NCBI GenBank assembly: GCA_017474515.1
Contig: JAFVHN010000084.1
Coordinates: 1-41,039, forward strand
Direction: 5' to 3'
From: Prevotella sp.
Lineage (GTDB): Bacteria > Bacteroidota > Bacteroidia > Bacteroidales > Bacteroidaceae
Length of the DNA stretch: 41,039 bases
Positions 1 through 41,039 of this stretch are shown here, one piece after another; positions within the stretch are counted from its first letter, which is position 1, and every line of letters begins with the position of its first letter. The notes below the pieces were generated by a model. That model saw only the letters and a list, made by a program, of their open reading frames with translations. It searched no databases and was not told where the DNA came from. Both the position numbers and the translations under genes were made by a program.

Positions 1-1
1 C

Positions 2-298
2 ATGGGCCGGCGCATCTCGGAATTGCTTCGCGACAGCGAGATACAACGCTCGGCCGGCATTATTCCCTATGTGCTGACGGGCGACGAGCGTTACCTTGAC
101 CTGCGCGCCTTCCCCGAGGACATCAAGCTGATGGTGTGGGAGCGGCAGGGGCACCGGTGCGCCATCTGCGGCAAGGAGTTCGACATGGAATTCATGGAGG
201 GCGACCACATCACGCCATGGCGCGAGCACGGGCGCACGGTGGCCGAGAACTGCCAGATGCTTTGCAGGGAATGCAACCGGAGGAAAGGGGCGAAATGA
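2..298 (+). CDS. HNH endonuclease, C-terminal part (5' end probably outside window)
   Basis: The reading frame is open from the window edge and ends at TGA 296-298. The last 50 residues form a clear HNH nuclease fold: two CxxC zinc knuckles (C53/C56 and C88/C91) frame the GDHITPW segment, which carries the metal-binding histidine, and an asparagine sits before the second knuckle. HNH domains of this kind cut DNA with one metal ion. In Bacteroidetes a very similar tail often ends longer DUF262/HNH (GmrSD-like) restriction proteins. The Met at position 2 is therefore probably internal and the gene likely starts upstream; that is an inference. A strong terminator follows 19 bases after the stop. 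Confidence 0.75.
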   Translation: MGRRISELLRDSEIQRSAGIIPYVLTGDERYLDLRAFPEDIKLMVWERQGHRCAICGKEFDMEFMEGDHITPWREHGRTVAENCQMLCRECNRRKGAK

Positions 299-316
299 AA
301 GGGAATGGGGGAAATA

Positions 317-350
317 ATAAAACCAGCCGCGAGGGGCTGGTTTTATTTTT
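317..350 (+). terminator. Rho-independent terminator after the HNH gene
   Basis: A perfect 12-bp stem (317-328 with 335-346, core AACCAGCC/GGCTGGTT) closes a 6-base loop and runs into a T-rich tract (TTTTATTTTT). A-rich left and T-rich right flanks make it usable from both strands. Confidence 0.85.
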
Positions 351-371
351 GTAATTCAAGTTTCACATTCG

Positions 372-597
372 CTCAACTTCTTGGAGTTACAGGAGTTCAG
401 GAGTTACAGGAGATAAAATGCTTTTAAATGATGAATTCTTAGTTATGAATTATGCACGGCAGCAAAAACTCATAACTCATAACTCAAACTTAATAGTTCT
501 GAAAACTCCCTATTCGTCAGTTTGCAGAGGTTGGAAGTTTTGTCTGAACTCTTGAACTCCTGTAACTCCTGAACTACATCAACTTGAGAAAGTTGAG
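372..597. repeat. 226-bp imperfect inverted repeat with GGAGTTACAGGAG arms
   Basis: The left arm (372-412) reads CTCAACTT followed by repeated GGAGTTACAGGAGTTC units. The right arm (about 545-597) holds the complementary units and ends AAGTTGAG. The interior (418-490) carries the AACTCATAACTCATAACTC low-complexity repeat seen elsewhere in the window. No coding potential is visible. Confidence 0.6.
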
Positions 598-722
598 TTA
601 TTAAAGCAATTCCCAAAGGCGTCGGCACCTATGTATTCGGCTCCTTTTGTGTCGGTCCCTATGACGTGGGCTCTTTGGCACCTCTTCCCTTTTACGATGT
701 TTTCACGCTACAGGCGGGATGA
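597..722 (+). other. Start-less open stretch with internal 30-bp repeat; possible gene remnant
   Basis: One frame is open for 41 codons and ends at TGA 720-722, but it has no ATG. The DNA at 621-650 is repeated imperfectly at 651-679, giving peptide blocks VGTYVFGSFC and VGPYDVGSLA. It may be a gene fragment or a repeat that happens to be open; I recognise no family. Confidence 0.25.
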
Positions 723-762
723 TTTCAACGTTTTCATGCGTTTTTCCCCCGTTTTTTCCTAT

Positions 763-800
763 AAAGTTTCTTAAAAGTAAGTTTTGAGAAACTTTTTTAA
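763..800. terminator. Terminator-like hairpin upstream of the moxR promoter
   Basis: Arms 763-776 and 782-795 pair at 13 of 14 positions plus one G-T wobble around a 5-base loop, followed by TTTTTTAA. It sits 50 bases before the moxR -7 box and would insulate the bat operon from upstream transcription. Confidence 0.55.
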
Positions 801-844
801 TATTATTTAGACACATTATTGATGTTTGTACATATTAAATGTTG

Positions 845-852
845 TACTTTTG
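845..852 (+). promoter_or_regulatory. moxR/bat operon promoter (-7 box TACTTTTG)
   Basis: The box matches the Bacteroidetes consensus TAnnTTTG exactly and is followed by C. The nearest TTTG (825-828) lies 16 bases upstream, a few bases shorter than the usual 19-21, so the -33 assignment is uncertain. The predicted transcript starts near 857 with a leader of about 95 nt that contains the C/G-rich repeat at 870-905. Confidence 0.6.
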
Positions 853-869
853 CGCTGAAATTAGAAAAA

Positions 870-905
870 GCCCCCTCTTATCCCCCCAAAGAGGGGGAGG
901 AAAAG
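870..905. repeat. C/G-rich palindromic repeat, short form, in the moxR leader
   Basis: CCCCCTC (871-877) pairs with GAGGGGG (891-897). It is the shortest of five copies of a dispersed C/G-rich repeat in this window and lies between the promoter and the start codon of moxR. Confidence 0.65.
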
Positions 906-951
906 GTGATTATACAAAACGACAAAATATCAAAACGACAAAACAACAAAT

Positions 952-1947
952 ATGGCAGAAGCTATTGATATCAGAGAACTGAATGTCAGGATAGAGCAGC
1001 AAAGTGCTTTTGTGACCAGCCTGACGCATGGTATGGACCAGGTCATCGTGGGCCAGAAACATCTTGTGGACTCCCTGCTCATTGGGTTGCTCAGCGACGG
1101 GCACATACTGCTGGAGGGCGTGCCGGGACTGGCCAAGACGCTGGCCATAAAGACGCTGGCCCAGCTGATTGATGCCGATTACAGCCGCATACAGTTCACC
1201 CCCGACCTGTTGCCGGCCGACGTGATTGGCACGATGGTGTATTCGCAGAAGGACGAGAATTTCCATGTGAACAAGGGCCCTGTGTTTGCCAACTTCGTGC
1301 TTGCCGACGAAATCAACCGCGCCCCGGCAAAGGTGCAAAGCGCGCTGCTGGAGGCCATGCAGGAGCACCAGGTCACCATAGGCAGCGAGACGTTCCGCCT
1401 GCCCAGCCCGTTCCTGGTGATGGCCACGCAGAACCCCATTGAGCAGGAGGGCACCTACCAGCTGCCCGAGGCTCAGGTGGACCGTTTCATGCTGAAGGTG
1501 GTCATCGACTATCCCTCGCTGGAAGAGGAGAAGAAAATCATCCGCGAGAACATCATGGGCGCTCTTCCCGAGGTGCGGCCCGTCACCACATCGCAGGAAA
1601 TCCTCGACGCCCGCGCCGTGGTGCGCCAGGTTTATCTTGACGAAAAAATAGAGCAGTACATTGCCGACATCGTGTTTGCCACCCGTTACCCCGACCGCTA
1701 CGGGCTGAAGGACATGAAGGACCTCATCACCTTCGGCGGCTCTCCGCGCGCCTCCATCAACCTTGCCAAGGCTGCGCGCGCCTACGCCTTTATCAAGCGC
1801 CGCGGGTTCGTGGTGCCCGAGGATGTGCGTGCCGTGGCCCACGACGTGCTGCGCCACCGCATCGGACTGAGCTACGAGGCAGAGGCCACCAACGTGACCA
1901 GCGAGGAAATCGTCAGCAATATAATAAATAAGGTGGAGGTGCCTTGA
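952..1947 (+). CDS. moxR: MoxR-family AAA+ ATPase
   Basis: A 331-residue cytoplasmic AAA+ ATPase of the MoxR branch, thought to act as a chaperone that inserts metals or assembles partners together with vWA-domain proteins. Visible motifs are Walker A GVPGLAKT (56-63), Walker B FVLADE (115-120), sensor-1 ATQN (158-161) in the MoxR-typical ATQNPIEQEGTYQLPEAQ stretch, and a C-terminal lid. Length is normal for the family. It opens a seven-gene cluster (DUF58, BatD-like, BatA, BatB, BatC, BatD-BatE); only three bases separate it from the next start. The cluster matches the bat aerotolerance operon first described in Bacteroides fragilis. The client of the complex is not known from sequence. Confidence 0.95.
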   Translation: MAEAIDIRELNVRIEQQSAFVTSLTHGMDQVIVGQKHLVDSLLIGLLSDGHILLEGVPGLAKTLAIKTLAQLIDADYSRIQFTPDLLPADVIGTMVYSQKDENFHVNKGPVFANFVLADEINRAPAKVQSALLEAMQEHQVTIGSETFRLPSPFLVMATQNPIEQEGTYQLPEAQVDRFMLKVVIDYPSLEEEKKIIRENIMGALPEVRPVTTSQEILDARAVVRQVYLDEKIEQYIADIVFATRYPDRYGLKDMKDLITFGGSPRASINLAKAARAYAFIKRRGFVVPEDVRAVAHDVLRHRIGLSYEAEATNVTSEEIVSNIINKVEVP

Positions 1948-1950
1948 TAG

Positions 1951-2823
1951 ATGGAGACATCGGAGATTTTAAAGAAAGTAAGGAAAATAGAAATCAAGAC
2001 GCGGGGCCTGAGCAGCAATATCTTTGCCGGCCAGTACCACTCCGCGTTCAAAGGCCGTGGCATGGCGTTCAGCGAAGTGCGCGAATACCAGTATGGTGAC
2101 GACGTGCGCGACATCGACTGGAACGTCACGGCCCGCTTCCATAAGCCCTATGTCAAGGTGTTTGAGGAGGAGCGTGAGCTCACCGTGATGCTCCTGATAG
2201 ACGTTTCGGGCTCGCTCGATTTCGGCACACAGGTCCAGCTCAAGAAGGACCTCGTGACGGAGATTGCTGCCACGCTGGCCTTCAGCGCCATCCAGAACAA
2301 CGACAAGATAGGAGTGGTGTTCTTCTCCGACAAGGTGGAGAAATATATTCCGCCGAAGAAAGGGCGTAAGCACATCCTCTACATCATCCGCGAGATGCTC
2401 GACTTCCATGCCGAGAGCCGTAAGACCGACGTGAAGATGGCCCTGGAGTTCCTCACCGGCGTCATGAAGCGGCGGTGTACCACGTTCCTGCTCAGCGACT
2501 TCTATACGCGCGGGGACTTTGAACAGGCCCTCACCATCTGTAACCGCAAGCACGACGTGGTGGCCATTCAAGTCTATGACAAGCGGGCGAAGATGCTGCC
2601 CGACGTGGGGTTGATGAAAGTTGTTGACGCCGAGACCGGCCACGAGATGTACATCGACACCAGCAGCAAGAAACTGCGCCGCGCCCACACGCAATATTGG
2701 CTCAACCGCCAGCAGGTGTTGCAGGAGGCGTTCAACAAGAGCAACGTTGACCACGTCAGCATTGCCACCGACGACGATTATGTGAAACAGCTGATGATGC
2801 TGTTCCAGATGAGGGGGAGGTAA
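1951..2823 (+). CDS. DUF58 (vWA-like) protein of the bat operon
   Basis: A 290-residue soluble protein with the DUF58 signature EYQYGDDVRDIDWN (about 45-58) followed by a vWA-like domain whose metal site starts at DVSGS (84-88). DUF58 proteins nearly always pair with MoxR ATPases and are believed to be their direct partners. No signal peptide or membrane segment is visible, so it should stay in the cytoplasm. Translation is probably coupled to moxR: the moxR stop TGA is followed by TAG and then this ATG. The 71-base gap after it holds a C/G-rich repeat inside the operon. Confidence 0.93.
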   Translation: METSEILKKVRKIEIKTRGLSSNIFAGQYHSAFKGRGMAFSEVREYQYGDDVRDIDWNVTARFHKPYVKVFEEERELTVMLLIDVSGSLDFGTQVQLKKDLVTEIAATLAFSAIQNNDKIGVVFFSDKVEKYIPPKKGRKHILYIIREMLDFHAESRKTDVKMALEFLTGVMKRRCTTFLLSDFYTRGDFEQALTICNRKHDVVAIQVYDKRAKMLPDVGLMKVVDAETGHEMYIDTSSKKLRRAHTQYWLNRQQVLQEAFNKSNVDHVSIATDDDYVKQLMMLFQMRGR

Positions 2824-2828
2824 TTGAA

Positions 2829-2870
2829 GGCCCCCCTCTAATCCCCCCTTGGGGGGAAGGGCCCACCCCT
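2829..2870. repeat. C/G-rich palindromic repeat inside the bat operon
   Basis: GCCCCCCTCTAATCCCCCC followed by TTGGGGGG forms a 6-bp G/C hairpin (CCCCCC-TT-GGGGGG). It is the same family as the copies at 870, 11333, 23508 and 40771, and lies between two co-directional operon genes. Confidence 0.8.
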
Positions 2871-2894
2871 AAGACTAACGCCAAAAGAACCAAG

Positions 2895-3956
2895 ATGCGA
2901 AAGATATTCTATATATTGCTGATAATCTGTCCGTTGACCGCATTCGCACAAGTGCAGGTTGAGTCAAAGATTGACTCCATGGAAATCTTCATCGGCGAGC
3001 AAGCACATTTGTCGGTCAGCGTTTCGGCAAAGCGCGGGCAGGCCATCAGCTTCCCCACAATCCGGCAGTCGGAATATCTCACCCCCGGCGTGGAGGTGCT
3101 TGAGGTTTCGGACGCCGACACCTCTTCACTCGACAATGACATGGTGCGGGTGAACAAGGTCTATACGCTGACCTCTTTCGACGAAAAACTCTACTACCTG
3201 CCGCCCATGAAGGTGACGGTTGACGGCAAGGGCTATGAAGGTCCGAAGTTGGCGCTGAAAGTGCTCACCGTGCCTGTTGACACACTGCATGCCGACCAGT
3301 TCTTCCCTCCGAAGGATGTGCAGGACAATCCCTTCCTGTGGTCGGAGTGGCGGCCGCTGTTCCTGTTGAGCATTGCCCTGCTTGTCTTGTCGTGCCTGAT
3401 CATCTACTTGTGGAGCAGTCTGAAGGCCAACAAGCCCGTCATACCTCAAATCATCCGCACGCGGCCCCTGCTTCCGCATCAGGCTGCCATGCGCGAGATT
3501 GACGACATCAAGAAAGACCGCATGCCTGCCTCTGAAAACCAGAAGGCATACTATACGCGCCTTACCGACACGCTGAGAAAATACATAGAGCGGCGGTTCG
3601 GCTTCTCGGCCCTGGAAATGACCAGTGCCGAAATCATTGAACGTCTGCAGCAGGAGCAGAGTGCCGCGAAAATCAATGAGCTGCGCGAGCTGTTCACCAC
3701 CGCCGACCTGGTGAAATTTGCCAAATACTCCACGCTGCTCAACGAGAACGATGCCAACCTGTTGCATGCCATTGACTTCATCAACGAGACCAAGCAGGAG
3801 AACGTGCCCGTGGAAACCGTGAAACCCGTATTGACCGAGGAGGAGCGGAGCAAGAAGCAGTCGCGCATCTTCACCAAGGCTGCCATTGCCGCGAGCATTG
3901 TTCTTGGCATCATTATCTGGATGTTCATAGCGTATGAGGTCTATATGCTTCTTTAA
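2895..3956 (+). CDS. BatD-like membrane protein of the bat operon
   Basis: 353 residues: signal peptide 1-18 (cleavage after TAFA), a beta-rich periplasmic domain to about 150, a membrane helix at 154-173, a cytoplasmic alpha-helical region (about 175-325) and a second membrane helix near 329-350. The layout, export signal, periplasmic domain, helix and then cytosolic helical domain, repeats the first half of the BatD-BatE fusion at 6696, so it is probably a divergent BatD paralogue. In other phyla DUF4381 proteins hold this place between DUF58 and vWA genes. I infer a scaffold role linking periplasmic Bat domains to cytoplasmic MoxR/DUF58. Specific function unknown. Confidence 0.75.
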   Translation: MRKIFYILLIICPLTAFAQVQVESKIDSMEIFIGEQAHLSVSVSAKRGQAISFPTIRQSEYLTPGVEVLEVSDADTSSLDNDMVRVNKVYTLTSFDEKLYYLPPMKVTVDGKGYEGPKLALKVLTVPVDTLHADQFFPPKDVQDNPFLWSEWRPLFLLSIALLVLSCLIIYLWSSLKANKPVIPQIIRTRPLLPHQAAMREIDDIKKDRMPASENQKAYYTRLTDTLRKYIERRFGFSALEMTSAEIIERLQQEQSAAKINELRELFTTADLVKFAKYSTLLNENDANLLHAIDFINETKQENVPVETVKPVLTEEERSKKQSRIFTKAAIAASIVLGIIIWMFIAYEVYMLL

Positions 3957-3971
3957 CAAAACGGAGAACGA

Positions 3972-4970
3972 ATGGAATTTTTAAATAAAGGCTATCTGCT
4001 GTTGCTGCTGTTGCTGGTGCCCTATGTGCTTTGGTACCTGCTGTTCCGCAAGAAAACGGAGCCCACCATGCGCATGAGCGACACCTACGCCTACCGCTTC
4101 GCGCCGAAGAGTCTGCGTCAGCGGCTTACCTGGCTGCCCGCCTTCCTGCGCATGGCTACGTTTGCCTTCCTCATCCTGGCTTTGGCACGGCCCCAGACCC
4201 ACAACCATTGGGGAAACAAGGTGACAGAAGGCATCGACATCATGTTGGCCATGGACATTTCTACCAGCATGCTGGCGCAGGACCTGAAACCCAACCGCAT
4301 GGATGCTGCAAAGGCAGTGGCCTCGGAGTTCATTGCAGGCAGGCCCGACGACAACATCGGCCTTACCATCTTTGCCGGTGAAGCCTTCACGCAATGTCCC
4401 ATGACCACCGACCACCAGTCATTGCAGAACCTCTTGGTCAATGTGCGCACCGACTTGGCCGAACGTGGCCTCATTGAGGACGGCACAGCCATCGGCATGG
4501 GACTGGCCAACGCCGTGAGCCGTCTGAAAGACAGCAAGACCAAGAGCCGCGTGGTCATTCTGCTTACCGACGGCAGCAATAACATGGGCGACATTTCGCC
4601 GCTCACTGCCGCTCAGATAGCAAAGAGCTACGGCATAAGGGTATATACCATTGCCGTGGGAAGCAACAAAGTGGCACCATATCCCATGCAGGTGGGAGGA
4701 ACCATTCAATATGTCAACATGAAGGTTGACGTGGACACCGAGACACTCAGCCAGATAGCAGCAACGTCTGACGGACAGTTCTACCGTGCCACCAACACCT
4801 CGGAGTTGAAGCAGATTTACAAAGATATTGACAAACTGGAGAAATCGAGGATGCAGGTGAAACAATACACCAAGCATTATGAGGCGTATCAGGTGTTCGC
4901 CCTCATCGCTTTTGTGTGCCTGCTCCTTGAAATCCTGTTGAGAATAACCTGGTTGAGGAGGATTCCCTGA
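3972..4970 (+). CDS. batA: Aerotolerance protein BatA (vWA domain, inner membrane)
   Basis: 332 residues with two N-terminal membrane helices (about 7-24 and 58-72), a von Willebrand A domain, and a C-terminal helix (about 307-325). The metal-ion-dependent adhesion site is complete: DISTS (95-99), Thr in DGTAIG (about 171) and TDGSNN (199-204). BatA is one of the proteins tied to oxygen tolerance in B. fragilis; the exact mechanism is unsettled. Its stop overlaps the batB start by one base (TGATG), pointing to coupled translation and equal amounts of both vWA proteins. Confidence 0.93.
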   Translation: MEFLNKGYLLLLLLLVPYVLWYLLFRKKTEPTMRMSDTYAYRFAPKSLRQRLTWLPAFLRMATFAFLILALARPQTHNHWGNKVTEGIDIMLAMDISTSMLAQDLKPNRMDAAKAVASEFIAGRPDDNIGLTIFAGEAFTQCPMTTDHQSLQNLLVNVRTDLAERGLIEDGTAIGMGLANAVSRLKDSKTKSRVVILLTDGSNNMGDISPLTAAQIAKSYGIRVYTIAVGSNKVAPYPMQVGGTIQYVNMKVDVDTETLSQIAATSDGQFYRATNTSELKQIYKDIDKLEKSRMQVKQYTKHYEAYQVFALIAFVCLLLEILLRITWLRRIP

Positions 4971-6004
4971 TGTTCAGATTTGACAGTTCAACCTATTTAT
5001 ATTTGTTGGCGCTCGTACCAGTGCTATTGCTGATATATGTGGCCGGCTTCAGCCGTCAGCGTAAGAAACTGAAGGCGCTGGGCGACCTTGGCCTGTTGCG
5101 GCAGCTCATGCCCGGCATGTCGAAAGTGAGGCCATGGGTGAAGTTTGGCCTGTTGCTGGCTTCGCTGGCACTTGTCATCCTGATGCTCGCCCGCCCGCAG
5201 ATGGGCACGAAAATATCCAACGAGAAGCGAAACGGCATAGAAACCATGATGGCCTTCGACATCAGTAATTCCATGCGGGCCGAGGACGTGGCCCCGTCGC
5301 GTCTCGACAAAAGCAAGATGCTGGTTGAAAACTTGGTTGACAACTTCTCCAACGACAAAGTGGGACTTGTGGTCTTTGCCGGCGATGCCTATATACAGTT
5401 GCCCATCACGAGCGACTATGTGTCGGCAAAAATGTTCCTTCGTGACATCTCGCCCGAGCTGATTGCCGCGCAGGGAACCAACATCGGCGATGCCATACAC
5501 CTGTGTGTGAAAAGTTTCACCGAGCAGGAAAACATGGGCCGCGCCGTCATCGTCATTACCGACGGTGAGGACCATGAGGGCCGGGCCGTGGAGGCTGCCA
5601 AGGAAGCCCGCAAGAACGGCATCCGCGTCTATGTGCTCGGCGTGGGCTCGACAAAAGGCTCGCTGGTGCCCGACGGAGAGGGCGGATATTTGAAAGACAA
5701 CACTGGAAAAGAAGTGATGAGCGCCCTCAACGAAGACATGTGCAAGGAAATCGCCGAGGCCGGTGGGGGAGCATATATTCATGTTGACAACACCAACGTG
5801 GCACAGCAGAAACTCGACAACGAACTGGCGAAACTGGAAAAAGGCGAAATCACAAGTGTCGTCTTCAGCGAATACGACGAACAGTTCCAGGCATTCGGCA
5901 TTCTTGCACTCTTGTTGCTGATTGTAGAAATCTGCGTGTTTGAAAGCAAAAACCCGTTGCTTCGGAATATCAGCATTTTCAGCAGAAAGAAGAAAAAGGA
6001 TTAG
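4970..6004 (+). CDS. batB: Aerotolerance protein BatB (vWA domain, inner membrane)
   Basis: 344 residues arranged like BatA: membrane helices near 8-25 and 58-74, a vWA domain and a C-terminal helix near 310-328, ending in a lysine-rich tail. The metal site is DISNS (97-101) with TDGEDHEG (197-204). BatA and BatB are clear paralogues and probably form a membrane pair facing the periplasm or cytoplasm; topology cannot be settled from sequence alone. It starts inside the batA stop codon and is followed after 6 bases by batC. Confidence 0.93.
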   Translation: MFRFDSSTYLYLLALVPVLLLIYVAGFSRQRKKLKALGDLGLLRQLMPGMSKVRPWVKFGLLLASLALVILMLARPQMGTKISNEKRNGIETMMAFDISNSMRAEDVAPSRLDKSKMLVENLVDNFSNDKVGLVVFAGDAYIQLPITSDYVSAKMFLRDISPELIAAQGTNIGDAIHLCVKSFTEQENMGRAVIVITDGEDHEGRAVEAAKEARKNGIRVYVLGVGSTKGSLVPDGEGGYLKDNTGKEVMSALNEDMCKEIAEAGGGAYIHVDNTNVAQQKLDNELAKLEKGEITSVVFSEYDEQFQAFGILALLLLIVEICVFESKNPLLRNISIFSRKKKKD

Positions 6005-6010
6005 GAAACT

Positions 6011-6670
6011 ATGAAATACCTGAAATATGTCCTCGCTTGTTTGTGCATGCTTGTGGCCATGCCGTCGGCAGCCCAGCAAGAAAGGAAAAACATAAGGGAA
6101 GGCAACCGCCTCTACAGGCAGAAACAATATCAGCAGGCCGAGATATTATACCGCAAGGCATTGGCAAATAACAAGTCCAACCCGCAGGCGGCATACAACC
6201 TGGCCTGTGCCTTGATGATGCAGCAGAAAGACTCTGCCGCCATTGTGCAATACGAGTCGGCAGCCAAGATGGAGGACAACAAACTGCGTCGGTCGAAGTC
6301 TTTCCACAACATCGGTGTTATCTTGCAGGCCCACCGCATGTATGGCGATGCCATCAAGGCATACGAGGAGTCGCTGCGCAACAATCCCAAGGACGACGAA
6401 ACGCGTTATAACTTGGCTTTGTGCAAGAAGATGAACAAACAGAAACCGCAGCAACAGAAAGAGCAGAAAGAAGAAAAGAAAAACGAAAAACAAGACAATA
6501 AGGACAAGCAGGACGAAAAGAAACAGCAGGAGCAAAACTCACAGCAGATGAGCAAGGACAATGCCGAACAACTCCTCAATGCCGCCATTCAGAAAGAGAA
6601 GGACACGCAGCAGCGGCTGAAGAAAGCCATGCAGCAGCCCAGAAGGAAAAACTTTGAAAAGAACTGGTAG
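6011..6670 (+). CDS. batC: BatC, exported TPR protein with a charged C-terminal tail
   Basis: 219 residues: a signal peptide (1 to about 21, cleavage after PSAA), about three tetratricopeptide repeats (26-130, with YRQKQYQQAEILYRKAL as the first), then a strongly charged K/Q/E stretch (about 140-180) and a basic end. TPRs mediate protein-protein contacts, so BatC probably bridges other Bat proteins in the periplasm. It lies between batB and the batD-batE fusion. The low-complexity tail is likely disordered. Confidence 0.88.
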   Translation: MKYLKYVLACLCMLVAMPSAAQQERKNIREGNRLYRQKQYQQAEILYRKALANNKSNPQAAYNLACALMMQQKDSAAIVQYESAAKMEDNKLRRSKSFHNIGVILQAHRMYGDAIKAYEESLRNNPKDDETRYNLALCKKMNKQKPQQQKEQKEEKKNEKQDNKDKQDEKKQQEQNSQQMSKDNAEQLLNAAIQKEKDTQQRLKKAMQQPRRKNFEKNW

Positions 6671-6695
6671 CACCTGCGACAACATATAACAAACA

Positions 6696-9296
6696 GTGAA
6701 CATGTTAAGAACTAAATACATATTGACGATTTGCCTCCTTTTGTGTACATTGGTTGTAGTGGGCCAGAGCCTGGTAGCCAATGCTCCGTCGCGCGTTCAG
6801 AACGGTGAGAATTTCCGTCTCACCTTCGTCGTGAACACGCAGGATGCCGATAATTTCCAAATAGGAGAATTGCCCGACGCCTTTGAAATTATCACCGGGC
6901 CTTATACATCACGGCAAAGTAGCTTCCAAATGGTCAACGGGCACACCAGCAGCTCTTCTTCCATCACTTTCACATTCATTCTTTGTGCCACAAAAAACGG
7001 CACGTTCACCATTCCTGCCGCACATGTCAACGTGGAGGGGAAGAAAGTCTCGTCGTCACCATTGAAAATCACTGTCGTGGGGAACGGCAACGATGCCGAT
7101 GACTCGCCGAAGATGCACAGAGATGACGACGACCAGCCGCAAATGAGGAAGGCCGGGTCGCCTATCAGCGGAAAGGACTTGTTTATCAAGGTGAGTGCCA
7201 ATAAGCAAAGGGTTCATGAGCAAGAGCCTGTGTTGCTGACATATAAGGTTTATACGCTGGTGGACCTTACTTATCTCGACGGCAAGATGCCTGACCTCAC
7301 AGGTTTCCATACGCAGGAGGTGCCTATGCCCCAGCAGAAGTCGTTCCATGTGGAAAACGTGAACGGAAGAAACTATAAATGCGTTACCTGGAGCCAGTAT
7401 GTCATGTATCCGCAAATGACGGGAAAACTTGAAATTCCAAGCATCACGTTCAATGGCACCGTGGTGCAGAAGAACATGAATGTGGACCCGTTCGAGGAGT
7501 TTTTCAACGGCGGCAGCGGCTATGTGGAAGTGAAGCACAGCATCACCGCGCCCGGCCTTACCATCCAGGTGGACCCGCTGCCCGAGCGTCCTGCCAATTT
7601 CTCGGGTGGGGTGGGGAAGTTCAACATCTCAGCCCAGATTGACAAACAGGAAATCAAGGCCAACGAACCTTTCACCATCCGCGTGGTAGTGGGTGGCACC
7701 GGCAACATGAAGCTGATGAAACAGCCTGTTGTCAATTTCCCCAAGGACTTCGACAAATATGATCCCAAGGTGACCGACAAGACCCAGCTCACCTCGAATG
7801 GCGTGGAGGGAAACATGCTCTATGATTTCCTTGCCGTGCCACGCAACAAGGGCACTTACACCATTCCGCCCGTCGAGCTGGTTTATTACGATACCGATGC
7901 CAACGCCTACAAGACGTTGAAAACAAAGTCGTTCACCATCAATGTGGAGAAGGGCGACGGCAGTTCCGATAGCTCAGCGTCCTTCACCGATGAGAAGAAC
8001 CAGGACATCCGGCAGATAAAGACGGGAAAGGCCGGGCTTCACGACATTGGCGACACCTTCTTCGGAAGCCTCGGCTACTGGATTGTGCTCGCCTTGTTGC
8101 TCACGGGCTTTATTCTTCTTCTGGTCGTTTTCCGCCATCGTGCCATTGAAAATGCCGACCTGGTGAAAATGCGCGGCAAGCGTGCCAACAAAGTGGCAAC
8201 CAAACGCCTCAAGCAAGCAAAGAAACTCATGGAGGAAAACCGCCAGAACGAGTTCTACGACGAGGTGCTCCGTGCCTTGTGGGGTTATGCCGGCGACAAG
8301 ATGAACATTCCCGTGAAAGACCTGACGCACGAGAATATTTACGACAAACTCCATGCCTGCGGCGTGGAAGAAGAAACGGCCAACGACTTCGTGAAGGCCA
8401 TCGACGAATGTGAATATGAACGCTATGCGCCGGGCGATGCCGCCGGAAATATGTCAAAGACCTACGACACCGCCATGTCGGCCATTATGAAAATCGAGGA
8501 TGTCATGAACACACGAAAGAAAACCGCCGGCCGTCATTCAGCCGCCCGCAGCCTTCTCTTCCTTCTTCCCCTTCTCGCCACGCTCTTATGGCCGCACGAC
8601 GCCGTCGCCGCCACCAAGCAAAGTGCCGATGCCGCCTATGGCAAAGGCAATTACCAGCAGGCCATAGCGGGTTATGAGGAATTGCTCAAGAAAGGAGTCT
8701 CGGCCGATGTATATTACAATCTTGGCAACGCCTACTACCGTACCGACGACATCGTGCATGCCATCCTCAGTTATGAGAGGGCCTTGTTGCTGAACCCTTC
8801 CGACGACGACATCAGGTTCAACCTGCAGATGGCGCGCAGCAAGACCATCGACAAGATAACTCCCGAGAGCGAGTTGTTCTTCTTCACATGGTACCGCTCG
8901 CTTGTCAACTTCATGAATGTTGACGGATGGGCACGCACGGCCATCTTCTCCCTCCTCTTCGCCCTGGTGTGCGCATTGCTTTACCTGTTCTCCGACAGGC
9001 TGGCATGGCGGAAGTTCGGTTTCTATACCTGCCTGGCCATGCTCCTGCTGTTCCTGTTAAGCAATCTTTTTGCCTCCAACCAGAAGCGGATGCTTGAAAA
9101 CCGTTCCGGCGCCATCGTCATAGCACCTTCCGTGACCATCAAGAAGACGCCTACGGCCAGCAGTGCCGACCAGGGAGTCATTCATGAGGGCACACGCGTT
9201 GACATCACCGACGACACCATGACCGATTGGAAGGGCATCCGGCTGTCGAACGGCACCGAGGGATGGGTGCAGACACAGCAGATAGAGCGCATTTGA
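6696..9296 (+). CDS. batD: BatD-BatE fusion protein
   Basis: 866 residues, one continuous frame. Residues 1-23 form a signal peptide; to about 440 lie repeated beta-rich periplasmic domains typical of BatD; a membrane helix follows at about 459-478, then a cytosolic helical region to about 610. Residues 615-638 look like a second signal peptide (hydrophobic run ending AVAA), after which come TPR repeats (about 640-720), two membrane helices (about 745-765 and 773-793) and an SH3-like domain (805-866), which is the BatE layout. B. fragilis is described with separate batD and batE, so this appears to be a fusion in which the former BatE signal became an internal helix. It ends the bat operon. 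Confidence 0.85.
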   Translation: MNMLRTKYILTICLLLCTLVVVGQSLVANAPSRVQNGENFRLTFVVNTQDADNFQIGELPDAFEIITGPYTSRQSSFQMVNGHTSSSSSITFTFILCATKNGTFTIPAAHVNVEGKKVSSSPLKITVVGNGNDADDSPKMHRDDDDQPQMRKAGSPISGKDLFIKVSANKQRVHEQEPVLLTYKVYTLVDLTYLDGKMPDLTGFHTQEVPMPQQKSFHVENVNGRNYKCVTWSQYVMYPQMTGKLEIPSITFNGTVVQKNMNVDPFEEFFNGGSGYVEVKHSITAPGLTIQVDPLPERPANFSGGVGKFNISAQIDKQEIKANEPFTIRVVVGGTGNMKLMKQPVVNFPKDFDKYDPKVTDKTQLTSNGVEGNMLYDFLAVPRNKGTYTIPPVELVYYDTDANAYKTLKTKSFTINVEKGDGSSDSSASFTDEKNQDIRQIKTGKAGLHDIGDTFFGSLGYWIVLALLLTGFILLLVVFRHRAIENADLVKMRGKRANKVATKRLKQAKKLMEENRQNEFYDEVLRALWGYAGDKMNIPVKDLTHENIYDKLHACGVEEETANDFVKAIDECEYERYAPGDAAGNMSKTYDTAMSAIMKIEDVMNTRKKTAGRHSAARSLLFLLPLLATLLWPHDAVAATKQSADAAYGKGNYQQAIAGYEELLKKGVSADVYYNLGNAYYRTDDIVHAILSYERALLLNPSDDDIRFNLQMARSKTIDKITPESELFFFTWYRSLVNFMNVDGWARTAIFSLLFALVCALLYLFSDRLAWRKFGFYTCLAMLLLFLLSNLFASNQKRMLENRSGAIVIAPSVTIKKTPTASSADQGVIHEGTRVDITDDTMTDWKGIRLSNGTEGWVQTQQIERI

Positions 9297-9389
9297 TGAA
9301 GTAGTACTTTGGGGATTAGTTGTTTCACACATTCCATCGGTGACCTCCCCAACCCACAATTCCATTGACGCCCAAACCACCAAACAGTG

Positions 9390-10082
9390 ATGAGCCACAT
9401 CAACGACATCGACCAGTATCTTTTGTTGCTGCTCAACGGCAGCGACTCCCTGTTCCTTGACAGGCTGATGACATTCCTGACAACTGGCATGACGTGGATT
9501 CCACTCTACCTGGCACTGCTCTACATGGTTGTGAAGAACAACGAGACCATGGGCCAGATATTGCTGGCCGCCGGCTGTGCCATTGGCGCCGTGTTGCTGA
9601 CAGCCTCCGTTGACAATCTCTTGGTGAAACCGCTCGTGGCCCGCCCCCGTCCCTGTAACGAGGTGGCCATCAAGTATATGGTTGACGTCGTCTATCGCCT
9701 TTCCGACCGCGACTTCAGCTTCTTTTCCGCCCATGCTGCCAACACTTCCTCGTTGGCGGTGTTCTTTATTTTGCTTGTCCGCCACAAACTGTTCACCATC
9801 GCTATGATTGCGTGGTCGCTGGTGAACTGCTACACCCGCCTTTATCTTGGTTTCCACTATCCCTCCGACATTCTCTGCGGACTGTTGTTCGGTTCGTTGG
9901 TGGGCTTCGTGGCTTACCTGGTTTATCTGCGTATTTTCAACAAAATCTCTCCCGAGTCCAATTTCGTTTCTTCCCACTATACCAAGACGGGATATGCCAT
10001 TTCCGACATCGACGTCGTTCTCTCGGTATTGGTTTATATCCTGCTGTTTTGTATTGTTAGTTCTTTGGTAACAAGTCTTTAG
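9390..10082 (+). CDS. PAP2-family membrane phosphatase
   Basis: 230 residues, several membrane helices. The three motifs of the type-2 phosphatidic acid phosphatase family are readable: KPLVARPRP (motif 1), FSAHAANTS in place of the usual PSGH (motif 2) and TRLYLGFHYPSD (motif 3, with His and Asp). Such enzymes remove phosphate from undecaprenyl pyrophosphate, phosphatidylglycerol phosphate or lipid A; the substrate here cannot be told. GTG 9387 precedes ATG 9390 directly; the ATG is taken as start. Motif 2 has Ala where Gly is common. queA follows after only 8 bases, probably co-transcribed. Confidence 0.88.
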   Translation: MSHINDIDQYLLLLLNGSDSLFLDRLMTFLTTGMTWIPLYLALLYMVVKNNETMGQILLAAGCAIGAVLLTASVDNLLVKPLVARPRPCNEVAIKYMVDVVYRLSDRDFSFFSAHAANTSSLAVFFILLVRHKLFTIAMIAWSLVNCYTRLYLGFHYPSDILCGLLFGSLVGFVAYLVYLRIFNKISPESNFVSSHYTKTGYAISDIDVVLSVLVYILLFCIVSSLVTSL

Positions 10083-10090
10083 ACTCAGTT

Positions 10091-11323
10091 ATGAATACTC
10101 GCCAAATATCAATCAGCGACTACGACTACTCGTTGCCCGACAGCCGCATTGCGAAGTTCCCCCTTTCTCAGCGCGACCACAGTCGCCTGTTGGTTTACAA
10201 CAAGGGCACCATTCAGTCGTCGCTGTTCTGCCATCTTCCCGATTTCCTTCCCGAAGGTGCCCTCATGGTTTTCAACAATACGCGCGTCATCCAGGCCCGT
10301 CTCTATTTCCATAAGCAGACAGGGGCACTCATTGAGGTGTTCCTGCTTGAACCAGCTCGGCCCGCCGACTATGAACAGGTGTTCCAGACCACCGCGTCGT
10401 GTACATGGACCTGCATGGTCGGCAACCTGAAGAAATGGAAAAGCGAGGTGTTGAGGCGCGATTTCGAGGTGGCCGGACAGGTGGTCACCCTTACCGCCAC
10501 GCGCAGGGAGCCCTCGGGCGAATATTACAAAGTGGAATTTCAATGGAGTACCCCTGCCGACGCTCAAAAGGTTTCTTTTGCCGACATCCTCGAGGCGGCG
10601 GGCGAACTGCCCATTCCTCCCTATCTGAACAGGAAGACGCAGGAGAGCGACAAAACAACCTATCAAACCGTCTATAGCCGCATCAAGGGCAGCGTGGCAG
10701 CTCCCACCGCAGGACTGCATTTCACCGACGACGTGCTGCGCGCTGTTGACCAGCGCGGCATAGAGCGCGAGGAGGTTACGCTCCACGTAGGGGCCGGCAC
10801 CTTCAAGCCCGTGAAGAGCGAAACCATTGAGGGCCACGCCATGCACACGGAATACATCTGCGTGAAGAGGCAGACCATTGAGAAGCTCATCCGCCACCAG
10901 GCATCAGCCATCGCCGTGGGAACCACCAGCGTAAGAACCCTTGAAAGCCTGTACTACATCGGCCGCAAATTACAGAAGAATGCCGAGGCCGCCGAAGACG
11001 AGCTATGCGTCGGCCAGTGGGAGCCTTACGACGACGACGGCCTGGGACACCTTTCGCCCACCAACGCCCTACGCAACATCCTGCAATGGCTCGACCGCAA
11101 CCATCTGAATGCCCTTCACAGCTTCACGCGCATCATCATTGCTCCGGGCTACGAATACAAGATAGTGAAAATGCTCATCACTAATTTCCACCAGCCCCGC
11201 AGCACCCTCCTCCTCTTGGTAAGCGCTTTCCTGAAAGGCGATTGGCGGCGCGTCTATGACTACGCCCTCGCCAACGACTTCCGTTTCCTCAGTTATGGCG
11301 ACAGCTCGCTGCTAATGCCGTAA
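10091..11323 (+). CDS. queA: tRNA preQ1(34) S-adenosylmethionine ribosyltransferase-isomerase QueA
   Basis: 410 residues. QueA moves the ribosyl part of S-adenosylmethionine onto preQ1 in the tRNA wobble base, the step before queuosine. Family hallmarks are the N-terminal SDYDYSLPDSRIAKFPLSQR, GALMVFNNTRVI, the central SVAAPTAGLHFT (about 200) and LHVGAGTFKPV, and the C-terminal NFHQPRSTLLLLVSAF. It is longer than the roughly 350 residues of the E. coli enzyme; the extra length lies mainly in the middle and around 290-320, as is common in Bacteroidetes. It sits 8 bases after the PAP2 gene. Confidence 0.96.
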   Translation: MNTRQISISDYDYSLPDSRIAKFPLSQRDHSRLLVYNKGTIQSSLFCHLPDFLPEGALMVFNNTRVIQARLYFHKQTGALIEVFLLEPARPADYEQVFQTTASCTWTCMVGNLKKWKSEVLRRDFEVAGQVVTLTATRREPSGEYYKVEFQWSTPADAQKVSFADILEAAGELPIPPYLNRKTQESDKTTYQTVYSRIKGSVAAPTAGLHFTDDVLRAVDQRGIEREEVTLHVGAGTFKPVKSETIEGHAMHTEYICVKRQTIEKLIRHQASAIAVGTTSVRTLESLYYIGRKLQKNAEAAEDELCVGQWEPYDDDGLGHLSPTNALRNILQWLDRNHLNALHSFTRIIIAPGYEYKIVKMLITNFHQPRSTLLLLVSAFLKGDWRRVYDYALANDFRFLSYGDSSLLMP

Positions 11324-11332
11324 AAGAGTGAA

Positions 11333-11430
11333 AGCCCCCCTCTAATCCCTGCCCCCCTCTAATCCCCCCTGGGGGGAAGATGTTCGGCGGTTTACTCTCC
11401 CCTCCTACGGGAGGTGTCAGGGGTGGGCCA
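11333..11430. repeat. C/G-rich double-hairpin repeat, with a duplicated first arm
   Basis: The unit GCCCCCCTCTAATCCC appears twice in succession (11334 and about 11350). A CCCCCC-T-GGGGGG hairpin follows, then a second hairpin with arms CTCCCCTCC and GGGAGGTG, ending GGGGTGGGCC. It is the long form of the dispersed family, here with the first arm duplicated. It fills most of the 152-base gap after queA. Confidence 0.75.
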
Positions 11431-11475
11431 TTAGCCGAGGGGCCATTTCTAAACTTCTAAACTTCTATACTTCAA

Positions 11476-12624
11476 ATGAAAATAGGTGACAACGTAAGAT
11501 TTTTGAACGAAGCAGGAGGCGGCCGCGTGGCAGGCTTCCAAGGTAAGAACATTGTGTTGGTGGAAGACGAAGACGGCTTCCAGATTCCCATGATGACCAC
11601 AGAGGTGGTGGTGGTGGATAACGACGACTACGACCCGCGGCGCGTTGCGGAAAAGAAAGTCGGAGTGCGCACCTCCGGGCACGCGAAAGGTGATGATGAA
11701 CCGCAATCACACAAACACGAAATCCCCGACCCGCAACACCCCACTTCCCTCCCTCCAGAGGAGCGCAAGGGCGGCGACAGCCTCTCCGTGTTCCTGGCCT
11801 TCGTGCCTATCGACATCCGTGAAATCACCCATACGCGCTTCGAGACCTTCCTGGTCAACGACAGCAACTACCATGTGCGATGCTCGCTCCTGGTGGCCGA
11901 GGGACATTCGTGGCAGGTGAAATTCCTCGGAGAGGTGGAACCCAACACGAAGGTCTTCGTGGAGGAGTTCGGACGCGAAGACCTGGGAAACATGGAGCAC
12001 CTGGCCGTGCAGATGATGGCCTACAAACGCCACAAGCCCTTCATGCTCAAAGCTCCCGTGAGCACCGAAATCAAGGTGGACCCCGTGAAGTTCTACAAAC
12101 TCCACACCTTCCGCGAGAACGAGTTCTTTGAGACACCGGCCATGGTCTTCCCTGTTGTTGAGAACGACCGCGTGCCGCGCCCCCTCGTCGTTGACGCCCG
12201 CCAGCTGAAAGCTGAGATGTACAGCCACGCCTCAAACGCCCAAAATGCCAACAACCCAGGCGCCCAGACCTCCACCTACGTCAGGCGCTATGCCGACGGC
12301 AAGGGAGGTCATCCTTTTGCCAACAAGCACAAGGAAGGCGACGAGCCCGTCGTGGTGGACCTCCATGCCCATGAGCTTTTGGAGACCACCGCCGGCATGT
12401 CGGCCTCCGACATCCTCAACCACCAGCTCGACGTGTTCCGCCGCACCCTGGCCGACTATTCCGCAAAGAAAGGCACCCGCATCGTCTTCATCCACGGGAA
12501 GGGGGAGGGCGTGCTACGCCGCGCACTCATCCACGAGCTGAAATACAGCTATAAGACCTACACCTATCAAGACGCCTCCTTCCTCGAGTATGGTTATGGT
12601 GCCACGCAAGTCACCATTAAATAA
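11476..12624 (+). CDS. DUF2027 and Smr-domain protein
   Basis: 382 residues. The N-terminus (1-60) is a small beta domain (MKIGDNVRFLNEAGGGRVAG); the middle matches the Bacteroidetes DUF2027 architecture; residues about 290-382 form an Smr domain with VVDLHAHELL and the nucleic-acid-binding loop HGKGEGVLR. Smr domains, as in the tail of MutS2, cut or bind branched DNA or act on RNA in stalled ribosome rescue. Which of these applies is unknown. The gene appears monocistronic and faces the GH27 gene, with a bidirectional terminator between. Confidence 0.85.
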   Translation: MKIGDNVRFLNEAGGGRVAGFQGKNIVLVEDEDGFQIPMMTTEVVVVDNDDYDPRRVAEKKVGVRTSGHAKGDDEPQSHKHEIPDPQHPTSLPPEERKGGDSLSVFLAFVPIDIREITHTRFETFLVNDSNYHVRCSLLVAEGHSWQVKFLGEVEPNTKVFVEEFGREDLGNMEHLAVQMMAYKRHKPFMLKAPVSTEIKVDPVKFYKLHTFRENEFFETPAMVFPVVENDRVPRPLVVDARQLKAEMYSHASNAQNANNPGAQTSTYVRRYADGKGGHPFANKHKEGDEPVVVDLHAHELLETTAGMSASDILNHQLDVFRRTLADYSAKKGTRIVFIHGKGEGVLRRALIHELKYSYKTYTYQDASFLEYGYGATQVTIK

Positions 12625-12689
12625 AAATCACACCATTTTATCAAAAATCCATCATTAATATCTAATGACCGCATGGGGGTAAAACACTC

Positions 12690-12758
12690 AAAAATCTTTA
12701 CATTTTCATGGTTTTTTGAGCATTTTTGTAACGTGTTGATAGTCAGTATGTTTTAAAA
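12690..12758 (+). repeat. Composite element copy A, AT-rich modules
   Basis: Module 1 (AAAAATCTTTACA, 12690-12702) is followed 34 bases later by module 2 (TTTTGTAA at 12724, then TTGATAGTCAG and TATGTTTTAAAA). The same two modules at the same 34-base offset occur at 32857 and 32891, and in inverted form at 21546-21488. Here no TTTGACCGC hairpin follows; a tandem repeat takes its place. Confidence 0.7.
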
Positions 12759-12774
12759 TAGCCTGGAGTATGAC

Positions 12775-12827
12775 GCCAAATCTCTGGTGTTAATTTGCCA
12801 AATCTCTGGTGTTAATTTGCCAAATCA
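12775..12827 (+). repeat. 22-bp tandem repeat, 2.4 copies
   Basis: Units 12775-12796 and 12797-12818 are identical (beginning GCCAAATCTCTGG), followed by a partial third (12819-12827). The 14-base string TTTGCCAAATCTCT also occurs in the hairpin arm at 32982-32995, which ties this tandem to the composite element. Confidence 0.85.
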
Positions 12828-12846
12828 TATTTCACTTTTTTGAAGA

Positions 12847-12897
12847 AAACTCCAGTCCCTTTTAGGAAAGACCTAAAGAAGGACTGGAGTTTTTTTG
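12847..12897. terminator. Bidirectional terminator between convergent genes
   Basis: A 12-bp stem (12847-12858 with 12881-12892; AAACTCCAGTCC) encloses a second small stem (TTTAGG/CCTAAA) and is followed by a run of T on the + strand. The - strand flank is less T-rich (TTTTCTTCA), so termination is stronger for the Smr gene. Confidence 0.8.
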
Positions 12898-12983
12898 ATG
12901 ATTTGGTGAAATAAAAGTCGTTGAGCGAGGTTGGAAATCAAGACCCTGCAGGGAGGAAAGAAGAGGATAGCTACGATATGGCT

Positions 12984-14225
12984 TTACTCCAATGGAGCCT
13001 CCAAACGGAAAGCCACTACGTCGTGGCTCCTGACGGTGAGTTTCCGTTCGGTCTTGTCTTTTACGGATGTCTTGCCCTCCTGTTTGTGAGTCCAGAGGTT
13101 ATAGACTTTATAAACGGTGGTGTTTAGTTTTGTGCTGCGTCCGCTTACTTCGTTGTCGGTGAGGTTGAAGTCCTGCCAGTTCAGCGCGAAGGTGATGTCT
13201 TGGCGGGTGGGGTTCAGAATGGTAAAAGCCCAGTTGCCGCTGGCCAATGGCTTGAGCCAGAACTGCAGGCCGTGGCGGTCCATGCAGTGCCATCCCTGTA
13301 TGCCCAGCGGGTCTTGGTCGATGGCTATCATTTCCCTGTTCATCAAGATGTTGCGCGTTGCCTCACTCATGTTTCGGAGGTCGTTGCCGAGAATGAGCGG
13401 ACTGGCCATCATGCACCACATGGTGAAGTGTGCGCGGTCCTCGTTCTCCGTCATTCCGTTGCCCACCTCCAGCATGTCGGGGTCGTTCCAATAGCCCGGT
13501 GCGGCATATCGGCGCAGGCTGTCGTTAAGGGCGATGCACTGCATGACGCCAAACTGGCTGTATCCGGCCTCGAAGACGCGCAGCGAGTCGAAATTGCACC
13601 AAATGTCGGGCGTGGTCCTCCATGAATGTCCAATTTGCCGGGCCCACCTCCAAGGCTTGCTATTGCCCCATTCACACATACTCAGGAAGATGGGGCGCCC
13701 GCTTGCCCGCAGGGCATCGCTGATGAGTTGGTATGCGCCTTGCGGGTTCACGTTGGTGGTGTTGCACCAGTCGTATTTCAGATAGTCCACTCCCCATCTC
13801 GCATATTGCAGGGCGTCCTGGTATTCGTGGCCCAATGAGCCGGGCATGTTGCCACATGTGCCTGTGCCAGCATCGCTGTAGATGCCGAGTTTCAAGCCCT
13901 TTGCATGCACATAGTCGGCCACGGCTTTCATGCCGTTAGGGAATTTCTTCGGGTCCGCCTGGATGAACCCGTCGGTGTCGCGTTGGCCGTGCCAGCAATC
14001 GTCAATGTTGATATAAGTGTACCCTGCATCGCGCAGGCCGCTTTCCACCATTGCGTCGGCAATGCCTTTGATGATTTCTTCGGAGATGTTTCCTTGAAAC
14101 TTGTTCCAAGTGCTCCAGCCCATCTGTGGCGTGTCTGCCAGATGTTCCCATTTTTGTGCTTTTACAGGCATTGCCATCATTGCGAGCATGCCGAAGATGA
14201 TGGCCGTGGAAATAGTTTTCTTCAT
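12984..14225 (-). CDS. Alpha-galactosidase, glycoside hydrolase family 27
   Basis: 413 residues with signal peptide 1-23 (cleavage after PVKA), so periplasmic or exported. It should release terminal alpha-galactose from galactomannans or raffinose-type sugars with retention. GH27 features: MGWSTWN (35-41), substrate-binding YINIDDCW (71-78), the nucleophile Asp152 in YLKYDWCN, the likely acid/base Asp207 in SWRTTPDI by comparison with human alpha-galactosidase A, and GYWNDPDML (about 244-252). A C-terminal beta-sandwich follows. It lies 29 bases after mltG on the same strand and probably shares its promoter, an unusual pairing. Confidence 0.95.
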   Translation of the reverse strand: MKKTISTAIIFGMLAMMAMPVKAQKWEHLADTPQMGWSTWNKFQGNISEEIIKGIADAMVESGLRDAGYTYINIDDCWHGQRDTDGFIQADPKKFPNGMKAVADYVHAKGLKLGIYSDAGTGTCGNMPGSLGHEYQDALQYARWGVDYLKYDWCNTTNVNPQGAYQLISDALRASGRPIFLSMCEWGNSKPWRWARQIGHSWRTTPDIWCNFDSLRVFEAGYSQFGVMQCIALNDSLRRYAAPGYWNDPDMLEVGNGMTENEDRAHFTMWCMMASPLILGNDLRNMSEATRNILMNREMIAIDQDPLGIQGWHCMDRHGLQFWLKPLASGNWAFTILNPTRQDITFALNWQDFNLTDNEVSGRSTKLNTTVYKVYNLWTHKQEGKTSVKDKTERKLTVRSHDVVAFRLEAPLE

Positions 14226-14254
14226 AAGGAAATTTAAATTTTACTTTAGTTTCT

Positions 14255-15283
14255 TTATTTGATACCTCTCTCGTTGAGCGCCTTGCTGTAGCGTGCGGCG
14301 TTATCGAGGTGTTCCTGGTAGGTTTTGGCGAAGTTGTGGGTTCCGCTGAAATCCTCCTTTGCGCACATATAGAGGTAGTCGTTCTTCTCGTGGTTGAGCA
14401 CGGCCTCCAGCGCGGCCACGGTGGGAATTCGTATGGGCCCCGGTGGAAGGCCCTCGTGGCGGTAGGTGTTGTACGGGCTGTCAACGTTGAGCATGTGGTT
14501 GTAGATGCGCTTCAGCGTGAAGTCGCCGAGGGCGAATTTCACGGTGGGGTCGGCCTGCAGGGGCATGTTTGTTTTCAGGCGGTTGAGGTACATGCCGGCA
14601 ATTTTGGGCTTCTCGCCGTCGTTGGCCGTCTCCTCGTCGATGATGCTTGCCAGCGTTGACACCTGCACGGGGGTTAGTCCGCAGGCGCGTGCCTTGGCAC
14701 GGCGGTCGTCGTTCCAGTAGCGGTCGTACTCTTTTTTCATGCGTTTCAGGAATTTCTCCATGCTCACGTCCCAGAAGATGTCGTAGGTGTTGGGAATGAA
14801 CATGGCAGCAATGGTGACGGTGTCGAAGCCGAGGGCCTGGCACGCCTGCTGGTCGGTGAGCGTGCGGCAGACGGTGGCGCTGTCAAGTTTTAGCTTTCGG
14901 CTGACGGCGGCTGCCAGCTTGTCGAGCGTCCTCACCGACGGTATGGTGAGGTTCATGGGCGACTGCACGCCGTTTTTCATACGGCGGAACAGGGTCATGG
15001 TGCTCAGTCGCGGCTCCACGGCATAGCATCCCGGCCTCACGCGGTCGCGGTATGACGTGTGGCGCATCAGGGTTGAGAAGCCCGTCATGCCGTGGCTGGT
15101 GCCCAGCGGCTGCAGTTTGGCGAGCACGCTGTCGGGTGTGTCGTCGTCGTCGATGAACACAAACTGTTTCTTGTCGGAATTGGCAAAGGCGGAGAAGAAA
15201 TAGAACCATACGAGGCCGCCGATGGCGAGCAGGCAGACCAGTGCCACCGCCCCGTATTTCTTTGAAGTGAACATTTTTTTCAT
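14255..15283 (-). CDS. mltG: Endolytic peptidoglycan transglycosylase MltG
   Basis: 342 residues with a single N-terminal membrane helix (about 11-33) and a periplasmic YceG domain. MltG cuts nascent glycan strands and is thought to set their length. The family signature LASIIDEETANDGEKPKIAG (211-230) contains the catalytic glutamate; MPLQADPTVKFALG and PYNTYRHEGLPPGPI follow as expected. Start ATG 15283 gives MKKMF; ATG 15274 is possible too. A consensus -7 box (15308-15315) lies 25 bases upstream. GH27 follows in the same direction. Confidence 0.94.
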   Translation of the reverse strand: MKKMFTSKKYGAVALVCLLAIGGLVWFYFFSAFANSDKKQFVFIDDDDTPDSVLAKLQPLGTSHGMTGFSTLMRHTSYRDRVRPGCYAVEPRLSTMTLFRRMKNGVQSPMNLTIPSVRTLDKLAAAVSRKLKLDSATVCRTLTDQQACQALGFDTVTIAAMFIPNTYDIFWDVSMEKFLKRMKKEYDRYWNDDRRAKARACGLTPVQVSTLASIIDEETANDGEKPKIAGMYLNRLKTNMPLQADPTVKFALGDFTLKRIYNHMLNVDSPYNTYRHEGLPPGPIRIPTVAALEAVLNHEKNDYLYMCAKEDFSGTHNFAKTYQEHLDNAARYSKALNERGIK

Positions 15284-15307
15284 TTTGCAGTATTGTTAAT
15301 TTGGGTG

Positions 15308-15315
15308 CAAAGGTA
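15308..15315 (-). promoter_or_regulatory. mltG promoter (-7 box TACCTTTG)
   Basis: Exact TAnnTTTG match followed by C on the - strand, 25 bases before the mltG ATG. Confidence 0.75.
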
Positions 15316-15319
15316 CGAA

Positions 15320-15570
15320 TAATAAGTGAAAAGTGAAGAGTGAAGAGTGAAGAATTTGCTGCCGCCATTTAAAAGGTGAAAAATTGAAAAGTTGAAAAAA
15401 GCTGCCGCAGTAAATAAAAAATCATAATTTGGAACTCATAACTAAAATGCTTTGTCATTTGTCATTTATCATTGAGCAAAGCGAAATTCCTCCTAAACTC
15501 CTAAACTACAAAAGTGAAGAGTGAAGAAAAAAGCATTTTTTTCACTCATCACTCTTTACTTTTCACTTTA
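15320..15570. repeat. AT-rich dispersed repeat block
   Basis: The gap between divergent mltG and the DUF4827 gene is filled with repeated motifs: GTGAAGAGTGAAGA, TGCTGCCGC, AACTCATAACTAAAATG, and TTTGTCATTTGTCATTTATC ending in GCAAAGCG (15450-15485). GTGAAGAGTGAAG (15513) has an imperfect inverted partner, CACTCTTTACTTTTCAC (15551-15567). The same motifs recur near 420-490, 20053-20215, 21275-21345, 23600-23700, 25840-25935 and 40715-40955. Confidence 0.7.
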
Positions 15571-15576
15571 TTTTAT

Positions 15577-15584
15577 TACCTTTG
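15577..15584 (+). promoter_or_regulatory. Promoter of the DUF4827-glmM operon (-7 box TACCTTTG)
   Basis: Exact TAnnTTTG match followed by C, 29 bases before ATG 15614. No perfect -33 TTTG at the expected distance. Confidence 0.7.
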
Positions 15585-15613
15585 CAGCGTTTTTATAGCA
15601 AAAGGAAAGAAAA

Positions 15614-16255
15614 ATGAGAAAATTATATGTTTTTGGCTGTTTGTTGTCATTGTTGTTTGCCATGGCTGCATGCAACGACTATGAAACCTACGCCGAGCAG
15701 AAAGAGAAGGAAAACAACGCCATCAGCCAGTTTATCAAAAACCACTCCATCAAGGTGATTACCGAGAGCGAGTTCCGCGAAAAGTCTTATACCACCGATG
15801 TCAACGCCAATGAGTATGTGCTCATCAACAGCAGCGGCGTGTATATGCAGATAGTGCGGAAAGGTTGCGGCACACAGCTGAGAGACGGCGAGACGGCTAC
15901 CGTGCTCTGCCGCTTTGAAGAGCGCAACGTGTTCACCGACACGCTGACGCTGTCGAACAAGGTGCTGGCCTTCACGGGCATGGTTGACAAAATGTACGTC
16001 ACGCGCTCGAGCGACAGCTATTCAGCCCTGTTCTACAGCAAAGAAGAAAGCGTGATGTATTATGTATATGGTTATTCCGACGTGCCCTCGGCGTGGCTGA
16101 CACCATTGAACTACATCAACCTGGGCCGTCCGTCGAACGAGAATGAGGAGATAGCACGGGTGAAGCTGATTGTGCCCAGTTCGCAAGGCACATACAATGC
16201 CGTGACCAACGTGGTGCCCTATTTCTACGATATCACTTATGAACGAGGGCTGTAA
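15614..16255 (+). CDS. DUF4827 lipoprotein
   Basis: 213 residues. A lipoprotein signal with the lipidated cysteine at 20 (MAAC) is followed by an acidic linker, so it should be exported and lipid-anchored. The body resembles the FKBP-like DUF4827 family found in Bacteroidales (VYMQIVRKGCGTQLRDGET and YSDVPSAWLTPLNYINL). Whether it has prolyl isomerase activity is unknown. glmM follows 39 bases later, and this gene order is the main clue that it belongs to envelope biogenesis. Confidence 0.8.
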   Translation: MRKLYVFGCLLSLLFAMAACNDYETYAEQKEKENNAISQFIKNHSIKVITESEFREKSYTTDVNANEYVLINSSGVYMQIVRKGCGTQLRDGETATVLCRFEERNVFTDTLTLSNKVLAFTGMVDKMYVTRSSDSYSALFYSKEESVMYYVYGYSDVPSAWLTPLNYINLGRPSNENEEIARVKLIVPSSQGTYNAVTNVVPYFYDITYERGL

Positions 16256-16294
16256 AAGTCCCTCCAATTTCCCAAATGACAAAATACCCTATTT

Positions 16295-17752
16295 ATGACA
16301 TTGATAAAATCTATTTCCGGCATACGCGGTACCATTGGCGGCGCCACAGGCGACACGCTTAATCCGCTTGACATTGTGAAATTTGTTACGGCCTACGCCA
16401 CGTTTATACGTCGCGGCGGGAAATCGTCGTCGCGCCAGATTGTGGTGGGACGCGACGGCCGCATCTCAGGACAGATGGTGCGACAGGTGGTGTGCGGCAC
16501 ACTCCTTGGAATGGGCTACGACGTCCTCGACATCGGCTATGCCACAACACCGACCACCGAGCTGGCTGTCACCATGAGCCAGTCGGCCGGCGGCATCATC
16601 ATTACTGCCTCTCACAATCCCAAGCAGTGGAATGCCCTCAAGTTGCTCAACAACGAGGGTGAATTTCTCACCGCCGCCGACGGCAAGGAGGTGCTCGCCA
16701 TTGCCGAGGCGGAAGATTTTGAGTATGCCGACGTTGACCATCTGGGCGTTTACCGCCAGGACAACAGTTTCGACGAACGCCATGTGGAAAGCGTCATGAA
16801 CCTGAAAATGGTGGATGCCGACGCTGTAAGGAAGGCAGCGTTCACCGTCTGCGTGGACACCATCAACAGCGTGGGAGGCATCATCCTGCCGAAGCTGTTT
16901 GAACGGCTGGGGGTGAAGGCCACTTTCCTCAACCAGGAGGTGACGGGCAATTTCAGCCATAATCCTGAGCCGTTGGAAAAGAACTTGAAGGGCATTATGG
17001 ACGAAATGCGTTCGGGACGCTACGACCTTGGAATCGTGGTTGACCCCGACGTGGACCGTTTGGCCTTCATCTGCGAAGACGGCAGGATGTTCGGCGAAGA
17101 ATATACATTGGTGAGCGTGGCCGACTATGTGCTCTCGTGCCTTGCCTCACAGGGCGGCAACATGGCGATGAACACTGTCAGCAACCTCAGTTCCACCCGT
17201 GCCCTGCGCGATGTCACAGAGAAATACGGCGGCACTTATAGCGCTGCCGCCGTGGGTGAGGTGAACGTGACCACAAAGATGAAAGAAGTGGGTGCAGTCA
17301 TCGGAGGCGAAGGCAACGGCGGCGTAATCTTCCCCGAAAGCCATTACGGGCGCGACGCATTGGTGGGAATAGCACTGTTCCTGTCGTCGCTCGCCAAGAA
17401 AGGATGCAAGGTGAGCCAGCTCAGGGCAACCTTCCCTGAATATTTCATTGCCAAAAACCGCATCGACCTTACTCCCTCTACCGACGTGGATGCCATTTTG
17501 GAAAAGGTAAAGGCCATGTACAAAGGTACTTCCGTTGATTATGAAGGCCGGCAGGCGGCAGTGGCTGTCAACGATATTGACGGCGTGAAGATTGATTTTC
17601 CCGACTGCTGGGTGCACCTGCGCAAGTCGAACACCGAGCCCATCATCCGCGTGTATAGCGAAGCCGCCACCATGGAAGAGGCAGACCTTTTGGGAAAGAA
17701 AATCATGCAGGTGGTCTATGACATGCAAACAACAGGAAGCCGCGCAGGATGA
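16295..17752 (+). CDS. glmM: Phosphoglucosamine mutase (GlmM-type alpha-D-phosphohexomutase)
   Basis: 485 residues. GlmM interconverts glucosamine-6-P and glucosamine-1-P for UDP-GlcNAc synthesis. All four landmarks of the family are present: the phosphoserine loop TASHNPKQWNALK, the metal loop DPDVDR, the sugar-binding loop GEGNGGVIFP, and the phosphate-binding RKSNTEPIIRVYSE near the end. A phosphomannomutase cannot be excluded, because the families are close. Its last codons overlap the start of the SGNH gene (ATGA, 17749-17752), showing translational coupling. Confidence 0.92.
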   Translation: MTLIKSISGIRGTIGGATGDTLNPLDIVKFVTAYATFIRRGGKSSSRQIVVGRDGRISGQMVRQVVCGTLLGMGYDVLDIGYATTPTTELAVTMSQSAGGIIITASHNPKQWNALKLLNNEGEFLTAADGKEVLAIAEAEDFEYADVDHLGVYRQDNSFDERHVESVMNLKMVDADAVRKAAFTVCVDTINSVGGIILPKLFERLGVKATFLNQEVTGNFSHNPEPLEKNLKGIMDEMRSGRYDLGIVVDPDVDRLAFICEDGRMFGEEYTLVSVADYVLSCLASQGGNMAMNTVSNLSSTRALRDVTEKYGGTYSAAAVGEVNVTTKMKEVGAVIGGEGNGGVIFPESHYGRDALVGIALFLSSLAKKGCKVSQLRATFPEYFIAKNRIDLTPSTDVDAILEKVKAMYKGTSVDYEGRQAAVAVNDIDGVKIDFPDCWVHLRKSNTEPIIRVYSEAATMEEADLLGKKIMQVVYDMQTTGSRAG

Positions 17753-18540
17753 AGAATCAGTGGAAAACGCTCATCCTTCTTGCGGCAACATTGGTTGCGG
17801 TGTTGCTCTACGCCTCACTTGCCAAGGAAGAAATTAGAATTGACACGCGGATAACGAAAGTCAATATCAAAGAGCTTTTAAAACCCCGCCCCGCAGGAAA
17901 CGATTCTGCCGGGGTGGGGTTGTCGGCTGAAAAATGGAAGGCAGACAGCATCAAGGCCGCGCGGCAACATCCCGACACCACTCACCAGCGCGTTCTCTTC
18001 TTCGGCGATTCTATGCTTGAGGGACTGACAAGGCGGCTGGTGGACTATACCGAGGCCAACGGGCACGAGCTTCATACCGTGGTGTGGTACAGCTCTTCGT
18101 CGAAACTATGGGCGGAAACCGACACATTGCAGTATTTTATGCGAAAGGTTGATCCCACTTATATCATTGTCTGCCTTTGCGGAAATGAGCTGTTTGTGAA
18201 CGATTTGGACCAGCGCGACAAATACATTAAGACCATTCTCGGGAAAATCGGCGACATTCCATACGTGTGGGTGAGCCCTCCCAACTGGAAGGAAGACACG
18301 GGCATCAACGATGTCATCATACGCAATGTGGGCAAGGACCGCTATTTCGACAGCCGTTACCTGAAACTGGAACGCGGCAAGGACCATGCCCATCCCACAT
18401 TCTCGGCAGCCGCCATTTGGGCCGACACCATCGCAGCATGGCTGAGGAGTCCGCAAACGGCCCATCCCATCAAACTTGACACCCCGGTGGAGAAAGCCAA
18501 GCATCCCGATGTCACGCTGCTCATGCCATACCGGCAGTAA
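17749..18540 (+). CDS. SGNH-like protein, probable partner of the MBOAT acyltransferase
   Basis: 263 residues. An N-terminal membrane helix (about 7-24) anchors a periplasmic SGNH-fold domain: block I FFGDSM (Ser88), GNEL (145-148) in place of GxND, and the DxxH pair Asp212/His215 in KDHAHPT. SGNH proteins beside MBOAT proteins (DltD, AlgJ/AlgX, PatB types) pass acyl groups onto envelope polymers instead of hydrolysing them, and that is the inferred role. The start overlaps the glmM stop by four bases and the MBOAT gene follows after 23. Confidence 0.8.
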   Translation: MKNQWKTLILLAATLVAVLLYASLAKEEIRIDTRITKVNIKELLKPRPAGNDSAGVGLSAEKWKADSIKAARQHPDTTHQRVLFFGDSMLEGLTRRLVDYTEANGHELHTVVWYSSSSKLWAETDTLQYFMRKVDPTYIIVCLCGNELFVNDLDQRDKYIKTILGKIGDIPYVWVSPPNWKEDTGINDVIIRNVGKDRYFDSRYLKLERGKDHAHPTFSAAAIWADTIAAWLRSPQTAHPIKLDTPVEKAKHPDVTLLMPYRQ

Positions 18541-18563
18541 CCAATAGATTAAATACTTAGCCG

Positions 18564-20039
18564 TTGCAACTGAATAACATTCTTTCCAACCTGGGCGATT
18601 TCCTAGCCACGCCGGGTGAAGCCTTGCAGTTCTGCTCATTGCAGTTCCTGGCGGTGTTTGTCTTCTTCTTTGCTGGCTATTTGCTCATTGGTCAGCGCCG
18701 CCGCACGGCCATGATGGTTTATGTGGTGGCTTTCAGCCTGTTTTTCGCCTACAAGGCCAACGGCATCTATATGTTGTTATTGCCTGTCACCACCATCTTG
18801 TCGTGGCAACTCACGAGAACCATTTGCCAGAGCGAGGAACGCCGTTGGCGGCGGTTGTGGCTAACGGCGGCCATCGTTTGCGACCTGTTGCCCCTTCTTT
18901 ATTTCAAGTACACCAATTTCTTTATACAATCGCTCGGCGCATTGCTTGAAAGCAACTTCGCCGTCCAGCATATCGTTTTGCCCGTTGGCATTTCGTTCTA
19001 CACCTTCCAGGCCATCAGCTATTCCGTTGACGTTTATCGCGGAAAGTTTCGCGAGGAGGTGTCGCTGCTCGAATATGCTTTCTTCCTCACCTTCTTTCCT
19101 TTGCTTTTTGCAGGCCCTATCACCCGGGCAGGCACATTGCTCACGCAACTCAAAGACAAACATCACCTCATCCTTCAGCGCACCGTCTATGCCGGTTTGT
19201 GGCTTATCATGCTGGGCTTGCTAAAGAAAGGACTGGTGGCCGACTACATCTCTCAGTACAACAATTGGATTTTTGAAGACCCGGCGGGATTTAGCGGCTT
19301 TGAGGATTTTATCGGGCTTTTGGGCTATGCCATGCAGATATATCTTGATTTTTCGGGTTATAGCGACATCAGCATCGGCCTGGCCGCCCTCATGGGTTTC
19401 CGCCTGAAAGAGAATTTTGCTTATCCCTATCAGTCGCTCAACGTCACCGAGTTCTGGCGCCGTTGGCACATTGCCCTTTCCACTTGGTTCCGCGATTATT
19501 TCTATATTCCCCTCGGAGGCAACCGCGTAAGCCGTCCTCGCCATCTGCTCAACATTTTCCTTACCATGGTGGTGGCCGGATTGTGGCACGGCGCGTCGTG
19601 GATGTATGTGGCGTGGGGAGCCATGCACGGCATTGCACAGGTGGTTCACAAGTTGTCGAAACCCTTGCTCGACCGCATTCCCAACACCCTTCCTGTCAGG
19701 GTGTTGTCGTGCGCTCTGCTCCATGTGTTTCTGCTTTTCACATGGGTGTTCTTCCGTTCCCCCGACCTGCCCACGGCCTTTTCGTTGATGAACCGCATTT
19801 TCACCGATTTCGACCTTGCTTACGCCGGGCCATTCTTTGCCGCACGTCCCCTCTATTCCCTGTTCCTCATCATCAGCTATAGCCTTTTGTTTGTGCATCA
19901 GCGCACCTACAGGCTGCTTGAGCGCATGTTCATCGAGTCGCCTTGGATGATGAAATTCATACTTTTCCTCGTCACCGTCCAGTTGCTGATGAACTTTAGC
20001 ACGGGTAGCATCCAGCCCTTCATTTATTCCCAGTTCTGA
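18564..20039 (+). CDS. MBOAT-family O-acyltransferase
   Basis: 491 residues with about ten or more membrane helices. The MBOAT core is clear: VGISFYTFQAISYSVDVYRG, FAGPITRAGTLL, and NVTEFWRRWHIALSTWFRDY followed by LWHGASWMYVAWGAMHG with the conserved histidine. AlgI/PatA/DltB-type members move acetyl groups across the membrane to a periplasmic SGNH partner, here the preceding gene. No ATG occurs near the expected N-terminus; the start is read as TTG 18564, giving a length similar to AlgI-type proteins. The polymer that is modified is not evident from the window. Confidence 0.9.
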   Translation: MQLNNILSNLGDFLATPGEALQFCSLQFLAVFVFFFAGYLLIGQRRRTAMMVYVVAFSLFFAYKANGIYMLLLPVTTILSWQLTRTICQSEERRWRRLWLTAAIVCDLLPLLYFKYTNFFIQSLGALLESNFAVQHIVLPVGISFYTFQAISYSVDVYRGKFREEVSLLEYAFFLTFFPLLFAGPITRAGTLLTQLKDKHHLILQRTVYAGLWLIMLGLLKKGLVADYISQYNNWIFEDPAGFSGFEDFIGLLGYAMQIYLDFSGYSDISIGLAALMGFRLKENFAYPYQSLNVTEFWRRWHIALSTWFRDYFYIPLGGNRVSRPRHLLNIFLTMVVAGLWHGASWMYVAWGAMHGIAQVVHKLSKPLLDRIPNTLPVRVLSCALLHVFLLFTWVFFRSPDLPTAFSLMNRIFTDFDLAYAGPFFAARPLYSLFLIISYSLLFVHQRTYRLLERMFIESPWMMKFILFLVTVQLLMNFSTGSIQPFIYSQF

Positions 20040-20133
20040 AATAATAGGTACAGTGAACAGTTAAAAGTGAAACATTTGCTGCCCCATCACTATCGCCTGA
20101 ACTCCCGAAATCCTCATTCCAAATTCAAAAGAG

Positions 20134-21237
20134 ATGCCCATTTCATTTTTCCGCCCCCTTTTTCGCCTCCTCGCTTTGTCATTTATCATTTGTCATTTAT
20201 CATTTAGCGAAGCGCTTGCCCGGTCGTTCATTGCTGCCGACCATCCGCTCCTTTCATACGTGGGGCGCACCAGTCATGCCAACCCCCGGGCCGTGGCCTT
20301 TTCTTATCCCGGCGTTCAGATACATGCCGTTTTCCAAGGCACCAGCGTGGCCATGAAGGCCAAACCGGGCAGTGGTTTCTTCATGGTGGAGCTCGACAAC
20401 ATGGCACCCTTCAAGGTGGAGTCGGTAAAAGGCGACTCTATAGTGAAGATTTCCTCCGGACTTTCTGCCGAACATGCTCACCGACTGACGGTTACCTATA
20501 TTAATGAAGGCCTGCTTATGAAGCCCGTCTTCTATGGTTTCCTCCTTGACGATGGTTGCGATTTACAAGAAAAACCTCAATTGCCCACCAGGAGCATCGA
20601 GTTTGTGGGAAACAGTATAACTTGCGGACTGGGCAACGAAGGCAGCGAGGCCGACAAAAAACATTCCTACGCCCTACAAAACCAGTATTACACCTATGCC
20701 GCCATAGCCAGCCGCGAGCTGAATGCACAATGCTGGGTGGTGGCACGTAGCGGCATGGGCATCTATCGCAACACCTTAGGAAATCCCAAAGGTGATGCCG
20801 ACAACATGCAGGCGTATTATCCTTTCACGTTGTTTGGCACCAGCGGCGAACGATGGGATTTCAGCCGTAATACGCCCGACGTGGTGTGTGTCAACCTCGG
20901 CACCAACGACACCACGAACCCTTCCTACGACGTGTCGTTGCTCAGTGCGGCCTACGTTAAATTCATCCGCACCCTGCGCTCCCATTATCCCGAGGCAAAG
21001 ATTGTGTTGCTCACCGGCACCATGGTGCGCGGACGCCGTCTCCAAGACATTCAGACGGCCCAGCAGGATGCTATCGCATTGTTGAAGAAAGAAGGTGAAC
21101 AACAGGTGTTTAGGTTCGACTTCACGCCCGACGACGGCAGTCTGGGCTATGGCATGTTCAAGCATCCCAACGTGGCACGCAACCGCGTCATGGCCGAAGA
21201 GCTGGTGCCCTTCCTCCGCAACTTGATGGGGTGGTAA
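20134..21237 (+). CDS. CE2-type acetyl esterase (SGNH)
   Basis: 367 residues: signal peptide (1 to about 29), a beta-sandwich domain (about 35-145) and an SGNH domain with VGNSITCGLGNEG (Ser161), GTND (256-259) and GYGMFKHPNVA (His344). This two-domain layout is that of carbohydrate esterase family 2, which removes acetyl groups from xylan or glucomannan. It lies 94 bases after the MBOAT gene. Notably, codons for residues 14-28 of the signal peptide are made of the AT-rich dispersed repeat (20174-20215). Confidence 0.88.
   Translation: MPISFFRPLFRLLALSFIICHLSFSEALARSFIAADHPLLSYVGRTSHANPRAVAFSYPGVQIHAVFQGTSVAMKAKPGSGFFMVELDNMAPFKVESVKGDSIVKISSGLSAEHAHRLTVTYINEGLLMKPVFYGFLLDDGCDLQEKPQLPTRSIEFVGNSITCGLGNEGSEADKKHSYALQNQYYTYAAIASRELNAQCWVVARSGMGIYRNTLGNPKGDADNMQAYYPFTLFGTSGERWDFSRNTPDVVCVNLGTNDTTNPSYDVSLLSAAYVKFIRTLRSHYPEAKIVLLTGTMVRGRRLQDIQTAQQDAIALLKKEGEQQVFRFDFTPDDGSLGYGMFKHPNVARNRVMAEELVPFLRNLMGW
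20174..20215. repeat. Dispersed TCATTTATCATTTGTC repeat inside a signal-peptide coding region
   Basis: The motif TTTGTCATTTATCATT... ending TTTAGCGAAGCGCT lies inside the CE2 gene. Non-coding copies are at 15450-15485, 21307-21340 and 40919-40955. Here it is translated as LSFIICHLSFSEAL. Confidence 0.8.
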
Positions 21238-21274
21238 CACATTCTTTTTAAAATTCGAATCAGTCCTGAACTCC

Positions 21275-21345
21275 ATAAGTGAAAAGAGAGAACAATCACT
21301 TGCCTGCTTTATCACTTATCATTTAGCAAAGCGCAGCGCTCTCTT
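21275..21345. repeat. AT-rich dispersed repeat remnant
   Basis: AAGTGAAAAGAGAG, then ATCACTTATCATTTAGCAAAGCGC, of the same family as 15450-15485 and 40919-40955. Confidence 0.6.
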
Positions 21346-21384
21346 TTGTCAAGATTTTTCATTGTTTTTTGGATACCCCAAGAG

Positions 21385-21467
21385 GTTTGACCGCAAATTT
21401 CGGGGAGAGATCTTCAAGATTGAGAGAAGAAATCTTCAAGATTTCTCCCCGAAATTTGCGGTCAAAC
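21385..21467. repeat. Composite element copy B, long hairpin (36-bp arms)
   Basis: Arms 21385-21420 and 21432-21467 pair at 34 of 36 positions around an 11-base loop. The outer part (TTTGACCGCAAATTTCGGGG) equals that at 32935; the inner part differs (ATCTTCAAGAT here) yet still pairs. In this copy the AT-rich modules lie on the right, in inverted orientation. Confidence 0.9.
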
Positions 21468-21487
21468 TTGAAATGATTTTCAAGCCG

Positions 21488-21546
21488 TTGAAATTCAACG
21501 ACTTACAAAAATGACACGATAACGGCCTGTTTTGTCAAATATTTTT
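21488..21546 (-). repeat. Composite element copy B, AT-rich modules on the - strand
   Basis: Read on the - strand, AAAAATATTTGACAA (from 21546) is followed by TTTTGTAA (21510-21503), the small palindrome TTGAATTTCAA and GGCTTG. This matches modules 1 and 2 of the copies at 12690 and 32857 with an offset of 36 instead of 34. Confidence 0.6.
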
Positions 21547-21575
21547 ACCGATTTGACCCTTGCCGTTATCCGTCA
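21512..21575. other. Nested hairpin next to composite element copy B
   Basis: TGAC/GTCA, GATAACGGC/GCCGTTATC (21518-21526 with 21562-21570) and GTCAAAT/ATTTGAC (21534-21540 with 21551-21557) stack into one long stem with small internal loops. It overlaps module 1 of the composite element and lies between two convergent genes. Confidence 0.7.
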
Positions 21576-21634
21576 CAAAATTAAAAAAAGATGAAGGTTT
21601 AAAACATGCGAAAAAAGTTCTCTCTGATAACTTT

Positions 21635-22114
21635 CTAATGACCTATTTGTTCGATGAACGCGGAACCGATATTGATGAGCAACTTCACCATGAAGAAGAT
21701 GAGCGTGCAGAGCACTACCAGCACCGCCGCGCTCCACGCCGCCTTTTTGTTCACCGTGCGGATGGTGGCTTCGTCGCCATCGACGAAGCCTTTGATGAGG
21801 TTCATGTTTTGCCGGTTGCTCTTGTGTAACACGTCGATGACATCGCCGATATAAAAAGGTATCATTCCCAAAAGGATGTCGCGCAACGTGTTGTTGATGA
21901 TGGCCAGGGTGAGGGGCAACGACCGCACCTTCAGCATGCTGAACGCTATATAGGCCACCGACACCACTCCCGCCACGGCATCGCCGATGCCCCCGGGGAT
22001 GGCAAAGCCCAGGGCGGCGTCGATGTAGTACTTGTCCATCACGTCCGCAATCTCTTGCAGCCATTTGTAGGAACGGCTCTTCTCCAGCCGCTGGTTCATC
22101 AATTCACGATTCAT
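21635..22114 (-). CDS. DUF4112 membrane protein
   Basis: About 159 residues from ATG 22114. It contains the DUF4112 features AALGFAIPGGIGDAVAG and IINNTLRDILLGMIPFYIGD, with two to three membrane segments including AAVLVVLCTLIFFMVKLLI near the C-terminus. Function is unknown. The frame is open up to 22150, but that part encodes the promoter cassette. The -7 box at 22121-22128 puts the transcript start near 22116, so translation is either leaderless from 22114 or begins at the second Met, 22099. Confidence 0.8.
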   Translation of the reverse strand: MNRELMNQRLEKSRSYKWLQEIADVMDKYYIDAALGFAIPGGIGDAVAGVVSVAYIAFSMLKVRSLPLTLAIINNTLRDILLGMIPFYIGDVIDVLHKSNRQNMNLIKGFVDGDEATIRTVNKKAAWSAAVLVVLCTLIFFMVKLLINIGSAFIEQIGH

Positions 22115-22119
22115 CGGCG

Positions 22120-22185
22120 GCAAAGTTACGAAAAGTCGAGCGCAGAACAAAACAAATTCATTTGTTTTTTATGCCGAGACGTAGT
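22120..22185 (-). promoter_or_regulatory. Promoter cassette copy 1 (before the DUF4112 gene)
   Basis: On the - strand: TTTG (-33, 22148-22151), exactly 19 bases, TAACTTTG (-7, 22121-22128). The whole 66 bases, including 30 upstream of the -33 box, match 24964-25028 with four substitutions and one gap. A small inverted repeat (AAACAAA with TTTGTTT) lies upstream of the -33 box. Confidence 0.85.
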
Positions 22186-22223
22186 AATTAGTGAAAATCG
22201 CGTCAAGGAGACCCCCTGCCGTT

Positions 22224-22904
22224 CTATCGAATTTTCAATAGATTATCGTGGAAATCCATCATCGTCGTGAAAGCGGTGAACAGGTCATAGCCGATGGCAC
22301 CGTCGAGATTCATCATCTTGAGCGACAACGACAACAATGGCGGCAGGTTACCGAAGTTGACGGGAAAGGTCTTCCCGCCGATTTCTGCCTCCATGGCGAA
22401 AATGGGCGTGGCGAAATGGCCCGTCATTGGGTTGAAGTCATCTCGTATTTCAAAAGCGGTTTCCCCCGCGGTCAGTGAGTCGTCGATATAGGAAATTTTC
22501 GCCCCTGTGTCGAGGGCCATCTTCACCGTTTTTCCCTTTACGTTTAAAAGGATACACACGGCTCCCCTTTGGCCGCGGAGGATAGGTGTGGAGGAATCAT
22601 GCTCAAATGGAATGGGTTTCGAGCTGAACGTCACCAGCCCTTGCCGGTAATCGGTGAGGATGCAGAAATCGGCCAGAACATCCATTCCCATAAGCACGTC
22701 GATGTCGTAGCCCATCATCGAGGAAATGTCGTTGATGTCGTTCCCTATGAAGGAAGTCAGACACCCGTACTCCTTTCCCATGAAGAGGAAAACGTCTTGC
22801 CTGCCTATTGTAACGGGGCTTCCGGTATCGACCAGCACCTTCGTGCCGTCAAAGGAGAAGATTAAATGGCCGTCGTATAAATCAGTTGTAAACGATGTGC
22901 ACAT
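22224..22904 (-). CDS. Single-chain double retropepsin-like aspartic protease
   Basis: 226 residues from ATG 22904; no signal peptide, so probably cytoplasmic. Two retropepsin-like halves are visible: VLVDTGSPVT (catalytic DTG 26-28) with LMGMDVL (71-77), and MALDTGAKIS (DTG 132-134) with AIGYDLF (203-209). Each half thus has the D-T/S-G loop and a later hydrophobic-hydrophobic-Gly motif, as in pepsin-like chains that carry both aspartates. I infer a monomeric pseudo-dimer; activity is unproven. The frame extends upstream to 22979, but a -7 box at 22939-22946 lies inside that extension and excludes the longer start. Confidence 0.75.
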   Translation of the reverse strand: MCTSFTTDLYDGHLIFSFDGTKVLVDTGSPVTIGRQDVFLFMGKEYGCLTSFIGNDINDISSMMGYDIDVLMGMDVLADFCILTDYRQGLVTFSSKPIPFEHDSSTPILRGQRGAVCILLNVKGKTVKMALDTGAKISYIDDSLTAGETAFEIRDDFNPMTGHFATPIFAMEAEIGGKTFPVNFGNLPPLLSLSLKMMNLDGAIGYDLFTAFTTMMDFHDNLLKIR

Positions 22905-22938
22905 AATACAATGTTCGGTCAATGGAGATAAGCGCCTG

Positions 22939-22946
22939 CAAATGTA
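22939..22946 (-). promoter_or_regulatory. Promoter of the retropepsin-like gene (-7 box TACATTTG)
   Basis: Exact TAnnTTTG match followed by C, 34 bases before ATG 22904. It decides the start codon. Confidence 0.65.
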
Positions 22947-22989
22947 CAAAAAATATTGACACGACCATGTAAATGTCATAAAAAAGTAT

Positions 22990-22997
22990 TACCTTTA
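22990..22997 (+). promoter_or_regulatory. Possible promoter of the NT5C gene (-7 box TACCTTTA)
   Basis: Seven of eight positions match the consensus; 49 bases before ATG 23047 and back to back with the - strand promoter. Confidence 0.45.
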
Positions 22998-23046
22998 CAT
23001 CAATCAAAAAGACAATATCGGATAAAAAAGCATTAAGAGCAATAGA

Positions 23047-23502
23047 ATGGAAGAAAACAAAAAGAAGCGCGTATTTGTTGATATGGACAATGTGCTGGTG
23101 GATTTTCCATCAGGGCTGGCGCAGATTAGCGAAGAGGACAAGAAAAAATATGAAGGCCGGTTGGACGAGGTGCCAGAGTTGTTCAGCCTGATGAAACCCA
23201 TGCCCGGGGCCATAGATGCCGTCCATCGCCTTCAGGAACATTATGACCTTTTCATTCTTTCCACGGCGCCGTGGAAGAATCCGTCGGCATGGTCCGACAA
23301 GCTGAAGTGGGTGAACCGCTACCTCGAGGACGTGTTCTATAAGCGCATGGTCATTACACACCGAAAAGACCTGTGCCTGGGCGATTATCTGATAGATGAC
23401 CGCGGCAAAAATGGCACCAGCGAGTTCGTGGGCGAGTGGATTGAGTTCGGCTCCGAGAAATTCCCCGATTGGGAGAGCGTGCTCGCTTATCTCGGGGTGT
23501 GA
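23047..23502 (+). CDS. 5'-nucleotidase, NT5C type (HAD superfamily)
   Basis: 151 residues, cytoplasmic. HAD motif I is FVDMDNVLVDF with nucleophile Asp12 and acid/base Asp14, motif II is ILSTAP (about 70-75), and motif IV is DYLIDDR (113-119). These are the marks of 5'(3')-deoxyribonucleotidases, which remove the phosphate from dNMPs. The cap is small, as in bacterial NT5C-type proteins. It appears monocistronic and is followed by a block of repeats. Confidence 0.88.
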   Translation: MEENKKKRVFVDMDNVLVDFPSGLAQISEEDKKKYEGRLDEVPELFSLMKPMPGAIDAVHRLQEHYDLFILSTAPWKNPSAWSDKLKWVNRYLEDVFYKRMVITHRKDLCLGDYLIDDRGKNGTSEFVGEWIEFGSEKFPDWESVLAYLGV

Positions 23503-23507
23503 AGAGT

Positions 23508-23590
23508 GAGCCCCCCTCTAATCCCCCCTTGGGGGGAAGACGTACGGCCAAAAGGCTCCCTCTCCTTACGGGAGGGGCCGAGGGTGGGCT
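23508..23590. repeat. C/G-rich double-hairpin repeat, full form
   Basis: GCCCCCCTCTAATCCCCCC-TT-GGGGGG, then a spacer (ACGTACGGCC), then CTCCTTACGGGAGGGG and a GGGTGGGCT end. The terminal AGCCC and GGGCT are complementary, making a large palindrome with two inner hairpins. It lies directly after the NT5C stop. Confidence 0.85.
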
Positions 23591-23667
23591 ATGAACGTAA
23601 ATTTTTCTGCCGCCATTCAAAAGGTGAATAATAGAAAAAGGCTGCGCTATCCCCCGCCTCATGTAGG

Positions 23668-23685
23668 GACGTGATGTATCACGTC
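23668..23685. repeat. Perfect palindrome GACGTGAT-GT-ATCACGTC
   Basis: 8-bp arms with a 2-base centre, preceded by GTAGG. Short hairpins of this shape are scattered in many Bacteroidetes genomes. Confidence 0.6.
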
Positions 23686-23746
23686 AGCAAGTGAAGAGTG
23701 AAAAATGCCGAAGGTGTCGCGAGCGAATGAACGAGGAAATAAAATT

Positions 23747-23848
23747 GAATTAAGGATAATTCGTTTCAAGACCAAGGGCGCTGTTTTTTGAAACGAATTG
23801 ATTTTAATTATGTCTTAATAGAATTAGAATTAAGGATAATTCGTTTCA
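23747..23848. repeat. 22-bp direct repeats with an inverted third copy
   Basis: Perfect 22-base copies beginning GAATTAAGGATAATTCG stand at 23747-23768 and 23827-23848. Between them TGAAACGAATT (23789-23799) is inverted relative to their 3' halves and is followed by a degenerate inverse of the rest. The inner pair can fold into an 11-bp stem with a 20-base loop. Confidence 0.8.
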
Positions 23849-23910
23849 GATATCAAGTCGGAATATGTTCCGTTTTAATGCCATTTGGCTTGAGGAAATC
23901 TAATTGTTTT

Positions 23911-24729
23911 TTATTCCCTGGGTTCCTCAACATTTCCTTCAAACACAAATGTAGCCGGCCCCGTTAAATAGACGTGGTTGTCGGCTTCGCGCCATTCGAC
24001 GTCGAGGGTGCCGCCGTCCATGACGATGCGGCTTTTACGGCCGGTGCGTCCCGTTTTAAATGCCGCCACCGCCGCGGCACATGCCCCTGTTCCGCAGGCC
24101 ATGGTGATGCCGCTTCCACGTTCCCAAACGCGTACGCGGATGCCGTCGGGCCGCAATTCGGCAAACTCAATGTTGGCGCGTTCGGGGAAAGCGGGGTGGC
24201 GTTCCAACTCGCGGCCCATTGTTTCCACTTCGTCAACGTTGTCGGTAAAGATGACGAAGTGGGGGTTGCCCATGCTTACGAAAAAGCCATTTGGCAAGGA
24301 CTCATTGCCGGGAATGAAAAACCGCCTGTCGGAGAACTCCGGCTCACCCATGTCAACCGTTACGGAGGCCACCTTGCCATTGTCATTCGGCAACAGGTGT
24401 AAGTCCAGAATTTTCATCCCCGACCTCGTGAGCAACCGTACGCGGGTTTGTCGCGTAAGTCCTTTCTCATAAACATATTTCCCAATGCATCGGCAGGCAT
24501 TACCGCACATCATGGCTTCCGAGCCGTCGGCGTTGAAAATGCGCATGGTGAAATCCGCCTCGGGACTCCGCCCTATGAGCACAAGGCCGTCGGATCCGAT
24601 GCCCTTGCGCCGGTCGCTCCAGGCGCGGGACGCCGAAGCAGGGTCGGTTATATTATTATATAAGGTGTCAACATAGATGTAGTCGTTGCCGGCACCGTGC
24701 ATCTTTGTGAAATGTATTGTCCTTGACAT
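23911..24729 (-). CDS. dapF: Diaminopimelate epimerase
   Basis: 272 residues. DapF converts LL- to meso-diaminopimelate for lysine and peptidoglycan. Both catalytic cysteines are present: Cys75 in MCGNACRC and Cys212 in MACGTGAC, along with [15 protein letters not shown] at the N-terminus and GNPHFVIF (about 154-161). The length is typical. In this window it stands alone on its strand, with a consensus promoter 26 bases upstream. Confidence 0.96.
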
Positions 24730-24755
24730 ATTGCACCGTTATTCTTTTTTTCGTG

Positions 24756-24763
24756 CAAAGTTA
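24756..24763 (-). promoter_or_regulatory. dapF promoter (-7 box TAACTTTG)
   Basis: Exact consensus followed by C on the - strand, 26 bases before ATG 24729. Confidence 0.7.
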
Positions 24764-24947
24764 ACTATTTTATTGTAATATGCAAGAATAGCAAGGTCGG
24801 CTTTTTACTCTTCTTGTCGGTTCATTTGTCGAAAATAATCATGCGGTTTTCGTAATAATTCGCATGGATTATGGTTTGTTGACTGATAAATCATCACATA
24901 ATTTAAAAAATACCCACCTACAGGCATTATATTTCGACTTTTTTATG

Positions 24948-24955
24948 TAAATTTG
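24948..24955 (+). promoter_or_regulatory. Upstream menG promoter candidate (-7 box TAAATTTG)
   Basis: Exact consensus followed by C. It is preceded by TTCGACTTTT, the same string found between the -33 and -7 boxes of the cassette just downstream, so two related promoters are arranged in tandem. The stretch 24780-24940 before it shows no gene or repeat. Confidence 0.5.
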
Positions 24956-24963
24956 CATAAGTT

Positions 24964-25028
24964 ACTGCGTCTCGGCATAAAAAACAAAGGATTTGTTTTG
25001 TTCTGCGCTCGACTTTTTGTATCTTTGC
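24964..25028 (+). promoter_or_regulatory. Promoter cassette copy 2 (before menG)
   Basis: TTTG (-33, 24997-25000), 19 bases, TATCTTTG (-7, 25020-25027). The 65 bases match the cassette at 22120-22185 on the other strand. The predicted leader to ATG 25090 is about 57 nt. Confidence 0.9.
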
Positions 25029-25089
25029 AAGCAGAAAAAGCGTATTGGCCAATGTGCCATGTTCTTGGCTGACGTGGCTATAGATTATA

Positions 25090-25824
25090 ATGTACAAGCA
25101 GGAAACGATTACGCCCTACGCCGACGGGCAAGAGAAAGCCCGGCAGGTGGAGGAGATGTTTGACAACATTGCAGGCACCTACGACAAGCTGAACCACCGG
25201 CTGTCGTGGGACATCGACAAGCGCTGGCGTCGCAAGGCCATAGCGCAACTGTCGCCTTTTCATCCCCGCCGGTTGCTTGACGTGGCCACCGGAACAGGCG
25301 ATTTTGCCATCCTCTCGGCCATGATGCTGGAGCCGCAAAGTGTGCTGGGCATTGACCTCTCGGAGGGCATGATGGAAGTGGGACGCAGGAAGGTGGAGGA
25401 GCGCGGCCTGTCGAAGGTCATCTCGTTTGTGCGTGAGGACTGCACTAAGATGTCGCTCCCCGACAACGCCTTCGACGCGGTGACGGCGGCTTTCGGCATT
25501 CGCAATTTCCAGGACCTGGACAGCGGCTTGCGCGAAATGTGCCGCGTGCTGAAGCCCGGCGGGCATCTCAGCATTGTGGAGCTTACGCGGCCCGTGGCAT
25601 TCCCCATGAAGCAGCTGTTCTGGCTCTACAGCCACACGTTGCTGCCCATCTATGGCAAGCTGGTGTCGAAAGACAAGAGCGCCTATCGCTACCTTATCGC
25701 CACTATCGAGGCTTTCCCGCAGGGCGAGGAAATGGTGGCCATTATGAAACGGGCGGGGTTTGCCGAGGCTTCTTTCAAGAGGCTGACCTTCGGCATCTGC
25801 ACCATGTATATGGCTGAAAAGTGA
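25090..25824 (+). CDS. menG: Demethylmenaquinone methyltransferase (MenG/UbiE)
   Basis: 244 residues. It methylates demethylmenaquinone, the last step of menaquinone synthesis in anaerobes of this group. UbiE signatures: [21 protein letters not shown] (23-43), SAM loop [10 protein letters not shown] (63-72), [13 protein letters not shown], and [20 protein letters not shown]. The length is typical. It is driven by the promoter cassette at 24964-25028. aroE follows after a 122-base repeat-rich gap. Confidence 0.95.
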
Positions 25825-25839
25825 AAAAGAAGTACTCTT

Positions 25840-25935
25840 TTCAACGATGATTTATGATTTATGAATTATGCGCGACGCCATAACTCTTAACTAAGAACTC
25901 ATAATTTAAAAAGCCTTTTAACTCCTGAACACCAA
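25840..25935. repeat. AT-rich dispersed repeat between menG and aroE
   Basis: ATGATTTATGATTTATGAATT and AACTCTTAACTAAGAACTCA are low-complexity, partly self-complementary copies of the intergenic repeat seen at 420-490 and 40880-40920. Confidence 0.6.
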
Positions 25936-25946
25936 AAATATACAAT

Positions 25947-26693
25947 ATGGACAAATATGGACTTATAGGTCACCCGCTGGGGCACAGTTTCTCAATCAGC
26001 TACTTCAACGAGAAGTTCCAGAATGAGAACATTGATGCCGAGTACCTGAATTTTGACATCCCGAGCATTGACGGCTTGTTTGAGGTGCTGGCGCTGAACC
26101 CTGAGCTGAAGGGTCTCAACGTCACTATTCCCTATAAGGAAAAGGTGCTCAGCTTCCTCGACAGCATCAGTCCCGAGGCCAGGGCCATTGGGGCGGTGAA
26201 CGTCATACGCGTGGACCATAAGGGCAGCGACGTGAGGCTGAAAGGCTTCAACAGCGATGTCATTGGCTTCACCAAGAGCATTGAGCCCATGTTGGAGAAA
26301 TGCCACAAGAAGGCGCTGATACTGGGCACGGGGGGCGCGTCGAAGGCCGTGGATTTCGGACTGAGGTCGATAGGCTTGGAAACGGTGTTCGTGAGCAGGT
26401 ATGAGCGGCCGGGGACCATTCAGTATGGCAGTGTGACGGCCGAGGTGGTGAAGGAGTATAACGTCATTGTGAACTGCACGCCCGTTGGCATGTTTCCCCG
26501 TACCGACCAGTGTCCGCAACTGCCATACGAGGCGCTCGACGAGCATAACATCCTCTACGACCTCCTTTATAATCCCGACGAAACGTTGTTTATGTACAAA
26601 GGGCGAAAGCAGGGGGCTACGGTGAAAAACGGGCTTGAAATGTTGCTGCTACAGGCATTTGCAAGCTGGGAATTCTGGAACGGGAAAGAATGA
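25947..26693 (+). CDS. aroE: Shikimate dehydrogenase
   Basis: 248 residues. AroE reduces 3-dehydroshikimate to shikimate with NADPH. The substrate motif YGLIGHPLGHSFSISYFNEKF (4-24), NVTIPYKEKV with the catalytic lysine, the nucleotide loop GTGGASKAV, and NCTPVGMFP are all present. It is slightly shorter than the E. coli enzyme (272). It follows menG on the same strand; linkage through the repeat-filled gap is uncertain. Confidence 0.95.
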   Translation: MDKYGLIGHPLGHSFSISYFNEKFQNENIDAEYLNFDIPSIDGLFEVLALNPELKGLNVTIPYKEKVLSFLDSISPEARAIGAVNVIRVDHKGSDVRLKGFNSDVIGFTKSIEPMLEKCHKKALILGTGGASKAVDFGLRSIGLETVFVSRYERPGTIQYGSVTAEVVKEYNVIVNCTPVGMFPRTDQCPQLPYEALDEHNILYDLLYNPDETLFMYKGRKQGATVKNGLEMLLLQAFASWEFWNGKE

Positions 26694-26793
26694 ATTGGTA
26701 ATTATGATTTATGAGTTTAGTTTCCTTCACAAGCGCTCATACATCTAATTCCCAAACAACCAATCTTTTAAATGTCCAAACATCTAAAATTTT

Positions 26794-27975
26794 ATGACCA
26801 ATAAAGGCTGTTCTCCCACCGTCATCATGCTGGCAGTATTGTTGTTGTCGTTGTTTCTTTCAGCCGGCTTTTCCAGCATCGACAAGTGGAATATGGGTTA
26901 CTGGCAGGTGCTTGGCTTGTTGCTGGGCATCACGGTGGTAATTTTCGGCCTTTGGTATTTTTGGAAGAAAAAGATTGGCAATCCCACTCTTGCCCAGCAA
27001 GATGCGACTTTTTTGGAAAAGCAGGAACAGGTTACCGGCAACGGAACGAAAAAGACGTCCGACTTTAACAAGAAATTGCCGTCGTTCCTGTTCGAGAAAT
27101 TATTGCTGGGGCTTTTGTTCTGGGTTGTCATCCTTTGTGCCATCGTGTCGTGCGAATACACATGGATGGGAGAAGATGCCGATACGGAAATTCATCAGAC
27201 AACTTGGAATGCCAGTAATATTCCATTGCCACACCTGAAAGACGGACGGCAGTATGTGTCGAACCCCGACAGCGTCATCAGCCAGCAAACGGTTGACTCC
27301 ATGAATGTTGTGTTGTGGAAGCTCGACAAGGAGGTGGGGGTGGAGTCGGCCGTCATCATTGTCAACCATATTGAAAACCAGGATGCTTTCCGAATGGCGC
27401 AAGATGTTGGCAATATGTATGGCGTGGGAAATAAGGAGTCGAACCGCGGACTGGTTATCGTGGTGGCATACGAGGACCATAAATATTTTATCGCTCCTGG
27501 CCGAGGACTGGAAAAACATCTTACAGATGCCGATTGCAGCCAGTTGGCCAGGCATTATCTGACCCCATTCCTTAAGCAGTATAATCCTGATGGAGGAATG
27601 CTGAAACTTGTGGAGGCCACTTATCTGCTGGCCAAGGAACGGCGGTTGCTTGACGAGCCTACGGAAGAAGAACTCCTGGCCGGAGCAAGGCAAGAAGAGG
27701 AGAGTGGGCCAGAGTCCATCACCCTGGGATTGCTAACCATCTGGATTATTCTCTATGCCATCCTGAACGGCAAGTATGAATGGTTGCAGTTTAATTCGTC
27801 GTCAGGTACCGGGTATACGGGATTTGGCCGTTCGCGAATGGGCGGCGGTTCCTCGTCGTGGGGCTCTACAGGCTTCGGCAGGGGCGGTTTTGGCGGCGGC
27901 TTTGGTGGCGGAGGTTTCAGCGGCGGCTACGGCGGCGGAAGCTTCGGTGGCGGAGGTGCCGGCGGCGGTTGGTAA
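26794..27975 (+). CDS. TPM-domain membrane protein with Gly-rich tail
   Basis: 393 residues: three hydrophobic helices (about 9-27, 37-56, 97-121), a TPM (YgcG-like) domain (about 146-290, with VIIVNHIENQ and IVVAYEDHKYFIAPGRGLE), another helix (about 309-328) and a glycine/serine-rich tail (345-393) ending GGGW. TPM proteins of this type commonly sit beside lemA, as here. Some TPM domains have phosphatase activity or take part in photosystem or respiratory repair; here the role is unknown. Probably co-transcribed with lemA 55 bases on. Confidence 0.85.
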   Translation: MTNKGCSPTVIMLAVLLLSLFLSAGFSSIDKWNMGYWQVLGLLLGITVVIFGLWYFWKKKIGNPTLAQQDATFLEKQEQVTGNGTKKTSDFNKKLPSFLFEKLLLGLLFWVVILCAIVSCEYTWMGEDADTEIHQTTWNASNIPLPHLKDGRQYVSNPDSVISQQTVDSMNVVLWKLDKEVGVESAVIIVNHIENQDAFRMAQDVGNMYGVGNKESNRGLVIVVAYEDHKYFIAPGRGLEKHLTDADCSQLARHYLTPFLKQYNPDGGMLKLVEATYLLAKERRLLDEPTEEELLAGARQEEESGPESITLGLLTIWIILYAILNGKYEWLQFNSSSGTGYTGFGRSRMGGGSSSWGSTGFGRGGFGGGFGGGGFSGGYGGGSFGGGGAGGGW

Positions 27976-28030
27976 GCTGTTTTTAAATTGTTTGGAATAA
28001 TCATTATTAATCACTAAAAATAAGAAAGTT

Positions 28031-28609
28031 ATGAAAAAAGGTACATGGTTAATTGCTATCGTGGCCGTTGTTGCTCTTTATGCCATTAGCGCATACAACG
28101 GAATGGTGGGAGTGCAGGAAGAAGCCACCAAGTCGTGGGCAAATGTGCAGAGCGCCTACCAGCGGCGTGCAGACCTTATTCCCAATCTTGTGGAAACAGT
28201 GAAAGGGTATGCCAAACATGAGGAAGAAACATTCAAGGGCGTGGTTGAGGCCAGGGCAAAAGCCACTCAGATTACTGTTGACCCGGAGAACCTGACTCCT
28301 GAGAAATTGCAGGAGTATCAGAAGGCTCAAGGCGAACTGGGTGCAGCACTTGGAAAACTAATTGCCGTCCAGGAGAACTATCCCGAACTGAAAGCCAACG
28401 AGAATTTCAAGGACCTACAGGTGCAGCTGGAAGGAACTGAAAACCGCATTAACGAGGCCAGGAACAAATTCAACGACAAGGTTCAGGAATATAACATCAC
28501 CATTCGCCAGTTCCCCAAGAACATTGTTGCCAATATCTTCGGTTTCAAGAAGATGGAGAAGTTTGAGGCCGATGCCGATGCACAGAATGCACCCAAGGTG
28601 AAATTCTGA
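28031..28609 (+). CDS. lemA: LemA family protein
   Basis: 192 residues with one N-terminal membrane helix (about 6-24) and a long antiparallel helical bundle. The family core YNGMVGVQEEATKSWANVQ, YQRRADLIPNLVETVKGYA and the FNDKVQEYNITIRQFP tail are clear. LemA proteins lack a known enzymatic activity and usually neighbour TPM-domain proteins. Its stop is 6 bases before the purM start, so the conserved membrane pair is tied to a purine gene. Confidence 0.93.
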   Translation: MKKGTWLIAIVAVVALYAISAYNGMVGVQEEATKSWANVQSAYQRRADLIPNLVETVKGYAKHEEETFKGVVEARAKATQITVDPENLTPEKLQEYQKAQGELGAALGKLIAVQENYPELKANENFKDLQVQLEGTENRINEARNKFNDKVQEYNITIRQFPKNIVANIFGFKKMEKFEADADAQNAPKVKF

Positions 28610-28615
28610 TTCCTG

Positions 28616-29785
28616 ATGATGGACAACAGGTATATGATGCGTGGCGTGAGTGCTGCCAAGGAAGATGTGCACAACGCCATCAAAAACATCGACAAGGGGT
28701 TGTTTCCCAAGGCTTTCTGCAAAATCATTCCCGACATTCTTGGTGGCGACCCCGACTATTGCAACATCATGCATGCCGACGGAGCTGGAACAAAATCCAG
28801 CCTCGCTTACATGTATTGGAAGGAAACGGGCGACCTGAGCGTATGGAAAGGAATTGCCCAGGATGCCATCGTAATGAACACCGACGACCTGCTTTGCGTG
28901 GGAGCCGTTGACAACATTTTGGTAAGCAGCACCATCGGGCGCAACAAGAACCTTGTGCCGGGTGAGGTGATTGCCGCCATCATCAACGGCACCGATGAAC
29001 TGCTTTCGCAAATGAGGGAGATGGGCATCGGCATTTATCCCACGGGTGGGGAAACGGCCGACGTGGGCGACTTGGTGAGAACCATCATTGTAGATAGCAC
29101 CGTGACGTGCAGGATGAAACGCGAGGATGTCATCAATAATGCCAACATCCGGCCCGGTGATGTCATCGTGGGTTTGAGTTCGTCGGGGCAGGCAACCTAT
29201 GAAAGCTGCTATAACGGCGGAATGGGAAGCAATGGACTGACCTCTGCAAGGCACGATGTGTTTGCAAAATATCTTGCCGAAAAGTTTCCCGAAAGTTATG
29301 ACCATGCCGTTCCGCAGGAACTTGTCTATAGTGGCTTGTTTCGGTTGCAAGATGAAGTGGAAGGCACCGGCCGCAATACCGGGCAACTTGTGTTGTCGCC
29401 AACGCGCACCTATGCTCCGGTCATTAAAAAGATGCTCGACCTCTACCGCCGCGACATTCACGGCATGGTGCATTGCACGGGCGGCGCTCAGACAAAAGTG
29501 CTGCATTTCGTGAATGAAAACTGCAAGGTGGTGAAAGACAACATGTTCGCTGTTCCGCCTCTCTTCATGATGATACAGCAATGCTCCAAAACCGATTGGA
29601 AGGAAATGTACCAAGTGTTTAACATGGGGCACCGGATGGAACTGTATGTCGCTCCCGAAACAGCCCCTCTTCTCATTGCCATCAGCAAAGAATTCAACAT
29701 CGATGCGCAGGTGGTGGGACATGTGGAGGAAGGTCCCCGCTCGCTGACCATCGTGAGCGAGTATGGACAATTCTATTATGAATAA
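28616..29785 (+). CDS. purM: Phosphoribosylformylglycinamidine cyclo-ligase (PurM, AIR synthase)
   Basis: 389 residues. PurM makes aminoimidazole ribonucleotide from FGAM with ATP. PurM-superfamily hallmarks: MHADGAGTKSSLAY, AQDAIVMNTDDLLCVGA, YPTGGETADVGD, and the C-terminal MVHCTGGAQTKV and VFNMGHRMELYV. Two adjacent ATGs (28616, 28619) could serve as start. It begins 6 bases after lemA and leads into prfA and pyrF. Confidence 0.92.
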   Translation: MMDNRYMMRGVSAAKEDVHNAIKNIDKGLFPKAFCKIIPDILGGDPDYCNIMHADGAGTKSSLAYMYWKETGDLSVWKGIAQDAIVMNTDDLLCVGAVDNILVSSTIGRNKNLVPGEVIAAIINGTDELLSQMREMGIGIYPTGGETADVGDLVRTIIVDSTVTCRMKREDVINNANIRPGDVIVGLSSSGQATYESCYNGGMGSNGLTSARHDVFAKYLAEKFPESYDHAVPQELVYSGLFRLQDEVEGTGRNTGQLVLSPTRTYAPVIKKMLDLYRRDIHGMVHCTGGAQTKVLHFVNENCKVVKDNMFAVPPLFMMIQQCSKTDWKEMYQVFNMGHRMELYVAPETAPLLIAISKEFNIDAQVVGHVEEGPRSLTIVSEYGQFYYE

Positions 29786-29809
29786 TCACTATCGACAAAC
29801 CATTTCAGC

Positions 29810-30922
29810 ATGGCAGAAAACAACAGCATATTGGAGAAACTCGACGGCTTGGAGGCTCGTTTTGAAGAAGTTTCGACACTGATAACCGACCCCGAAGTCA
29901 TTACCGACCAACAGCGGTTCGTGAAGTTGACGAAAGAATACAAAGACCTTGGCGACATCATGGACGCACGCAAGCGTTACATTGCATGCCTTAACGGCAT
30001 CAAGGAGGCCAAGGACATCCTTGCCAACGAGGACGACCCGGAAATGAAGGAAATGGCCCGCGAGGAATTGGCGGTTAACGAGGCTTTGCAACCGCAGTTG
30101 GAAGAAGAAATAAAACTGGCCCTCGTGCCGAAAGACCCCGAAGATGCCAAGAACGTGCAAATGGAGATACGTGCCGGAACGGGAGGCGACGAGGCGTGCC
30201 TCTTTGCCGGTGACTTGTTCCAGATGTACAAGAAATTCTGCGACTCGAAAGGCTGGAACCTCAGTATTACGAGCGTGAGCGAAGGTGCAGTAGGCGGTTT
30301 CAAGGAAATCGACTTCGCCGTCAGCGGTGCCGATGTCTATGGCACATTGAAATATGAGTCGGGTGTTCACCGTGTGCAGCGTGTGCCGGCCACTGAGACA
30401 CAGGGCCGCATGCACACCTCTGCCGCCACCGTGGCCGTGCTTCCCGAGGCCGACAAGTTTGAGGTGCATATCAACGAAGGCGACATCAAGTGGGACACTT
30501 TCCGCAGTTCGGGAGCCGGAGGTCAGAACGTCAACAAAGTGGAGTCGGGTGTAAGGCTGCGGTATCCTTGGAAAAATCCCAACACCGGCGTGGTGGAGGA
30601 AATTCTCATTGAGTGTACCGAAACGCGCGACCAGCCCAAGAACAAAGAGCGGGCGTTGTCGAGGCTTCGCACGTTCATCTACGACCGTGAGCATCAGAAA
30701 TATATGGACGACATCGCTTCAAGGCGAAAGACACTGGTGAGCACCGGCGACAGGTCGGCAAAGATTCGCACCTATAACTTTCCGCAAGGACGTGTCACCG
30801 ATCATCGCATCGGTTTCACCACCCACGACCTTTCGGGCTTTCTTTCAGGAAACATTCAGGAAATGATAGATGCCCTCACGGTTGCCGAGAATGCCGAGCG
30901 GTTGAAGGAAAGCGAATTATAG
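29810..30922 (+). CDS. prfA: Peptide chain release factor 1
   Basis: 370 residues. RF1 ends translation at UAA and UAG. The stop-codon reading PxT motif (PAT, 193-195, in RVPATETQGR) identifies RF1 rather than RF2, and GGQ (247-249, SSGAGGQNVNK) is the peptidyl-hydrolysis loop. The N-terminal helical domain is complete. Located 24 bases after purM. Confidence 0.97.
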   Translation: MAENNSILEKLDGLEARFEEVSTLITDPEVITDQQRFVKLTKEYKDLGDIMDARKRYIACLNGIKEAKDILANEDDPEMKEMAREELAVNEALQPQLEEEIKLALVPKDPEDAKNVQMEIRAGTGGDEACLFAGDLFQMYKKFCDSKGWNLSITSVSEGAVGGFKEIDFAVSGADVYGTLKYESGVHRVQRVPATETQGRMHTSAATVAVLPEADKFEVHINEGDIKWDTFRSSGAGGQNVNKVESGVRLRYPWKNPNTGVVEEILIECTETRDQPKNKERALSRLRTFIYDREHQKYMDDIASRRKTLVSTGDRSAKIRTYNFPQGRVTDHRIGFTTHDLSGFLSGNIQEMIDALTVAENAERLKESEL

Positions 30923-31002
30923 GGAACCATCTTCCAGGTTTTCTTTGTCAGTCTTCAAATGTTTAAATAACAAATAGTTACTATTTATCTTTCAACTCTT
31001 CG

Positions 31003-31833
31003 ATGAACAGGAAAGAACTCTTCAACCAGATACGTTTAAAACGCTCGTTTTTGTGCGTCGGTCTCGATACCGACCCCAAGAAAATGCCGCAATGCGTTTT
31101 CGACCTTTACGATCCCATTTTTGAATTTAACAAAGCCATCATCGATGCCACGGCACCTTATTGCGTGGCCTACAAGCCCAATCTTGCTTTCTACGAGGCT
31201 TACGGCATCAAGGGCATGACGGCTTTCGTCAAAACCGTCAACTACCTCAAAGAGGCCCACCCGCATCATTTCATCATCGCCGACGCCAAGCGCGGTGACA
31301 TCGGCAATACCTCCTCCATGTATGCCCGGACTTTTTTCGAAGAATACGACATCGACTCGCTCACCGTGGCACCCTATATGGGCGAGGACAGTGTGAGGCC
31401 GTTCCTCGAGTACGAAGGGAAATGGGTCATTCTGCTGGCGCTTACCAGCAACAAGGGCAGCCACGATTTCCAATTGACGGAAGATGCTCGGGGTGAGCGT
31501 CTCTTTGAGAAAGTGCTCCGCAAAAGCATGGAGTGGGGGACAGCCGACAATATGATGTACGTGGTTGGTGCCACGCAGGCCGACATGTTCAAGCGCATTC
31601 GCGAAATCGTGCCCCACCATTTCCTGCTTGTTCCCGGAGTGGGCGCACAGGGCGGCTCTTTGCAGGAGGTTTGCAAGTATGGCATGAACGAGGAATGTGG
31701 CCTGCTCGTCAATTCCTCGCGGGCCATCATCTATGCCTCGGCAGACGACCATTTCGCAGAAATCGCAGGAAACAAAGCCCGCGAGCTGCAACAGGAAATG
31801 GCCGCTCTGTTGGCCGGAGCCGGCATCGTTTGA
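31003..31833 (+). CDS. pyrF: Orotidine 5'-phosphate decarboxylase, type 2
   Basis: 276 residues. PyrF decarboxylates OMP to UMP. The active-site motif [11 protein letters not shown] (94-104) carries the Asp-Lys-Asp charge network (Lys96), and [14 protein letters not shown] and [11 protein letters not shown] are typical of the longer type-2 group. It ends the TPM-lemA-purM-prfA-pyrF series; a terminator follows. Confidence 0.96.
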
Positions 31834-31878
31834 TGAATCGGGGCCGCGTTGACAACGCGGCAAACAGAAAAAACATAG

Positions 31879-31919
31879 AAAAACCGGGCTTCCCGTCGGT
31901 GGGAAGTCCGGTTTTTTTA
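31879..31919. terminator. Bidirectional terminator after pyrF
   Basis: Arms 31883-31894 and 31901-31912 (ACCGGGCTTCCC with GGGAAGTCCGGT, one G-T pair), flanked by A-run and T-run. It separates convergent pyrF and the lipoprotein gene. Confidence 0.85.
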
Positions 31920-31943
31920 GTGTCTTTTATAATATGATAAGCG

Positions 31944-32633
31944 TTAGAGTCCGAGCTTTTTCTTTGCTGCAGCGGCAGCGTCAGAAGCAGCCTTGTCCAC
32001 GGCGCCAGCGGCAGCGTCCTTAGCCTTTTCCACAGCCTCTCCGGCAGCTTCCTTGGCATTGTCGGCAGCGTCCTTAGCCTTGTCCACAGCGTCGGCGGCA
32101 GCGTCCTTCACGTCTTCCACCTTGCCTTCAACAGCGTCCTTGGCATCTTCAACGGCATCCTTGGCACCTTCTGCCAGGCCAACAGCCGAGGCGGCAGCGT
32201 CGAGGCCCACGTTCTTCAGCAGTTCCTTGGCATCCAGCATCTTCTCAACACTCTCGGTGGGAAGGTTGGCAAGGCCGTCAACCAAAGAGGCAACAGCAGC
32301 ATTGCTTCCAACAACAGCAGCGATGGCATCCTTCTTGTCCTTCAGGAACTCCTGAACCTTTGCCAGATACTCCTTGGCCACTTCGGGGTTCTTGCTCAGG
32401 AACTCAGCAACTTTCTCCTTCACGGCGGTGATGGCAGCCTCGAAAGCGGTGGCATCCTTCTTCTCAATGTTGTCGCTAAGGGCGGCGATGGATTCATCGA
32501 CAGCAGCCTGCACGTCAATTTCTTCAGCGGCAGCTTCCACTTCGGGGGTTTCGGGCTCGGTGGTCTTCTTGTCGGTGCAACTAACAAATGTCAAACCTGC
32601 TGCTACTACAGCAAACAAAAATAATTTCTTCAT
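31944..32633 (-). CDS. LEA-like helical lipoprotein with 11-residue repeats
   Basis: 229 residues from ATG 32633. A lipoprotein signal with Cys19 (FVSC) is followed by an acidic linker (DKKTTEPETPEVEAAAEE), a helical domain (40-150) and an Ala/Lys/Asp/Glu tail. From residue 157 the tail runs in six exact 11-residue steps (AKDAVEDAKDA, VEGKVEDVKDA, AADAVDKAKDA and so on to 222), the periodicity of group 3 LEA proteins and of surface-binding amphipathic helices. A role in stress protection or membrane/peptidoglycan contact is an inference. The frame is open upstream to 32735, but that part overlaps the promoter. Confidence 0.8.
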   Translation of the reverse strand: MKKLFLFAVVAAGLTFVSCTDKKTTEPETPEVEAAAEEIDVQAAVDESIAALSDNIEKKDATAFEAAITAVKEKVAEFLSKNPEVAKEYLAKVQEFLKDKKDAIAAVVGSNAAVASLVDGLANLPTESVEKMLDAKELLKNVGLDAAASAVGLAEGAKDAVEDAKDAVEGKVEDVKDAAADAVDKAKDAADNAKEAAGEAVEKAKDAAAGAVDKAASDAAAAAKKKLGL

Positions 32634-32681
32634 TTTGATTAAAAATTTAGTTAATAGTAAGTGAATTAAAAAATTTGGGTG

Positions 32682-32689
32682 TAAAGATA
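32682..32689 (-). promoter_or_regulatory. Promoter of the LEA-like lipoprotein gene (-7 box TATCTTTA)
   Basis: Seven of eight positions fit TAnnTTTG on the - strand; leader about 45 nt to ATG 32633. It supports that start over the longer frame. Confidence 0.55.
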
Positions 32690-32788
32690 CAACATTTTTA
32701 ATTTCGTTGTTATTTTTTTTGACATGGTTTAACATAAAAATTTCATTTGCCCTTTTTCAAGCCCTTTTTAAGGCCCATTTCCGGGTCT

Positions 32789-32848
32789 TTTTTTCACCCT
32801 CTTTTCATCTCTTTTTTCACCCTCTTTTCATCTCTTTTTTCACCCTCT
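32789..32848 (+). repeat. 23-bp pyrimidine-rich tandem repeat, 2.6 copies
   Basis: The unit TTTTTTCACCCTCTTTTCAT plus CTC is repeated at 32789-32811 and 32812-32834, with a partial third to 32848. The strand is almost purely C/T. Confidence 0.85.
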
Positions 32849-32850
32849 AT

Positions 32851-33055
32851 TTTATGAAAAATCTTTACAAATTTATATATTTATGTCTCGTTTTGTAATG
32901 TATTGATTATCAGCTTGTTTAAAAATGCTCCCGTTTTGACCGCAAATTTCGGGGAGAGATTTGGCAGTTTGAGGGGAGAAATTTGCCAAATCTCTCCCCG
33001 AAATTTGCGGTCAAACTATTTTTGCAATACTTTTGTTTATGAAAAATCTTTACAA
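32851..33055 (+). repeat. Composite element copy C (AT-rich modules, hairpin, flanking direct repeat)
   Basis: A perfect 20-base direct repeat, TTTATGAAAAATCTTTACAA, stands at 32851-32870 and 33036-33055. Between lie module 2 (TTTTGTAATG at 32891, TTGATTATCAGCTTG) and a hairpin with perfect 32-bp arms (32935-32966 with 32984-33015) and a 17-base loop. The outer arm TTTGACCGCAAATTTCGGGG is shared with 21386; the inner arm (ATTTGGCA) is different but still complementary. Confidence 0.9.
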
Positions 33056-33228
33056 TTTTGGTTCGGTTCTCGTCATTCTTTACCAACATCATTTCAAGAA
33101 CGAGAAACATATTGACAAATCGTTATGTGTTGTTGTTACACATAATCTTGCTTGTTCTCAAGTGTTAAAAAATTGTAAACAATAGATTTTCCTGCCCCTG
33201 TTGTTGGATTTAATTCCCAATTTATGAG

Positions 33229-33236
33229 TACCTTTG
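33229..33236 (+). promoter_or_regulatory. infC promoter (-7 box TACCTTTG)
   Basis: Exact consensus followed by C; 35 bases before ATG 33272. TTGG at 33204-33207 is a possible weak -33 box (21-base spacer). Confidence 0.7.
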
Positions 33237-33271
33237 CAGCCGATTTACGAAAGTTGAACTAAAATCAGTTA

Positions 33272-33979
33272 ATGAAGAACGACAAAAAAGGACCGCAATA
33301 CCGCGTGAACGAGCAAATTCGCGTTCGCGAAGTGCGCATTGTAGGTGAGGGTGACTCTCAGGTCATGCCCACCCGCCAGGCTTTGGATATGGCACGACAG
33401 CAAGGCGTTGACCTTGTTGAAATATCGCCCAATGCCAACCCGCCTGTATGCCGTATCATTGACTACAGCAAGTTCCTCTATCAGCAGAAGAAACGGGCCA
33501 AGGAAATGAAGGCCAAGCAGGTGAAGCAAGAGGTGAAGGAAATACGTTTCGGCCCTCAGACCGACGACCACGACTACAACTTCAAGCTGAAGCATGCCAT
33601 GGAATTCCTTCAGGAAGGCAACAAGGTGCGAGCCTATGTGTTCTTCCGCGGAAGGAGCATTTTGTTCAAGGAACAGGGAGAAGTTCTCCTGTTGCGCTTC
33701 GCCAACGACCTTGAGGAGTATGGCAAGGTAGAGCAGATGCCCAGCCTCGAAGGAAAGAAAATGTTCCTTTACATTTCGCCCAAAAAAGCCGGCGTGGCCA
33801 AGAAGAGCCAGCAGAAGATGGACCGCGAGCGCCGGGAGGCCGAAGCCAAGGAAGCCGCCGAGCAGAAAGCAGAGGTGGAAGCCAAGGAGAGCATTGCCAC
33901 CAACGGACTGTTTGCCAACATGAAGGGTGGCGACGAAATCCTCAGCAAACTGAGGGGAGACACCGAGAAGGAAGATTGA
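33272..33979 (+). CDS. infC: Translation initiation factor IF-3
   Basis: 235 residues. IF3 binds the 30S subunit and checks the start codon and initiator tRNA. The N-domain ([41 protein letters not shown]) and C-domain ([27 protein letters not shown]) are complete. A tail of about 60 residues rich in Lys, Glu and Ala follows (from about 175), absent from the 180-residue E. coli protein. Start is a plain ATG, not the rare AUU of E. coli. It heads infC-rpmI-rplT; thrS, often upstream, is not in the window. Confidence 0.96.
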
Positions 33980-33996
33980 AATCAGGAAAAATACTT

Positions 33997-34026
33997 GTGC
34001 GCAACGCCGGGTATATGCGTTGCCAC
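33997..34026 (+). promoter_or_regulatory. Hairpin in the infC-rpmI spacer
   Basis: GCAACGC (34001-34007) pairs with GCGTTGC (34017-34023), extended by GTG/CAC across a bulge. It lies 38 bases before the L35 start, where L20 feedback sites occur in other phyla; that function is inferred. Confidence 0.4.
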
Positions 34027-34063
34027 GGTACATATACATTATTAATTAATTAAACTCAAAAAA

Positions 34064-34261
34064 ATGCCAAAAGTAAAGACCAACTCCGGTGCCAAGAAGC
34101 GTTTCCGCTTCACCGGAACAGGCAAGGTGAAGCGTCATCACGCTTATCACAGCCACATTCTCACGAAGAAGACCAAGAAGCAGAAGCGCAACTTGGTGCA
34201 TCAAACCATTGTAGACAAAAGCAACATGAAGCAGGTACGCGATTTGCTCTGCCTCCGTTAA
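34064..34261 (+). CDS. rpmI: 50S ribosomal protein L35
   Basis: 65 residues, strongly basic. [20 protein letters not shown] followed by [20 protein letters not shown] is the L35 signature. Second gene of the conserved infC-rpmI-rplT cluster; 28 bases separate it from rplT. Confidence 0.97.
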
Positions 34262-34289
34262 CCATTAACTAACAGAAAGGAAACAAATT

Positions 34290-34634
34290 ATGCCAAGATC
34301 AGTAAATCACGTTGCTTCAAGAGCAAGAAGAAAGAGAATACTTAAACTCACCCGCGGCTACTTCGGAGCCCGCAAGAACGTCTGGACCGTTGCCAAGAAC
34401 ACTTGGGAAAAAGGTCTTACCTACGCTTACCGCGACCGCCGCAACAAGAAGCGCACCTTCCGCTCATTGTGGATTCAGCGCATCAATGCCGCCGCACGCA
34501 TCGAGGGCCTGAGCTACTCACAGCTGATGGGCAAGCTCCACAAGGCCGGCATCGAAATCAACCGCAAGGTGCTCGCCGACCTCGCCGTCAACAACCCCGA
34601 GGCTTTCAAGGCCATCGTTGACAAGGTGAAGTAA
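34290..34634 (+). CDS. rplT: 50S ribosomal protein L20
   Basis: 114 residues. [35 protein letters not shown] and [20 protein letters not shown] are diagnostic of L20, an early 23S rRNA-binding assembly protein that also represses its own operon in E. coli and Bacillus. The length is normal. A strong terminator follows 31 bases after the stop. Confidence 0.97.
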
Positions 34635-34665
34635 ACACACCGACTCTTAGTCAGCCTACAATAAG

Positions 34666-34702
34666 AAAGGGCAGGGAACACTTCGTTCTCCTGCCCTTTT
34701 TC
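34666..34702 (+). terminator. Terminator after rplT
   Basis: AAAGGGCAGG (34666-34675) pairs with CCTGCCCTTT (34690-34699); an inner GAAC/GTTC pair and a TTTTT tail complete it. It stands between convergent rplT and the AraC gene. Confidence 0.85.
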
Positions 34703-34747
34703 ATGTTTATTCCTTTGTCATCCACAAATGAGGAATCGAAATAAGTG

Positions 34748-35632
34748 TCAGGATAAAAGCTGCTTACGGTACTCTTTCGGCGTGATGCCTTTTTTGCGTG
34801 AGAAGAATTTGCTGAACGACGGACTGTCGGCAAAATGAAGCCGCTCGGCTATCTGGTTGATGCTGAGCGATGTGGTACGCAGCAAGTAAGACGCCTCCAT
34901 CAGCAGGTGCTGGTTGATGTAGTCGATGACGGTGCGGCCGGTGACCTGACGGACAACACGCGAGAGATAGACCGTCGAGATGTTGAGGGCGGAGGCGTAG
35001 AAGGCGATGTCGTGATGTTCGGCGAAATGCCGTGGCAAGAGACGGAAGAAACCGATGAAGATTTCCTCGATGCGCTGTGGCACCTGCCGCCGGCTGATAG
35101 CCTTTGCCTGTGCACTCTGAACGTCGAGCAGGAAGACGGCATAGAGCATCTGAAGTATCTTTGCCTTATAGATGTGGTCGGAGTGAAGGTAACCGATAAT
35201 CTCGCGCATTTTTTCCTCCAACCGACGGGCGTCGTTGTGGGGCAATGCGATTTTTGGCTCATGCAGCTGTACGATGGGCGTATAGGCTATGTTGACGAGG
35301 TCGTGGACCGTTGGCGACTCTATCGTGACATGCTCGTCGGCCAGGAGACAAATGCCTCGGTAATTCTCGGATGCCGCCACGATGGTTACTTCCAGTCCGG
35401 GCGAATAGATGTAAAGGTCATTGGGTTGCAGGGTTAGCTCCTGTCCGTTATAGATAATATTGAGCCAGCCTTCGGTGACAAGCGTGAAGGTGTAGGCTGC
35501 CATAAACCCCTGCGTCTTGTTGGCGCGGAAGGTGATGGCGGCGTCGGTCTCGTTGCAATACATCTTGCCGTCCCATTGCTCGAAGGGCAGCCGGCCGTGC
35601 ATCTTTAACCATGCCTCGCTCAAACTATACAT
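34748..35632 (-). CDS. AraC-family transcriptional regulator
   Basis: 294 residues: an N-terminal cupin-like sensor domain (GWLNIIYNGQELTLQPNDLYIYSPG, about 55-80) and a C-terminal double helix-turn-helix (about 190-294, with ISTVYLSRVVRQVTGRTVIDYI and SINQIAERLHFADSPSFSKFF ending KGITPKEYRK). It likely senses a small molecule and activates nearby genes. It is divergent from the GH67-GH115 pair with 245 bases between, and a two-site direct repeat at the GH67 promoter is a plausible target. The -7 box lies only 9 bases before ATG 35632, so the mRNA is nearly leaderless, or translation starts at ATG 35602. Confidence 0.9.
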   Translation of the reverse strand: MYSLSEAWLKMHGRLPFEQWDGKMYCNETDAAITFRANKTQGFMAAYTFTLVTEGWLNIIYNGQELTLQPNDLYIYSPGLEVTIVAASENYRGICLLADEHVTIESPTVHDLVNIAYTPIVQLHEPKIALPHNDARRLEEKMREIIGYLHSDHIYKAKILQMLYAVFLLDVQSAQAKAISRRQVPQRIEEIFIGFFRLLPRHFAEHHDIAFYASALNISTVYLSRVVRQVTGRTVIDYINQHLLMEASYLLRTTSLSINQIAERLHFADSPSFSKFFSRKKGITPKEYRKQLLS

Positions 35633-35640
35633 AACGGGTG

Positions 35641-35648
35641 CAAAGATA
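35641..35648 (-). promoter_or_regulatory. AraC gene promoter (-7 box TATCTTTG)
   Basis: Exact consensus followed by C on the - strand; only 8 bases separate it from ATG 35632. Confidence 0.7.
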
Positions 35649-35762
35649 CGAATAAACGTGCGAAATGCAAAAAGTAAAACCTTTTATCTTTACTATAATT
35701 TGATGGAAAACTGGGATGTTACGATGTTGCGGCATTGGAAACAACCTTTTCTTTTTTTTGTT

Positions 35763-35780
35763 TGATAAAGATTTTTATCA
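35763..35780. promoter_or_regulatory. Inverted repeat TGATAAA-GATT-TTTATCA
   Basis: Perfect 7-bp arms with a 4-base centre, six bases upstream of the direct repeats in the AraC-GH67 intergenic region; possible second operator. Confidence 0.4.
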
Positions 35781-35785
35781 CCATA

Positions 35786-35821
35786 TTGTGTCGTTTCAGA
35801 CAATTTTTGTGTCGTTTCAGA
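35786..35821 (+). promoter_or_regulatory. Probable operator: 15-bp direct repeat at 21-bp spacing
   Basis: TTGTGTCGTTTCAGA stands at 35786-35800 and, without change, at 35807-35821, exactly two helical turns apart and touching the -33 box (35822-35825). This is the geometry of two adjacent activator half-sites, as used by AraC-type proteins. Confidence 0.7.
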
Positions 35822-35853
35822 TTTGGATTGTGTTGAATAATAACCTATCTTTG
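35822..35853 (+). promoter_or_regulatory. GH67-GH115 operon promoter
   Basis: TTTG (-33, 35822-35825), 20 bases, TATCTTTG (-7, 35846-35853), both exact. The leader is about 20 nt to ATG 35878. Confidence 0.85.
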
Positions 35854-35877
35854 CAAAATAGTTGACAAGTATTCAAA

Positions 35878-37857
35878 ATGATGACGATGAAAAGAACAAT
35901 CATCTCAGCACTCGTCCTATTGTTTGCGGGATGGAGTGTTGCTGCTACCGTTGATGAAGACGGCAGCCGTTTGTGGCTGCGCCTCGACACCGTAGAAGTT
36001 GCAACCACGGTAACAGGTGTAAAGTGTATGGCAATGACGGAGTTGCAGACCTATTGGAAGGGCGGCCCCGTGATGCTGAAACGCCAAAAAGGAATGGCCA
36101 AAGAAGGCTATAGCATTAAGAGCCAGGGAGCCAAGACGGTGATAACCGCTTCCAGCGATGCCGGTCTGCTCTATGGGGCCTATCACCTGCTTCGCCTTCA
36201 AGAGACCGGTCAGCCCACCTCTTCGCTCGACATCAGCGAAAAGCCTTTCTACGACCTGCGCATCCTTAACCACTGGGACAATCCCAACGGCACTTGCGAG
36301 CGCGGCTTTGCCGGCAAGAGCATCTTCTTGAATCCCGACCCCCTGCGCATGAAGATGTACGGCCGTGCCAATGCCTCTGTCGGCATCAACGGCACCGTGC
36401 TCAACAATGTGAATGCCAAGCCAGAGGCATTGTCGGCCGAGAGCCTGCAGAAGGCCAAGTCGATTGCCGACCAGCTGCGCCCCTTCGGCCTTCGCGTCTA
36501 TCTTTCCATTAACTTTGCCTCACCCATCAAGTTGGGCGGACTTTCCACCGCCGACCCGCTTAATGCCGAAGTCGTTGGTTGGTGGAAAGACAAGGTCAAT
36601 GAGATTTACCGTTTGATACCCGATTTCGGCGGCTTCCTGGTAAAGGCCAATTCCGAGGGAGAACCCGGTCCCCAGGACTTCGGCCGCTCGCACGCCGACG
36701 GAGCAAACATGCTGGCAGGCGTGCTGAAACCCCACAAGGGCGTGGTGATGTGGCGTGCTTTCGTCTATAACCCCCAGAGCAGCGACCGCGCCAACCAAGC
36801 CTATGAGGAGTTCATGCCGCTCGACGGGCAGTTTGCCGACAACGTCATCATTCAAATCAAGAACGGCCCTGTGGATTTCCAACCCCGCGAACCTTATAGT
36901 CCGCTGTTCACCGCCATGCAGAAGACAGCGATGATGGTGGAGTTCCAGCTAACCCAGGAGTATCTCGGTGCCGCCAACCATTTGGTCTATCTCGCCCCGA
37001 TGTGGCAGGAATTTTTCTCGTTCGTGAAGCCCGACAGGCTGAGGGCGATGGCCGGCGTGGCCAATATCGGCGACGACACCAACTGGTGCGGCCACCATTT
37101 CGCACAATCCAACTGGTATGCCTTCGGGCGCACGGCCTGGGCCCCGTCGCTTTCATCTGAGCAAATCGCTGATGAGTGGCTGCGCCAGACTTTTACGGAT
37201 GAAGAACGCGTGTTAAGTCCTGTCAAGCAGATGATGCTCGACAGCCGTGAGGCCTGCGTCAGCTATATGATGCCGCTGGGCCTCCATCACATCTTTGCCG
37301 GTGGCCATCACTACGGCCCTGAGCCCTGGTACCGGCCGCGCGGCCTGCGAGCCGACTGGACGCCGCCTTACTATCATCGCGCCGACTCCATCGGCCTTGG
37401 CTTCGACCGCACCATGCAAGGTTCGGCAAACGTAAGGCAATATCCCGATGAGCTCTGCCGTCTTTACAACGACATCAACACCTGTCCTGAGAACCTGCTG
37501 ACGTGGTTCCACCATGTGCCGTGGGACCATCGCATGAAAAGTGGAAGAACCTTCTGGGACGAGCTGTGCCACAAATACGACGACGGTGTGCGCCAGGCGC
37601 GACATTTCCTCGTCACCTGGGATGCCGTACAGCCATTTGTTGACAGCCAACGCTTTGCAGAGGTACAACGCAAACTGCGCATCCAGGCCCGTGATGCAGA
37701 ATGGTGGCGCGACGCCTGCCTGCTCTATTTCCAGACGTTCTCCCATCGCCCCATTCCACAGGACATGGAACATCCCGTACACAATCTCGATGAGATGATG
37801 AAATTCCGCATTCCCATCAGCATGTACGAGAACCCCGAGAGCGGTTATAACAAGTAA
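35878..37857 (+). CDS. aguA: Xylan alpha-1,2-glucuronidase, glycoside hydrolase family 67
   Basis: 659 residues with a signal peptide (1 to about 23, cleavage after SVAA). GH67 enzymes remove (4-O-methyl)glucuronic acid from the non-reducing end of xylo-oligosaccharides. Catalytic residues by comparison with the Geobacillus enzyme: acid Glu260 or Glu262 in KANSEGEPGPQDFGRSHADG, and the base pair Asp333 (NGPVDFQ) and Glu361 (QLTQEYLG), whose 28-residue spacing matches. WDNPNGTCERGFAGKSIF and APMWQEF are further family motifs. First gene of a two-gene unit with GH115. Confidence 0.95.
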   Translation: MMTMKRTIISALVLLFAGWSVAATVDEDGSRLWLRLDTVEVATTVTGVKCMAMTELQTYWKGGPVMLKRQKGMAKEGYSIKSQGAKTVITASSDAGLLYGAYHLLRLQETGQPTSSLDISEKPFYDLRILNHWDNPNGTCERGFAGKSIFLNPDPLRMKMYGRANASVGINGTVLNNVNAKPEALSAESLQKAKSIADQLRPFGLRVYLSINFASPIKLGGLSTADPLNAEVVGWWKDKVNEIYRLIPDFGGFLVKANSEGEPGPQDFGRSHADGANMLAGVLKPHKGVVMWRAFVYNPQSSDRANQAYEEFMPLDGQFADNVIIQIKNGPVDFQPREPYSPLFTAMQKTAMMVEFQLTQEYLGAANHLVYLAPMWQEFFSFVKPDRLRAMAGVANIGDDTNWCGHHFAQSNWYAFGRTAWAPSLSSEQIADEWLRQTFTDEERVLSPVKQMMLDSREACVSYMMPLGLHHIFAGGHHYGPEPWYRPRGLRADWTPPYYHRADSIGLGFDRTMQGSANVRQYPDELCRLYNDINTCPENLLTWFHHVPWDHRMKSGRTFWDELCHKYDDGVRQARHFLVTWDAVQPFVDSQRFAEVQRKLRIQARDAEWWRDACLLYFQTFSHRPIPQDMEHPVHNLDEMMKFRIPISMYENPESGYNK

Positions 37858-37869
37858 AGCTCAAAACCT

Positions 37870-40716
37870 TTGAATACGTTGAACCACATCAGAGTCATCC
37901 TGTTCCTGCTGTGCTGCGCCTTTGCCGTGCAAGTGTTTGGAGACAACCAGTTTCCAATGGTTAAGGACGTTGCCGGTGACGGCTGGTTCCCCCTTGTGTC
38001 AGCCCGGAAAGCCACAGCTATCTACACCGACGAGAATGACTACAGGGTTGTAGGCATAGCCGCTGACATGCTGGCCGACGATGTGGAAAGGGTTACAGGA
38101 CTGCGCCCTGAGCGTAGGGATATTTTACATCAGAAACACCTTCCAAAAGATGCCGCCATAGTGGCTGGCACCCTGGGACACAGCACGCTGGCCAAATGGA
38201 TTGTGGACAGACAAAAGATTGACGTGACGGCCATTAGTGGGAAATGGGAATCGTTTCTTGTCGTGACCACCACACACCCGAAGTATCACACCCCTCTGCT
38301 GCTCATCGTCGGCAGCGACAGGCGGGGTACTGCCTACGGCTTGACCACGCTCTCTGAGGCCATCGGCGTGTCGCCCTGGTATTGGTGGGCCGACGTCACG
38401 CCCAGACATCATGCGGCACTCTATCTGGAGCCCGGCTCCTTCCGGCAGGGAGAACCCTCGGTGCAATATCGCGGCATCTTCATCAACGATGAGCGATTCG
38501 GAGGATGGGCACGCTGGGCAGAGCAGACTTTTGACAAGGAAACCGGTAAGGTGGGTCCCAAGACCTATCAGAAAGTGTTCGAGCTGCTGCTCCGCCTAAA
38601 AGCCAACTACCTGTGGCCAGCCATGCACCCAGGCACCCAGGCTTTCAATGCCGACCCCCAAAACGCCCGTCTGGCCGATGATTATGCCATCGTGATGGGT
38701 TCGTCGCATTGTGAACAGATGCTGCGCAATAATGAAGGAGAGTGGAAAGCTGTGGGCACTTACGGCGACTTCAACTATATCACCAACCGAAAGACCATGC
38801 AGCAGTACTGGGAAGAACGTGTGCGCACCAACGGCAAATACGAAAACACCTACACCCTCGGACTGCGCGGCATTCACGACTACCCCATGGAAGGTGCCAA
38901 CAGCACTGCTGAGCGCGTGGCTCTCATGCAGAAGGCCATCGATGACCAGCGTGACATGCTGAAAAGAAACATCTCCAAGCCCATTGAGGAGATACCGCAG
39001 GTGCTCTGCACCTACGAGGAGGTGCTCGACGCCTACCACAACGGCCTTCAGGTGCCCGACGATGTAACCCTGTTATGGAGCGACGACAAGCACGGCTATT
39101 GCCGAAATCTGTCCAATCCTTCAGAACAGCAACGGAAAGGCGGGGCGGGCATTTATTATCACTTGTCGTATCACGGCGACCCCGCCAGCTGGATTTGGCT
39201 CAGCCCCCTGTCGCCATCATTCCTTGCCACGGAGTTGCATAAAGCCTACACTTTCGGCGCTCGCAAGATTTGGGTTTTCAACGTCGGCGACATCAAACCA
39301 GCTGAAAAGGAAATCTCTTTTGTCATGGACATGGCATGGGACATCAACCGCTGGAAACCGGAAGATGCGCATAATTATATAAGGTGTTGGGCGGAAAAGA
39401 CATTCGGCGTTGAAGCAATGCAAGAAATTGCCGACCTGATGGCTGGTTATTACCAGTTGCAGGCAGGGGGAAAGGATGCACATGTATGGTTTGTCAACTA
39501 TTCTGAAGAGCAGATAGAACTGCGCATTGCACGATGGCGTGCGCTGGCCGCCCATGCCTCAGACCTGGCACAACGCATCCCGGAACCGCTGAAGGAAGCC
39601 TTTTTTGAACTTGTCGGCTATCCTGTGTGTGGAGCTGCCATGATAAATGAATATCAGTTGCTTGCGCGTCGCAGTATGTCGCGCGCCACGCAATGCGACA
39701 GCATCGGAGCCATGGCCGATGCCGACAAGGTGGGGCAGATGTTCATCCGGCTGAACGAGTTAACCAGGCACTATAACGAGGAAATCGGCCATGGCAAATG
39801 GGCGCATTTCTTCAGCTGGCAGCCCTATCATTGGTACCGTTCAGAGAAGATTGAACAGCCGGTGGCCACACCCGAACTGATTTCAAAGGCCATCCACGGT
39901 CCCCAACCCCGTTTCCTGAGTGTCAGCGATGCCTTGTCGTGCGAAGGAGTTTTGATAAACAGCGACAAGGATGGCGAAATTCCCATCTGGGCAGAAGCCC
40001 TCACCCCCGTGCGCAATTTCTCCAAGAAGCCCGAAGACAATGTGTTCTGCCACATTGCCCTTCGCCACGGCGCGGTCACCACCCTGCAGTTCGACGCTTC
40101 GGCCACGCCTGTCAACAACATCTGGCATGCGCCCTACATAGGGCCGATGTGGAGCTGTGTGGGAGTGCTCAGCCTGAAGAAGGGCGAAAACCGCCTCCAT
40201 ATTTCCGACTTGAAGAGCGATGCCCGCATCGACCGCCTTTTTATCGGCACCAGCCCACCGTTCCCCCATGAGCCGCGTCTCCGAATACAAGCCTCCGACT
40301 GTCGGTATCGGCATGAAAGCATCAAGCGCATTCCGCAGTTAGGATATACCGACGGCCTGATGGTGCTGCCGTTTGACACGCCCTCTTATCAGCTGGTCAA
40401 ATCGGCTCCTTTCGTTGAATATGAAATAGACTTGGAGCCAACAGATGCCGCCATTGAGATACGCACCCTGCCGACCCTGCACGTTTATGACGGGCGTGAT
40501 GCCCGATATGCCGTCCAGCTGGGCGACGCGGAGCCCGTGGAATTTTCTATTCATGCCAACGATTTCACCGCCCAATGGCGATGGAACGTGTTGCGCGGCT
40601 ATGCCTCACGCAGCATCCCAGTGGCTGCGTTTGGACGACAGCGTCTGCGAATCTATCTGCTTGACCCCGGCATCGTGATACAGGAATTGCTGGTGAATAA
40701 AGTTAATAACTTTTAA
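37870..40716 (+). CDS. Xylan alpha-glucuronidase, glycoside hydrolase family 115
   Basis: 948 residues. GH115 enzymes remove (methyl)glucuronic acid from internal xylose units of polymeric xylan, complementing GH67. Family motifs: GSDRRGTAYGLTTLSEAIGV, SPWYWWADV, YRGIFINDERFGGWARWAEQ, LRLKANYLWPAMHPGTQAFN, TYTLGLRGIHDYPMEGA, LLWSDDKHGYCRNL and KIWVFNVGDIKPAEKEISFV. The C-terminal third includes beta domains typical of the family. No ATG is near; TTG 37870 gives a good signal peptide (LFLLCCAFAVQVFG). Twelve bases separate it from GH67. Confidence 0.93.
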   Translation: MNTLNHIRVILFLLCCAFAVQVFGDNQFPMVKDVAGDGWFPLVSARKATAIYTDENDYRVVGIAADMLADDVERVTGLRPERRDILHQKHLPKDAAIVAGTLGHSTLAKWIVDRQKIDVTAISGKWESFLVVTTTHPKYHTPLLLIVGSDRRGTAYGLTTLSEAIGVSPWYWWADVTPRHHAALYLEPGSFRQGEPSVQYRGIFINDERFGGWARWAEQTFDKETGKVGPKTYQKVFELLLRLKANYLWPAMHPGTQAFNADPQNARLADDYAIVMGSSHCEQMLRNNEGEWKAVGTYGDFNYITNRKTMQQYWEERVRTNGKYENTYTLGLRGIHDYPMEGANSTAERVALMQKAIDDQRDMLKRNISKPIEEIPQVLCTYEEVLDAYHNGLQVPDDVTLLWSDDKHGYCRNLSNPSEQQRKGGAGIYYHLSYHGDPASWIWLSPLSPSFLATELHKAYTFGARKIWVFNVGDIKPAEKEISFVMDMAWDINRWKPEDAHNYIRCWAEKTFGVEAMQEIADLMAGYYQLQAGGKDAHVWFVNYSEEQIELRIARWRALAAHASDLAQRIPEPLKEAFFELVGYPVCGAAMINEYQLLARRSMSRATQCDSIGAMADADKVGQMFIRLNELTRHYNEEIGHGKWAHFFSWQPYHWYRSEKIEQPVATPELISKAIHGPQPRFLSVSDALSCEGVLINSDKDGEIPIWAEALTPVRNFSKKPEDNVFCHIALRHGAVTTLQFDASATPVNNIWHAPYIGPMWSCVGVLSLKKGENRLHISDLKSDARIDRLFIGTSPPFPHEPRLRIQASDCRYRHESIKRIPQLGYTDGLMVLPFDTPSYQLVKSAPFVEYEIDLEPTDAAIEIRTLPTLHVYDGRDARYAVQLGDAEPVEFSIHANDFTAQWRWNVLRGYASRSIPVAAFGRQRLRIYLLDPGIVIQELLVNKVNNF

Positions 40717-40729
40717 GTGAAAAGTGAAG

Positions 40730-40955
40730 AGTGAAGAATTTTTAAGTGAAGAGTGAAGAGTGAAGAATGGGGAGCCCCCCTCTAATCCCCCCAAAGGGGG
40801 GAGGGCGTACGGGCTCAAGGCTCCCCTCCTTACGGGAGGGGCCGGGGGTGGGCTAAGAGTTGAAAATTGGCTGCCGCAGTAAATCATAATTCACAACTAA
40901 GAACTCATAACTAAAATGACATTGTCATTTATCATTTATCATTTAACAAAACGCA
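40730..40955. repeat. AT-rich and C/G-rich dispersed repeats before the last gene
   Basis: GTGAAGAGTGAAGAATTTTT-type repeats (40715-40768), then a full C/G-rich double hairpin (40771-40856: GCCCCCCTCTAATCCCCCC-AAA-GGGGGG, then CCCCTCC-TTAC-GGGAGGGG, ending GGGTGGGCT), then TGCCGCAGTAAATCATAATT, AACTCATAACTAAAATGACA and TTGTCATTTATCATTTATCA (to 40955). All families found elsewhere in the window meet here. Confidence 0.8.
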
Positions 40956-40960
40956 TTATT

Positions 40961-41039
40961 ATGGAAGCAAAAAAATCAATTGAGGCATTACAGTTCTTTG
41001 CAACGGGACTGACCGAAGGTGCCCTGGTACACAAGTTGC
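40961..41039 (+). CDS. Unknown protein, 5' end only
   Basis: ATG 40961 opens a frame that runs off the window (MEAKKSIEALQFFATGLTEG, then ALVHKL). It starts five bases after the repeat block. Not enough sequence to name a family. Confidence 0.5.
   Translation, partial: MEAKKSIEALQFFATGLTEGALVHKL

Follow-up and report, generated by a model that had tools for sequence, protein, structure and literature searches.

The window analysed here, a stretch of 41,039 nucleotides from Prevotella sp. (contig JAFVHN010000084.1, assembly GCA_017474515.1), carries a composite repeat in three places. Copy B, on the forward strand, starts with a left direct repeat, DR1 (TATGAAAAATCTTTACAAA, positions 32852 to 32870, read directly and from the consensus of copies), followed by a dyad core (TTGTAA-n4-TTGATTATCAG-n4-TT.., 32893 to 32923, centred at 32908), an 81-bp hairpin that is an array of four palindromic units (32935 to 33015, read directly and from arm matches) and a right direct repeat, DR2 (TGAAAAATCTTTACAATT, 33040 to 33057, read directly and from its spacing). 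Copy A has the same parts on the reverse strand, with DR1 (GTAAAAATATTTGACAAAA in minus-strand letters) at 21530 to 21548, the core at 21478 to 21508 (centre 21493), the 81-bp array of four palindromic units at 21386 to 21466 and an exactly matching DR2 (TGAAAAATCTTGACAAAA) at 21344 to 21361. Copy C, on the forward strand, is incomplete: DR1 (12690 to 12702) and the core (12726 to 12756, centre 12741) are followed by a 22-bp tandem of ATTTGCCAAAT-type units (ca. 12772 to 12826), and neither outer units nor a right repeat were seen in its sequence. The three-place composite repeat described by an earlier note on this DNA is confirmed. Its parts were read directly, with module 1 (AAAAATCTTTACA) at 12690 and 32857, module 2 (TTTTGTAA) at 12724 and 32891, an inverted module copy around 21503 to 21548, the two hairpins and the 22-bp tandem. 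Module 1 is present where noted, but a second copy beyond each hairpin (33040 to 33057, and 21344 to 21361 on the minus strand) had been overlooked, so the element is bounded by a direct repeat at each end. Similarly, the tandem of the third copy exists but is not something separate from the hairpin, which itself consists of four palindromic units spaced by ca. 22 bp.

The element is dispersed in ca. 200 copies throughout the 3.5-Mb genome to which the window belongs. With up to three mismatches allowed, the hairpin arm TTTGACCGCAAATTTCGGGGAGA gave 195 forward and 205 reverse matches in this genome and the reversed pattern none on either strand; the repeat is far above chance expectation. Its anatomy, drawn from 109 fetched copies, is fixed in the order DR1 (TGAAAAATCTTGACAAAA), dyad core (consensus TTGTAAn4YTGAwwwTCARn4TT), the four palindromic units ca. 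22 bp apart (TTTGACCGCAAA, CTTSAAG and TTGSCAA) that make up the 81-bp hairpin, and DR2. Spacing is constant to ca. 1 bp, and many of the spacer letters are near random. The hairpin is present in all 109 copies; it starts 27 bp from the core centre in 107 of them and ends 24 bp before DR2 in 101 of 108. The modular, dispersed structural element suggested earlier is supported, with ca. 200 copies of fixed anatomy, the two most similar of the 109 being 91.5% identical. As is usual for repeats of the BIME/RIB type, the many copies are mostly intergenic. Open reading frames of at least 200 amino acids covered the hairpin in 11 of the 109 copies and 71 of 109 random places; the corresponding figures were 17 and 82 for at least 150 amino acids, and 52 and 91 for at least 100. 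All four arrangements of neighboring genes were found (35, 26, 22 and 18 among 101 copies, with crude gene calls), and no orientation with respect to the genes was clearly preferred in this set.

The core can be written as two half-consensuses of integration host factor (IHF), TAAnnnnTTGATW and WATCAAnnnnTTR, with the central W in common (the consensus letters are those given in PMC10380432). On these letters we liken it to an IHF site, i.e., a putative bend site. It should be noted that the commonest core centre in the window genome, TGAATTTCA, departs from WATCA (30 of 104 site entries, compared with 33 for TGATWATCA). Complementarity between the N4 spacers shows a weak excess at most (z of 1.6, 1.2 and 2.1 in three sets, reached by 59, 139 and 18 of 1,000 shuffles, respectively), and the central pair shows some complementarity in the window genome (z of 3.1) but not in the other two sets. 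The strict form of the core is nearly confined to Bacteroidota, with 60 of 61 stretches in the GTDB collection titled as groups of this phylum. In several Prevotella genomes, a small lipoprotein-like gene, the same in each, has the core alone upstream of it. In a viral contig (L304), cores occur in pairs, 48 bp from each other, in the gaps between small genes, and a recombinase-core or integron-like reading was considered for them.

The earlier proposal would fall if related genomes held no further copies, and here letters and architecture gave different answers. The arm was absent from all 59 relatives screened at up to two mismatches, and its exact form had no match in the GTDB collection, which may omit the window genome and those near to it. 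The core, in contrast, was found in 171 of 398 genomes of the genus, including that of the window (the reversed control in 3), and phased arrays recur with it. Core matches number 228 in the window genome (both strands, so palindromic sites may count twice) and 0 to 3 in eleven relatives fetched as loci through their best matches to window positions 31003 to 34039. Arrays with a 22-bp period adjoin the core in 15 of 31 genomes examined, with letters that differ between species. Among 68 flanks of 34 loci, 25 had a clear period, which was 22 or 44 in 20 of them; shuffles gave 0 of 68. Of 46 array entries, 44 keep an 11-bp register with the core dyad (modulo 11, with a tolerance of 1 bp), as do 14 of the 15 genomes (binomial p of ca. 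1e-8, Rayleigh p of ca. 4e-5). Three places are entered twice in this count, the loci had been selected for clear arrays, and close relatives are among the genomes (G342/G335 and G372/G170). Four of five further sources agree with this register, and a Saprospiraceae array (L301), from outside Prevotellaceae, is out of register. Elements at orthologous places occur mainly among close species, and distant species share too few neighbors to reveal fixed positions at which the letters were swapped. In five orthologous pairs from G170 and G372, core and array differ less (8/155 and 77/575, respectively) than the two flanks (193/794 and 251/883, in which unaligned inserts are counted).

A layout that recurs in other Prevotella with different letters argues for a scaffold of protein on DNA and against an RNA. 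The explanation we favor, which may equally well prove right or wrong, is that this dispersed, intergenic, BIME-like DNA element would be the scaffold for a nucleoprotein complex, with a DNABII bend site and phased protein sites. A homodimeric DNABII protein of the IHF/HU type would bind and kink the core, a second, lineage-specific dimeric protein would occupy the palindromic units on the same face of the helix, and together they would wrap the intergenic DNA and organize or insulate it. The type of the inner units would be free to change because neighboring sites serve one protein, or because tandem 22-bp units are copied, and not through pairing of an RNA stem. More tentatively, and with some doubt on our part, this could be one case of a chromosomal element class defined by geometry, genus-wide and perhaps Bacteroidota-wide. 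In such a class, a symmetric bend site for DNABII would seed a lattice of dimer sites in helical phase, with one dyad per 11 bp and one unit per 22 bp, and the letters would be exchanged completely from one species to the next, presumably in coevolution with a cognate DNA-binding or mobilizing protein. In G372, the element lies upstream of HU-HIG genes (PF18291, DNABII-like), although these nine cassettes may represent one event copied along with the gene. In the window genome, neither core nor arm lies close to any of the five DNABII-family hits, HU-HIG included.

The earlier note had also suggested, as one possibility, an RNA with structure under selection, and had seen that the inner arm changes and still pairs. 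An RNA of this kind, or an attenuator or terminator hairpin selected for pairing, would fit the 81-bp hairpin, which none of the 109 fetched copies lacks, the fall in Watson-Crick pairing from 86% to 17 to 40% when the partner is shifted by 1 to 3 bases and the agreement in type between the inner units of one hairpin (100 of 108 distinct hairpins, with 7 mixed and 1 other). What was noted about the inner arm holds for the type of the unit but not for its centre base, which is Watson-Crick paired in 25 of the 108 and not pairable in 82. Two other pairs are Watson-Crick in just 42 and 47 hairpins, no covariation was found at pairs 24:58 and 36:46, and no compensating changes appeared in the 108 beyond the pairing of the palindromic units. 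The pairing follows instead from self-palindromic units standing in tandem, as the unpaired centres indicate. Gene orientation shows no preference, Rfam gave no matches within the window, and other species have the same layout with units in the same direction that do not pair. With pair counts and gene context against it, selection for an RNA or hairpin was set aside as very improbable. Some features of the pairing lean against the scaffold as well, among them the complementarity of the central core pair in the window genome. Outer units 1 and 4 stand inverted to each other in every case and pair well, something that a plain array does not demand. In the N4 spacers of the core, G-U cells outnumber A-C cells (98/42, 50/31 and 39/32), as they do to a slight extent in the hairpin (172/135); this excess could be a matter of composition.

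A non-autonomous mobile element appears rather unlikely to us. Its end repeats, core and palindromes would be recognized by a transposase or recombinase, and an IHF-type bend would be the accessory site. This reading overlaps with the scaffold because a mobile element can also act as one. The lineage-specific number (228 core matches here and 0 to 3 in eleven relatives), the identical direct repeats 184 to 186 bp apart and the orthologous placement mainly among close species speak for it. However, terminal inverted repeats are lacking, both ends carrying one repeat without inversion, and so are near-identical copies. Gene order at one window locus examined for an empty site differs in relatives, and a G372 query returned no empty site at orthologous places in either G170 or G156. 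The only PF01797 (Y1/RAYT-type) hit of the window genome, at locus L129, is flanked by a different repeat (GTAGGGACATACTTTATGTATGTCC), and this locus has no match to the arm, end repeat, inner unit or leader. RAYT was rejected as the mobilizer because the repeats beside its gene are others. Ordinary operators of one regulon that share a layout by chance would also be intergenic and would account for lone cores upstream of one lipoprotein-like gene; ca. 200 copies, in all four gene orientations and with paired end repeats, are atypical of a regulon and make this improbable.

If the scaffold is real, an abundant genus of the gut, rumen and mouth carries a chromosomal system overlooked by sequence searches because its conservation is mainly in spacing. 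It would also offer a testable site for the little-studied DNABII proteins of Bacteroidota, and it would illustrate arrays of sites whose geometry is retained although letters are exchanged between related species. We found no description of the element in the open-license literature, where several of our searches were aimed at IHF, BIME or HU instead.

Among known systems, the Correia elements of Neisseria are small dispersed repeats with an IHF-type site, inverted termini and a TA target duplication, but they are not known to have a 22-bp lattice. The GTAG/CGTC REPs and the REPINs with their RAYT resemble our element in being palindromic, dispersed, conserved in parts and free in their spacers; however, the GTAG/CGTC tag was not seen here, and the RAYT-type gene lies beside another repeat. 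A term search of PMC3733652 and PMC12306157 did not find “Prevotella.” The BIME-1/RIB and BIME-2 of Escherichia coli are likewise high-copy intergenic composites of palindromic units and an IHF-type site. In PMC2817692, the inter-REP sequence of BIME-1 is described as interacting with IHF and BIME-2 as binding gyrase. In contrast, the Prevotella element has no REP (PU) letters, judged by eye, and it has direct end repeats, a lattice of 22 bp that keeps register with its symmetric double half-site, and unit letters that change between species of one genus. The BrickBuilt MITE of Porphyromonas gingivalis, as portrayed in PMC4596501, is also from Bacteroidales and intergenic, with a leader and a tail enclosing short tandem repeats and with long predicted stem-loops. 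Its direct repeats are 23 nt long and number 1 to 22.8, and it has IS5-like terminal inverted repeats of the GAGACCTTTGCA type, which is not in our element consensus, and 19 copies, whereas the Prevotella element has a 22-bp repeat, four to five units, direct end repeats, ca. 200 copies and a dyad core.

The composite repeat is present in three copies in the window, contig C6 of a 3.5-Mb genome in 118 contigs, at the places where the earlier note had put them, as borne out by direct reading of the sequence. Copy A (21344-21548, minus strand) and copy B (32852-33057, plus strand) are complete, with a left direct repeat, a core dyad, a hairpin of four palindromic units ca. 22 bp apart and a right direct repeat; copy C (12690-12826) is without the outer units and any visible right repeat. 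The 23-base outer hairpin arm, TTTGACCGCAAATTTCGGGGAGA, had 195 forward and 205 reverse matches in the window genome (up to 3 mismatches), and the reversed pattern, used as a control, had none at the same tolerance. As each hairpin gives one match in each direction, the genome should carry ca. 200 copies. Among the matches listed, perfect arms first, 109 copies were oriented, a sample that therefore favors well-kept ones. The hairpin measured 81 bp in all 109, though ca. 20 to 180 bp was permitted in the search, and started 27 bp from the core center in 107; the left repeat lay 81 or 82 bp before it in 106 of 109, and the right repeat 24 bp beyond its end in 101 of 108. The end repeat TGAAAAATCTTGACAAAA had 168 + 173 matches in the window genome (up to 2 mismatches; control, 0), with pairs 184 to 186 bp apart among those listed. 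Many spacer positions between the conserved blocks hold almost no information, and pairwise identity (n = 109) had a median of 63%, with 75% for nearest neighbors and a maximum of 91.5%. Such identities do not point to a recent burst among the sampled copies; spacers appear to drift while motif and spacing are held. A GCTTTGCTAAATGAnAAATGATAAATG-type sequence is found ca. 17 bp past the right end repeat in a subset of copies (window 21290-21330 and many right flanks), and also adjoins a copy in another genome, G375 (locus L132).

The arm (up to 2 mismatches) was absent from all 59 other genomes searched (35 genus members and 24 from the order). With a whole copy as DNA query, short, weak matches were obtained in only 4 of 397 genus genomes beyond its own. 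The match in G202 falls on the end repeat, and those in G063, G375 and G142 on the core, adjoined by 22- or 44-bp arrays with other letters. With up to 1 mismatch allowed, 171 of the 398 genomes of the genus, among them that of the window, contained the core pattern, and 3 its reverse. Further copies in related genomes, which the earlier note had expected, thus exist as core plus 22-bp arrays with other letters, but, in the 59 searched, not as the arm itself. Among 34 loci, 25 flanks had a clear period, which was 22 or 44 in 20; no shuffled flank (0/68) had any. Unit letters vary between species: AAAAGTACGTACTTTT in G342 and G335, AAAACATCTAGATGTTTT in G232, AAATTGTCTTATAAGACAATTT in G017, AAAAGGGCATCTTTT in G403, AAACGGgCCGTTT in G219, AAACATATATGTTT in G187 (spacing partly 23) and AAAAGTGGCACTTTT in G375. 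By eye, same-orientation repeats flank the element on both sides in several species. Several Prevotella genomes have a core without visible array upstream of apparently the same small lipoprotein-like gene (L150, L154, L155, L162, L163, L244, L271, L276 and L287).

The arrays keep register with the core. From 88 core loci in 31 genomes, 46 array entries from 15 genomes passed the threshold (three places entered twice; close relatives G342/G335 and G372/G170 included), and palindrome centers lay a multiple of 11 bp, give or take 1, off the core dyad in 44 of them, from 14 of the 15 genomes (binomial p ~1e-8 against 5/22; Rayleigh p ~4e-5). By hand count, the units of copy B lie ca. 32.5, 56, 78 and 101.5 bp off the core center. 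Four of five further sources (G063, G375, L251, L255 and L301) were in register, the exception being the Saprospiraceae array. In that MAG (L301), outside Prevotellaceae, the core is adjoined by a 22-bp array of TGTACGTAAACAGGG units, out of register with the dyad.

IHF and HU bend DNA through two kinks spaced by 9 bp, and the TT and AA steps of the core have this spacing too. Homodimeric DNABII host factors are present in Bacteroides, and a symmetric core would fit a homodimer. In PMC10380432, the IHF consensus is given as TAAnnnnTTGATW and WATCAAnnnnTTR. The core, TTGTAAnnnnYTGATWATCARnnnnTTRCAA, amounts to two such half-sites back to back with the W in common. Among 104 site entries in the window genome, the center was TGATWATCA in 33 and the off-consensus TGAATTTCA in 30. 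Searched against the GTDB collection, the strict form turned up in 61 stretches: 60 carry titles of Bacteroidota groups (27 come from a single Microscillaceae genome), and the remaining one belongs to a Thalassovita MAG. It was also present in 7 viral contigs. Core dyads are numerous in the Microscillaceae MAG, Prado074 (27/61 stretches, L241-L301), and in some cases adjoin a second dyad, GCTAAGTA-TTGAAAATCAA-TACTTAGC; no 22-bp array exceeded the threshold in these stretches. Five times in a viral contig (L304 2073-4450, IMG/VR 3300009506_000146), small genes are separated by two core-like dyads spaced 48 bp from each other and sharing a similar middle, ca. GTGTGCTGTGCGAAAGTG.

The earlier note had proposed, as one possibility, a structured RNA under selection, with a hairpin that changes but keeps pairing. 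Some features lean that way. Outer units 1 and 4 are mutually inverted in all hairpins and pair well, 86% of the cells in the 36 hairpin pairs are Watson-Crick (172 G-U versus 135 A-C cells), and inner units are of the same type in 100 of 108 distinct hairpins (63 CTTSAAG and 37 TTGSCAA; 7 mixed, 1 other). In the core, the N4 spacers have a slight complementarity excess (z of 1.6, 1.2 and 2.1 in three sets); for the central pair, an excess (z 3.1) was limited to the window genome. The G-U over A-C excess in N4 (98/42, 50/31 and 39/32) may reflect composition, yet leans towards pairing. However, each inner unit is an odd palindrome and neighboring units mostly share one reading direction, leaving the unit-center base unable to pair. 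At pair 30:52, 25 of 108 hairpins were Watson-Crick and 82 neither standard, G-U nor A-C, and pairs 24:58 and 36:46 were Watson-Crick in only 42 and 47. Kept pairing therefore holds for inner unit type and fails for the unit center. The central spacer was C-rich in 46 and G-rich in 38 hairpins (n = 108). An Rfam search of the window gave no matches, and flanking genes had no clear orientation preference (n = 101, crude gene calls; 35 divergent, 26 convergent, 22 + 18 codirectional). These results speak against the structured RNA, and on the whole the hairpin pattern matches palindromic protein sites in an array better than it does a conserved RNA stem.

Gene neighbors offer a hint of a link between the element and DNABII. 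In G372 (L187, L309, L311, L313-L319), a lipoprotein-like gene and one matching Pfam HU-HIG (7.3e-17; 62 bits, cut-off 26.2) have the array family TAAGTATGATACTTA between them. This cassette has nine paralogues there, each with a DNA match spanning the element's place, and the array was read directly in four. In G329, an HU-like frame ends ca. 110 bp from a core. The five HU-HIG family matches of the window genome have no core or arm nearby. The same genome (L129, contig C24) has a single Y1/RAYT-type gene (1354-1899) with inverted GTAGGGACATACTTTATGTATGTCC repeats on both sides (1220-1310 and 1945-2135), a GTAG-tagged family also seen beside some element copies (L009 and L010).

For five of six fetched G170 loci, the element is at the orthologous place in G372. 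Over these five pairs, differences amounted to 8/155 aligned bases in the core, 77/575 in the array, and 193/794 and 251/883 in the flanks, the latter taking in unaligned inserts. Beyond close species, common neighbor genes are rare, and the window genome has 228 core matches (counted over both strands, with palindromic sites possibly entering twice) versus 0 to 3 in eleven fetched relatives, the best matches to window 31003-34039 at 78 to 84% identity. Thus, at short distances positions are inherited, and at longer ones both copy number and letters turn over. Gene order differs at window 32640-33272, where the gene at 33272, presumably infC, has a divergent lipoprotein-like neighbor and those of relatives L230 and L232 a tRNA-synthetase-like gene upstream.

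No prior description of the element was found in the open-licence literature searched. The features tested ruled out membership in the BIME, REP/RAYT, MITE or BrickBuilt families. We take the element to be a DNA scaffold, perhaps a mobile one, BIME-like in kind, made of a putative DNABII bend site and phased palindromes that are candidate sites for a second protein.
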